The translations under genes were made by a program, and so were the position numbers. This document shows, piece by piece, positions 1 through 47,658 of a DNA stretch of 47,658 nucleotides (within the stretch, counting starts at the first letter, position 1; every line of letters starts with the position of its first letter). The notes beneath the pieces were generated by a model, which had not been told where the DNA came from, made no database searches, and saw only the letters and a program-made list of their open reading frames with translations. Origin of the DNA: Bacteroidota bacterium (GTDB lineage Bacteria > Bacteroidota > Ignavibacteria > Kapaibacteriales > UBA2268); the NCBI GenBank assembly GCA_024278075.1, contig JAJRTW010000054.1, positions 1-47,658 of the forward strand, read 5' to 3'.

Positions 1-281
1 CTCAAAAAGTATCAACTAATCATAATTAAGGTAGTTATAAAAGATATCCAACAACAAAGTGCAAGGCATACAATTTATTATGCTCGAAAACCTTGCAGAA
101 AGTATGACAACCCCCTGCTCGCCTGGCTCACTTCCCACTTTTTTAAGGGGGAATCTAAGTTATTGTAATTTCAACTATTTCCCCCTTAATAAAGGGGGAT
201 TTAGGGGGTTGTTTTTTCCTTAATATTGCAAGCGTACTCATAATTATATCTCAGTCAACTTTTTGAGTTTAACCTAATTAT
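1..281. repeat. MITE-like repeat element, right-hand part of copy A
   Basis: Bases 1-162 are repeated at 47497-47658 with 5 substitutions and no indels. The last 24 bases here (258-281) are the exact reverse complement of 47483-47506, which is the left edge of the other copy. Combining the copies gives an element of about 295 bp with perfect 24-bp terminal inverted repeats and no room for a transposase. Inside it are a hairpin (gcaagg 61-66 / ccttgc 91-96) and a larger inverted repeat (acaaccccct 107-116 / agggggttgt 203-212) around two C-rich/G-rich blocks. The first 14 bases of this copy lie outside the window. It is most likely a non-autonomous mobile element. Confidence 0.75.
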
Positions 282-302
282 CAATTATACTTATTATGCA
301 TA

Positions 303-357
303 GGACTGTTATGCATCAGGACTGTTATGCATCAGGACTGTTATGCATCAGGACTGG
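303..357. repeat. 16-bp tandem repeat next to the MITE-like element
   Basis: The unit ggactgttatgcatca occurs at 303-318, 319-334 and 335-350, then starts again at 351-357. A partial unit (ttatgcatagg) precedes it. Each unit contains the palindrome ATGCAT. It lies between the mobile-element-like repeat and the 3' end of the neighbouring lipoprotein gene. Its function is unknown; slippage-generated repeats are common at such edges. Confidence 0.8.
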
Positions 358-403
358 AAGTCTGGACATTAGGATAAACATAGTGCAACAGAGCGATTTT
401 TTC

Positions 404-2299
404 CTATTCCACCACGAAGAACGAACGGAATCTCTTCCTCAATTTCAGGGCAGTAGTCTCAGCCTTGTCCAGCGTCGGGAAGCCCCAAATCTTGACGCGG
501 TAGATTGGAATATTATTTTGCAGATAGCGTTCATAATAGCTTTTATACCCTCTTTTTTCCCATCTTTCCACATAGTTCATAGCCTCTTCCTCGGTCCAAA
601 CTCTGCGGGCAATTATTTCGAAAGGCAGCAGGTCCGGAGAAAGCCATCGCAGTTCTACGCGGCGGTTGTAATATTGCTGCCATTCGGCCTGTTGCAGGTA
701 ATAAATGGGTTTGTTGCTTCCTTCCCCGCGAATTCTTACCCTGTCGGCGGCGACCCCCTGAGATACAAGTATATCTTTAACAGATAATGCCCTTGCATAA
801 GAAAGCTCAAGGTTCTCGTCGTTGCTTCCTTCAATCGAGCTATGGCCGATAAGTTCAATGGAAAAATCGGGATTGTCGTTCAGAACCAGCGCCAGCGACG
901 AAATCGTTTCCAAAAATTCTTCGCCGACCTTAGTGTTTTTATTGTCAAATGCTGCAAGTGCCTGATATCTGGCATACTGAGGCTGTGGAGTAAGTATAAG
1001 CCGGAAAGCATCACTCATTCTTGCACTTCCGGCATCAAACGTTATTTCCGATTTCAGTTTGTCGCATTCGTCGATATTAATCGAACTAAGCGGGAGGTCG
1101 AACTCGTAATATGCTTTCTGAGCAAAAGTAATCTCATGAAGGATATCCTTTACCTGAGAAATTTCATCGGTGGATATGCTATAGAACTTCCCGCCGGATA
1201 TGGCCGCAAGATACTTCAGCGAATAACTGTCTATGTCATTGCCGACGCCAATAATATATATCGGAATGCTATAAGACTTTGCTGCATTGGCCACATCGCT
1301 CGATTCAAATATTATAGAAGAATTATCCGAACTAAATGTTATAAGCACCATAAATTTAGTATTATCATTCGCTTCGGATGACATCTCAACTAAAGTTTTG
1401 TATGCTGCTTTATTAAAAGCATTCAATCCATGTGGAGCGGGAAGTTCCATGCCAGATAGGTCATCACCAGCCAACTCGGCATTTTTCATAGGAACGACAT
1501 TATGCAGCTTCTGGTCGAAATAAGAGAACATGAAATTATCGCGGGCCGACAAAGATTTCTGGTATTCTCTTACGTATTCAATAATAGGATAGTTGTATTC
1601 CGCCGAAGCCGAATTATCCAATGCAATTGCCACGTCAAGATTCGGATAGCCGGGTTTGTATTGATTTTCCGTAAAGTTATCTATCTTTTCGCTAATAACT
1701 CCCATGGTACAATAGTGCTGCCCCGACCATTTAACATTGCCAGAATCCCTTGAATACCCCGGCAGATAGTTCCCGAATTCGTCCAATATCAAAGCACGTA
1801 CTCTGCATGTTTCCTTATTCGAATCATCAATAGATGTTTTCATTACCTTTATACGCGAAGGAGAAAATATCTTCGAATCGGATAATATTCCTTTGAAATA
1901 TTTTGACTCTTTATAAGAAGGCGAGTACTTGCCCGCCTTTGGCTGCTGGAAAGCAAAATTTAACTTTTTCACTTTTTTCGGCACATAAACACGCCATACA
2001 TTGGAAGTCGTATCATCATCTGATATGATAGAGAAAAAATATTTTTTCGACTTTTTCGGTCGGACGATTACACTGTCCAATGGCTGGAACTCATCTTCTA
2101 TGCCGCCGATAAGCACTTTATCAGCGTTTAAAAAATGCCAGTTAATCAAAGCCTTGCCGTCATGGCCGGTTTCCGAAAAACCTTCGAAAATATCCTTAGC
2201 CGGTGGCGGCGGCGAAGACGAACAGGACGTCAGAGTGGAAACGCAAACCATCAGTGCCGCTAAGCTAAGCAGTGTATATCTTTGTTTTAGGTTAGTCAT
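404..2299 (-). CDS. Lipoprotein with VWA, OmpA and SPOR domains
   Basis: I chose the ATG at 2299 because it gives a clean lipoprotein signal peptide with lipobox LTSC at residues 23-26; an upstream ATG at 2356 would add 19 residues. The mature protein (631 aa in all) has a proline-rich linker, then a von Willebrand A domain at about 220-390 with the metal-binding motif DNSAS near residue 228. An OmpA-type peptidoglycan-binding domain follows (about 450-560, with ELIGHSS, NRRVELRW). The last 70 residues look like a SPOR/sporulation-related repeat (PIYRVKIWGF). OmpA and SPOR domains both bind peptidoglycan, so the protein is probably anchored in the outer membrane and wall and presents an adhesive VWA domain in the periplasm. 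The three-domain combination is unusual. No partner gene is adjacent, and the downstream side is repeat DNA. The exact role is unknown. Confidence 0.8.
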   Translation of the reverse strand: MTNLKQRYTLLSLAALMVCVSTLTSCSSSPPPPAKDIFEGFSETGHDGKALINWHFLNADKVLIGGIEDEFQPLDSVIVRPKKSKKYFFSIISDDDTTSNVWRVYVPKKVKKLNFAFQQPKAGKYSPSYKESKYFKGILSDSKIFSPSRIKVMKTSIDDSNKETCRVRALILDEFGNYLPGYSRDSGNVKWSGQHYCTMGVISEKIDNFTENQYKPGYPNLDVAIALDNSASAEYNYPIIEYVREYQKSLSARDNFMFSYFDQKLHNVVPMKNAELAGDDLSGMELPAPHGLNAFNKAAYKTLVEMSSEANDNTKFMVLITFSSDNSSIIFESSDVANAAKSYSIPIYIIGVGNDIDSYSLKYLAAISGGKFYSISTDEISQVKDILHEITFAQKAYYEFDLPLSSINIDECDKLKSEITFDAGSARMSDAFRLILTPQPQYARYQALAAFDNKNTKVGEEFLETISSLALVLNDNPDFSIELIGHSSIEGSNDENLELSYARALSVKDILVSQGVAADRVRIRGEGSNKPIYYLQQAEWQQYYNRRVELRWLSPDLLPFEIIARRVWTEEEAMNYVERWEKRGYKSYYERYLQNNIPIYRVKIWGFPTLDKAETTALKLRKRFRSFFVVE

Positions 2300-2475
2300 A
2301 AGATTGGATTTGGTAGATTTGAACAATTCAACAATACATAATAGCAAAGTTCTCAAAATATTTCAAGTTATTTATCTATTTCTCTTATATTCTTATACTT
2401 TGTTAATGTATATATCGGTAGATCAGGGCAGATCACGAACCTGACCCTCAAGTTAATCACATTTGAAAAAAATCC

Positions 2476-3822
2476 TCAAATCTTATTAAAAAGAAATCCA
2501 CCACTATCGGATGAATCAATCATTATCTTATCACCGGCGGCAAATTCACCGCTAAGAATTTTCATTGCCAGCGGGTCGGAGATATGTTTCTGAATAGCCC
2601 TCTTCAACGGGCGGGCGCCATAATGAGTGTCAAATCCCAAATCCGAAATCCAGTCGATAGCAGCATCGCTTATGTCAATTTCAATGCCGCCGGATTCCAT
2701 CTTACGGCGTAATTCATTGAACTGCAGGCTGGCTATCTGCCGGATTTCCTTGAGCAGTAACGGCTTGAACAGAATTATTTCATCAATCCTGTTGAGAAAT
2801 TCCGGACGCATCGTCTGCCTGAGTAAATTAAGAATCTGCACCTTAACTTTAGATAGCAATGATTCGCGGTTCTCTTCGGTCAGGCCGGCTGTTTCAGCTA
2901 ATGCAGTTGTTTGCTCCCGGATAAGTTCAGTGCCAAGATTCGACGTCATAATAATAACGGTATTCTTAAAATTGACAGTCCTGCCTTTCCCGTCTGTCAG
3001 CCGGCCGTCATCCAGCAATTGAAGCAAAATATTAAGCACCTCGGCGCTTGCCTTCTCGATTTCATCCAGCAAAACGACCGAATACGGTTTCTGCCGGACA
3101 GCTTCGGTCAGCTGGCCGCCTTCTTCGTAGCCAACATAGCCCGGAGGCGCGCCAATCAGCCTGCTAACGGAAAATTTCTCCATATACTCACTCATATCAA
3201 TCCGAATCAGCGCATTGTCATCATCAAAAAGGAATTCGGCAAGCGCCCGGGCCAATTCGGTTTTGCCCACACCGCTTGTGCCAATAAAAATAAACGACCC
3301 AACGGGCCTGTTCTCATCCTGAAGCCCTGCCCGCGACCGCCGGATAGCATTTGCAACCGACGAAACAGCATGCTCCTGGCCAATCAGCCGCCTGTGAATA
3401 CGCTGCTCCATTTTCACCAACTTCATCCGCTCGGATTAGAGCATCTTCTGAACAGGAATGCCCGTCCATTTCGCCACCACCTCGGCTATATCTTCGGGCT
3501 GGACCTCTTCTTTCAGCATTTTCCCTTCGCTCTGGAGCTCGTTCAATTTCTCATTCGCTTCTTTCAGCTTATGCTCCAGCTCGTGCAGAACACCATAGCG
3601 AATTTCCGCAACTTTCTCCAGGCTGCCATCCAGTTCCAGGTTGTCGGCAAGGATTTTTTGCTCTTCAATCTGAGCCTTGTAATTCCTGATACGCTCGATC
3701 AGCTTTTTCTCTTTGAACCAATGGCCTTTCAATTCGGCAAGTGTCTCGTTCAATTCCTTTAGTTCTGAGTCAATTTCGGCCAGTCTCGCCCGTGTGGATT
3801 CCTTATGTTCAATTTCCTGCAT
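2476..3822 (-). pseudogene. clpB: clpB remnant: M-domain and second AAA domain, interrupted by in-frame TAA
   Basis: ClpB is a hexameric AAA+ disaggregase of about 860 aa that works with DnaK. Here only the coiled-coil middle domain (3436-3822) and the second ATPase domain (2476-3426) remain. The N-terminal domain and first AAA domain are absent, and a TAG stop lies five codons upstream of the first ATG (complement of 3835-3837). A TAA at about 3433-3435 interrupts the conserved linker: it reads GIPVQKML-stop-SERMKL where the family has KLLExER. The reading frame is the same on both sides, so one GAA-to-TAA change explains it. The AAA2 half keeps Walker A (GTSGVGKT), Walker B ([10 protein letters not shown]), sensor 1 (IIMTSN), sensor 2 (GARPLKRAI) and the GYVG pore loop. 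It is best read as a decaying partial duplicate, although a short AAA2 protein starting at 3426 cannot be excluded. Confidence 0.85.
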
Positions 3823-4100
3823 TTGATTGTTTTTCTATGAGAATAATAATTTATGGTTTAACATCTAATATAACGGTAAGCAAAAGCATTTATTTGGGTG
3901 TTGATAATTAAGAATATTCCCTGCCGACGGAATGCCAATCCCAAATGACAGGAATATAGTCAGAACGGTTCTCATTTATGGCCGTACACTTCTGATACTA
4001 TTCTTATTGAGGATTACAATATCTGAGACTTTTTCCCGGTTCATGTGTCATGTATATATACCATTCCACAAATTTGGTAATTATTATTTTGGTAATTATT

Positions 4101-5396
4101 ATGAAAAATGTTCTGTTAATAGCTTTTCTAACAATCTATTCGATTATTCCGATCTCCGCCCAGACAATCACATTCTCGGCCACAGACAATATAACCGCCG
4201 AGCCTGTAGAGCTTGACAGCATCAGGGTTTTCAGCAATGATTTCCGGTTCGACACAACGCTGGTTGGCGTTAACGTGCTGGACTTTTCACCAAGTACGGG
4301 AGTGGAGAACCAGGAAGAACCTATTGGCGGTATGCAGGTTTCCCGATGCCGTCCGAATGCCTTCGAAAGCGTGACGGAGTTTGATGTTGCTATTCGGCAA
4401 GGAGGCAATGTTGGGATAATCGTATCGGATGCCCAGGGTAATAAGGCAGCGGGTTTTAACGATAATCTCCCGCCCGATATTTATTCCTTCCGGTTCAACG
4501 GCTCGTGCCTGGCGCCGGGCCTGTATTTCATCTCGATCACCGGCGGCACAAGCAGCCAGACAATCAAAGCGATGAAGTATGGCGACTCTTATGGAGATAA
4601 TTGCTCGATTGAGCTATCAGGCCGGAGCAATTCGCTTGTTCCAGATGAATCCATCCCAACGGAATATACCAACTCATATAAGGACAGGTACACATTTATT
4701 ATCTATGCTAAAAGTTATTTTCCAGATAAGAAGGAGAATATGGAGGTATGGGATGGAAAAGAGTATAGGTTTGGGCTGGAGCCTTTGTCGAAGTGGAAGT
4801 TTTCACAATTAATAATTAGAGTTGATATTAGTAAAGTTGAGTATGACTGGGAGTATCAAACAAATTCTAGTGGTGGATATAAAGATAATGGCATTAAAGA
4901 AGGTACGTTCTACTTAAATGACACTATAAATTTAAATTTTGTTAAAACAATGGAATATTCAATTGAAAATCATTCTATAGGTGATTCCATTGTGTTGCAA
5001 AATAGATTTAGTAGTAATAATAGTGCATGCCCAACATTAGATTACAATTTAGCTTTCAATTTCAGATTTTTCATAAATCTTGAATATTCTAAATTGGAAG
5101 ATGTCAGAATCATTTATAGCAGTTCTCGCCATCGTTCCTTAAATTCTATTTACATTCAAGATAATAAAGGATTCGAAATAGAATTGAAAGAAATGAGTCT
5201 GATGATAAATAATGATGGTTCTATGTTTGCAGAAGTGCATAGTAACGAAGCTCAATTCAATGAACTAATTACATGGATCAATTTATGTAGGGAGTATTTT
5301 AAGAGTACTCCAAATAAACATATCGATACTTGGGATTTCAGAAAAGTTCTGGACTATGGGGCTAACTCCTACATCGAAATCGAGTTGATACCGTGA
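4101..5396 (+). CDS. Exported protein with an internal T9SS-tail-like module and an AT-rich unknown C-terminal half
   Basis: The ATG at 4101 gives a signal peptide cleaved after about ISA; upstream in-frame codons back to 4050 look non-coding. Residues 20-180 resemble the N-terminal module found in FISUMP-like and other surface proteins of this phylum. That module is a short beta domain (SATDNITAEPVELDSIRVF) followed by a type-A-sorting-like fold ending in GLYFISITGGTSSQTIKAMK. The expected YPNP-like motif is degenerate (SRCRPNAFES). The remaining 240 residues match nothing I recognise. The DNA changes sharply near 4780-4810 from moderate GC to clearly AT-rich, matching the low-GC genes that follow. 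The gene therefore looks composite, with a common N-terminal module joined to a foreign C-terminal part. It lies convergent to the following three-gene operon. Confidence 0.6.
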   Translation: MKNVLLIAFLTIYSIIPISAQTITFSATDNITAEPVELDSIRVFSNDFRFDTTLVGVNVLDFSPSTGVENQEEPIGGMQVSRCRPNAFESVTEFDVAIRQGGNVGIIVSDAQGNKAAGFNDNLPPDIYSFRFNGSCLAPGLYFISITGGTSSQTIKAMKYGDSYGDNCSIELSGRSNSLVPDESIPTEYTNSYKDRYTFIIYAKSYFPDKKENMEVWDGKEYRFGLEPLSKWKFSQLIIRVDISKVEYDWEYQTNSSGGYKDNGIKEGTFYLNDTINLNFVKTMEYSIENHSIGDSIVLQNRFSSNNSACPTLDYNLAFNFRFFINLEYSKLEDVRIIYSSSRHRSLNSIYIQDNKGFEIELKEMSLMINNDGSMFAEVHSNEAQFNELITWINLCREYFKSTPNKHIDTWDFRKVLDYGANSYIEIELIP

Positions 5397-5422
5397 TGGG
5401 AATGAAATTAATTGTTAGATTA

Positions 5423-5965
5423 TCAAATGTCAATATCCTGGGGCAAGCCTACCCTCATAAAATAGCGAGCAAAAGCTTGGGATAAATGTTCCCGGTATGG
5501 CGGTAACAGACGAACTCTATATGGTTGTTTTGTTATGTAGTCTGTCAAAAATGAGTATTGCACTCCGTAAACATTGGCAAAATCCACAACAAGAAAATCG
5601 GTTTGATGACTACTGGTATCTATTTTATTAAGTAGATGATAGCTTGTTAAGTGACCTTTTTTTAAATCTTCTTTTCTTCTTTTTCTCGCTCTTTTCGATT
5701 GTTGATCCGTGGGCAATTCATCAAAGAAGATTGATAAGGGTTTATAGGGACATACTAAAACAATCTGAGCTTTACCATTCAGCAAATCGCATGATTGAGA
5801 AAGTATTATTGAATCTATAAGTCTAACTTCAACTTCTTTAATTTCACCATTTTCTTCGAGTTTCATTGGCGGGATGATAATGGGGCAATTTTGAACAAAA
5901 TCACCTTGCTGGAGCATTTCATCTTTATCTATGAGTTTATACCAAGGATAATCCATATCAATCAA
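5423..5965 (-). CDS. Third gene of the TIGR04255-type operon; uncharacterised 180-aa protein with a LSQSCDL motif
   Basis: This small protein has no signal peptide or membrane segment. It contains the motif ILSQSCDLLNG near residue 55, a basic stretch (SKRARKRRKEDLKKGH) near 91-106, and a C-terminal signature PPYREHLSQAFARYFMRVGL. I recall proteins with this combination next to TIGR04255 genes but know of no assigned function. The conserved Ser-Cys-Asp and the Arg/His-rich C-terminus could be catalytic or nucleic-acid binding, which is inference only. Its start overlaps the end of the middle gene by 8 bp, so it is translated as part of the same operon. Base composition is AT-rich compared with the sdh genes next door. 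Confidence 0.7.
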   Translation of the reverse strand: MIDMDYPWYKLIDKDEMLQQGDFVQNCPIIIPPMKLEENGEIKEVEVRLIDSIILSQSCDLLNGKAQIVLVCPYKPLSIFFDELPTDQQSKRARKRRKEDLKKGHLTSYHLLNKIDTSSHQTDFLVVDFANVYGVQYSFLTDYITKQPYRVRLLPPYREHLSQAFARYFMRVGLPQDIDI

Positions 5966-6257
5966 GAACCGGGCGTGGTGAGAATTTTGAAATTGATTTG
6001 ATTCTTACTTTTACGCTAAAAGATTTTTTTATGTGTAATGGTGATATGATGTCATAGGCACTATCATATTCCGGCTCTTCTTCCCTTGCAAATTCGCTAA
6101 CATCTTTAAATAGTGACGTATTGCTGAAATCCTTAACTTTCAAATAATTAAAAAAGTTTGAACTAATATCACGAGCAATAAATTCAATATTGGGTTTTGA
6201 AACTGTTGTACTTGTATCATTAACAGGAATATCTAAAGCTATTAACATAGTGTTCAC
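5958..6257 (-). CDS. Middle gene of the TIGR04255-type operon; 99-aa hypothetical protein
   Basis: The ATG overlaps the upstream gene by 4 bp (ATGA) and the 3' end overlaps the downstream gene by 8 bp. This kind of tight overlap indicates translational coupling of three genes. The protein is acidic in the middle (EFAREEEPEYDSAYD) and ends in a basic, strand-like segment (SFSVKVRIKSISKF). I see no signal peptide, membrane helix or known motif. A second ATG three codons in (MLIAL) could also serve as start. By size and position it could be an adaptor or antitoxin-like partner of one of its neighbours, but nothing in the sequence proves this. Confidence 0.65.
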   Translation of the reverse strand: MNTMLIALDIPVNDTSTTVSKPNIEFIARDISSNFFNYLKVKDFSNTSLFKDVSEFAREEEPEYDSAYDIISPLHIKKSFSVKVRIKSISKFSPRPVLD

Positions 6258-6973
6258 TTAAAAGATTTAAACAATTCACCTTTAGTCATCGTTTTAAATA
6301 AATCACTTAACAATACATGAGATTCATCAAGCCATTTTAATATTGATTTGGATTCAGGGGCGAATTCTACGCCATCAACCCTTGTGTGCATAACCAAACC
6401 CTCTTCCTTTTCACTGTTCATACCGGAATTAACCGTTACTGAAACTTTCCCTAACGCATCATCAAAAACATAACCGAAATTAAACCCTGAAGGCTTGCCA
6501 TTCTTATGGAACTTTTGCTTAATATTTATACCAAGATTTTCAATAAATTCAATGATATTGTCACTTTCAAAGTCAAACTTGAAGAAGTCGATAAATATTA
6601 GATGAGGAATAAACCTTTCAGCTTGCGGATTAAACTTGTCAACGAAAGTATTGATCAATTCCTCTGACCATAAAAAATACTCCTTCCAGAAGTAACTATT
6701 ATCATTAGTATTTAGAGTTAACACCCCAGGGCCAACCTGAAACAATGGATAATCATTCTCAGATTTTCGGAATCTATGAACAGGTTGATTAATAAGCATA
6801 TCAGGTGGGACAATAGGTGGAACCAATGATTCCCTAATCGGATATGTATCCTTGAGAGCAGAATATAAGTCTCCGTCGAGGTAACGGCATTTTTCTAAAT
6901 CATCTTGATTCGAAACTTTCCACCTAAGCTCGAAAATAACTTCTAATAAGGGGGCGTTGGGTAATCTACTCAT
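6254..6973 (-). CDS. TIGR04255-like protein, first gene of a three-gene overlapping operon
   Basis: The ATG at 6973 is chosen because the protein then begins MSRLPNAPLLEVIFELRW. This matches the typical opening of the sporadically distributed TIGR04255 family (NAPLxEVxFELRW); upstream codons to 7069 are hydrophobic AT-rich filler. The length (239 aa) fits that family, about 240-270 aa. Later features are a LFQVGPGVLTLN segment near residue 95, a central WKEYF segment, and a C-terminal HxLLSDLFKTMTKGELF, which resembles the family's ending. No function has been established for the family to my knowledge; its scattered distribution and small operons suggest mobile defence or toxin-antitoxin roles. 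The ATGA overlap ties it to the next gene. DNA is AT-rich, consistent with horizontal acquisition. Confidence 0.7.
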   Translation of the reverse strand: MSRLPNAPLLEVIFELRWKVSNQDDLEKCRYLDGDLYSALKDTYPIRESLVPPIVPPDMLINQPVHRFRKSENDYPLFQVGPGVLTLNTNDNSYFWKEYFLWSEELINTFVDKFNPQAERFIPHLIFIDFFKFDFESDNIIEFIENLGINIKQKFHKNGKPSGFNFGYVFDDALGKVSVTVNSGMNSEKEEGLVMHTRVDGVEFAPESKSILKWLDESHVLLSDLFKTMTKGELFKSFK

Positions 6974-7081
6974 ATAGTTTGATACGTAAATATACCAGAA
7001 AAGTTGTAGAATTATTAAGAATATGAAGTATTGTGAATCAAATATAACTACAAAATCGAAATGAATCAAGAAAACAATTAC

Positions 7082-7104
7082 AAAAAGCCGAAGTCATTCC
7101 GGCT
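7082..7104 (-). terminator. Likely Rho-independent terminator of sdhCAB
   Basis: On the minus strand AGCCG (7104-7100) pairs with CGGCT (7090-7086) over a nine-base loop, followed at once by TTTT. It is located 65 bp past the sdhB stop codon. The stem is short, so confidence is moderate. Confidence 0.45.
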
Positions 7105-7168
7105 CCGGCTAATTCTCGAATAATAATTAAGATATAAAAAACTGATGCAATCAGGAACTGATAATACA

Positions 7169-7915
7169 TCAGTGTTCAAACAAAGAAGCGCCGAGGAATT
7201 CGCGGTTCAACTTTGCGATGAATCGCACCGATACTTCCTTCGGGCAGGACGCTTCGCATTCGTAATGGTTGGTGCAGGCGCCGAATCCTTCGGCATCCAT
7301 TTTATTGACCATGGCCAATGCGCGTTTTTGGCGTTCCGGCTGGCCCTGCGGCAAAAGAGCAAACTGGCTTACCTTCGCCGAAACAAATAGCATCGCCGCA
7401 CCATTGGGACACGCTGCCACGCACGCTCCGCAGCCGATGCAGGCCGCAGCGTCCATTGCAAGTTCGGCATTAATCTTGGAAATGGGCAGAGCGTTGGCGT
7501 CCTGGGCCGCACCGGTATGAATGCTGATAAAACCGCCTGCCTGCATTATCCGCTCGAACGGCGAACGGTCAACCACAAGGTCTTTGATCACCGGAAATGC
7601 CTTCGCCCTGAACGGTTCGATGAATATCTCCTCTCCGTCGGTGAACTTGCGCATGTGAAGTTGGCAGGTGGTGGTGGCCTTTTCATGGCCGTGCGGCCTT
7701 CCGTTGATTGTTAGCGAGCAGGTGCCGCATATTCCTTCGCGGCAGTCGTGGTCGAATGTGACGGGTTCTTTGTCTTGGAGTATGAGGTCTTCGTTCAATA
7801 CATCTAACATTTCGAGGAAGGACATATCTTCGGATACGTCGTCGGCGATATGGGTTTCGAGGATGCCTTTGTCATTTGCGTCCTTTTGTCTCCAGATATG
7901 CAATGTTAATTTCAT
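7169..7915 (-). CDS. sdhB: Succinate dehydrogenase/fumarate reductase iron-sulfur subunit
   Basis: This subunit carries electrons from the flavoprotein to the membrane quinone site in complex II. All three cluster motifs are visible. The [2Fe-2S] cysteines are at 58, 63, 66 and 84 ([10 protein letters not shown]). The [4Fe-4S] set is at 159, 162, 165 and 169 ([12 protein letters not shown]). The third set is at 214, 220 and 224 ([14 protein letters not shown]). Length (248 aa) is normal. Its ATG overlaps the sdhA stop by one base (TAATG), so translation is coupled. It is the last gene of sdhCAB, the order of Bacillus/Bacteroidetes-type complex II. Confidence 0.96.
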
Positions 7916-9828
7916 TATTTATAACTCCTTACGGCAAGTTTCACATTCTCGAATTCCAGTTCCTCGCGGTGGCGGAGAGGTTTGTTGCCAACGCCTTTAT
8001 ATTCCCAAGCCGCAACGTGTGAGAATTTCTCGTCGTCACGCAAAGCCTCGCCATCTTCGGTCTGGTGTTCCTCGCGGAAATGAGCTCCGCAGGACTCCTC
8101 GCGTTCGAGTGCATCCCAAGCCATTATCTCGGCAAACTCAAGGAAGTCGGCCACACGCCCGGCCTTTTCGATCACCATGTTCATATCTTCGCTTCTGCCC
8201 GTTACCTTCAGGTTATCCCAGAATTCTTCACGGATGGCAGGTATCTTCTCAAGCATTTTCCTCAATCCTGCTTCGTTGCGCCCCATGCCCACATTATCCC
8301 AGACAAGTTGTCCCAATTCGCGATGGAATGAAGTGGGTGTCCTCTTGCCGTTAATGGATAGAAATTTGTTGATTTTTTCTTTTACTTCCTGCTCGGCTTT
8401 TTTGAATTCGGGATGGTCTGTGCCAGCCTTATCGAGCTTGCCCTGTGCAAGATAATTTGCAATAGTGTATGGAATAACGAAGTATCCGTCGGCCAGGCCC
8501 TGCATCAATGCGCTTGCGCCGAGGCGGTTGGCTCCGTGGTCGGAGAAGTTGGCCTCGCCGAGAACGTGAAGCCCGGGGATTGTGCTCATCAGATTATAGT
8601 CAACCCACAGGCCGCCCATTGTATAATGCGAAGCAGGATATATTTGCATCGGTGTCGAATACGGATCATCGCCTGTAATACGTTCGTACATTTCGAACAA
8701 ATTGCCATAGCGTTCTTCGATAGTCTCTTTGCCAAGGCGGCCGATTGCATCTTCGAAATCGAGGTAAACGCCATATCCTGTTACCGATACGCCCCGGCCT
8801 TCGTCGCATACTTCCTGGGCCGAGCGCGATGAAATATCCCTCGGCGATAGATTGCCAAAGCTGGGGTATTTTCTTTCTAAGAAATAATCTCTTTCATTTT
8901 CGGGAATCTGATTCGGGGGGCGATTGTCCCCTTTCTTCATCGGCACCCAGATTCTGCCGTCATTGCGAAGTGATTCGGACATCAAAGTCAATTTGGACTG
9001 ATGGTCGCCGCTGACCGGAATGCAGGTAGGGTGAATCTGCGTATAGCAGGGATTGGCAAACAGCGCCCCTTTCTTATAGGCCCTGAACGCAGCGGTTACA
9101 TTACATGCCTGGGCGTTAGTTGATAAGAAGAACACATTCCCGTATCCGCCGGTGGCAAGGCAGATCGCATCGGCTTCGAATGATTCAATTTTGCCATTTG
9201 TCAAATCGCGTGTGACAATGCCACGGGCCACGCCGTCGATAAGGACTATGTCCATCATTTCCTTGCGGTTGTGCATTTCTACCTTGCCGGCGCCTATCAT
9301 CCTCGACAAAGCCGAATAAGCACCAAGCAAAAGCTGCTGGCCAGTCTGCCCGCGGGCGTAAAAGGTTCTTGCCACCTGCGCCCCGCCGAAGGACCTGTTG
9401 GCTAACAATCCGCCGTAGTCCCTTGCGAACGGAACGCCCTGGGCGACGCATTGGTCGATGATATTGGTGCTGACCTGTGCCAGCCTGTAAACATTTGCTT
9501 CCCTCGAACGGAAGTCGCCGCCCTTAATTGTGTCATAGAAAAGTCGCCAGATACTATCGCCGTCGTTCTGGTAATTCTTTGCTGAGTTGATACCGCCCTG
9601 GGCCGAAATCGAATGCGCCCGCCGAGGCGAATCATTATAGGTAAATGCTTTCACATTATACCCTAATTCGGCAAACGAAGCCGCAGCCGCACCGCCGGCA
9701 AGGCCGGTACCAACTACGATAATCGAATATTTCCTCTTATTAGCCGGATTGATAAGCTTCATCTCAAAGCGGTGCTTGTCCCACTTGTCCTTCAGAGGCC
9801 CCGACGGGATTCCTGATTCTAATCTCAT
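7915..9828 (-). CDS. sdhA: Succinate dehydrogenase/fumarate reductase flavoprotein subunit
   Basis: The catalytic subunit oxidises succinate to fumarate (or the reverse) at a covalently bound FAD. The N-terminal Rossmann motif is [19 protein letters not shown] near residue 38. The flavinylation histidine is in [12 protein letters not shown], and the substrate and capping region follows with [20 protein letters not shown]. The length (637 aa) and the opening [15 protein letters not shown] match Bacteroidetes-type SdhA. A strong ribosome-binding site (AGGAGG) lies just upstream of the ATG, inside the sdhC end, with a 4-bp ATGA overlap. The direction of the reaction in the cell cannot be told from sequence. 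Confidence 0.97.
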
Positions 9829-10526
9829 AACCCACCTCCTACTATTCCTAACATTATTGTTAATGGCATCAATATATACCCCGTTGCAACGATAAATGCA
9901 AATATACGGCTGAACCTGACGATCACCGGAGTCAGCCTCGGCCCGGCTATGCTGAGCGTCTGGAACATACTCTGAACGCTGTGGTTCAGGTGCATCGCCA
10001 GGAAAATCACACCGACAATATAAATAAGCGAAACCGGCACACTCCTAAACCCGGCGATTACCATATAATAAGCATCCTGCCGCTCGAATATGCCAAGCGG
10101 ACCATATCTTTCAACATGCCCGTAAATCGAAGAATCGGCCACGCCCGCGGTGAAGTGTAAAAGATGATAAACAAGAAACAAAAAGATCGCTATACCGCCA
10201 TAAATCATCGTCCGCGACGATAAAGTCGACCGCACATAGGCCTTCACCTGATACTTGGCCGGCTTTGTCGATTTATTAAGGAAATAAAGCCGGATCGCAG
10301 TAATAATATGCAGAATAAGGCAGATAAAAAGGAAAATTCTCACCAGCCAAAGCAGCTCTCCGAGGCTTTGCAGGAAATGGGCATAAGTATTGAACACCTC
10401 CCTGCCGATAAGTATCTGCAGGTTGCCAACCATATGCCCGAATACGAACAAAACCAGTATTACCCCGGTGCCGGCCATCACTATTTTACTCAGGATGGTG
10501 GATTTGAGGTAGCTAAATAGTCCCAT
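9825..10526 (-). CDS. sdhC: Succinate dehydrogenase cytochrome b subunit (b558 family)
   Basis: This 233-aa protein has five predicted membrane helices and candidate haem-ligand histidines in [24 protein letters not shown] and [10 protein letters not shown]. That is the fused, single-anchor arrangement of the B. subtilis-type (two-haem) complex II. No separate sdhD is present, as expected for this type. It is the first gene of sdhCAB and overlaps sdhA by 4 bp. No clear Shine-Dalgarno site precedes its ATG. Confidence 0.95.
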
Positions 10527-11083
10527 AGTTTAACTTTTAATTTGTGAAAAAATCCCGACAATTATATTATTGATTAACCTACTGTTTTTTATTGCTGATT
10601 AACCTGCTATTAATATTAAGTACATCGTTTAGATGCGGCTAAATTCGTATTTCAAAGCTTCACGGCGAGTTTTTAAATGGATATGGAATCTCATGTGATG
10701 AATAAATTCTGTGCATTATTATTCATTATTATTCAATAACTATAATGGCCGTTCTTTTCGATTGAATTATCATTCTAATCTTCGAATTGGCAATATCAAC
10801 TTACAAAAAAGAAGTAATATATTCAACCAATTATTATATACTGTAACTCCACTTGTTGAGATGGCAAAATCCCGTTTTATCCGGAAGAGTGGGTTAAGGA
10901 ATTCTGAAAATCGTTTCGAAGATATTTTGAGATAAATACAAAAATATGTAAATTGCGATTAATAAGCATCTACGGGATTAATATGTATTATGCATACAAA
11001 CGAGTATCCCATAATGCAAGGAAATATCATTGTGCAAGTGAAAAGTTGCTGGATGATTAAATATGCAACAAAAGAGTTATTTT
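10527..11083. other. Intergenic region between divergent sdhCAB and the AAA/TOPRIM pair
   Basis: About 560 bp of AT-rich DNA must hold the promoters of both divergent operons. A near-duplicate phrase (tgattaacctact / tgattaacctgct) occurs around 10570-10607. The short open frame at 10711-10935 has no coding character. I found no RNA gene or clear promoter consensus here. Confidence 0.5.
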
Positions 11084-12187
11084 ATGAAAAAGCTTAATAT
11101 TTATAATTATAAATGCTTAGAAAAAGTTGAAATGTCAGGCTTGACAAGGGTAAATCTTTTTACAGGGAGAAACAACACCGGAAAATCAACTATTTTGGAA
11201 GCTCTGTCTTTATTTGCAGCAAAAGGCAGCATGGGGTGGATTTTTCAGCTTTTGGACAGCAGGGGCGAATTTAATAAATACGACGATGAAGATGCAAATT
11301 TTGAAACAAATTTAGAATTAATATCGACATTTTTTAGTAATCGAATCGTTGGATTTACCAAAAGCGATAAAATCTCTATAAATTCGGATGTTGAGACCTT
11401 TTCAATGCGGTTTGTAAAATTCGTTGAAGAGGATGTTGTTGAAAAGGATGAATCCGGAAATGAAAAAATAGTTGGAAAGAGAAGGAATTTCAACTATGAA
11501 TTATTTGACGATGTTTCTTATGGCCTTGAATTAAAAGAGGGTTCAAATACTAATATTCTTCATTTGGATAGACGTTTATTCGGAAGAAGGCCTCCTACAT
11601 TTGAAACTTATAAATTTCATTTAATAAATGCCAAGGGAGATGATATTCAAAATAGTGCATCTCTTTGGGATGAAATAACACTTTCTGACAAAGAAGATTT
11701 AGTAATTGAAGCTTTGAAAATTGTTGAGCCAAGTATAGACCGCTTGTCTTTTGTAGGTGAAAATACTTTTAGAGGTTCAAGATCAAGATCAAGATATCCA
11801 ATAGTCAAATTAAGTACAGCGTCAAACCTGTATCCCTTGAAAGCAATGGGTGACGGGATAAATAGGATATTGAATATAACATTAGCCCTTGTTAATTCGG
11901 ATAATGGGTTTTTATTAATTGATGAATTTGAGAATGGCTTGCATTATTCAATTCAGGAGCAAATGTGGGAAATAATATTTGAAATATCAAATCGATTAAA
12001 TATTCAAGTATTTGCAACTACTCATAGCAATGACAGTATAAATTCTTTCGCGAAAGTATTAGAAAAGGGAAGCAATTTAGATGGAAGTTTGTATCGTCTT
12101 GATAGAAAGGAAGGGGAAATTAAAGCACATCTATTTTCTAAGGAAGAAATTACCGAAGCTTCACGTCAACATATAAACTTGCGTTAA
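11084..12187 (+). CDS. OLD-like AAA ATPase, first gene of a predicted defence pair
   Basis: The ATG at 11084 is preferred because MKKLNIYNYKCLEKVEM is the usual opening of these ABC-like (AAA_15/AAA_21) ATPases; the ATG at 11063 would add seven residues. Walker A is GRNNTGKST (28-36). A signature-like MGDGINRIL, Walker B with FLLIDEFENGLH, and the switch histidine in ATTHSND follow in the usual order. Length is 367 aa. The next gene, five bases downstream, encodes a TOPRIM nuclease-like protein. This mirrors two-gene OLD/PARIS-type systems (AriA + AriB), in which the ATPase senses infection and the TOPRIM partner acts as toxin. DNA is much more AT-rich than flanking genes, suggesting transfer. 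Whether the pair defends against phage is inference. Confidence 0.82.
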   Translation: MKKLNIYNYKCLEKVEMSGLTRVNLFTGRNNTGKSTILEALSLFAAKGSMGWIFQLLDSRGEFNKYDDEDANFETNLELISTFFSNRIVGFTKSDKISINSDVETFSMRFVKFVEEDVVEKDESGNEKIVGKRRNFNYELFDDVSYGLELKEGSNTNILHLDRRLFGRRPPTFETYKFHLINAKGDDIQNSASLWDEITLSDKEDLVIEALKIVEPSIDRLSFVGENTFRGSRSRSRYPIVKLSTASNLYPLKAMGDGINRILNITLALVNSDNGFLLIDEFENGLHYSIQEQMWEIIFEISNRLNIQVFATTHSNDSINSFAKVLEKGSNLDGSLYRLDRKEGEIKAHLFSKEEITEASRQHINLR

Positions 12188-12192
12188 TACTT

Positions 12193-12816
12193 ATGAATCA
12201 GGTACTATTAGTAGAGGGTAGAGATGACTTGTTCGTTTTTACTAATATTTTTGAAAAGCACAAGGTAAATGAATCTTTTAAGATTATTGACAAAGAGGGT
12301 GTTGACAATATATTGAAGGGGTTGCCAATTTATGCGAAAAGTGACCTTGCTACGATTGGAATTATTATTGATGCTGATTCCGGTATTTTACAGAAATGGA
12401 GAAGATTGAAATCTGTTTTATCGGAAATAGGATATGTTGTTCCGAACAAACCGTTAGATGGCGGAACAATTATTCGAGATGAAAACTTGCCGGTATTCGG
12501 AGTATGGATCATGCCTGATAATAATGAAAATGGCATGTTGGAGGATTTTGTAAAGTATCTAATACCAAGTAGTGATAAGATAATGCCTTTTATAGAGGAG
12601 ACATTAGATTTATTAGAATCCAAGAAAATAAATAAATATAAGCCTATTCATAAATCTAAAGCGAGCATTCACACATGGCTTGCATGGCAGAAAACACCAG
12701 GCACACCAATGGGATTGGCAATAAATAAAACTTATTTGGATACGAATCAAAAGTTATGCAAGTCTTTTGTGGATTGGATAAATAAATTTTATAATGGATG
12801 CGCTAAAGAAAGATAA
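12193..12816 (+). CDS. DUF3226-like TOPRIM protein, partner of the AAA ATPase
   Basis: This 207-aa protein opens with LLVEGRDD (catalytic glutamate of the TOPRIM fold, residue 8), then has IIIDADSG (the DxD pair, residues 60 and 62) and IMPDNNENGMLEDF, which resembles the DUF3226 signature. It has no signal peptide or membrane helix. TOPRIM domains in OLD, Gabija and PARIS systems cut nucleic acid with bound Mg2+. Here the domain is a separate small protein rather than fused to the ATPase. The 5-bp gap to the upstream gene indicates one operon. It is the likely effector of the pair; its substrate (DNA or tRNA) cannot be told from sequence. Confidence 0.8.
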   Translation: MNQVLLVEGRDDLFVFTNIFEKHKVNESFKIIDKEGVDNILKGLPIYAKSDLATIGIIIDADSGILQKWRRLKSVLSEIGYVVPNKPLDGGTIIRDENLPVFGVWIMPDNNENGMLEDFVKYLIPSSDKIMPFIEETLDLLESKKINKYKPIHKSKASIHTWLAWQKTPGTPMGLAINKTYLDTNQKLCKSFVDWINKFYNGCAKER

Positions 12817-12887
12817 AATGCAAGCGAATTGAAAGTGAAGTATCGAACAATAAATAGTAGATCACCGTTTTACGTGGTTGCGACTTT

Positions 12888-12939
12888 CAACTTATCCACA
12901 GCTTCAAACTTTGGATAAGTTGGGCAAGCATTATCCCCA
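12888..12939. promoter_or_regulatory. Cluster of DnaA-box-like sites within a 10-bp inverted repeat
   Basis: A perfect consensus DnaA box, TTATCCACA, lies at 12892-12900. A second near-box on the minus strand (TTATCCAAA, 12918-12910) and a third, TTATCCCCA, at 12931-12939 follow. The first two form an inverted repeat with exact arms caacttatcc (12888-12897) and ggataagttg (12913-12922). Three sites in 48 bp are more than expected by chance, but there is no dnaA, dnaN or rpmH nearby. It may be a DnaA-regulated promoter, a titration site, or coincidence. The rest of the 12817-13213 gap shows no gene. Confidence 0.4.
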
Positions 12940-13213
12940 GCCCTCATCACCCGATTTATCAGAATTCCGTAATTCAACTGATTGTTTTGCTGTGCTGAAA
13001 TTCCGTAGATTGCGTATGCATTCGGTTTATTCGTTTCCGGCAAGATTAATCATTACCGAAATTATTTCTATCGTTCTCGATATTAATTCCGATTGTTAAT
13101 AAGAATAGCTTTTATTTTTATTCAAAATACTATATTTTGCTGTATTCTGAATTATGGAATATTCAAAAAAGTAAATAGTATTGCCAAAGCGGCTAATGGC
13201 ATAGAGGTTAAGG

Positions 13214-13651
13214 ATGAATTTCAAGTTCGCAGATACTGACATTAAGAAGATTTCGGATATATTGAGCTGCCCACCGAAGCAGTTTGGCAGCGGATGGTCG
13301 TGGCAGATGAAGAATACGGAAACCGGCCAGGGTCTTGTCTTTTCGATATATAACGAAGTCGGCCTGGGCGGCGGAAAAACGGGCGTATTGGTATCGGTGC
13401 AGACTCAGCACGGCTATTTCGAGCTGCACGATTGCAACGGATATTTGATTTTCGAGCCGGATGAAGTTATTTTCCTGAGTGCAACGGGCGATAAAGTATC
13501 GAGCATGAGCATCGGGCGTTCGGCCACCTGTTCTCTATATTCGAATATCAGCCGCGATATATTGAATGCGGATTTTGCTGCGCTCGACCCGGCGGTACTG
13601 CTTTCGGCCATGCAATTGTCAATCACCGAAAGCGTTTTGCCGGTTGAATAA
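13214..13651 (+). CDS. Hypothetical 145-aa protein upstream of ybeY
   Basis: I do not recognise this gene. It is a soluble-looking alpha/beta protein with no signal peptide. It has a glycine-rich loop (NEVGLGGGKTGVLV, residues 47-60) that is not a canonical P-loop, and a central segment of alternating strands (GYFELHDCNGYLIFEPDEVIFLS). A purine-rich ribosome-binding site (aggttaagg) precedes the ATG. GC content and codon use match the housekeeping genes downstream. It reads in the same direction as ybeY, 54 bp upstream, so it may be cotranscribed. The conserved-looking aromatic and acidic residues suggest a real gene; no function can be given. Confidence 0.75.
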   Translation: MNFKFADTDIKKISDILSCPPKQFGSGWSWQMKNTETGQGLVFSIYNEVGLGGGKTGVLVSVQTQHGYFELHDCNGYLIFEPDEVIFLSATGDKVSSMSIGRSATCSLYSNISRDILNADFAALDPAVLLSAMQLSITESVLPVE

Positions 13652-13705
13652 TTACATGTAATTACCATTATCTTATAGAATATAAGTTCTTCCACACTTC
13701 GAATT

Positions 13706-14137
13706 ATGGGAATAAATATCAATATTTATAATTCAAGTTCATTGAAACATCTGCCGAAAAGCAAGACAAAGAGGGTAATCGAAAATGTTTTAGGCGGCGA
13801 AGGTATTGAGGATGCGGAAATAAGCCTTATTTTTGCAGGCAACAGCCTTATCCGCAAACTTAATAAAGATTATTTACAACATGACTGCACCACGGACGTT
13901 ATTGCGTTCGCACTTGAAGAAAATGAGATAGAGCATGAAGCTATAATAAACATTGATGGCGAAATATATATCGGCGTTGAAGTGGCCAAACGGCAGGCGG
14001 AAGAATATTCGGTTTCTTTGGCTTGCGAGATTAAAAGGCTGGCTGCCCACGGCACATTGCATCTGGCAGGATATGACGATTCGACCGCAGAGCTAAGAGA
14101 GCAAATGAGGCAGTTGGAAGATAAATATATAAAATAA
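13706..14137 (+). CDS. ybeY: Endoribonuclease YbeY (rRNA maturation factor)
   Basis: YbeY is a zinc-dependent single-strand RNA endonuclease needed for 16S rRNA 3'-end maturation and ribosome quality control. The substrate-side motif CTTDVIAFAL and the zinc motif HGTLHLAGYDD near residues 113-123 are present. The usual third ligand is histidine (HGxLHLxGYDH), but here it is aspartate. I recall the same substitution in Bacteroidetes YbeY proteins, so it is probably a lineage variant rather than a dead enzyme. Length (143 aa) is normal. Confidence 0.93.
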   Translation: MGININIYNSSSLKHLPKSKTKRVIENVLGGEGIEDAEISLIFAGNSLIRKLNKDYLQHDCTTDVIAFALEENEIEHEAIINIDGEIYIGVEVAKRQAEEYSVSLACEIKRLAAHGTLHLAGYDDSTAELREQMRQLEDKYIK

Positions 14138-14199
14138 TATTAGTTGAAAATTCTATCTATATAACAACATATAGTTATTAAAGCAACCTGCGTTAAATT

Positions 14200-14658
14200 A
14201 TGTTTGAAAGAATTATCGAAATAATTGTTTACGTTATATCGGAATTGAAGCAAAATAAGCACATTTCTGATATTGACGTAGACCAGCTGCACGAACTTGG
14301 GTATACCAATTCGGAGATTTCAACTGCATTCAGCTGGCTTGTCGACCGCATGGAATTCTCCGATCAGATGTTTCTGAAGGACGAAACGACAAGCGACGAT
14401 TCATTCCGTATCCTTCACGAAGCCGAAAGGGAACTCTTTACTCAAGAGGCCGTTGGCGAGCTTATTCAGCTGCATTCTCTGGGGATTTTGACTAACGAGC
14501 ATATCGAAAGCCTTATCGAGCGGGCATTGATTACCGGTATGGACAGAATTGACAGTAGCGGATTGAAGTCGTTTGTTGCCGGCATGATATTTAACGCTCA
14601 TCCATCGGCCAAGTCGGGCAACAGAATACTCCTAAGGGGCAACGACACGATACATTAG
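14200..14658 (+). CDS. smg: Smg/DUF494 family protein
   Basis: The opening MFERIIEIIVYVISEL and the pattern LxELGYTNSEISTAFSWLVDRM resemble the N-terminal helix pair of the Smg (DUF494) family. The end, with a short helical repeat (GILTNEHIESLIERALI), also fits. The family is about 150-160 aa and is usually found near topA, dprA or fmt in proteobacteria; its function is not established. Here it follows ybeY by 62 bp on the same strand and is followed by a tRNA gene, so the three may share a transcript. Confidence 0.75.
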   Translation: MFERIIEIIVYVISELKQNKHISDIDVDQLHELGYTNSEISTAFSWLVDRMEFSDQMFLKDETTSDDSFRILHEAERELFTQEAVGELIQLHSLGILTNEHIESLIERALITGMDRIDSSGLKSFVAGMIFNAHPSAKSGNRILLRGNDTIH

Positions 14659-14712
14659 ATTGCAGGCTTTCGGCAAGTGTCTCCGTATAATGTATTAGTG
14701 TATAATAAAAAT

Positions 14713-14786
14713 GGTCCAGTAGCTCAGTTGGATAGAGCACAAGTTTCCTAAACTTGGGGCCGCAGGTTCGAATCCTGCCTGGATCA
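14713..14786 (+). tRNA. tRNA-Arg (anticodon CCT)
   Basis: A full cloverleaf can be drawn. The acceptor stem is GGTCCAG/CTGGATC, D stem GCTC/GAGC, anticodon stem CAAGT/ACTTG with loop TTCCTAA, five-base variable loop, and T stem GCAGG/CCTGC with loop TTCGAAT. Anticodon CCT reads AGG codons. The CCA end is not encoded. It lies 54 bp after smg. Confidence 0.96.
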
Positions 14787-15487
14787 CACCGCTGTAATCG
14801 TATAATCTTATATTAATCATTTGCTTATGCGAATATGTTTTAGAAGTCATCAATATCTCAAATAATAATATTTTCTGCCATTACTATCCGGCAAAAACAG
14901 CAACTGAATAGCCCGAGTAATAGTTATCAACTACGTTTTGCCCTATATTGTGCTGTTATTGATACAATTATGAAATTATCTATTAAATCATAACTAACAG
15001 TCACCCTGAGTAGAGTCGAAGGGTTTGCTATGATCTTGCAAATAGCTTAAGAATATTGAATTTATGTTCTGCCAGTTATAACAACTGACAGAACGTTGAA
15101 TATTAATTTATTGTGAGATGTTGCAGGAAAAACAATCATAATTTATTAGTGAAACGCAGAAGTGTTCGGTTAACAATGAGAGACGTTCCTAATTTATACC
15201 TAATAATTATGATTTGTCATTGCGGAACTCGTTTCAGAATCCAGTCTTCACGGGCTATGTGGCCATATTGATATGGATTCCGGATCAAGTCCGGAATGAC
15301 ATTATTTTGAAATTGTAAATAGTTATTAATGCTTTCAACACGTCATTTCACAATTTTATCTCCGGCAGCAGGAGATCGATAACTCAGAATGGCCATTCCG
15401 GAGACTTTTCCCACGAGTTAAAACTCGTGGCTATTGAAAGTTATTGTATAAACATTATCTCAAATTCAACATCCGGGATAAAACACA
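14787..15487. repeat. Gene-free region with several dispersed palindromic repeats
   Basis: About 700 bp contain no credible gene. Visible elements are a TCACCCTGAG...CGAAGGGT fragment (15001-15024); a 29-bp imperfect palindrome of the CAGTTGTAACAACTG family (15066-15094); a TCATTCTGA-type element starting gtcattgcgg and ending ccggaatgac (15216-15300); and a 20-bp hairpin ccacgagtt/aactcgtgg (15411-15430) just past the end of the RND gene. The last could act as a transcription barrier. Confidence 0.7.
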
Positions 15488-18400
15488 TCATTTCCCGAAC
15501 TTCATCATACCGCTCAATCTATATGTTATCTTGTACAGAGCCGGCACTACGAACAGAGTAAGGAAAGTGGAAGCTATCAGCCCGCCGATAATCGTCCAGC
15601 CCATCGGGGCCCACATCTTGCCGCCCAGCACTGTTAGCGGCAGCAGGCCGCCTACGGTTGTGGCAGTTGTAAGGACGATAGGCATAAACCGTGTCTCGCC
15701 GGCTTCTTTGATGGCCTCGATAACATCTTTGCCGCCCTGCCTTAATTTGTTGATGTAGTCCACCAGAATTATGGAGTTGTTCACCACAATTCCCACCAGC
15801 GAGGTCAGGCCCACAAATGCCATAAACGAGAAAGTAAGCCCCATAATAAATAAGGCGAATATTGATCCGATGATTGCAAGCGGGATAGCGGAAAATACGA
15901 TGAATGGCTGGATGTACGATTTAAATTGCAGTACCAATACGGCGAATATTCCTATCATAGCGATTAATATTGCCTGCAGCATACCGCCGAATGATTCCTC
16001 GCGGCTTTCCTGCTCGCCCTTCACCTGGAATTGATAGCCTTCCGGCCATTGGTATTCCTCCAGCTGGCCAACCACCTTGGATGTGGCTTCCAGTACGGAT
16101 TGCCCCGAAATAACATCGGCTGTTATAGATACATTTCGTATTAGGTTGAAATGGTTAATGGATAATGGCGAAGCGACGAATTCAACCCTGGCGATTTGCC
16201 GGAGCGGTATGTTGGCGCCCGAACTTGATTGTATGTAAACCTTGCCAAAATCGTCAACCGACACCTTCTTCTTTGACGGCAGCCGGACTACAATATCATA
16301 ATTCTTACCGTCGCTGTCGCGATATCTCGACACCGGAACGCCGGCAAGATTGGCACGGACGGTCTTGTCAATATCAATCAGAGACACGCCGAGCATAGAT
16401 GCCTTATACCTGTTTATATCGATATGAAGGTCGGTCTTCGTGGTGCTTAGCGGATTGTTTATATTGATAGTACCCGAAACGGATTCAATCATATTCTCTA
16501 CATCTTTCGACAGCTTTTTGAGCATATCCAGGTCATCGCCAATAACTTTTATGGCAATCGGAGCTTCGATTGGCGGGCCTTGCTCAAGTTCTTTCACATC
16601 AATCTTCACACCAGGAATATCGGAGAATCGCTTCCTGAGTTCCGAATATAATTCCTCCATCGAATCCATATATTCTTCCTTAACTTCAACCAATAATTGT
16701 GCATAGCCCGAGTTGTAATTCTTCGGAAGCACGTTGTAATACACCTTCGGATTGCCATGGCCCACGTTTGTAGCAAAACGTTTAACTTCTTCCCTCGACG
16801 CTAAATACTCTTCAACCATCGAGGCATATTTATCGGTTTTATCGAGATTGGTCCCGGCCGGGGCATTGATTTCAATAAAGAACTGCGGCTTTTCGGCTTT
16901 TGGGAAGAAGCTAAGCCCAATGAAGAAAGAAGCAAACACCACACTTCCGACAAGTGAGCACAGGGCTATGGCGATTGTTGTAAAACTATGTTTGACAGCT
17001 TTGCCAAGCATTCTTCTGTAAACAGTTGAAACGAATCTATCGAAATACCGCCTGATGGGATTCTTCTCAATTGCCTCCGGGCCTGAGTCCCGAGTTTGAA
17101 TCATTTTTGGCTTTTTGAGAAATTTGCTGAGCAGAAACGGCGTAAGGGATAGCGACAAAATCAATGACGCCACCAGTGAATAAACAACAGTTAGCGGCAG
17201 GCTGCGTATGAATTGCCCCACATCCTCGCCTATCATAATCATAGGGACGAAGGCCAAAACCGTAGTAACCGTCGAGCTTACCACAGCCCACCCGATTTGG
17301 CTGGTTCCGAGATACGCCGCTTCTCTGCGAGAATAGCCCATTTTCATAAATCTCGTAATATTCTCAGTCACAACGATAGCGTTGTCCACCAACAGGCCTA
17401 AGGCGATTACCAGCCCGGCAATCGTCATCTGCTGGAGGCCAAATCCGCTATTTGCTATTGCAAAGATGCCGATGAATAGCGAAATCGGAATTGCTATCAT
17501 AACGATTATCGATGCCCGAAACCCAACAGCCAGCAATACAACCAACCCAACAAGGAACAACCCCTGAAGCAGATTGGAGAAGAATACAGACAGCCTGCTG
17601 TCGACGCTTTCCGACTGGTCGAATACGTAATCCATTGCGATATGCGGCGGTATCGTTGAAGCAAATTCCGCCAGCTTTGCCTTTAGATTCTCCATCACAG
17701 TGAAGATATTAGTTCCGTTCTTTTGAGTAATGGAAACCCATATCGCCTTCCGGCCATCTAACCTTGCCTTATATTTAATATCTTCATAACCCGGATACAC
17801 ATCAGCTACATCTTTCAAAAAAACCGGAATTCCACCCATCGAATGTATAATCGTATTCTTAATATCGTCTATATCATCATAATTTCCGCTGGTGGTGACA
17901 TTGAACTTCTTGCCTCCCATGTCAATACTGCCTCCGGGAATATTTGCCCCCGATTCGCTTAATGCCTTAAATATCTGCCCGATACCTATGTTGTTCTGAG
18001 ACATCCGGCCGGGGTTGATCGAAACTTTAATCTCCTGCTCGGGACAGGCATGAATCTCTACTTTCCGAATTCCCGATACTTTTTCAATCTCTTTTTTCAG
18101 CCCTTTGGCTGTTTTCTCCAATGCTTTATACGAAGCGGAGTCTGAAATCAAGGCAAGCTGGAGGATGCTCACATCTCCCACTTCCCATTTGGCAATATCG
18201 AGTTTTATTATTTCATCAGGCAGAATCGATTGAACGCCGTTTACTTTTTGCGCCACCTCGCGATACTTTTCGTCGGAGTCGGCACTGAATAAATACTTAA
18301 TATTGATAACGGCAAGGCCATCGCCGGCATAGGATGCTATTTCCTTAATATCTTCGAGTTCGTTAACAGCTTCCTCGATTGGCTCGACCACCAATTCTTC

Positions 18401-18577
18401 AATGTCAGTCGGGTTGGCGCCCGGGTATATAACCACAATCGAACTGCCGTTACCGGTAACTTCAGGATCCTCCGAACGCGGCATTGTCATAAAAGAAGCA
18501 ATTCCGAGTACAAGCAGCAAAGCAAAAAACGTTAACGTGAATTGATGATTATCTATAGCTAATTTTGGCAGCCTCAT
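15488..18577 (-). CDS. RND efflux transporter, inner-membrane permease
   Basis: This 1029-aa protein is a proton-driven resistance-nodulation-division pump of the AcrB/HAE type. It has two halves with six helices each and two large periplasmic loops. The first half has the charged helix-4 motif GLVIALGLLVDNAIVVTENI, in which the usual Asp-Asp pair is Asp-Asn. The second half has the matching GLTSLVGIVVNNSIILVDYI. The opening LAIDNHQFTLTFFALLLVLG and the PRSEDPEV motif are typical. It needs the periplasmic adaptor and outer-membrane channel encoded upstream. A GGAG ribosome site precedes the ATG. Substrates cannot be predicted; drugs, bile-like compounds or metals are all possible for this class. 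Confidence 0.94.
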   Translation of the reverse strand: MRLPKLAIDNHQFTLTFFALLLVLGIASFMTMPRSEDPEVTGNGSSIVVIYPGANPTDIEELVVEPIEEAVNELEDIKEIASYAGDGLAVINIKYLFSADSDEKYREVAQKVNGVQSILPDEIIKLDIAKWEVGDVSILQLALISDSASYKALEKTAKGLKKEIEKVSGIRKVEIHACPEQEIKVSINPGRMSQNNIGIGQIFKALSESGANIPGGSIDMGGKKFNVTTSGNYDDIDDIKNTIIHSMGGIPVFLKDVADVYPGYEDIKYKARLDGRKAIWVSITQKNGTNIFTVMENLKAKLAEFASTIPPHIAMDYVFDQSESVDSRLSVFFSNLLQGLFLVGLVVLLAVGFRASIIVMIAIPISLFIGIFAIANSGFGLQQMTIAGLVIALGLLVDNAIVVTENITRFMKMGYSRREAAYLGTSQIGWAVVSSTVTTVLAFVPMIMIGEDVGQFIRSLPLTVVYSLVASLILSLSLTPFLLSKFLKKPKMIQTRDSGPEAIEKNPIRRYFDRFVSTVYRRMLGKAVKHSFTTIAIALCSLVGSVVFASFFIGLSFFPKAEKPQFFIEINAPAGTNLDKTDKYASMVEEYLASREEVKRFATNVGHGNPKVYYNVLPKNYNSGYAQLLVEVKEEYMDSMEELYSELRKRFSDIPGVKIDVKELEQGPPIEAPIAIKVIGDDLDMLKKLSKDVENMIESVSGTININNPLSTTKTDLHIDINRYKASMLGVSLIDIDKTVRANLAGVPVSRYRDSDGKNYDIVVRLPSKKKVSVDDFGKVYIQSSSGANIPLRQIARVEFVASPLSINHFNLIRNVSITADVISGQSVLEATSKVVGQLEEYQWPEGYQFQVKGEQESREESFGGMLQAILIAMIGIFAVLVLQFKSYIQPFIVFSAIPLAIIGSIFALFIMGLTFSFMAFVGLTSLVGIVVNNSIILVDYINKLRQGGKDVIEAIKEAGETRFMPIVLTTATTVGGLLPLTVLGGKMWAPMGWTIIGGLIASTFLTLFVVPALYKITYRLSGMMKFGK

Positions 18578-18885
18578 TTTATATTGCTCCAGTCTTTTCG
18601 TTTGGTTTTATAGTTTGAAGAATGATTTTCGATCTATACTTTATCGAATCAATATTTAATTGAACTAATACTTATTAGAAACTTCTGAATAATTATATTT
18701 TTCTGTTATTTCAGGGCAGCAGACCGTCATTCAGAGCGTAGCCACCTGTGGCGTAGCGAAGAATCCAAAACTATCATGAATACTGGATCCTTCGACTCCG
18801 CTCAGGATGACATTTCTGATAGTATTTATCTTTTGCACATACATTTACACAGCAATAACAGCATTGATTGAATTTATCAGAAGTC
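18578..18885. repeat. Repeat-bearing gap between the RND pump and adaptor genes
   Basis: The gap holds a long imperfect inverted repeat (about 18726-18811). It begins gtcattcagagcgtagccac and ends ctccgctcaggatgac, so a transcript would fold into a large hairpin. It belongs to the TCATTCTGA-type dispersed family seen elsewhere here. It could tune expression of the pump relative to the upstream genes. Confidence 0.65.
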
Positions 18886-19938
18886 TCAATTACTGAGTTC
18901 GACTTTCGAATTATCAGTCAGATAAGCCGAGCCGTCGGTTATGACTTCCTTGATATTCTCCAATCCGTTAGAGACGGCAGCCTTATTATCAGTTAAATAA
19001 TCAATAACCACTTCTTTTTTAACAGCATTGCCGGTTTGCTCATCGATTGCAAAAACAAACCCTTTGTCGCCATCGGCTTCGACGATTGCATCCACCGGGA
19101 TCATGCTTGATGTGCTTACTGCCGAGGGGGAAATTGCTGCCTCTGCTACAAAGCCGGACTTCAGGACGTATTTGCTGGCCGGCAGCGTCAGCTCTATCTC
19201 GAACATTCCCGTCAAAGGGTTGGCAAATCCGGCAATTTCGGTAACTCTTGCCCTGAATTTTACTTTTGGGTAAGCATCAAAAATTACATGAGCCGAATCG
19301 CCAATTGCCAGCTTTATAACTTCCCTGTCGGTTACCCCCGACTTTACAACCCACCCCTGCCCGCTGGTGCCGAACAGAAATATCGGCGCCCCTTTCCCGG
19401 CCAGTTCGCCATTTTCGGCAAGGCGCTTTAATATCCTCCCGTTCGAGGGGGCATAGATTGCGGAATGCTTCAAATTATACTCGGCTATCTCGAGGTTGGC
19501 TTTGTCTACTTCGAGCTTTGATTCAATGTCCTGCAAATTTTCGAGTGTTGCAACTTTATCCGCATAGAGGCTCATAATTCTTTGGTGGTCTCTTTGGGAT
19601 TTATCCAGGGCAATCTTAGCTTTATTGGCCATAGCATTGATTTCGTCTAATTTAAGAGTGGCAAGCAGCTGGCCTTTTGCAACCATTTGGCCTTCGCCGG
19701 CTGAAATATCATCAATGATTCCACCGGTGAGAAAAGACAGTTTTATTTCAGAAGTAGTTGCAAGTTTTCCGCTTGTTATTATTGGCCTGGCCGAAGTAAT
19801 TGTTATCACTTTTGCAGTTTTCACAGCAATGGCCTTGGATTTGCTGTCTTCGTTTCCGACTTCTTCTTTGCCGCTCACTGCGAAGATTAATGCGGTAAGA
19901 AACAACGGGATAAGATAAATCAGGATTCTTTTGAACAT
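18886..19938 (-). CDS. RND periplasmic adaptor (membrane fusion protein)
   Basis: The 350-aa protein has an N-terminal signal or membrane anchor (residues 1-22). A barrel-sandwich half-motif (GGIIDDISAGEGQMVAKGQL, from about 72), a short coiled-coil hairpin (about 100-155), and the second lipoyl half (SAIYAPSNGRILKRLAENG) follow. Beta-barrel and membrane-proximal domains complete it. This is the order of HlyD/AcrA-type adaptors, which bridge the pump to a TolC channel. A GGAGG site precedes the ATG. It lies between tolC-like and RND genes on the same strand. Confidence 0.92.
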   Translation of the reverse strand: MFKRILIYLIPLFLTALIFAVSGKEEVGNEDSKSKAIAVKTAKVITITSARPIITSGKLATTSEIKLSFLTGGIIDDISAGEGQMVAKGQLLATLKLDEINAMANKAKIALDKSQRDHQRIMSLYADKVATLENLQDIESKLEVDKANLEIAEYNLKHSAIYAPSNGRILKRLAENGELAGKGAPIFLFGTSGQGWVVKSGVTDREVIKLAIGDSAHVIFDAYPKVKFRARVTEIAGFANPLTGMFEIELTLPASKYVLKSGFVAEAAISPSAVSTSSMIPVDAIVEADGDKGFVFAIDEQTGNAVKKEVVIDYLTDNKAAVSNGLENIKEVITDGSAYLTDNSKVELSN

Positions 19939-19969
19939 GTTGCCTCCGATAAATAATCAAATAATATTT

Positions 19970-21358
19970 TTAATATTCATTGCCCAGGTTATAGAGTGCA
20001 GCGGCTTTTTCCATTTCCGCCATTTTAATATTATAATCTTGTTTTGATATGATGACTTTGATTTCGGCTTGAATAAGTTCATTTTGCGCATCAAGATATT
20101 CTATTTGAGGGGCCATCCCCTCGCTGTATTTTTTGTTGATAATATTAAAAGTTTCATTGGCGAGTATTAGCTGGCCCTCGGCCTGCCTAATCGATTTTTC
20201 GGCAACAACTAAATCGTAATATGCCTGGCGAACCTGCAGTTTCACCCGGCTGACGAGTTCATTATACTGCGCTTCGAGAATTTCTTTTTGATATAAGGCT
20301 TTCTCAGTCCTGGCCTTGTCCTGCCCGCCGTTGAACAAATTCCACTGAAAAACAACAGATGCTATCCAATAGTCGTCCTCGCTTTTAAAGTCATAGTTCT
20401 CTCCCTGGAAGCCGTAGTCGGCCGCAAGAACCACATTTGGCAGGTATTTCGCTTCCGACAGGCTCACATTATTTCCGGCGGCATCGATTCCACTTCGGAG
20501 CTGGCTTAGCTCCGGGCGTTTTGTTAAAGCTGCCGCCTCGGCTTCGGAAATATTTTTTTTATAATCAGCGATGGAATCAATTTGAATAATATCTTGACTA
20601 AAAACCTGAATAATATCAATATCATCATCCTGATTTTTGTTCAGCAGGAAATTAAAATATGCTTTGGCCATAGAATTATCCCTTGCCGCCTCGGCTTTCG
20701 ACTGCTCCAGCTTGTTTAGTTCGGCCCTTGCCCTCAGCACAATTTCAGCGGTGGATTTATTATTCCGGACCAGGCTTTCGCTGACACGCAAATTCTCATC
20801 CAGCAGCAGTTCGGTTTTTTCTAATAATTCGATTATCTTAACAGTCTTGTAATAATTATAATATGCCATTTTAATATCGGCCACCAACTGCCTTGCGTAT
20901 GCATTTCTTTCTGCCTTTTGAGCCTGGGTCAGATTGGATAGAATTTCCTTATTATAATAAATTTCCATCTGGAAAAGCGGCTGAACAAGGCTGATTTTCG
21001 TTTCATGCTCCCTGGTACGAAAAAAGGGAAACACCTCATTTTTTAAATTCGTGGGGAAGATGCTGCTGTTTGTCAATTGGTTCAGCGTGGCATATACCGG
21101 ATTCATCAAGTCGCCGACGGGGAAGCCAAACACACGTCCGCCGCCCGCGCGGGTATATCTGGCATTAATGCTTATCGAAGGCAGGAACATCCCCTTGGCC
21201 TCATCCAATTCGGCAAGCTGCGATCGAAGGGAAAAGCCCTTTTGTTTCAGTGCAAGGTTATTCCTCAATCCCTCTTTCACATATAGGCCGAGTGCTGACT
21301 CCCGGGCAAAAAGAGGGATGTATAGAAAAGCCAACATTAATATAATTTTATATAACAT
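19970..21358 (-). CDS. TolC-family outer-membrane efflux protein
   Basis: This 462-aa protein has a signal peptide (cleavage near LFA-RE) and two repeats of long alpha-helices typical of the OEP family. Examples are the segment RELVADIKMAYYNYYKT-like around residues 155-175 and VSRVKLQVRQAYYDLVVAE near 375-393. It forms the trimeric outer-membrane tunnel of the tripartite pump encoded downstream. A good AGGAG site lies 8 bp before the ATG. The next gene starts 31 bp downstream, so they form an operon. Confidence 0.92.
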   Translation of the reverse strand: MLYKIILMLAFLYIPLFARESALGLYVKEGLRNNLALKQKGFSLRSQLAELDEAKGMFLPSISINARYTRAGGGRVFGFPVGDLMNPVYATLNQLTNSSIFPTNLKNEVFPFFRTREHETKISLVQPLFQMEIYYNKEILSNLTQAQKAERNAYARQLVADIKMAYYNYYKTVKIIELLEKTELLLDENLRVSESLVRNNKSTAEIVLRARAELNKLEQSKAEAARDNSMAKAYFNFLLNKNQDDDIDIIQVFSQDIIQIDSIADYKKNISEAEAAALTKRPELSQLRSGIDAAGNNVSLSEAKYLPNVVLAADYGFQGENYDFKSEDDYWIASVVFQWNLFNGGQDKARTEKALYQKEILEAQYNELVSRVKLQVRQAYYDLVVAEKSIRQAEGQLILANETFNIINKKYSEGMAPQIEYLDAQNELIQAEIKVIISKQDYNIKMAEMEKAAALYNLGNEY

Positions 21359-21440
21359 TGCCTATCTCCTGTAATAAGGTAAATTAAATGACTGGTAGTC
21401 ATCCATGATGAACAAATTTTTTTGATTCTATTCGCTTATT

Positions 21441-22100
21441 TTAGCTATCGTTCTTCTCTTTAGGCGTCAAGGCATACTTAATAAATTTCATATGCTCTGA
21501 CTTCAATGTCTGCGGACTAATGCCAAAAACATCAGACATTTTATCTCCGAAATTAATCAAGAACTGAAACATACCGGTGCTTTGGCCCTCCAACAGCAGG
21601 ACAAGGGCGGTTGGGTCCAGGTCATTCCTGATGCTGCCGTCCTTCATCCCATTTTCGATAGCCCGGAACATTATATTATGGATATATGCCGCTTTCTCCA
21701 TGCCTTCATTTTTCAGGTGGCCATGGAGGTCGTCTTCATGTTTTTTCGCCCCGAAATGCAGCACAGTGTCGCAGTAGTCCCTGTATTCATGCATATAATC
21801 GAAATAGGCATTCCCTATGGCCATTATCTGGTCTATACCCTTTTTGTCTATATTTTCATTGTATGCGTCTAAGAAGAATTTGTGCAACAGCGACTGGCCA
21901 CGCAGGAAAATACCCATATACAGGTCTTCTTTGCTCTTGAAATAAAGGTATATTGTGCCTTTGCTCAGTTCGGCGGCCTCGGCCACTTCATCCATGGTAG
22001 AGGATTCAAAGCCGCTTGTAAATATTACTTTTTCGGCAGCATCGAGGATTGTGTTTCTGCGCTGCTCCTTTTCCCTGTTCTTTCTTTCGGCAATTCCCAT
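21441..22100 (-). CDS. TetR-family transcriptional regulator of the efflux operon
   Basis: The ATG at 22100 is chosen because a GGGGA ribosome site lies 4 bases upstream; an in-frame ATG at 22124 adds eight residues of non-TetR sequence. The N-terminal helix-turn-helix is clear (ILDAAEKVIFTSGFESSTMD, then EVAEAAELSKGTIYLYFKSK). It is followed by an all-helical ligand-binding domain. TetR proteins usually repress the adjacent pump and release on binding a pump substrate. It heads the same-strand set tetR-tolC-MFP-RND, so autoregulation is likely. A likely operator region is the AT-rich DNA at 22101-22260. Confidence 0.92.
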   Translation of the reverse strand: MGIAERKNREKEQRRNTILDAAEKVIFTSGFESSTMDEVAEAAELSKGTIYLYFKSKEDLYMGIFLRGQSLLHKFFLDAYNENIDKKGIDQIMAIGNAYFDYMHEYRDYCDTVLHFGAKKHEDDLHGHLKNEGMEKAAYIHNIMFRAIENGMKDGSIRNDLDPTALVLLLEGQSTGMFQFLINFGDKMSDVFGISPQTLKSEHMKFIKYALTPKEKNDS

Positions 22101-22268
22101 TGCATCCCCACAAAATAAATACATTTCAACACAAATAGTGACTATAAGTCATTTATTAGATGCAAATGTAATGCAATCTCAATTAATTTCCAAGGAAATA
22201 ATAATTCCATATTTTGATTTCAATTATTTGATTTTCAATAAGAAAAGCGTTATATTAAAAAAGTGATT

Positions 22269-22438
22269 TAAGGTGCCGGATAAAAACTAATCCGGTTAGG
22301 GAAGCAGGTGAAAGTCCTGCACGGTTGCGCCGCTGTAACGGAGTACGAGTTTTCCCCGCCGCAAAGGCAGCCACTGCCCCATCTTGGGGTGGGAAGGCGG
22401 AAAACAAGGATGATACCGAAGTCAGAAGACCTGCCTTA
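22269..22438 (+). promoter_or_regulatory. Cobalamin (adenosylcobalamin-type) riboswitch
   Basis: The conserved core reads in order: aatccggttagggaagcagg, gtgaaagtcctgcacgg, cgccgctgtaacgg, the B12 box with GCCACTG at 22370-22376, gggaaggcgg, and the closing gatgataccgaagtcagaag. The P1 stem TAAGG (22269-22273) pairs with CCTTA (22434-22438). Such riboswitches shut down B12 uptake or synthesis genes when the cofactor is abundant. It faces the B12 uptake operon starting at 22807, and the TonB receptor encoded there fits. Confidence 0.97.
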
Positions 22439-22563
22439 GATTCTCATTTTTTACTGTTTTGTTAATTCTATATATTTTTAATACTATTTTTCAATACTAT
22501 TATTAATAATTATACTATCTAACTAAAGCAGAACATTCGCGCTAACGAATGAGATGAGGAAAT

Positions 22564-22719
22564 ATGGAAGCATTCTCAAGAAATCATTTCTTTATAGCGG
22601 GGCGTTGCCTTGCTATCCCTTCGGAATACTCTGTTTCCCCATTGTTGGCTCATCATCGATATGATAGCGAAATCAGTATCAACTTATTAAATAGTATTGG
22701 CCTATTATTCAATAATTAA
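22564..22719 (+). CDS. Possible 51-aa small protein in the riboswitch leader
   Basis: An ATG preceded by GATGAGGAAAT (a good Shine-Dalgarno at fair spacing) opens a 51-codon frame beginning MEAFSRNHFFIAGRCL and ending LLFNN-stop. It lies between the B12 riboswitch and the first gene of the operon. The peptide has no signal or membrane segment and I do not recognise it. A short hairpin (cattcg/cgaatg, 22534-22551) lies just before it. It could be a real small gene, a leader peptide, or chance. Confidence 0.3.
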   Translation: MEAFSRNHFFIAGRCLAIPSEYSVSPLLAHHRYDSEISINLLNSIGLLFNN

Positions 22720-22806
22720 TCAATATTAATTAATAAATAAATATTGTCGCTCTATCGGTATTAGCGCATAATTAATTTTGTGCAATTATTCTATTTGGGG
22801 GAACTC

Positions 22807-24195
22807 ATGAAAACTTCTCTACTCTGCCTTATTATCGCTGCATTTCTATTATTCGGCCGTGAATCAGCATCGCAATCTTATAATTATAAGGAAACTCATA
22901 TCGTCGGCACCCAGCCGCTGGCTTCGGTTTATGACCTTGCAACCGTAATTCATATTATCTGCGGCGGCCGGGATGTGGATTTCGACGGCGTATTTGACCC
23001 CGAGGATGGTGATGTGCTTCCGTCATGGTGGCATTTCGAGGGATTCAGATTCGTTACATCTGGAATTAACCCGCCACCGGACAGATTAGTAAAGTTCCGC
23101 GACCTTGATTTTGGGGATATGGGATTCCCGTTCCGTCCGGGCATCCGGCGTGGAGTTGACGAACATGATTCATCGGGAATTCTGTATATCAGCCAGCATG
23201 GCAGAGTGAAATCGTATGCTTTGAAGGATGGCGAATTAATCGATGATACTGTCGTAAATGTTGCCGCCTCGGCAGTTTATTATGCCGACGGCGAGCTGTT
23301 TCTTAGCATTAGAGATACCATTGCAAATATTGTAATCGTCTATAATATTGCTGAAGATAGATTTACCGACACCATTACGGCCGGGGTCAATGTCCAGCAA
23401 GTAGAAAAGTTTTCCTTTTTCGAGCAGCAATACCTGGCGGTTTTGAACGAGGGATATTTTAATTCCGAAACTTCAACATTGCAAATATTTGAAATATCCG
23501 ATGGCAATTACTTATTAGATACAACAATAGCCATTGGCAAAGCTGGCAATCATATAGCAGTAAAGGGGGATTTGATGGCAGTCACCGTCAATGGCTCGCA
23601 CCAGGTGGTTCTGATTGATATTCCGGATTTTACGATTAATAAAACAATTCCAATTCCGGCCGTAGGCGAATTCGACGGCCCCCGTGAATCTGCTTTTACC
23701 ATTGACGGGATTTATACTACTTCCTATGAAGGCAAAGCATTCCTGCTAAATCCCAGCACAGGCGAAATCACGGGCGATCTCGAATCCGATGGCAAAGCAG
23801 AGGCAATATTGGGCGTTAGGGGTGTCCTTATAATAACCAATCCGTTCGTAACCGGCGGATATGCTCCCGATAGCACCATTACAGTATGGTCGATGCCCAC
23901 CGGTGTTGAACCTGCCAACGTCATCCGGCAGCTAACCATATATCCGAATCCGGTTACGGAAGTAATATTTCTGAAAGCAGATTTTGAGAATTTAGCCGGC
24001 ACGGATTTCCAATTCCAAATATCAGATATTAATGGCAGAATACTCTATCAGCAGAATTTTATTGCCGATGGCGATGGCGAGGGCCACGAAATTCAATTTG
24101 ATATTTCAGATATTGCAATGCCGGCGGGCAGCTACTATGCAATTGTTAAGAATAATAAATATCTGCGGGCCATTCCGTTTGTGAAAATTAAATAA
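22807..24195 (+). CDS. T9SS-secreted beta-propeller surface protein of the B12 locus
   Basis: The ATG at 22807 follows a GGGGG ribosome site and gives a signal peptide (cleaved near SASQS). The 462-aa protein contains repeated blade-like segments typical of YncE/seven-bladed propellers (IYISQHGRVKSYALKDGEL-like, LVIDIPDFTINKTIPI-like). The last 85 residues form a type-A T9SS sorting domain: LTIYPNPVTEVIFLKADF, then QISDINGRILYQQNF and a closing GSYYAIVKNNKYLRAIPFVK. It is therefore exported through T9SS and probably displayed on the cell surface. As first gene after the riboswitch and 12 bp before btuB, a role in capturing B12 or a B12-carrier is likely but unproven. Confidence 0.75.
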   Translation: MKTSLLCLIIAAFLLFGRESASQSYNYKETHIVGTQPLASVYDLATVIHIICGGRDVDFDGVFDPEDGDVLPSWWHFEGFRFVTSGINPPPDRLVKFRDLDFGDMGFPFRPGIRRGVDEHDSSGILYISQHGRVKSYALKDGELIDDTVVNVAASAVYYADGELFLSIRDTIANIVIVYNIAEDRFTDTITAGVNVQQVEKFSFFEQQYLAVLNEGYFNSETSTLQIFEISDGNYLLDTTIAIGKAGNHIAVKGDLMAVTVNGSHQVVLIDIPDFTINKTIPIPAVGEFDGPRESAFTIDGIYTTSYEGKAFLLNPSTGEITGDLESDGKAEAILGVRGVLIITNPFVTGGYAPDSTITVWSMPTGVEPANVIRQLTIYPNPVTEVIFLKADFENLAGTDFQFQISDINGRILYQQNFIADGDGEGHEIQFDISDIAMPAGSYYAIVKNNKYLRAIPFVKIK

Positions 24196-24207
24196 AGTAT
24201 ATTTAGA

Positions 24208-26172
24208 TTGACTAAATTATTCTCTATTTTGCTGCTGTTTATCCCGCTATCTTTATCTGCGGCTCAGAAACAGGATTCGTCCGTCAAGACGTTCCCGCCG
24301 GTAAAGGTTATGGCGGGCAGGCTTTATTCGAACCCCTCGATGAAGTTTCTGCCCGTAACGCTTATCGATAAATCCGACATAGACGATGCGGCTGCGGTTC
24401 AATTGACCGATGTGCTTAGCCGTGTGCCGGGGCTGACGATTAAGGACTATGGCGGGATTGGCGGGCTTAAGACCATCTCGATTCGCGGGACTTCGGCCAA
24501 CCAGACCCTGGTGATGATTGACGGTATGAGATTGAGTTCCAGCCAAAGCGGAGTATTTGATTTCGGCACATTCCCGCTTTCATCGGTTTCGGGCATCGAG
24601 GTGGCCCGGGGCGGGGCTTCGGCGCTGTTCGGAGGCAATGCAATCGGCGGTGTTATTAATATTATTACCAGCGTAGAGCAGGATTATACCATGAGGCTTA
24701 ATTCCGGTTTCGGCTCGTTTGCAGACAGAAAATTGGACTTAACGGCAACCGGCAAAATATTCGGAGCGCCTGTGAGCGCACAACTGAACTACTTATACAC
24801 CAAGGGGGATTATCCCTTTGAATTCGTAGAGTTTGGAAAAAAGATAACAGCAAAAAGAGACAACGGAGAATTTACGAACCTTTCGGCAACGCTTGCCGGA
24901 ATCATTCCCGACGAGGATTGGAATCTTAAATATCGCGCAATGTATAGAAATTCGGATAGGGGAATTCCGGGTGCTGCCTTGCAAGGGCATATCGAATCTC
25001 CCAATGCGGCGCTTGGCGAGCAGGAATCTATCTTGCTTTTATCCGGCAGCCGGCAGTTAGATTCGGCATCTCAGGTGAGTATCGGTACGTTATTAAGAAT
25101 CAATTCTTTTCGATATGTTGACCCCGACGCACTGGGCTTCGGGAGTAGAGGCATAGACTCATATTTCCTGAATTCTGATATGCAGCTAACTGCAAAATAT
25201 TCATCCATATTCAGTGATTTTACGTTCGGCGATATTACATTCGGTGATATTAAATATGAAATCGGCTTCGAAGGCTCATTTGCGGACTTGCGCGGCGATA
25301 TGCTCCAGCCCGAGACGGGCGATTATGTATATCGAAGTTCCGCATCAGTATTCGGAAGGGCCGAAACCGGCGGCATTGATATTAGTATTGGCCGGGCGGC
25401 TTTCAATTTCGGGGCCAGGGCGGATTATTTATCGGATATGACCAGCAGTGCGACGTCTCCGCTGGCCGGCTTTATCTTGCTGATAGATGATTTGCCACTG
25501 AAAATATCAACGCAGTATTCGTATAACTTCAGGCCGCCGAGTTTTAATGAGATGTACTATCTGAATTATGGCTCTGCCGACCTGGTGCCGGAGCGTTCGC
25601 ATTCGGTTAATATCGGAGCGGAGTATTACCCACTGGCAAATATGACGCTTGGCGGCGAGTTGTTCATGATTAATACAACAAATCAAATAGTATCTGTCCC
25701 GAAAAGCCCCGTGGCATGGACGGCGGAGAATATCGGAAATGTTTTAACTCAGGGTATCGAATGCAGCGCCAGCATAAGATTGTTTGGTGACATGCTAAAT
25801 TTGGAATTGGCATATACAAGACAGATTGCCCTCGATAAGTCAGACGGATCGCTTACTTATAATAAGCAGGTGCCGTATATTCCGCAGGAAGTTCTTTTTC
25901 TAACCTCAGCGGTGAAATATAAGAATGCTTTATCGGGTGTTTCTATCCAATATAGCAGCTATCGATATGCTTTATTTGCCAATAATTATTCCTCGATGCT
26001 GCCGCGGTTTATGCTTATCGATGTTTTTTTGTCGTATAGGTTTAATTTTATTGGCAATCGCCTTGTTCTTCGCCTGAACGCCGATAATATATTTGAGGAA
26101 AAGTATGAATTGGTCAAGAAATATCCGATGCCGGGAATTTCTTTCAGGGCTGGGCTGTCGCTCCAGATATGA
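24208..26172 (+). CDS. btuB: TonB-dependent outer-membrane receptor, predicted B12 transporter
   Basis: BtuB-type receptors import cobalamin across the outer membrane using TonB energy. The 654-aa protein starts with TTG at 24208, the only start compatible with the signal peptide (LFSILLLFIPLSLSAA). The TonB box region is followed by a plug domain (LTDVLSRVPGLTIKDYGG, SIRGTSANQTLVMIDGMR, GGASALFGGNAIGGVINIIT). A 22-strand-like barrel rich in alternating residues completes it. It begins only 12 bp after the upstream propeller gene, in the operon led by the cobalamin riboswitch, which fixes the likely substrate. No BtuCDF genes are in the window. Confidence 0.9.
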   Translation: MTKLFSILLLFIPLSLSAAQKQDSSVKTFPPVKVMAGRLYSNPSMKFLPVTLIDKSDIDDAAAVQLTDVLSRVPGLTIKDYGGIGGLKTISIRGTSANQTLVMIDGMRLSSSQSGVFDFGTFPLSSVSGIEVARGGASALFGGNAIGGVINIITSVEQDYTMRLNSGFGSFADRKLDLTATGKIFGAPVSAQLNYLYTKGDYPFEFVEFGKKITAKRDNGEFTNLSATLAGIIPDEDWNLKYRAMYRNSDRGIPGAALQGHIESPNAALGEQESILLLSGSRQLDSASQVSIGTLLRINSFRYVDPDALGFGSRGIDSYFLNSDMQLTAKYSSIFSDFTFGDITFGDIKYEIGFEGSFADLRGDMLQPETGDYVYRSSASVFGRAETGGIDISIGRAAFNFGARADYLSDMTSSATSPLAGFILLIDDLPLKISTQYSYNFRPPSFNEMYYLNYGSADLVPERSHSVNIGAEYYPLANMTLGGELFMINTTNQIVSVPKSPVAWTAENIGNVLTQGIECSASIRLFGDMLNLELAYTRQIALDKSDGSLTYNKQVPYIPQEVLFLTSAVKYKNALSGVSIQYSSYRYALFANNYSSMLPRFMLIDVFLSYRFNFIGNRLVLRLNADNIFEEKYELVKKYPMPGISFRAGLSLQI

Positions 26173-26211
26173 TTTGCAATAGTTTTCAAAATATTGACAT
26201 TAAAAACTGGC

Positions 26212-27117
26212 ATGACATATAAAGAAACAATAAAAATAATAATCCCAGCTATTCTTCTAACGGTACTAAATCATAATCCAAGCCAATCAGCTGGCTATGG
26301 AATCGACACCGTCTATTCATTCAAGCCCGGGACGGGACAAAATTCCGGGCAAGCCGCTCAATACTTCCCGCAAAATATCTTTGGCATACCATCGCGGACG
26401 GCAAGCAAGACGGTTCCCGAGTCGTCTCCCGAAGAGATTTGTTCGCTTGGCTTCGGCGGCGAAATAATCATCGGCTTTAAGGACAGTTACTTGTTTGATG
26501 CCCCAGGGCCGGACTTCATTATCTTCGAGAATGCCTTCATTAATCCTGTTACAAATAAAATGTTCGTAGAGCCGGCAGTGGTTTCGGTTAGTCAGGACGG
26601 AATTAATTATATTTCTTTCCCGTACGATCCGGAAACATTGGAGGGATGCGCCGGTTTGACGCCAACAAATGGTAATCAAAATCCCCTTAACCCCAATATA
26701 AGCGGCGGGGATAAGTTCGATTTGGCCGATATTGGACTGTCAAAGATAAAATATATCAAAATAACCGACATTTCCGAGCAGATAAAGAACAATAAGCAGC
26801 ATAAATACTACGACCCGATAATAAGTGGCTTCGACCTCGATGCTGTAATCGGATTAAACACACTGGAAGTGACCACGGTAGATGATTTGTCTAATATTAA
26901 TCAGCCGCTAATCAATACAAATGGTGATTATTTGACGATAATAACCGATAAAGACACTCAAAGCAGTATTCAAATCTATGATATTATGGGCAGATTGAGC
27001 AAATTCTCCAAAATATACGACAGGCAAAGGATTAATATTCGTAATTTGTCCCCGGGAGTCTATATTGCTGTTGTCAAAAGTCGTTATGGCATTGTTGTAA
27101 GGAAATTTAACAAGTAA
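26212..27117 (+). CDS. T9SS-sorted surface protein of the B12 locus (GFDLDAV family)
   Basis: The ATG at 26212 gives a signal peptide ending near QSAGY; a TTG at 26194 is less likely. The body carries motifs of a surface-protein family that I recall beside btuB genes in Bacteroidetes: GGEIIIGFKDSYLFDAPGPD, FIIFENAF, EPAVVSVSQDG, GGDKFDLADIGL and GFDLDAVIGLN. The last 70 residues form a T9SS-type sorting tail (IQIYDIMGRLSKF...LSPGVYIAVVKS...RKFNK). The acidic loops suggest Ca2+ or ligand binding, which is inference. It lies 39 bp after btuB and 4 bp before the lipoprotein gene, so it belongs to the same operon. Confidence 0.75.
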   Translation: MTYKETIKIIIPAILLTVLNHNPSQSAGYGIDTVYSFKPGTGQNSGQAAQYFPQNIFGIPSRTASKTVPESSPEEICSLGFGGEIIIGFKDSYLFDAPGPDFIIFENAFINPVTNKMFVEPAVVSVSQDGINYISFPYDPETLEGCAGLTPTNGNQNPLNPNISGGDKFDLADIGLSKIKYIKITDISEQIKNNKQHKYYDPIISGFDLDAVIGLNTLEVTTVDDLSNINQPLINTNGDYLTIITDKDTQSSIQIYDIMGRLSKFSKIYDRQRINIRNLSPGVYIAVVKSRYGIVVRKFNK

Positions 27118-27121
27118 ATAA

Positions 27122-28213
27122 ATGAAATATCTACAATATATTGTCATTGCGACGATATTATTAACCGCTTCATGCGTAGAGCAGCCCGCAAAACCCTCCG
27201 CCAACAAACCGCAAGGAAAGATTGAAGCCGGTGTGCTGATTTCCTGCGAAGGAATATGGGGAATGGATAACGCTTCCATGGATGTTTTTGACCTCGAAGC
27301 CGGGAGAATGACTAATAATTACTTCGCTCAGGCAAATCCGGGACGTTTCCTCGGCGATTTGGCGCAATCAGTCACAATTAAAGGCGACACTGCCTTCGTT
27401 GCCGTAACTACTTCCAACACTATAGAAGTATTATCGGCCTCGTCGGGCAAGTCGTTGGGAAGAATAAGATTTGCTAAGGGTAACGCACTAAGGGAAATAG
27501 TCATTGTAAATGATTCCTTAGCCATTGTAACAGATTTATATGGCCATTCCGTCCATTTGTTCAACCCTTCTACATTTATAATAATCGATAATTCTATTAA
27601 AGTAGGCCCCGCCCCGGAAGGAATAATCAATATTGATGATAAAATATTCGTTGCCAACTCCGGATACGGCGATTATCTTGCTAATGAGCCTCTTGCGGGA
27701 TATTTAAGCGTAATCGACGCTAATTCATTAGCCGTTATCGCCAATATTTACTGCGGGCCGAATGCAACTGGCCTTGCCGCAGACACTGCTAACGGAAGAA
27801 TATATGCCGCCTACCGAAATTTACCATCAAAGGAAAACGCTTTAGGTGGTATCATTGAATTCGACGCTCAATCATTAGCGAAATTAAGGGAATGGAAGCT
27901 CGGCGGAGATAATTTAGACATCACATTTGCCGATAATATACTCTATGCGTTAAATGGAGAAGGGATATGGGCAATTAATACACGGGATTCCGAAGCAATA
28001 ACCCGGTTGATATTAGAAAATAAGCAGCAAAAACAATATTGGTATGCCATTGCTGTTGATTCTGACAACAAATTACTCTATATTGCTAACGCAAGGAATT
28101 ATCAAGTGGAGGGCGAGTTATTAATTTACACCATGGAGTCTTCTCCTAAACTCCTTCGGGTATATTCTACCGGCATTAATCCTGGTGATATACAATTATT
28201 CGACATAAAATGA
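27122..28213 (+). CDS. BtuG-like beta-propeller lipoprotein
   Basis: The 363-aa protein has a lipoprotein signal with lipobox LTASC at residues 14-18. YncE-like seven-bladed propeller repeats follow (LISCEGIWGMDNASMDVFDL, TAFVAVTTSNTIEVLSASSG, LAIVTDLYGHSVHLFNPSTF, KIFVANSGYGDYL, IYAAYRNL, ILYALNGEGIWAINT). In Bacteroides, BtuG is a surface propeller lipoprotein that binds B12 with extreme affinity and caps BtuB. Fold, lipid anchor and operon position all agree with that role. The 4-bp gap to the previous gene shows cotranscription. Binding of B12 by this protein is inferred. Confidence 0.8.
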   Translation: MKYLQYIVIATILLTASCVEQPAKPSANKPQGKIEAGVLISCEGIWGMDNASMDVFDLEAGRMTNNYFAQANPGRFLGDLAQSVTIKGDTAFVAVTTSNTIEVLSASSGKSLGRIRFAKGNALREIVIVNDSLAIVTDLYGHSVHLFNPSTFIIIDNSIKVGPAPEGIINIDDKIFVANSGYGDYLANEPLAGYLSVIDANSLAVIANIYCGPNATGLAADTANGRIYAAYRNLPSKENALGGIIEFDAQSLAKLREWKLGGDNLDITFADNILYALNGEGIWAINTRDSEAITRLILENKQQKQYWYAIAVDSDNKLLYIANARNYQVEGELLIYTMESSPKLLRVYSTGINPGDIQLFDIK

Positions 28214-28310
28214 GAGCCAATCTTCTGTTTTCATAAGTTATCAGACCTGCCCCGGATATTCATTGAGAAGAGTTCAGAATAATCATTGAAAAGAAAGCAG
28301 TTAAATTACT

Positions 28311-28484
28311 ATCAAAGACACACAAATCATCATCAAAGACACACAAATCATCATCAAAGACACACAAATCATCATCAAAGACACACAAATCATCATCAAA
28401 GACACACAAATCATCATCAAAGACACACAAATCACCATAAAAGACAGGAAAATCATCATCAAAACAAAGAAAATCCCCATCAAA
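28311..28484. repeat. 21-bp minisatellite downstream of the B12 operon
   Basis: The unit atcaaagacacacaaatcatc is repeated at 28311, 28332, 28353, 28374, 28395 and 28416 (the last with one change), then decays at 28437 and 28458. The period is a multiple of three, so frame 28286-28507 encodes HHQRHTN repeats from a TTG codon. The unit lacks the spacer structure of a CRISPR array. It probably arose by slippage; a regulatory role at the end of the operon is possible. The rest of the 28214-28547 gap shows nothing. Confidence 0.85.
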
Positions 28485-28547
28485 ATGCTTCGATGAGGAT
28501 TCTCTGAGATTGGATTATAATTAATTATAGTAATATTATAAATTATC

Positions 28548-29054
28548 TCATTTAAAATAATATCTCACGCCGATGGCGAAGTCCACAGCCGTCCTGAAGC
28601 TTGGCAGGAAGCCGATTAATGTTCCTACTTCGACGTAATATTCCATTGGCTCGCTCTTTGGCGTCCAGTTTATTCCTGTTATCCCGCGCACTCCCATCCT
28701 GAATCCTCCGCCTTTTGTGAAGGATTTGCCTTTGAATTCGTCATATGGTAATGATGCTGCCTCGCCGAAGCCAATAGCGGCCCCAGGGCCAAAATACAGA
28801 TTGAAGATATTTGATTTGAAGGCGTCCAGGTGCCAAAGATAATCGACGGTGATTCGTGGCAAGCCGTAGTATGAGCCGCCAATGCTTCCCGATAATGCCT
28901 GATCTTTCTCCAACCAATATTTAGCGGTGGCGCCCGTTGGTTCGCCGATTGTTATGCCTGCTCCCCATTTTAATTTCTTTGGTGCGAAGGCCTCCGATGG
29001 TGCTGCGGCGGCTATCAATAATAATAAAGCGAATATTAATCGGATGTATTTCAT
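28548..29054 (-). CDS. Small outer-membrane beta-barrel-like protein
   Basis: The ATG at 29054 is supported by an AGGAG site (complement of about 29062-29069) and a signal peptide ending near SEAFAPK; an upstream frame to 29189 reads through repeat DNA. The mature part (about 145 aa) has alternating hydrophobic and polar strands: LKWGAGITIGEPTGATAKYW, GSIGGSYYGLPRITVDYLWH, LYFGPGAAIGFGEAA. It ends in FAIGVRYYFK. This resembles small DUF3996-type eight-stranded barrels. No partner gene is evident. Confidence 0.7.
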   Translation of the reverse strand: MKYIRLIFALLLLIAAAAPSEAFAPKKLKWGAGITIGEPTGATAKYWLEKDQALSGSIGGSYYGLPRITVDYLWHLDAFKSNIFNLYFGPGAAIGFGEAASLPYDEFKGKSFTKGGGFRMGVRGITGINWTPKSEPMEYYVEVGTLIGFLPSFRTAVDFAIGVRYYFK

Positions 29055-29128
29055 GTTGAACGCTCCTTTGTTTTGGTTAATTCGGGAATTTATTGTGATT
29101 TTTGATGTTCCGACGGCTGTTATACTAC

Positions 29129-29220
29129 TGTAGGGGCGGGTTCGTAACCCGCCTTGACGCTTCGGGATTGGTTCGTAACCCGCCACCACAATTCGGGACG
29201 GTTTTGAACCGTCCCCTACA
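29129..29220. repeat. Dispersed repeat built of related palindromes (AACCC/GGGTT family)
   Basis: The element is bounded by TGTAGGGG (29129-29136) and CCCCTACA (29213-29220). It contains ggcgggttcgtaacccgcc (29135-29153), a variant half at 29170-29184, and gggacggttttgaaccgtcc (29195-29214). Relatives occur at 32867-32885 and, degenerate, at 2425-2448. It lies just upstream of the small barrel gene and may influence its transcript. Confidence 0.75.
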
Positions 29221-29325
29221 TTTTAATATGCGTTCGAGTTTGCCATTATAATGCCTAAAACGTGATATAACATGAAAAAAGCCGGCTTAGCGAATCGCAA
29301 ATGATGCTTCAATCGAAGAAAATAA

Positions 29326-29348
29326 AAGCCACACGAAGTGTGTGCGGG
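29326..29348 (-). terminator. Possible terminator after asnS
   Basis: On the minus strand CACAC pairs with GTGTG (about 29342-29330), flanked by AGCC/GGCT, and is followed by TTTTATTTTC. It starts right at the asnS stop codon. The T-run is interrupted, so this is a moderate call. Confidence 0.4.
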
Positions 29349-30698
29349 CTAAGGGATAATTCTGTGGATCATTCTTGGCATAGGAATTGTTTCGCGGATA
29401 TGTTTTGCGCCTGTTATCCATTTGACTACTCTTTCCACGCCAAGTCCGAAGCCGCTATGCGGTACCGAACCGTACTTTCTGAGGTCTAAAAACCATTTGA
29501 AGTCTGCTTCGTCGAGCTTATCTTCTTTGATTCTTTCGAGCATAGTGTCGTAATCGTCTTCTCTTTGGCTTCCTCCGATTATTTCTCCTGCTTTTTCGGG
29601 GCCAAGCATGTCCATGGCGAGTGATAATTTATCGTCGGCGGGGTCGCGTTTCATATAAAATGCTTTGACTGCTGCCGGATAGCGGTGTATGATGCATGGT
29701 TTGTCGAATTGTTCCATTAAAGCTTCCTCCTGGACTGTGCCGAAGTCCTCGCCCCATGGGAAAGGGGATTCAACGTCGCGTCCGTCTATCTTTCGGATGA
29801 TGGGAACTTTGTTTTTTTGCAGCCACTCGACGGCTTCGGAGTAGCTTATGCGATAGAATGGCCGTTTTATTCTTTCCAATGCCGATATATCTCTTTGGAG
29901 GACTGCGAATTCTTTTTGGCATGACCGCAAAGCGCATTCGACGATATATTCCACGAGGTCTTCTGCCAGATCCATGTCGTCATCGAGGTCGAAGAAGGCC
30001 ATTTCCGGTTCTACCATCCAGAATTCCGTTAGATGTTTTCTTGTTTTAGATCGTTCGGCGCGGAAGACCGGCCCGAAAGTGTAGACTTTACCGAGTGCCA
30101 TTGCCGAGGCTTCTGCATAAAGCTGGCCGGATTGTGATAAATAGGCTTTGCCGAGGTCGAAATACTTTGTTTCGAATAGAGTTGAGGTTCCCTCGCAGGC
30201 ATTTGGGGTTAGTATTGGCGAGTCCATGAGCTTGAATCCGCTTGCGTCGAAGAAGTCGCGTATTGCTTTGATGATTACCGCCCTTACTCTCATTATGGCG
30301 TGTTGTCTTGCGGATCGCAGCCATAGATGGCGGTGTTCAATCAGGAAAGAATCGCCGTGTTCTTTTGCTGAAATCGGGTAATCTTGTGAAATATGGATGA
30401 TTTCCAGGCCCGCAGCGTCGATTTCATATCCGCCGGGGGCTTTGCCGGATGCTACCACTTTGCCCGTGACGGTTAAAGAGGATTCCTGGGTTAATGCTTT
30501 TGCTTTGGCGAATGCTTCCTCGGTTACATTGTTCTTAAAAACGACGCATTGTGCAATTCCGGTGCCGTAGCGAAGCTGAATAAATTGCAATTTACCTTTG
30601 CCGGTTTTCTTATATACCCATCCGCGGAGTGTTACTGTTTCTCCGGCGAGTTTCGGGAGGTCTTCTACGGTTTTATATGATTTATATCTTGATTTCAT
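29349..30698 (-). CDS. asnS: Asparaginyl-tRNA synthetase
   Basis: This class IIb synthetase charges tRNA-Asn. An N-terminal OB-fold anticodon-binding domain (residues 20-110, VTLRGWVYKKTGKGKLQFIQ) precedes the catalytic core. Motif 2 reads FRAERSKTRKHLTEFWMVEP and motif 3 GFGLGVERVVKWITG. SGQLYAEASAMALG in the substrate loop is the asparaginyl rather than aspartyl form. Length (449 aa) is normal. It is followed on the same strand (upstream side in the window) by adk 83 bp away, so the two may be cotranscribed. tRNA-Asn itself is at 36654-36727. Confidence 0.95.
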   Translation of the reverse strand: MKSRYKSYKTVEDLPKLAGETVTLRGWVYKKTGKGKLQFIQLRYGTGIAQCVVFKNNVTEEAFAKAKALTQESSLTVTGKVVASGKAPGGYEIDAAGLEIIHISQDYPISAKEHGDSFLIEHRHLWLRSARQHAIMRVRAVIIKAIRDFFDASGFKLMDSPILTPNACEGTSTLFETKYFDLGKAYLSQSGQLYAEASAMALGKVYTFGPVFRAERSKTRKHLTEFWMVEPEMAFFDLDDDMDLAEDLVEYIVECALRSCQKEFAVLQRDISALERIKRPFYRISYSEAVEWLQKNKVPIIRKIDGRDVESPFPWGEDFGTVQEEALMEQFDKPCIIHRYPAAVKAFYMKRDPADDKLSLAMDMLGPEKAGEIIGGSQREDDYDTMLERIKEDKLDEADFKWFLDLRKYGSVPHSGFGLGVERVVKWITGAKHIRETIPMPRMIHRIIP

Positions 30699-30781
30699 TA
30701 TTGTTTATTCCGTTTTATTATTCTAATAATTGGACATTTTTGACGATTAAATTATTCATGCAGTTTGTGAATCTGATTATT

Positions 30782-31423
30782 TTAATCGAGCACCGCTTTA
30801 AGCCGGGCGTATACTTCATCGAGCTTTCCGACACCGTCGATTACTTTCGCCAGCCCCTGCTTTTGATAATAGTCAATCAGCGGTTTCGTCTGATTTTCAT
30901 AGACCGACAGGCGATTAATCACGGTTTCCTCGACATCATCTTTTCTTTGATACAGCTCTCCGCCGTCGAGATCGCAGATTCCCTCGGCCAGCGGAGGTTT
31001 AAACATCAAATGATAAGTCTTTCCGCAGCTACGGCAAGTGCGGCGGCTGGTCAGCCTTGCCACAAGCTCTTGGTTCGGTACGTTCAGCACCAGCACACAG
31101 TCCAGCTTCTGGCCAAGCTGCGACAAAAGGGCGTCAAAAGCCTTGGCCTGCGGGACAGTACGCGGGAAACCGTCGAGCAGATAGCCTGCGGCGAGCTCTG
31201 GCTTCCGCATTTCCTGTTTAATCATATCGATAATGATCTCATCGGGTACCAGCTCGCCGTCAATCATATAGGATTCGGCTTTTTGGCCAAGTTCGGTTCC
31301 TGTTTTGCGGTTCTCCCGTAGTATATCGCCGGTCGAAAGCTGGATAGTACCGTAGTCCCGGCAGATTCCTTCGGACTGAGTTCCTTTTCCTGCGCCTGGC
31401 GGGCCTAAGAATATCAGATTCAT
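30782..31423 (-). CDS. adk: Adenylate kinase with zinc-type LID
   Basis: Adenylate kinase interconverts ATP + AMP and 2 ADP. Walker A is GPPGAGKGTQ (8-17), the AMP site contains LSTGDILREN and GFPRTVPQA, and the LID carries CRSCGKTYH and GICDLDGGELYQRKDD. The LID has three cysteines plus an aspartate, the same set as Bacillus-type zinc adenylate kinases, so it likely binds zinc. Length (213 aa) is that of the long form. It is upstream of asnS on the same strand. Confidence 0.96.
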   Translation of the reverse strand: MNLIFLGPPGAGKGTQSEGICRDYGTIQLSTGDILRENRKTGTELGQKAESYMIDGELVPDEIIIDMIKQEMRKPELAAGYLLDGFPRTVPQAKAFDALLSQLGQKLDCVLVLNVPNQELVARLTSRRTCRSCGKTYHLMFKPPLAEGICDLDGGELYQRKDDVEETVINRLSVYENQTKPLIDYYQKQGLAKVIDGVGKLDEVYARLKAVLD

Positions 31424-31565
31424 TTGTTAATTCCTTGTATCTTTTTATTATAAAGGCTATAAAATTTATAAAATATAAGGTTTAATTCTTAACACAAAAT
31501 TGCAATAATTTTATGAATAATAAATCAGGAAATTGCTTCTGTGGAAAAGTTGTTGCCGCCGGTTA

Positions 31566-32588
31566 TCATTTGAATATTTCCATCTCGCCGTAAGGATTAT
31601 AGCGCCCCCTGGCTTTTGCGATGCCTTTATCGACTTTAACAAATATATCGCTTCTCTGTTTGAATGTCTCTATAAGCCGCAAATTGTCGGATTCCGAAGC
31701 CTGGAATATGGTAATAAATGACGTCTTCTGGTATTTCGTCCTCATCTCGTCGATGTCGTCGACCGTAATGTGGGCGTGGCGGGCGCTGTCGATAAAAACG
31801 AAGTCATAATTGCCCTTGCTGATGACGAAATCAATCTCCATCAGGTTCTTGGCGCGGCTAAGGTCGATACCGGATATATTATTCTCGATAAGTTTCTTTT
31901 GGATCGACAGGCTGATCTTCTCGTAGACGGCAAAGAAAACCACAGAGCCGAATTCCTTCAGATGATTGGCGAACTTAAGGGCAAAAGTAGTCCTGCCGGA
32001 TTTGGCCGGGCCATATATTATCTTGTGGAAATTGTGCGATGGACGGCCAATCAAGGACCGCCACCTGCCGCGGAGTTCGATTGTCCGGAATTTAAGTTTG
32101 ATAATATCATCGGCGCTAATGATGAGTTGCTTGTTTTCTAAGAATTCCCTGTCGATTCCATGTTTTACATCACTCAATCTGCCCTCAAGCCGCTGTTGCT
32201 TCCTGTTAATCAATCTTTTTGCGTTCTTTATCTCGTCGAATTCCTTTTCCTTGCGGAGCACATTTTCCCTGCCCCAACCGCTTGATTGGCCTTTATAAGA
32301 TTGCATAGCCAAATCGAGCTGCGAATTCCTATACTCAAATATCTTGATTAGATCAGCTTCCTCCAGCTTTAATACTTCCAGCTCGTCTGCGAGTTTCAGC
32401 ATTTTTCGCTCTTTTTCCGTAGGCATTTTAGTAGATACCAGTTCAGAAAAATCGGGGAAGGGCAAATCATGGCGTTTGCGGTAGGCCTTTGTCCGGCAGG
32501 AACCGGAACAATATTTGGCGCCGCGCCTTTTGGCTGAAAATTCTTTACCGCAGTAAGAGCATGAAATTGTATATATATAATTGGCCAT
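31566..32588 (-). CDS. Zinc-ribbon, coiled-coil, RecA-like P-loop protein with atypical Walker A
   Basis: I cannot assign this 340-aa protein to a named family. It has an N-terminal zinc ribbon (C10, C13, C27, C31), then a basic stretch (RTKAYRKRH). A long charged helical region at about 55-150 looks like coiled coil. A nucleotide-binding domain follows at about 185-335. The Walker A is YGPAKSGRTTF, with arginine in place of the invariant lysine, and Walker B is YDFVFIDSA, which resembles RadA/DnaB-like folds. The zinc ribbon and basic patch suggest DNA or RNA binding. It is well separated from its neighbours and may be single-gene. The Arg could mean ATP binding without hydrolysis. Confidence 0.7.
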   Translation of the reverse strand: MANYIYTISCSYCGKEFSAKRRGAKYCSGSCRTKAYRKRHDLPFPDFSELVSTKMPTEKERKMLKLADELEVLKLEEADLIKIFEYRNSQLDLAMQSYKGQSSGWGRENVLRKEKEFDEIKNAKRLINRKQQRLEGRLSDVKHGIDREFLENKQLIISADDIIKLKFRTIELRGRWRSLIGRPSHNFHKIIYGPAKSGRTTFALKFANHLKEFGSVVFFAVYEKISLSIQKKLIENNISGIDLSRAKNLMEIDFVISKGNYDFVFIDSARHAHITVDDIDEMRTKYQKTSFITIFQASESDNLRLIETFKQRSDIFVKVDKGIAKARGRYNPYGEMEIFK

Positions 32589-34392
<1,804 letters not shown>

Positions 34393-34423
34393 ACGAACCG
34401 ATAAAATGTATATTATTATACTG

Positions 34424-34450
34424 ATGCCCGCAATTGCGGGCATTTTTTTT
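34424..34450 (+). terminator. Rho-independent terminator of gdhA
   Basis: The 20-bp perfect palindrome atgcccgcaattgcgggcat at 34424-34443 is followed by a run of T (34443-34450). It starts 31 bp after the gdhA stop. Confidence 0.92.
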
Positions 34451-34902
34451 AAGTGTCATCCTGTTTTTCTATAATCACAATACTTCGGACATATTTTATA
34501 ATGACTTGAAAAATAAAGCACTAACGAAATGTCATTCTGAGCTGCGAGATCTCCGTCAAGCCGAAGATAAAATTGTGATATGACGAAATGAAAGCATAAA
34601 TTGCACCATTCTTTAGAATGTGATTTATTTGGTACGGGCAATTCATGAATTGCCCGTACAGTTTTGAGTTATGATTGCTGATTATTATCGTGGTCCCGCT
34701 GTGTAAAGTTAAGTCGCTGGGATATAATATAGTTCCTGCGACTTAACTATGATACGTCATCAACATCGAAGCCGAAAGACTCAGGATGACAGTGCATTGA
34801 ATATTGGCAAGTATTTGGAACTGTTCATATTTTTAACCGGACACTACTGAGATAAATTCATTAAATTATATTCTGAAATACTTACAAAGATGCAGACATA
34901 TA
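34451..34902. repeat. Repeat-rich gap between gdhA and the ABC exporter
   Basis: There is no gene here. It holds a TCATTCTGAG fragment near 34530, a perfect 28-bp palindrome (34632-34659, gtacgggcaattc/gaattgcccgtac arms), and an 11-bp inverted repeat with a 20-base loop (agttaagtcgc 34707-34717 / gcgacttaact 34738-34748). CTCAGGATGACA occurs near 34780. The promoter of the exporter genes must lie in the last 100 bp. Confidence 0.7.
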
Positions 34903-35712
34903 ATGATTTTCAAATCCCTAAAGCATTTTTTTCGGGACTTTGCAGAAAACAGAGAGCTAATAATCAAGCTGTCGATAAATGATTTCAAAAGAACCTACAC
35001 GGAGACTTTTATCGGGGCGGCATGGGTAATACTGCACCCCTTATTGCTCACACTGATTTTCATGCTTGTTTTTGGTTTTGGGTTCCGCTCTCATGCGCCA
35101 ATCGGCGAAATCCCGTTTGTGGTATGGCTTTTGTGCGGGCTGTTCAGTTGGTCTTTCTTCAGCGAAACAACAACAAGCAATACGAACATATTCAAACAGT
35201 ATTCGTTCTTGCTGAAGAAAGTGAATTTCAGGCTGTCGATAATCCCGATTATAAAAGTTATTTCGAACACTATGCTGCACGGCATTTACATCATTATGCT
35301 GTTCGGAGTATTGCTTGCATATCAAATTCCCCTAACGATATATTCATTGCAGCTGATATATTATTTCTTTGCAATGTTTGTTCTTTTGCTTGCCGTTAGC
35401 TGGCTTTTTTCGTCGTTATATTTAATATTGCCCGACACACGCCCGATAGTAACCGTATTAATGCGGATCGGCTTTTTCGCAACACCGATATTCTGGAGAA
35501 TTGATACCATTAACCCGTCATATCAGTTTTTATTCAAATTAAATCCGATGTATTATATTTTGCAAGGATATCGCGATAGCATTATATTTCATCAACCCTT
35601 CTGGCATGATATGAGTATGACACTTTATTTCTGGGGATTCACGATTGTTACACTTGCCATAAGTATATATGTTTTCACTAAATTACGCCCACAAATGGTT
35701 GACCTGATATAA
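34903..35712 (+). CDS. ABC-2 permease of a polysaccharide exporter (Wzm/KpsM-like)
   Basis: The 269-aa protein has six predicted membrane helices and the amphipathic N-terminus of polysaccharide or teichoic-acid exporter permeases (ELIIKLSINDFKRTYTETFIGAAWVILHPL). The C-terminal LNPMYYILQGYRDSIIFHQPFW is also typical. It pairs with the ATPase gene that starts at its last base. Such pairs move O-antigen, capsule or teichoic-type glycans through the inner membrane. No glycosyltransferases are in the window, so the substrate is unknown. Confidence 0.9.
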   Translation: MIFKSLKHFFRDFAENRELIIKLSINDFKRTYTETFIGAAWVILHPLLLTLIFMLVFGFGFRSHAPIGEIPFVVWLLCGLFSWSFFSETTTSNTNIFKQYSFLLKKVNFRLSIIPIIKVISNTMLHGIYIIMLFGVLLAYQIPLTIYSLQLIYYFFAMFVLLLAVSWLFSSLYLILPDTRPIVTVLMRIGFFATPIFWRIDTINPSYQFLFKLNPMYYILQGYRDSIIFHQPFWHDMSMTLYFWGFTIVTLAISIYVFTKLRPQMVDLI

Positions 35713-36458
35713 TGAAAGCAGTCAGACTGATAAATATTAGCAAGTTCTATAAGCTCTATGATTCTCCGTCGGATAGAATCAAGGAGATGCTCAATCCCTT
35801 TGGCAGAAGATACCATAAAGAATTCTATGCCATAAAAGATATTAATCTCGAAATATCGAAAGGAGAAAAAGTCGGAATAATCGGCAGAAACGGAAGCGGC
35901 AAATCCACTTTATTAAAGATTATTTCAGGTATAACGATTCCAACGGCCGGGAAAGCAGAAGTAGATGGCCAATTATCCACTTTATTGGAATTAGGCTCCG
36001 GTTTCAACCCATATTATACCGGTTATGAGAATATATATTTCTACGGTTTGGTGCTGGGCATATCGAAAAAGGAAATGAATGAGAAACTGCCATCGATATT
36101 GGAGTTTGCCGAATTAGGAGAATATATTAACCAGCCGCTGAGAACTTATTCCAGGGGGATGAAGTCCAAACTTGCTTTCTCTGTTGCAATAAGCATCGAC
36201 CCCGATATTTTAATTTTGGATGAGGTCTTTGCTGTTGGAGATGAATTCTTCAGAAAGAAGAGTTTACTAAAATTAGAGGAACTTTGGGCAATGGGGAAAA
36301 CGATAATAATGGCCTCCCACAGCTTAAACAATATACAAACTTATTGCGACAGGGTTATCTGGATTCATAAAGGCCGGGTTGAGGATGATGCCGGCCCCAC
36401 ATCTGTTGTGGAAAGATATAAAGAAATGAAAATCCGCTCAACTCAAAATATTCAATAG
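35712..36458 (+). CDS. ABC ATPase of a polysaccharide exporter (Wzt/KpsT-like)
   Basis: Walker A is GRNGSGKST at 58-66 and Walker B DILILDEVFAVGD. The signature loop is the divergent TYSRGMKSKLAF typical of Wzt/TagH/KpsT ATPases rather than LSGGQ. At 248 aa it has no C-terminal carbohydrate-binding domain, unlike O9a-type Wzt, so it is the short class. The start overlaps the permease stop (TAATG). Together they form one exporter. Confidence 0.92.
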   Translation: MKAVRLINISKFYKLYDSPSDRIKEMLNPFGRRYHKEFYAIKDINLEISKGEKVGIIGRNGSGKSTLLKIISGITIPTAGKAEVDGQLSTLLELGSGFNPYYTGYENIYFYGLVLGISKKEMNEKLPSILEFAELGEYINQPLRTYSRGMKSKLAFSVAISIDPDILILDEVFAVGDEFFRKKSLLKLEELWAMGKTIIMASHSLNNIQTYCDRVIWIHKGRVEDDAGPTSVVERYKEMKIRSTQNIQ

Positions 36459-36606
36459 GCGGCTCACCCCGCATTATCTCAGGAAATATTATAGTATCTT
36501 CACTAATCTTCCTATCCATGATATAATTCACAATAGTCAGAAATCGAGATTACACAAAATTACCTTCAATTGCTACTTTAATCGTAGCCAAATCGTAGCC
36601 AGAAAT

Positions 36607-36641
36607 TCAAAAAGGACTTAAGCTGAATTGCCTAAGTCCTT
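36607..36641 (-). terminator. Terminator of tRNA-Asn
   Basis: On the minus strand AAGGACTTA (36641-36633) pairs with TAAGTCCTT (36620-36612) and is followed by TTT, right after the tRNA 3' end. Upstream, atcgtagcca is directly repeated (36581-36590, 36592-36601). Integrative elements often use the 3' end of tRNA genes, but no integrase is present. Confidence 0.6.
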
Positions 36642-36653
36642 GATTTTATTATG

Positions 36654-36727
36654 CTCCTGAGCACGGACTTGAACCGCGGACCCTCTGATTAACAGTCAGA
36701 TGCTCTAACCAGCTGAGCTACTCAGGA
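36654..36727 (-). tRNA. tRNA-Asn (anticodon GTT)
   Basis: The minus strand folds with acceptor TCCTGAG/CTCAGGA, D stem GCTC/GAGC, anticodon stem TCTGA/TCAGA with loop CTGTTAA (anticodon GTT), variable loop GGGTC, and T stem CGCGG/CCGTG with loop TTCAAGT. CCA is not encoded. It is the cognate tRNA of asnS. Confidence 0.96.
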
Positions 36728-36908
36728 AAATTATTCAGATACAAAATTAAGCATAATATTTAAATTTACAAGCATGTTTTTGTGCTTGTGAGAAATAAAT
36801 CCAGCTATAGAATTATGTATTGCATAAATTATGCGTTGCATAGAACTATGTGTTGCTGATATTGATTGCTTATATCCCTTAGGAAAATGAAAAGAAATTC
36901 AATGCCAA

Positions 36909-38435
36909 TTAATCAGCTAAAATAATTATCACTACGCGGCGGTTTGCTGCAAGATTGGCTGATACCGGCTGAGATTCACCCTTAGCTTCCACACGTATCC
37001 GGGTTTGGAGGATACCGAGAGACCGGAGCAATACGGAAGTATTATTTGCCCGGCGGCCTGATAAAGCATTGTTGTCAATGTTGCGGCCCTGCTCGTCGCA
37101 ATGGCCAACAATTAGCAAGCGGCGGCCTTCTATTTTACTCAGCAACCTACCAATCAATGACTTTGCAGCTTCAGTTAACGTATCAACTCCGGTATCAAAA
37201 TAAATGATAGCTAATGTATCGCTTCGCACAGGCGGCCTTTTCTTTTCGAATGTTCTGTCGTATCTCACCCAAAAAGGTTGCCGGGGTTTGGTTCCGAAGT
37301 CATAATACCCCTTGCCATAGCCGTAGGTTTTATTGAAAGCGGTTGTCCCTTTGCCCATGCCCGATGAGTTATCTACAACCAAATATTCCGCTTTGCCCGG
37401 AATCGAATAATAAAGGCCTTCGTTCCCGGCATCGTCATAGACACGTATTTCAGTTTGCCCGGCAAACGGGGTTCGGGTTCCGCCGCTGTCCAACCATAGC
37501 TTGCCGTAAACTATCGCATAAGGATATGGCCGGAATCCCTCGGGCAGGCAGGCATAATAAATACCCTCGCGATTGTGCGTTGAATCCGATGAAACTATAT
37601 ATGCAGTATCGCTAAGGGCAGAAAGCCAGATGCTGTTCTCTTCATAAATTGTGTTTATCCCGGGGCCGAGGTTCTTGGGCAGGCTCCAATTAGTCCAGGT
37701 GGAATCCAGCCGCCGGGAAATAAATAAATCTACTCCTCCGTATCCGTCCCTTCCGTTCGACGAGAAATAAAGTGTTTTGCCGTCGTAGGCAAGAAATGGA
37801 GCGCCTTCAATTTCCTCTGTGTTTATTGCCGCACCCAAATTCTTTGGCCGGCTCCATCTGCCGGTGTTCTCGTTCTTAATTGATACATAAAGGTCTAAAG
37901 AGCCGTGGCTGTCATTGCGATTAAGAGACATTAGCAGCACTTTGCCATCATACCCCAGGTGGGCAAAAAATTTGTCTGTATTATTATAATAATCCTCAAT
38001 ATCAAGAGCTGCCGGCTTGCCCCATTCCCCGTTAATTCTACGGACTACCGAGAAACCGTCTTTCTTTTGCCCTTTTCCGTCATAAATGCCATATACCAGC
38101 GCTGTTGCTCCGTCGGGCGACAATGAAAACAGCACATCATATCCTGCCGTATTCAAGTGGTTGTCCAAGGGTCTGGCTTCGGACCAAACACCGGATGCCG
38201 ACCTCTCGGATGTCCATATATCATCGCGGTCGTCGGATCCGCCAACATTATAGGGGTGGTTTTTAATATCAAAATATATCTCGTTACCGTCAAGTGATAC
38301 TACAGGTACGATTATTGGCTGGAAGCGGTTGATTCCATCTGGCATCCTGACTTTGCATGAATCTGCGGCATTTAGCGAAAGATTTGCTATAATCAGAGTC
38401 AATAGTATTGAAATAATATGGTTGATTGTTAACAC
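36909..38435 (-). CDS. OmpA-family protein with PD40 repeats (PorE-like)
   Basis: The GTG start at 38435 gives a signal peptide ending near LNAADS, with AGAAGG upstream. Residues 35-285 hold PD40/WD40-like blades (SLDGNEIYFDI, SPDGATALVYG, YDGKTLYFSSNGRDGYGGVD). A connecting domain follows, and a C-terminal OmpA domain (about 415-508: IIYFDTGVDTLTEAAKSL, ILIVGHCDEQG-like, LSGRRANNTSVLL). PorE in T9SS has the same PD40-CRD-OmpA layout and binds peptidoglycan, so this may be a T9SS-associated anchor, but other PD40-OmpA proteins exist. It has no lipobox. Confidence 0.8.
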   Translation of the reverse strand: MLTINHIISILLTLIIANLSLNAADSCKVRMPDGINRFQPIIVPVVSLDGNEIYFDIKNHPYNVGGSDDRDDIWTSERSASGVWSEARPLDNHLNTAGYDVLFSLSPDGATALVYGIYDGKGQKKDGFSVVRRINGEWGKPAALDIEDYYNNTDKFFAHLGYDGKVLLMSLNRNDSHGSLDLYVSIKNENTGRWSRPKNLGAAINTEEIEGAPFLAYDGKTLYFSSNGRDGYGGVDLFISRRLDSTWTNWSLPKNLGPGINTIYEENSIWLSALSDTAYIVSSDSTHNREGIYYACLPEGFRPYPYAIVYGKLWLDSGGTRTPFAGQTEIRVYDDAGNEGLYYSIPGKAEYLVVDNSSGMGKGTTAFNKTYGYGKGYYDFGTKPRQPFWVRYDRTFEKKRPPVRSDTLAIIYFDTGVDTLTEAAKSLIGRLLSKIEGRRLLIVGHCDEQGRNIDNNALSGRRANNTSVLLRSLGILQTRIRVEAKGESQPVSANLAANRRVVIIILAD

Positions 38436-38531
38436 CTGGCCTTCTCGAAATCATAGTTAGATTATATTCCAGATAACAATGACGAATCGAACCGAATATG
38501 AGTGAAAACTAATTATTTTCAATGAAAAAAC

Positions 38532-39182
38532 TCATTGCTCATTATTAAGCATTTCATCCACTACCCGCTTGATAACATCCCAATCAAAGCCCTGGCGATG
38601 CAGATAGGCTGCCAGCGAATTCCTCTTCTTTTTGCTATATTTATCGGATTCATTAATTCGAAGCCCAATTGTGCGAATCTTCTTTTCAGCTGCTTTCATT
38701 GCAAGAGAATAACAATCTTCGTTCGGATAATAATTCTCTATGGCATCATCGATTATGTACCTGTCAATCCCTTTTTTATAAAGTTCGGATCGGACTTTTG
38801 CCTCGCCCGATGGTTTTCTTATGATATACTCCTTCACGAAATTTTCAGCATATTTGTTGTCATCAATCAGATTGAACTCCGCCAAAAAGTCCATCGCCAG
38901 CTCAATCTCATCATCAGCAAAGCCCCTTTCCTTAAGCCTAATTGTGGTTTGCTTCTTGGTTCGCGGCTTGTACGTGGCATAATTATAAGCTGTGCTCTTA
39001 ACTTTAATTTTCCGCTGGGCATTAGTAATTTCCCGCAGCGTTTCTTCGTCCAATTCCATGCCTTTGCTTAGGCCGTGTTCAAGCACCAGGTCCATAGACA
39101 GCACAACGGATTCGCCGGAATCGAAAACCACAGCGCAATCCGACCCCCTCTTCAATTTCCTGACTGTAACTATCTTAATCAT
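38532..39182 (-). CDS. recX: Regulatory protein RecX
   Basis: RecX binds RecA filaments and restrains RecA. The 216-aa protein has an N-terminal extension of about 60 residues (MIKIVTVRKLKRGSD) and then the three-helix tandem repeats: TTIRLKERGFADDEIELAMD, VRSELYKKGIDRYIIDDAIE and LAAYLHRQGFDWDVIKRVVD. These three repeats define RecX. No recA lies in this window. Confidence 0.88.
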   Translation of the reverse strand: MIKIVTVRKLKRGSDCAVVFDSGESVVLSMDLVLEHGLSKGMELDEETLREITNAQRKIKVKSTAYNYATYKPRTKKQTTIRLKERGFADDEIELAMDFLAEFNLIDDNKYAENFVKEYIIRKPSGEAKVRSELYKKGIDRYIIDDAIENYYPNEDCYSLAMKAAEKKIRTIGLRINESDKYSKKKRNSLAAYLHRQGFDWDVIKRVVDEMLNNEQ

Positions 39183-39357
39183 ATTGCTGGCTTTTGTGTG
39201 TCTGTCTTGAAGAATTATATATTATCAAGCAATTTTTTCCCGCAGGCTAAAATTCCGGGATATTTTTTCAATCACAGTCTGTATAGTGAGTGCCCATCTA
39301 ATAATTGCCGGCTTATTCTGCGAATAAATATACGGATGCCGCACTAACATATACCTG

Positions 39358-41466
39358 TCAATGGCCAAATATATCTTTTTCGAATTTATTAAAATTAAGA
39401 GTGATAATTAATTTCCGTGAAGCAGCCAGATACTTCTTTGCTTTCGGCGGGTCAATATGCTGCATAACAAGGCCGATATTCGATAGAGTAATAAGCCGAA
39501 GCTCAGGCGATAGGAACACCGCCTTTTGGGCCGCTTTCTTTAAATAATTTATTGCTTCGGCAAATTGCCGCCGCGCGCTGTGCAAAAGGGCATAGCTATT
39601 AAGCACAAAGCATTCCGATTGAGGGTCGTTTTTTACATCAAGTATTTCCATGGCCTGATCTAAACTCACCGCAGCGGAATCATATTCACTGATTGCCGTA
39701 TAGGACCGAGCTGCAATTGAAAGCAGTAATATTTTTTCGTGGTTCTTAAGTTCATGAATGCTGTTTTCAAAATACTCCATAGCTTTTGTGGCTGCATCAT
39801 AATAATTCGTATTATGGAAATCATGGATTATAGAGTTTTTCGCTTGTGCAAAATCATCGAAATCAATAAAGCGTCCGGATATAATTTCCGGCGATGAAGA
39901 TTCCCCACGCCCCGATATTTCTTCGCCGGTCGAAACCTGCGTCTGGTTCATCAGAGATTTGAACGGCGAATTATCGGGTATCTCCGCAACTTCATTTTTT
40001 TCATTTGCCGATTCGTACATAAATTCCTTCTCGCCGATCTTCTGATAGCTGTCGTATGTATCGCGAATAACTTCGGGACTGCCGTATTTTTGCGATGCCT
40101 GCGCGGTGAACAGAACCATTTCCTTAGCCAGCTCTTCGTCACCCGATACCGCACAATGAGCTGCAAGGTAGGGCGCTATCTCTTCCTTAACGTTTGCATC
40201 ATCGGATTCGTCATATTTCTCCTTTAGGAAAGATGCTATTTGGCCGTGCAGAGCCTGATATTCCTCATATTCCAAGGAATTTTCGAAAAAGTCGTGATAG
40301 AATGCCTGAGTGAACCTGTACACAGTTGTTTTAACACCATAGCGGTAATGAGCGCCAATACTTCGGATGACACCGGTTTTTATTTGCAAAGACCTTAATT
40401 TCCGGATTGCGGTTAATACATCGGTATTCAGTAATTGCGACACAAGAATAACTGTAAATTCCGTGCCTTCCGCACTGCAAATTGCTAATGTGTTCTTTTC
40501 CTTATTGCTCAAATCCCCAACTATCTGCGAAAAGGCCGATTGAGCCGATGGCGGCAGAAATTCATTCTCATTGATATTATCATTGAACGAACCATCGCTT
40601 TCAAACGGGTTATTCTTCCGAAAATATCTCAAATATTCCACAATGATTCCGGGAACGCCAAAAGATTTATCCGCCAGCCATTGCTCGAATTTAGCGTTTG
40701 CCGAATAATTCTGAAGATTTGCCCGGCAGCATTTATTCAACTCTGATTTTGAAAATGGCTTTAATACTATTTTATGCTTGATGGCTTTGTTGCCGAAATC
40801 GGAACGGACAAACTGAAGCAAAGGCGGAGCCTCGGCTTCCAGCATACTTGCTTTGAAAGAAAAAACAATTATCAAAGGGATATTGCCGATACTTTCGGCC
40901 AGGTAATTCATCAGTTCGACGGACTGGGCATCGGCGTAGTGGAAATCGTCAAACATGAGGACTAACGGTGCTTTGTCGGCATAGGAACAAATAGTGTCGT
41001 AATAATCCGCCGCCGCCGAGCTTGCGTTATTGATGTTTGCCGAAGACCTGTCCTTCTTGAACTGCCTCCAGTCCTTGCCCAATTCCTTTGCGGCATAGAA
41101 AGCATCGCCGGCAAACGGAATAGCCGTCAGCAGTGTCAGCCCCATATTCAGCGCAAGTTTCTTCTCTGGCGATACGTAGCGTTTGTTAATAAGATCATCA
41201 ATGGCCTTCGAAAACGGCCTCATCGGCTGCAGGCTGCCAACCTTGAATTTGCCGATGGGAAGCTGCCCTTCGATGAACAGCCCGATAGTGCCATCCTTCC
41301 CCTGCCGGCATTCCTCCAGGAACAGTTGCAGCAAAGCTGTTTTGCCATACCTGGCTTCTCCGGCAATACTTATAACGGCTCCGCTCCCTTTGCCGACATC
41401 CGACAGGGCGTTCCTGAATAATTTCAGGTTGGGCTGATGGCCTATAATTATGTCTTTATCACTCAT
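39358..41466 (-). CDS. STAND-type ATPase with C-terminal TPR-like helices
   Basis: The ATG at 41466 is chosen since residues MSDKDIIIGHQPNLKLFRNAL open the NTPase domain; an ATG 45 bp upstream adds unrelated residues. Walker A is GEARYGKT (36-43) and Walker B LVLMFDDFHYAD, the AAA_16/MalT-like form. A winged-helix-like segment follows (about 300-420). TPR-like helices span about 530-680 (YDSAAVSLDQAMEIL, FAEAINYLKKAA). There is no DNA-binding or effector domain at either end. STAND proteins act as switches in regulation or antiviral defence. Which role applies here is not clear. Confidence 0.75.
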   Translation of the reverse strand: MSDKDIIIGHQPNLKLFRNALSDVGKGSGAVISIAGEARYGKTALLQLFLEECRQGKDGTIGLFIEGQLPIGKFKVGSLQPMRPFSKAIDDLINKRYVSPEKKLALNMGLTLLTAIPFAGDAFYAAKELGKDWRQFKKDRSSANINNASSAAADYYDTICSYADKAPLVLMFDDFHYADAQSVELMNYLAESIGNIPLIIVFSFKASMLEAEAPPLLQFVRSDFGNKAIKHKIVLKPFSKSELNKCCRANLQNYSANAKFEQWLADKSFGVPGIIVEYLRYFRKNNPFESDGSFNDNINENEFLPPSAQSAFSQIVGDLSNKEKNTLAICSAEGTEFTVILVSQLLNTDVLTAIRKLRSLQIKTGVIRSIGAHYRYGVKTTVYRFTQAFYHDFFENSLEYEEYQALHGQIASFLKEKYDESDDANVKEEIAPYLAAHCAVSGDEELAKEMVLFTAQASQKYGSPEVIRDTYDSYQKIGEKEFMYESANEKNEVAEIPDNSPFKSLMNQTQVSTGEEISGRGESSSPEIISGRFIDFDDFAQAKNSIIHDFHNTNYYDAATKAMEYFENSIHELKNHEKILLLSIAARSYTAISEYDSAAVSLDQAMEILDVKNDPQSECFVLNSYALLHSARRQFAEAINYLKKAAQKAVFLSPELRLITLSNIGLVMQHIDPPKAKKYLAASRKLIITLNFNKFEKDIFGH

Positions 41467-41677
41467 TGGTTTAATATAAAATAAAGTTCTAAATAATTCA
41501 ACAGTATACAACTTACGATTAATAATCGAGAGGCTTTCTGTAAACTTTCTAATGCTTTTGGTTTCTCATTTCAATACCACGAGCTAAAGCATGTGGCTGT
41601 TTATCTTTTCATCTCATTCCCAAATTCCGATTTGGGAATGCAATTTCCCTGTAAATTCAGTTTGGCAATAGATTGCC

Positions 41678-43312
41678 TCATTTGATAACGGATATACGCC
41701 CTGTAAATAATTTATTTCCAAGTTTTATCCTTGCAAAATACGTGCCTTGATTCAGGCCGGACAGGCTTATTGGGAATTGGTTCATCCCCATTTTCAAATT
41801 GATATGGCCTATATACCTAACACGCCGGCCCATGAAATCAAATATCTCTATGCTCCCGCCGCTCTCATTCCGGGATACTATCCTGATAGTAATCTCGCCG
41901 GTGGCGGGATAGGGGAATAAATCCATATTAGCATCATACTCTGAATCTTGCTCTTCAATCTCAACACTTGTCAGCAGGCCGCCATATAGCCTTTCGGCAC
42001 CCTGCCTCATTATTTCGTCAATATACGTTCTGTCATTACTGCTTCCGTCTGGCTCGCCGGCATTGAAATTTGCCGCCACTCCAACCACAACGGCAAACCT
42101 AACGGCCGATCCCGGAAGCAAATGAAAAGCACCGGAACCGAGTATTATCTTCTGGTTGCCGGCCGATTTGTTGTTATCGAATTCGTCGGATGATATTCTA
42201 TTATACAGATAAGTATTGTCATAAACCGGTTCGTCAATCTTAATTTGCGAAAATGAAGCCCAGCCGGCCTGCCGGTGGGGAGGAGTATAGCTATGTTTGT
42301 CTTTGGGATAGCCGTTCTCGTCAATTCCGGGCGTGAGAATCAATCCTATGCCAACATAGCCGAAATCCTTGCCGCTTTCGATATGATTGGTATCCGAATA
42401 AGCCAGGCAATACTTGTCTATTGCCGGATTCCCGCTGATATTAACTATTTCCACCCGGTCGTTATCCATGCCGAAAAAGGGGAATTCGCCTGTGGTTATC
42501 CCAATATCGAAGGCCGGGGCGAAGTGGCAGTTGAACAGCGTGTCTGAAGAATAATTATATAGGTCATATATTATTATTATATAATCGCCGCTCTCGACGG
42601 AATTCCAGTGCATTAATGTCTGCTCGTATTGAATACCAAGCGGATAGCCCAATTCTTTATAATAATCTGATTGGCCGGAATATGCCTCTAAGTCTGTATC
42701 TTTGAAGGTGCAGAACGCAATATCATCGGCAATAAAGGCTGGGCCAAGCGGGAAACTGTCGGTAGACCTGCGCTCCGGGGTGTCAATATATTCACCGAGA
42801 TTTGAGTCATATTCCCCGGTATCGGCTATCCAAAGCGGCCAGTTGTAATCGCTTTTTACGTTTGGCAGCCCGTCGTCTTTATTGAAATCACCGGAAAAAT
42901 ACAGCTGATATTTTTCGGACAGTGCGGAATCCGCCTCATCGCCATCTTCAATTCTTCCGGGTGTCATCATAGAATTCGCCGACAAAATATCGAACGAATA
43001 CTCGACAATTTCGCTTAAATTGCCATCGACTCGTTTTTGTGCTGCAAAATAGAATCCGCCGCCGCTGATATACTGGTTGCCAGTGGAATCCGGCCAATTG
43101 AAGCTGCCCTTGCTATTAGCATGATCGAAGAACAGCGAGCCGCGATTATCCAAATGGAACCGCAGCGAATTGCTCTTGAATTGCCTAATATCGTTGAACG
43201 GCACGTCCCTTTTTGTTAGAATGCCAGTTTGTGATGCCTTATCGCTGCCGATGGAACTTGTGATCACAAGAATAATCAACAGGCATGGAATTATCAGATT
43301 TCGTTTTCGCAT
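41678..43312 (-). CDS. T9SS type-A sorted surface or secreted protein
   Basis: A signal peptide (residues 1-22, ending TSSIGS) and a C-terminal T9SS sorting tail are clear. The tail reads LFPYPATGEITIRIV, SIEIFDFMGRRVRYI, LSGLNQGTYFARIKLGNKLF, ISVIK. The 440-residue middle part resembles beta-rich surface proteins of this phylum but no catalytic motif is visible (GDFNKDDGLPNVKSDYNWPL, TPPHRQAGW). It needs the T9SS machinery encoded elsewhere. Confidence 0.85.
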   Translation of the reverse strand: MRKRNLIIPCLLIILVITSSIGSDKASQTGILTKRDVPFNDIRQFKSNSLRFHLDNRGSLFFDHANSKGSFNWPDSTGNQYISGGGFYFAAQKRVDGNLSEIVEYSFDILSANSMMTPGRIEDGDEADSALSEKYQLYFSGDFNKDDGLPNVKSDYNWPLWIADTGEYDSNLGEYIDTPERRSTDSFPLGPAFIADDIAFCTFKDTDLEAYSGQSDYYKELGYPLGIQYEQTLMHWNSVESGDYIIIIYDLYNYSSDTLFNCHFAPAFDIGITTGEFPFFGMDNDRVEIVNISGNPAIDKYCLAYSDTNHIESGKDFGYVGIGLILTPGIDENGYPKDKHSYTPPHRQAGWASFSQIKIDEPVYDNTYLYNRISSDEFDNNKSAGNQKIILGSGAFHLLPGSAVRFAVVVGVAANFNAGEPDGSSNDRTYIDEIMRQGAERLYGGLLTSVEIEEQDSEYDANMDLFPYPATGEITIRIVSRNESGGSIEIFDFMGRRVRYIGHINLKMGMNQFPISLSGLNQGTYFARIKLGNKLFTGRISVIK

Positions 43313-43481
43313 TACCCAATTTACGAATTTTGTAATTATTTTTTTTACAATTATTATTATGGGGGTAATTGCTCAGAATAATGGATAAAGGCTGGTTGTA
43401 ATAGAAAATCACACACCCCTTTATCCCCTCTCAAGAGGGGAAATATTATTTATTCACCGGATAATTAGTTATTTTTGTATG

Positions 43482-43568
43482 TCCGTTGGAGGTGTTGCGC
43501 CAAATATTGCGTGACTGAGAAAAAACTCCCAGTACCTGATCCGGATAATACCGGCGTAGGAAAACGGA
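43482..43568 (+). promoter_or_regulatory. TPP (thiamin pyrophosphate) riboswitch
   Basis: The conserved thi-box elements are in order: ggaggtgttgcg, gactgagaaa, acctgatccggataatacc and ggcgtagga. P1 pairs tCCGTT (43482-43487) with AACGGa (43563-43568). It controls genes for thiamin uptake or synthesis. It lies 88 bp before the TonB receptor gene on the same strand; a hairpin (gaaggc...gcccttc) follows and may be the expression platform. Confidence 0.95.
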
Positions 43569-43656
43569 AGGCTAATCTGCCCTTCACCTACCTATTTATC
43601 TAATCAGGCAGCTTCTACGGTATTAATTTTATGTAAAATTATTCGTTGAGTTTGCC

Positions 43657-46059
43657 ATGTATAACAAAACATTTTCTGTTGCTGCAATTATATTGCTGTT
43701 CTATTCCCTTGATGCACTTTCGTCTGGAAGTGAAAAGAAAGATTCGCTCAGGACCTACCAAATACCAAGCGTTACGGTTACCTCCACGCGAGCCTCCGAA
43801 AGGCAGTCGCCCGTCCCGTTCACCGAGATCGGCAAATCCGAAATCGAAGAGACCTATACAGCCGCCGACCTGCCGATGCTGCTAAATGGAACGACCTCTA
43901 TTATCACTTACTCGCAAAGCGGCAATGGAATCGGATACTCCAATATGTCGCTGCGAGGTTTCGACCAGCGCCGTATCTCCGTATTGATAAACGGTATTCC
44001 GCAGAATGACCCCGAGGACCATAATGTATATTGGATAAACTTTCCCGACCTGGCAGAAAGCCTTGAAAACATCCAAATCCAGCGCGGGGCGGGTTTGGCC
44101 AACTATGGCGCCGCCGCCATCGGCGGGAGTATTAACCTGACCACTGCCAATTTCACCGAAGACACTCAAATCAGGCTTTATTCCGGCGTTGGCTATCAAG
44201 AATTTGGCGGCAGCGACAATAAGTTCAAGCCAAATGTGAGCAAATTCCTTATGGAAGTTTCTTCCGGGCTGGTTGACAATAAATATGCGTTCACCGGCCG
44301 GTTATCGAGAATAAATTCCTGGGGCTACCGCAATCAATCCTGGGCATTCCTGAATAGCTACTATTTGAGTGCCGTTCGTTTTGACGAGAATGTTTCTACG
44401 CAGATTAACGTCTTTGGCGGCCCGCTGACCGACGGGCTGGTATATAACGGCCTGCCCAAAAGCTATATCAAAGATAGAAACTTAAGGCGGAAGAACTACA
44501 GCTATTGGGTGTATGATTCTACCGGCAGAAATGTAATGACAGACTGGACGGCAGAAAGGCGCCCGCAGGCACTGGAGGAATTCTCCCAACCGCACTACGA
44601 AATATTAAACGATTGGACAATCTCGGAGAATATCTCCTTAAAATCATCCCTGTTTTTCTATACAGGCGAAGGTTTTTTTGATTATAGCGGAGCAGGCTGG
44701 ACTAATGCCGAATCGTTCAGACTGACACCGGAAAACGGATTTATTGACGCCGAAGACCCTCGCAATCCGATAATCCGTGCCTATGTGGGCAACCGCCAGG
44801 GCGGGTGGATACCGAGGATTGTCTGGAAGCAGGAAAATGGAGTTCTGACAGCCGGAGCCGAAATCCGCATACACCGGTCGGAGCATTGGGGCAAAATAAA
44901 TTATGCTGAGAATCTGCCGGCAGGCTACGATCCGGATTATAAGTTCTATTCAAACAATGGCGAAAGGGATATTTATTCATTCTTTGTCCGCCAGCAGATG
45001 AATATTACTGATAAAATAATATTGACGGGCGAAACGCAATTGGTTAGCCAGTCCTACAGGATTGCAAATGAAATGACCGGCAATCAGCCGATGCAATATC
45101 AGACTATTGACGGCAAAACAACCGGCAGCGGGCAGCTTTTCGATATTAATTATTTCTTCATAAATCCGAGAATAGGGGCTAATTATAATATTGATGAGAA
45201 CTCAAACACTTATGCTTCGATCGCCCACACCTCGCGCGAGCCGCGAATGAGAAACCTCTATGCCGCTGATGACGCCTTCTTCGGTGCCAAACCTTTGTTC
45301 AAGGAGGTCATCACTGGTGGTGATACACTGTATGACTTCACCAGGCCATTGGTCAAACCCGAAAAAATGCTGGATATTGAGCTTGGCTATACCTATCGCA
45401 CCGAGAGGATTTACCTCAATGCCAATGCTTATTGGATGGACTATAGCGATGAACTAATCAAGAGCGGGCAGTTGGATATTTTCGGCAGCCCTGTGGACGG
45501 CAATGCACCGAAAACAAATCATTTGGGACTGGAAATTCAGGGGTCGGCTGTTTTATTCGATAATTCCGGGGCGAAATTATTACTGTCCGGCAATATGACT
45601 GTTAGCCGAAATAAGATAAAAGAATTTGAGTTCAGAACCAGGCAAGGCGACATGGTTGACCTTTCGGGCAATAATATAGCCGGATTCCCTGATTTGATGG
45701 GGAATTTGAGACTGAGTTACTATTGGGATGAGCTGTATTTATCAGTTTCCGTCCGCCATCTGGGTGATATGAAAACGGACAATTATGGGGATTTGCTAAA
45801 ATCGGATGTGCGAATTTTCAATCATTTGAACGACCCCTGGGATCCACAGTATTATGATGACAATACGTTGGATGCCTTCACGGTATTTAATATGAATGTA
45901 TCTTATGGGATTAAGGATGTATTCGGAGCCAAGGGGATTAAAGTGCATCTGCAGGTTGTCAATCTAACAAATGAATTATATGCCGCAGGGGCCGAAGGCA
46001 GGGAGTTCTTCCCGGCTGCCGAGAGGTCAATCTTTGTCGGGTTTGAGTTGGATTTTTAG
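43657..46059 (+). CDS. TonB-dependent receptor under a TPP riboswitch, predicted thiamin importer
   Basis: The 800-aa protein has a signal peptide (LLFYSLDALSSGS) and a plug domain: IPSVTVTSTRASERQSPVPF, MSLRGFDQRRISVLINGIPQ, AAIGGSINLTTANF. A barrel ends in the terminal aromatic FVGFELDF. Receptors with a THI element upstream are known in Bacteroidetes as predicted thiamin transporters (Omr1 type). Substrate assignment rests on the riboswitch plus this precedent. No other thiamin genes are nearby. Confidence 0.9.
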   Translation: MYNKTFSVAAIILLFYSLDALSSGSEKKDSLRTYQIPSVTVTSTRASERQSPVPFTEIGKSEIEETYTAADLPMLLNGTTSIITYSQSGNGIGYSNMSLRGFDQRRISVLINGIPQNDPEDHNVYWINFPDLAESLENIQIQRGAGLANYGAAAIGGSINLTTANFTEDTQIRLYSGVGYQEFGGSDNKFKPNVSKFLMEVSSGLVDNKYAFTGRLSRINSWGYRNQSWAFLNSYYLSAVRFDENVSTQINVFGGPLTDGLVYNGLPKSYIKDRNLRRKNYSYWVYDSTGRNVMTDWTAERRPQALEEFSQPHYEILNDWTISENISLKSSLFFYTGEGFFDYSGAGWTNAESFRLTPENGFIDAEDPRNPIIRAYVGNRQGGWIPRIVWKQENGVLTAGAEIRIHRSEHWGKINYAENLPAGYDPDYKFYSNNGERDIYSFFVRQQMNITDKIILTGETQLVSQSYRIANEMTGNQPMQYQTIDGKTTGSGQLFDINYFFINPRIGANYNIDENSNTYASIAHTSREPRMRNLYAADDAFFGAKPLFKEVITGGDTLYDFTRPLVKPEKMLDIELGYTYRTERIYLNANAYWMDYSDELIKSGQLDIFGSPVDGNAPKTNHLGLEIQGSAVLFDNSGAKLLLSGNMTVSRNKIKEFEFRTRQGDMVDLSGNNIAGFPDLMGNLRLSYYWDELYLSVSVRHLGDMKTDNYGDLLKSDVRIFNHLNDPWDPQYYDDNTLDAFTVFNMNVSYGIKDVFGAKGIKVHLQVVNLTNELYAAGAEGREFFPAAERSIFVGFELDF

Positions 46060-46100
46060 GCTATAGATTAAGAGAATTCCGAAAAATTCAATTTTTCTGT

Positions 46101-46323
46101 CATTCCTGTGAAAGAGGCTGTGTGAAAAGACCGAGAAGCGGTCATTCTGAACTTGTTTCAGAATCTATATACCTGTATATATGTGAAATTTGGATGCTGA
46201 AATAAATTCAGCATGACATTATTTGTTCGTTTTCAAACAGTATCGAAAGCAGGCATCCATTCCTCGCATTAATAATGGATTCTTCACACAGCCTGTCCCG
46301 ATTTATCGGGATTCAGAATGACT
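46101..46323. repeat. Nested inverted repeats of the TCATTCTGA type
   Basis: Arms aggctgtgtgaa (46115-46126) and ttcacacagcct (46283-46294) enclose a second element: gtcattctgaacttgtttca at 46141, and tgctgaa...ttcagca with atgacat around 46195-46218. A third, cccgatttatcggg plus attcagaatgac, closes the region at 46323. The region contains no gene and separates two convergent genes (TonB receptor and lpxD). Confidence 0.7.
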
Positions 46324-46377
46324 TTCCATGGATTCTCTTGCTTTTGATACAGCTCCATCAATTAGTATGATACCATA

Positions 46378-47424
46378 TCAACCTTTCTCTTCCAGCTTCC
46401 TGACTTGCTTTTTCAGGTTATGTAGTTCTGAAAGAGCATCGGGCAGTTGCCTCATAGCGGCTTCTATCCTGAAAGCTTTGCGAATTTCCTTTGCCGGGGC
46501 GCCAAAATAAACACCGGGCTTGGCAATTGATTTCGATACACCGGATTGAGCGATTAAAGTAACATCATCGGCCGTAAATAAATGCCCGGCAAGGCCCACC
46601 TGGCCGCCAAATCTGTTCCTATTTCCAACCTTCACACTTCCGGAAATGCCAGTCTGGGCGGCTATAGCTGTGTGTTCGCCAATTTCGCAGTTGTGCCCAA
46701 TTTGGATAAGATTGTCGAGCTTCACGCCATTGCCTATGAAGGTGCTGCCGGCAATTGCCCTGTCGATAGTTGTATTAGCACCAACCTCAACATCATCGCC
46801 AAGCACCACATTGCCAAGCTGAGGAATGCGGCTGTAGGAGCCGTCGGTTTTATTCTCAAGATAGCCAAATCCTTCGGAGCCAAGCACAGCTCCGGGATAT
46901 ATTATGCAATTTTGCCCGATTTCAGTATCGAAGCAGCAAACGGCGTTCGAATGAATTACTGTATTTGCGCCGATTCTCACATTATTATAAATCACCGCAT
47001 TCGGATAAATTCTTACATTATCGCCAATTATGCAATTATCGCCAATTACCGCCCCGGGGCCTATGGAAGCCAATTCCGAGATGCTGCAATTGCCACCAAT
47101 TACCGCCCCGGGATGAATCCCCGGAGATAACTGCGGCTTTGTCGATTCGATGAATTTCAGAATTGCTACAAAGTCTTCATACGGGTTGGCAGAGTAAATA
47201 TAGCATTGGTTTTCCGCCGGAGTGCGTTCGAAGGATTTCGGAACAATGATACATGAGGCATTGCTATCATTCAGATATTGCAAAAACTTATCATCCGAAT
47301 AAAAAGCAAGTTCACCTTGCCGAGCTGATTCTATACGGTTAACCCCAGATATAACCATATCCGGCAAACCAGACAGATTGCCATTTATCAGGCTGGCAAT
47401 TTCACCTGTGGTCATTGATTTCAT
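46378..47424 (-). CDS. lpxD: UDP-3-O-acylglucosamine N-acyltransferase LpxD
   Basis: LpxD adds the second acyl chain in lipid A synthesis. An N-terminal uridine-binding domain (1-100, SGVNRIESARQGELAFYSD) precedes a left-handed beta-helix of hexapeptide repeats (IGDNCIIGDNVRIYPNAVI). The catalytic histidine region is IQIGHNCEIGEHTAIAAQTG, and the second conserved His is in GLAGHLFT. A short C-terminal helix forms the trimer. Length (348 aa) is normal. ATG at 47424 is used; a second ATG lies three codons in. It confirms an LPS-type outer membrane. Confidence 0.96.
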   Translation of the reverse strand: MKSMTTGEIASLINGNLSGLPDMVISGVNRIESARQGELAFYSDDKFLQYLNDSNASCIIVPKSFERTPAENQCYIYSANPYEDFVAILKFIESTKPQLSPGIHPGAVIGGNCSISELASIGPGAVIGDNCIIGDNVRIYPNAVIYNNVRIGANTVIHSNAVCCFDTEIGQNCIIYPGAVLGSEGFGYLENKTDGSYSRIPQLGNVVLGDDVEVGANTTIDRAIAGSTFIGNGVKLDNLIQIGHNCEIGEHTAIAAQTGISGSVKVGNRNRFGGQVGLAGHLFTADDVTLIAQSGVSKSIAKPGVYFGAPAKEIRKAFRIEAAMRQLPDALSELHNLKKQVRKLEEKG

Positions 47425-47482
47425 TTTCGTGTCCGGTAGAAGAAAAAAGTTTATAGGTATAAGTCATATTCGTTAACGCAAT

Positions 47483-47658
47483 ATAATTAGGTTAAACTCA
47501 AAAAGTATCAACTAATCATAATTAAGGTAGTTATAAAAGGCATTCAACAACAAAGTGCAAGGCATACAATTTATTATGCTCGAAAACCTTGCAGAAAGTA
47601 TGACAACCCCCTGCTCGCCTGGCTCACTTCCCCCTTTTTTAAGGGGGAATCTAAATTA
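47483..47658. repeat. MITE-like repeat element, left-hand part of copy B
   Basis: The copy starts with the 24-bp terminal inverted repeat (47483-47506), whose exact reverse complement closes copy A at 258-281. Then it runs into 47497-47658, 97% identical to 1-162. It is cut by the window end at about 176 of 295 bp, upstream of lpxD. Differences from copy A rule out an exact assembly overlap. Confidence 0.75.

What the first reader, a model, noticed from the sequence alone, without database searches (positions are those of the whole stretch)
5423..6973. Three-gene overlapping operon: TIGR04255-like protein, 99-aa protein, LSQSCDL/PPYREHLSQ protein
The genes overlap by 4 and 8 bp, are AT-rich, lie in a mosaic spot beside a chimeric gene, and belong to sporadic families without known function. 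This is the pattern of a compact, transferable defence or toxin-antitoxin module. It is the best candidate here for an undescribed system.
Basis: partly seen in the sequence, partly recalled or inferred. Interest (0 to 1): 0.65.

Follow-up and report, generated by a model that had tools for sequence, protein, structure and literature searches.

The report
Three-gene toxin module with TIGR04255 protein
Three small neighbouring bacterial genes form a module that moves between very distant microbes and looks like a built-in poison, its antidote and a third control protein, and relatives of that control protein are found with a whole range of exchangeable poisons.

Summary
The operon is real. On the minus strand it holds A (TIGR04255 family, 6254-6973), B (99 aa) and C (180 aa), packed end to end and AT-rich (34.6% GC beside 52% GC sdh genes). 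It is conserved: of 61 intact C relatives with upstream sequence, 36 have TIGR04255 just upstream with a B between, across about 20 phyla; one phage contig also carries it. C matches no Pfam family. Its confident AlphaFold model has the MazF/PemK toxin fold, but MazF's catalytic Arg and Thr appear absent.

B is hypervariable with a conserved C-terminal tail. Where A is missing (Chlorobiaceae, many Planctomycetota), B-C survives as a toxin-antitoxin-like pair.

TIGR04255 is not tied to C. In genome surveys it usually heads a three-gene operon whose third gene is swapped: C-like, true PemK/MazF, HEPN, zeta kinase, or unknown families. The middle gene changes with it.

Best reading: a three-part toxin module (C toxin, B cognate antitoxin, A constant sensor or stabiliser), working like SecB-type toxin-antitoxin-chaperone systems but with an unrelated A. 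Toxicity, neutralisation and anti-phage function are inferred, not shown; enrichment near defence genes was not demonstrated. TIGR04255 is not mentioned in the open-access full texts searched.

The parts
6254..6973 (-). Gene A: TIGR04255 family protein, 239 aa; constant component, proposed sensor or stabiliser of the toxin-antitoxin pair
   Evidence: NCBIfam TIGR04255 76.6 bits vs cut-off 30, E 2.5e-21; AlphaFold2 model pLDDT 92.5; no confident PDB fold match; viral-library matches include TBP-containing proteins and A0A515MGR4 (E 7.5e-7, TM 0.50)
5958..6257 (-). Gene B: 99 aa (GTG 6257; alternative ATG 6248); hypervariable with conserved C-terminal tail; proposed cognate antitoxin/adaptor
   Evidence: Alignment A6; a B of 64-180 aa precedes C in most loci; B alone with C where A is missing
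5423..5965 (-). Gene C: 180 aa (TTG 5965; more likely ATG 5956, 177 aa); QGD...QxCD...YREHxxQAFARYFMRVGLP family with MazF/PemK fold; proposed toxin
   Evidence: AlphaFold2 pLDDT 92.0; Foldseek PDB: MazF/Kid/CcdB structures make up nearly all of the top 38, best 4mdx E 9.5e-4 prob 1.00; conservation in 55-69 homologues
7084..7106 (-). Terminator-like hairpin between sdhB and gene A, suggesting that A-B-C is its own transcription unit
   Evidence: pattern match; 1 found, 1.2 expected in shuffles
6974..7083 (-). Presumed promoter region of the operon (AT-rich, no clear inverted repeat)
   Evidence: inference

Best explanation
A-B-C is a horizontally moving three-component toxin module. C is a small toxin with the MazF/PemK barrel fold but an altered active site. 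B is its cognate, fast-evolving antitoxin, which is thought to dock through its conserved C-terminal tail. A (TIGR04255) is the constant component that holds or senses the B-C complex; when a trigger (an infecting phage or loss of the element) removes A or B, C is freed and stops growth. Shown: operon conservation, the predicted fold of C, B-C pairs without A, effector swapping next to TIGR04255, presence on plasmids and a phage contig. Inferred: toxicity of C, neutralisation by B, the role of A, the trigger.
For: The A-B-C order is conserved in 36 of 61 intact C loci with upstream sequence. A and C co-diverge (Mantel r 0.64, 0 of 2000 permutations). C has the MazF fold. B-C pairs exist without A: Chlorobiaceae, L023, Planctomycetota, with B as short as 64-66 aa. 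B proteins can carry DNA-binding domains like antitoxins: a BldC/MerR-type domain in L081 and HTH in the B of related operons. In other TIGR04255 operons the third gene is PemK/MazF (6 loci), HEPN-type (5), zeta toxin (L160, also annotated so in CP063527) or a divergent QGD/xxCD MazF-like family, and the middle gene changes with it; HHalign links C to the QGD-NTCD family with E 1.5e-8. Mobility: a plasmid next to the MobF relaxase, a Vibrio plasmid, and a phage contig beside a minor head protein and antirepressors. Two relatives carry VapC-like and BrnT-like genes at the same spot behind sdhB (read by eye from the sequence).
Against: No toxicity or neutralisation data. C lacks the Arg and Thr of MazF by gapless sequence placement (positions 51 and about 75 are D/N and variable), so its RNase activity is doubtful and the fold alone also fits CcdB-like or binding roles. 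The B N-terminus is not alignable across families. A has no confident functional homologue. The largest third-gene grouping next to TIGR04255 (about 26 loci by middle gene, 'AFxP...LSV' third gene) has no known toxin relative. The flanking-gene test gave no clear defence enrichment.
Confidence: 0.6

Rival explanations
1. Plain addiction module: B-C is a two-gene toxin-antitoxin pair that stabilises mobile elements, and A is a passenger or transcriptional co-regulator with no sensing role.
For: B-C without A in Chlorobiaceae and Planctomycetota; plasmid copies of TIGR04255 operons; other TA genes at the same chromosomal spot in relatives.
Against: TIGR04255 is kept with many unrelated third genes, as first gene, and co-diverges with C, which suggests an active role.
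Confidence: 0.2
2. Dedicated anti-phage abortive-infection system in which A recognises a phage product and C acts as effector (a narrower form of the best explanation).
For: Patchy spread; presence on a phage contig next to head and antirepressor genes; the toxin types in the third slot (MazF, HEPN, zeta) recur in defence systems (established knowledge; TAC precedent PMC11618068); the window also holds an AbiLi/PDC-M38A-like AAA gene about 4 kb away.
Against: No clear enrichment of PADLOC families in flanks; no phage test.
Confidence: 0.35
3. The third genes are not toxins: C is a non-catalytic barrel that binds RNA or protein, and A-B-C is a regulatory or stress complex.
For: MazF catalytic residues not conserved in C; the conserved polar face lies on the last helix (E159, H160, Q163, R167, R171) and on R150/R152, unlike MazF.
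Against: True PemK/MazF, HEPN and zeta genes fill the same slot; two-gene B-C forms look like TA pairs.
Confidence: 0.15

Closest known systems
Toxin-antitoxin-chaperone (TAC) systems, e.g. CmdTAC and Mtb HigBA1-SecB (PMC11618068, PMC5105189)
   Same: Three genes: variable toxin, cognate antitoxin with a short C-terminal segment that matters, and a constant third protein; toxins swapped between families
   Different: A is a 240-aa TIGR04255 protein; no SecB match in any search; B has its own conserved tail, not a ChAD
MazEF / PemIK type II toxin-antitoxin
   Same: C has the MazF fold; B sits before C in a tightly packed operon; true PemK occurs in the C slot of related TIGR04255 operons
   Different: C has no Pfam PemK match; catalytic Arg/Thr positions not conserved; different conserved residues (QxCD, EHxxQ..AR..MR); third gene A added
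PanAT / Panacea hyperpromiscuous toxin-antitoxin network (PMC10440598)
   Same: One constant component paired with many unrelated toxins; constant part proposed there as a sensor
   Different: There the constant part is a domain of the antitoxin itself in a two-gene module; here it is a separate first gene and the antitoxin-like B changes with the toxin
TIGR04255 (sporadTIGR04255, NCBIfam)
   Same: A is a member above the curated cut-off
   Different: The family has no assigned function and no mention in the open-access full texts searched; the operon context described here suggests one

Membership tests
TIGR04255 family (gene A) | Score above curated NCBIfam cut-off over the whole model | tested here: met
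   76.6 bits vs 30, model positions 1-252 of 252
MazF/PemK toxin family (gene C) | MazF/PemK barrel fold | tested here: met
   AlphaFold2 pLDDT 92; MazF/Kid/CcdB make up nearly all of the top 38 PDB matches, prob 1.00 for the first 16
MazF/PemK toxin family (gene C) | Sequence match to PF02452 | tested here: not met
   No Pfam family for C and no PemK match among 55 homologues
MazF/PemK toxin family (gene C) | Catalytic Arg (after strand 1) and Thr (end of strand 3) | tested here: not met
   Equivalent positions are D/N (51) and variable (about 75) in 55 homologues; placement by sequence only, no superposition available
Type II toxin-antitoxin system | Small adjacent co-oriented antitoxin and toxin genes, overlapping or nearly so | tested here: met
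   B/C gap 1 bp or overlap 8 bp in the window; same in relatives; B-C without A
Type II toxin-antitoxin system | Antitoxin with DNA-binding domain, autoregulation | tested here: inconclusive
   None found in the window's B; BldC/MerR-type domain in the B of L081, HTH_3 and a weak Terminase_5 (HTH) match in the B of related operons
Type II toxin-antitoxin system | Toxin arrests growth and antitoxin neutralises it by binding | not testable with these tools
   Needs expression assays
TAC (toxin-antitoxin-chaperone) | SecB-like chaperone as third component | tested here: not met
   A matches TIGR04255, no SecB in Pfam, NCBIfam or PDB fold search
Anti-phage defence system | Listed in PADLOC, or enriched near defence genes | tested here: not met
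   No PADLOC match for A, B, C; flanks not clearly enriched
Anti-phage defence system | Protects cells against phage | not testable with these tools
   Needs phage challenge

The most novel reading that the evidence does not exclude
TIGR04255 marks a large, undescribed superfamily of three-part toxin modules in bacteria, archaea, plasmids and phages. One constant sensor protein works with exchangeable antitoxin-toxin cassettes (MazF-fold, PemK, HEPN, zeta and several new toxin families), and phage infection acts on TIGR04255 to release the toxin.
Probability: 0.4. Interest if true: 0.8.

Novelty: new variant of a known kind. Interest (0 to 1): 0.62.

Why it matters
TIGR04255 is an orphan family in roughly 6-14% of the genomes sampled here, with no known role. 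Reading it as the constant part of a modular toxin system gives it a testable function, links several orphan protein families as candidate toxins or antitoxins, and offers a second, unrelated design for what SecB-type TAC systems do. It also describes a divergent branch of the MazF fold with a new conserved residue set.

Tried and rejected
Sequence searches of A and C against the PDB gave nothing real. C relatives in named phage and plasmid collections: none, apart from one weak match to an unannotated phage record. HHalign of C against a shallow PemK alignment failed (Neff 1.5), so the MazF link rests on the fold. A SecB-like fold for A was considered from strand order and dropped: no SecB among its best fold matches. 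A TBP-like fold for A is only a lead: viral TBP-containing proteins match but TM-scores are low and solved TBPs are not evident among the top PDB hits. An AF2212-like domain in the B of L038 was suspected; the genome search did not place a hit there. Divergent TIGR04255 in A-less loci: confirmed only for L077; the 230-250 aa upstream proteins of L042/44/45 and L040/55/76 are not detectably related. No inverted repeat for autoregulation was found.

Full report
What is there. Three minus-strand genes lie end to end at 5423-6973. Gene A is a TIGR04255 protein (76.6 bits, cut-off 30). B and C match nothing in Pfam, NCBIfam or PADLOC. C has a weak but consistent match to phage family phrog_4575 of unknown function (40 of 55 homologues). 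The stated overlaps of 4 and 8 bp hold for the GTG and TTG starts; with the ATG starts favoured by relatives B and C are 5 and 1 bp from their neighbours. The operon is AT-rich (34.6% GC) beside sdhCAB (52%), with a terminator-like hairpin between.

The module is conserved. A scan of GTDB genomes with the C alignment returned 80 loci and one viral contig. Among 61 intact C genes with at least 1.4 kb upstream, 36 have TIGR04255 directly upstream with a B-sized ORF between; L077 makes 37 by profile comparison. The tree of C spans about 20 phyla including an archaeon and mixes Planctomycetota, Bacteroidota, Spirochaetota, Ignavibacteriota and Methanobacteriota in single supported clades; bins may be contaminated, so no single transfer is claimed. 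A and C distances correlate (r 0.64). In the host's phylum C occurs in 12 of 396 genomes, and in its order TIGR04255 in 17 of 123. The stretch behind sdhB is different in every relative checked, and two relatives carry VapC-like and BrnT-like genes there (read by eye).

C. The AlphaFold model is confident (pLDDT 92). Foldseek against the PDB returns almost only MazF, Kid and CcdB structures in the first 38 places, best B. subtilis MazF (E 9.5e-4, probability 1.00). The motif [ST]QxCDL..N lies where MazF has QND..N, but MazF's catalytic Arg and Thr positions are not conserved. The strongest conservation is on the last strand and helix (R150, R152, P156, E159, H160, Q163, R167, R171), one polar face that may be a new active site (inference).

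B. B runs from 64 to about 180 aa, is hardly alignable outside a C-terminal stretch of about 30 residues with a near-invariant Pro, and precedes C in nearly all loci. Where A is missing (L023, Chlorobiaceae, L047, most Planctomycetota) B and C remain, often with 4- or 8-bp overlaps. One such B (L081) starts with a BldC/MerR-type DNA-binding domain. This is the anatomy of a type II antitoxin-toxin pair.

A. TIGR04255 proteins elsewhere also head three-gene operons. In 74 such loci the third gene falls into families: our C (5), QGD-[ST]xCD proteins (7; homologous to C by HHalign, E 1.5e-8), QG..SxC proteins with an HTH middle gene (about 4), PemK/MazF (6), HEPN-type (5, one sequence cluster with the 'RNxCDYD' motif; Pfam HEPN reached for one), zeta toxin on a Vibrio plasmid (1), and unknown families, the largest with about 26 loci counted by its middle gene. 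Pfam supports PemK, zeta, HEPN and LRAT among third genes. Middle and third genes co-vary: the same six loci form the PemK middle and PemK third clusters, and the same four the HEAT-type and 'FLARKI' clusters. So A is constant, and B and C appear to be exchanged together as a cassette. The fold of A is confidently predicted (pLDDT 92.5) but without a convincing PDB relative; viral TBP-containing proteins and an unnamed 202-aa viral protein are the best viral matches.

Mobility. A TIGR04255 operon follows a MobF relaxase on a Mycobacterium plasmid and others occur on Crinalium, Vibrio and Thermus plasmids. A full A-B-C lies in a phage contig between a minor head protein and antirepressor genes.

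Mechanism. I commit to a three-part toxin module: C toxin, B cognate antitoxin, A constant stabiliser or sensor. It works like SecB-TAC systems, in which a phage protein titrates the chaperone, the antitoxin is degraded and the toxin is freed (PMC11618068), and in which toxins vary while short C-terminal antitoxin segments link to the constant partner (PMC5105189). It is not a TAC member, because A is not SecB-like. That phages are the trigger is a guess: the flank test with PADLOC was near background.

Novelty. No paper in the open-access library mentions TIGR04255, and searches for three-part toxin systems did not reveal this one; subscription papers and supplements were not searched.

Noticed in passing
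window 11063-12816 +: AAA_15/AbiLi-like ATPase (PADLOC PDC-M38A, E 3.9e-97) followed directly by a 207-aa gene at 12193-12816, in another AT-rich island on the other side of sdhCAB: a candidate second defence module.
   Followed up: partly
   Followed up: no
window 2476-3822 -: ClpB-like coding sequence appears split into two ORFs (3436-3822 and 2476-3426), perhaps a frameshift or an assembly error.
   Followed up: no
G000:C137:917-1621 (L117): A second TIGR04255 operon in the same genome with different second and third genes.
   Followed up: partly
L108, L120, L130, L136, L162, L171-L187, L230-L237: Large TIGR04255-linked family pair: middle gene with 'NWDGYGA' motif and third gene with 'AFxP...LSV', no Pfam match; candidate new toxin family.
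   Followed up: partly
L042, L044, L045; L040, L055, L076: In Bacillota and in Omnitrophota/Actinomycetota/Myxococcota loci the A slot before B-C holds other 215-250 aa proteins of two unknown families.
   Followed up: partly
L192, L196 (behind sdhB in relatives): Other toxin-antitoxin-like genes (PIN/VapC-like, BrnT-like) sit at the same position behind sdhB: possible hotspot.
   Followed up: partly

Follow-up and report, generated by a model that had tools for sequence, protein, structure and literature searches.

The 47,658 nucleotides of DNA analysed here (the window) begin and end within two copies of a short, gene-less repeat. This repeat is very probably a non-autonomous MITE that arose by internal deletion of an ISMae6-like IS of the IS5 family and was moved in trans by the DDE transposase of that family. 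It is present in well over 100 copies and helps to account for the 275-piece assembly of its Bacteroidota genome. A preliminary description of the window had proposed a short non-autonomous mobile element; our data support that reading, with corrections to the terminal inverted repeat (TIR), to the size and to the location of the autonomous relative.

Two element copies at the ends of one contig

The window is the entire contig C7 of a Bacteroidota genome (3.74 Mb, 275 contigs), and its proteins, which include a T9SS sorting domain and TonB-dependent receptors, are in line with a Bacteroidota host. Searching the genome with the element placed both contig ends inside one repeat, as had been suspected from the window alone; the repeat comprises the first 281 bases (copy A side) and the last 176 bases (copy B side). 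Copy A (1-274, plus strand; best match of the genome search) has lost the first 7 element bases, the left tip, at the contig edge, and complete copies elsewhere in the genome reach 94% identity to it. Its right TIR (258-274) reads GGTTAAACTCAAAAAGT on the minus strand and is followed by the target-site duplication TAATTA (275-280), placed according to the TAnnTA position defined from 44 copies. Inside copy A lie a subterminal inverted repeat TGCAAGG...CCTTGCA (60-97, plus strand), which the alignment of IS and MITE left ends identified as common to the leader of the autonomous IS, and a central inverted repeat (109-210; AACCCCCT ... AGGGGGTT) with CCCCCTT..AAGGGGG hairpins. Copy B (47490-47658, plus strand) has lost its right part at the contig edge. 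It is preceded by the left duplication TAATTA (47484-47489), positioned from the same copy set, starts with the left TIR GGTTAAACTCAAAAAGT (47490-47506, plus strand; comparison of ends) and carries the subterminal inverted repeat at 47556-47593 (plus strand; same left-end alignment). Adjoining copy A, a short tandem repeat with a unit of about 18 bp (GGACTGTTATGCATCA) occupies window positions 295-360.

With both contig ends in the same repeat, one might suspect an assembly artefact in which a circular contig was opened inside a single copy, leaving half of it at each end. Direct comparison bore out the earlier count of 162 bp common to copies A and B with 5 changes, and because 5 of 162 bases differ, the repeats must be two copies rather than halves of one. 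Dozens of other contigs also break in the same repeat, and we regard an artefact as practically negligible. Assembly breakage at a multicopy repeat had indeed been predicted: at least 59 contig ends fall within the element (tallied from the matches listed and the contig sizes, mainly for contigs 1-192 and counting exact ends only), which makes it a main cause of the fragmentation of this genome.

Copy number and genomic distribution

A query with the 293-bp element listed 40 scored places in its own genome at 77-100% identity, and a query with a second subfamily (left tip GATTGCC) listed 40, some of them in common with the first list, so that both queries together give about 80 scored places in overlapping lists. 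The end pattern TANNTAGRNTNNMCTCAAAAAGT has 140 exact matches and, with up to 2 mismatches allowed, 257, versus 0 and 2 for a reversed control, far more than chance would give. Of the internal hairpin unit TCCCCCTTnnnnAAGGGGGA the genome contains 262 occurrences, often two to an element. From the 257 matching ends and the 262 hairpin units it is safe to state that the genome holds well over 100 copies, a figure that cannot be made exact, as elements split by contig edges may count twice. The expectation of many copies with the same ends, rather than only the two in the window, was thus borne out.

Across 148 further genomes belonging to the same family, order or class there was no exact match; viral contigs gave no match to a TIR pattern, and plasmids none to the element. 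Joining the sequences on either side of 47 complete copies gave a long open frame across the junction in only 4, and most copies are therefore probably intergenic.

Element ends and target-site duplication

The TIR proper is 17 bp long and imperfect, with the core CTCAAAAAGT, and sits inside a 6-bp target duplication TAnnTA. The left TIR is mostly GGTTAAACTCAAAAAGT or GATTGCCCTCAAAAAGT (left tip GGTTAAA or GATTGCC) and the right TIR is GGGTT(T/C)(C/A)CTCAAAAAGT, so in complete copies the right tip differs from the left one. In contrast to the complete copies examined, copy A carries a left-type tip on its right end. This explains why a perfect 24-bp TIR had been proposed. Window positions 258-281 and 47483-47506 are exact reverse complements, as described, but the 24-base stretch consists of a chance base (47483), the palindromic duplication TAATTA and the 17-base TIR, and the match pairs two different copies, not two ends of one element. 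The inverted ends themselves hold, and complete copies are bounded by the 17-bp TIRs; the length of 24 bp and the perfection do not. Likewise, the element is short and bounded by inverted repeats, but instead of about 295 bp complete copies measure about 281 bp without duplications, those of the second subfamily about 265 bp, and most complete copies span 240-329 bp with the duplications counted in.

Short target-site duplications, which had been named as a check, are evident. Identical flanking 6-mers were found in 24 of 44 complete copies, compared with a mean of 8.5 and a maximum of 19 in 2000 shuffles of the pairing; at all other lengths from 2 to 10 flank identity in these 44 copies did not exceed expectation. 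In about half of the complete copies the flanking 6-mers are no longer identical. Nearly every copy has TAnnTA as its 6-mer; one has TAATCA on both sides. Because the outer bases are nearly fixed, a 6-bp duplication and a duplication of the inner 4 bases look the same in most copies; the TAATCA copy and a plasmid IS with TACGTTA (see below) favour duplication of the full length. The TAATCA copy, a rare departure from TAnnTA, lies at L136:2157-2402 (G000:C167), with a decayed transposase N-terminus a few hundred bp away. At L020 (G000:C146:16870-17198) and L224:530-1040 (G000:C78) MITE copies or ends stand in tandem, as if one had inserted at the TAATTA of another.

IS elements with the same ends

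The exact right TIR next to TAnnTA was sought in 84,980 species genomes and found in Bacteroidales CSMAG_450 (6 places), two Neomarinimicrobiota MAGs and one Trichodesmium MAG. In Neomarinimicrobiota B83T3L11 the ends flank two ORFs of one broken (frameshifted) transposase (L123:601-2275), the first of which reaches 331 bits with the NCBIfam model NF033578 ("IS5 family transposase"; cut-off 275). The TIR of this IS and of CSMAG_450, GGGTTTCCTCAAAAAGT, is identical to the usual right TIR of the MITE. The flanks of the B83T3L11 IS are of the TAnnTA type, but the two 6-mers differ (TAAATA, TACTTA). In CSMAG_450 the TIR lies at six contig edges, where it precedes codons for TSESWIGVIIFVLNVI, a match to the C-terminus of the NF033578 transposase, and a left end lies at five further edges. 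The closest transposases at class level come from two genomes (L189, L190), in which the stretch examined contained no ends of the MITE type.

A transposase gene with the same ends thus exists, if frameshifted and in another phylum. The preliminary description had placed an autonomous relative elsewhere in the same genome; its existence is borne out by B83T3L11 and the CSMAG_450 contig edges, its location is not, for the own genome yielded only remnants and no intact autonomous copy. Screening that genome with Pfam DDE_Tnp_1 gave two matches, on contigs C189 and C166. The C189 transposase was rejected as the source of the element, being different, broken and without the element's ends. Contig C166 encodes a 338-aa part of an NF033578-type transposase, which is 5'-truncated, so that the N-terminal part is gone, and retains the presumed catalytic D, D and E; the right end of this remnant reads TAAATAGAGTCTCCTCAGAAAC. 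Contig C167 holds a decayed N-terminal transposase fragment. Multicopy ISs often drop out of bins, as the CSMAG_450 edges suggest; an intact IS may therefore be missing from the bin, and its absence is weak evidence. Abutting the truncated C166 remnant are three CRISPR-like 36-bp direct repeats with 70-71 bp spacing (GTCGCAGTGACTATTGGTAAGCATTGACACTCCTAC; L127:3965-4141, G000:C166, about 17464-17640).

Plasmid relatives of the C166 transposase (42-48% identity) include ISMae6 and ISAcma17. All eight intact ones have inverted ends (GGGYTTGCTGAAAAAG or similar) beside TA-flanked duplications, which are TAnnTA in seven, two of these with a repeat readable as up to 8 bp, and the 7-bp TACGTTA in the eighth. 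With TAnnTA duplicated in 7 of 8 plasmid ISs, the MITE obeys the target rule of the ISMae6-like IS5 branch. Mobilisation in trans into TAnnTA by an ISMae6-like IS5 transposase is well supported by this anatomy: an IS5-family transposase would bind both inverted ends through their core, mobilise the MITE in trans and cut palindromic TAnnTA sites with a 6-bp stagger, so that its insertion there leaves 6-bp duplications.

Interior and origin of the element

No transposase is encoded in the element, as stated from the outset; at about 280 bp at most it is too short to hold one. A complete copy folds with z = -6.2 relative to shuffles, and no Rfam family matches. Such strong hairpins, the 262 hairpin units and the 43 of 47 complete copies that interrupt no long open frame could also describe a REP or hairpin-type repeat kept as transcription terminators or attenuators and spread without a DDE transposase. 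The copies, however, end in TIRs that an IS carries in identical form, and 6-bp target duplications flank them. REP elements are not known to have either, and we consider this scenario very improbable.

Over approximately its first 110 bp, the left end of the MITE can be aligned with the untranslated IS leader. Nine sequences have GTGCAAGG and TGCA without variation; these are arms of the inverted repeat TGCAAGG/CCTTGCA, which lies shortly upstream of the IS start codon. Scored against dinucleotide shuffles, copy B exceeds expectation with z = 5.3 for the B83T3L11 leader (L123) and z = 9.9 for the L168 leader, and a MITE copy on contig C26 with z = 4.8 and 3.7, respectively. Outside the TIR the similarity is clear for L168 and L123 and weak for L162; for the CSMAG_450 leader, the same comparison with shuffles gives nothing significant apart from the GTGCAAGG motif. 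Because its left end resembles an IS leader, including TGCAAGG/CCTTGCA, the MITE is probably an internally deleted IS. The left part would then be a former untranslated leader that retained its inverted repeat, and the transposase gene would have been lost, with a C-rich/G-rich hairpin region in its place.

None of the ISs examined has anything corresponding to the central palindrome, and on the right side no homology between MITE and ISs is visible inside the TIR. Both observations would suit a composite origin, in which IS ends captured an unrelated palindromic repeat and the same transposase moves the product, with no internal deletion of a single IS. This is a distinctly less likely scenario, as it leaves aside the alignment of the left approximately 110 bp with IS leaders, the inverted repeat just before the start codon included. 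We tentatively raise the possibility that TGCAAGG/CCTTGCA functions in cis in this IS5 branch, either as a regulatory hairpin or as a site within the element to which the transposase binds. Such a role, if true, would explain both its invariance across two phyla and its retention in gene-less MITEs.

Comparison with known elements

In our judgement the element is a new high-copy MITE family of ordinary IS5 type (ISMae6-like). ISMae6, ISAcma17 and their relatives (IS5 family, NCBIfam NF033578 transpos_IS5_1) share with it the type of ends, the adjacent TAnnTA and the 6-bp duplication, but each of them is a complete IS, about 1.7 kb long and encoding a transposase of some 500 aa. IS5-related MITEs are already known in Bacteroidota: MITE239, MITE464/PgRS, MITE700 and BrickBuilt of Porphyromonas gingivalis have TIRs matching ISPg1, ISPg3, ISPg4 and ISPg9 (PMC4596501). 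They resemble the present family in being short, in their Bacteroidota host and in TIRs that match IS5-family elements, but differ in TIR sequence (GAGACCTTCGCA, ACGTCAGTTCGA), in their variable duplications and in copy number (about 10-20 each versus >100 here; PMC4596501). Bacterial MITEs with >100 copies have likewise been reported: the Correia element, Chunjie and QMITE measure about 190-400 bp, have TIRs and short direct repeats, and occur in tens to >100 copies (reviewed in PMC10969869). Size, TIRs, direct repeats and copy range are thus similar, while hosts and ends differ. Among the open-licence papers searched, none was found to describe the present family. With it, the IS5-type MITEs gain a family whose target rule (TAnnTA, 6-bp duplication) is clear and common to named cyanobacterial ISs; it also ties one IS5 transposase branch to an expansion in a Bacteroidota genome and, apparently, to another in Trichodesmium.

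The Trichodesmium genome (sp. MAG_R03, G152; e.g. L126, L180-L188) has about 196 TAnnTAGGG(C/T)TTGCTGAAAAAGT ends and 22 matches to NF033578, most of them decayed; the same IS branch and short derivatives have apparently expanded there in parallel.
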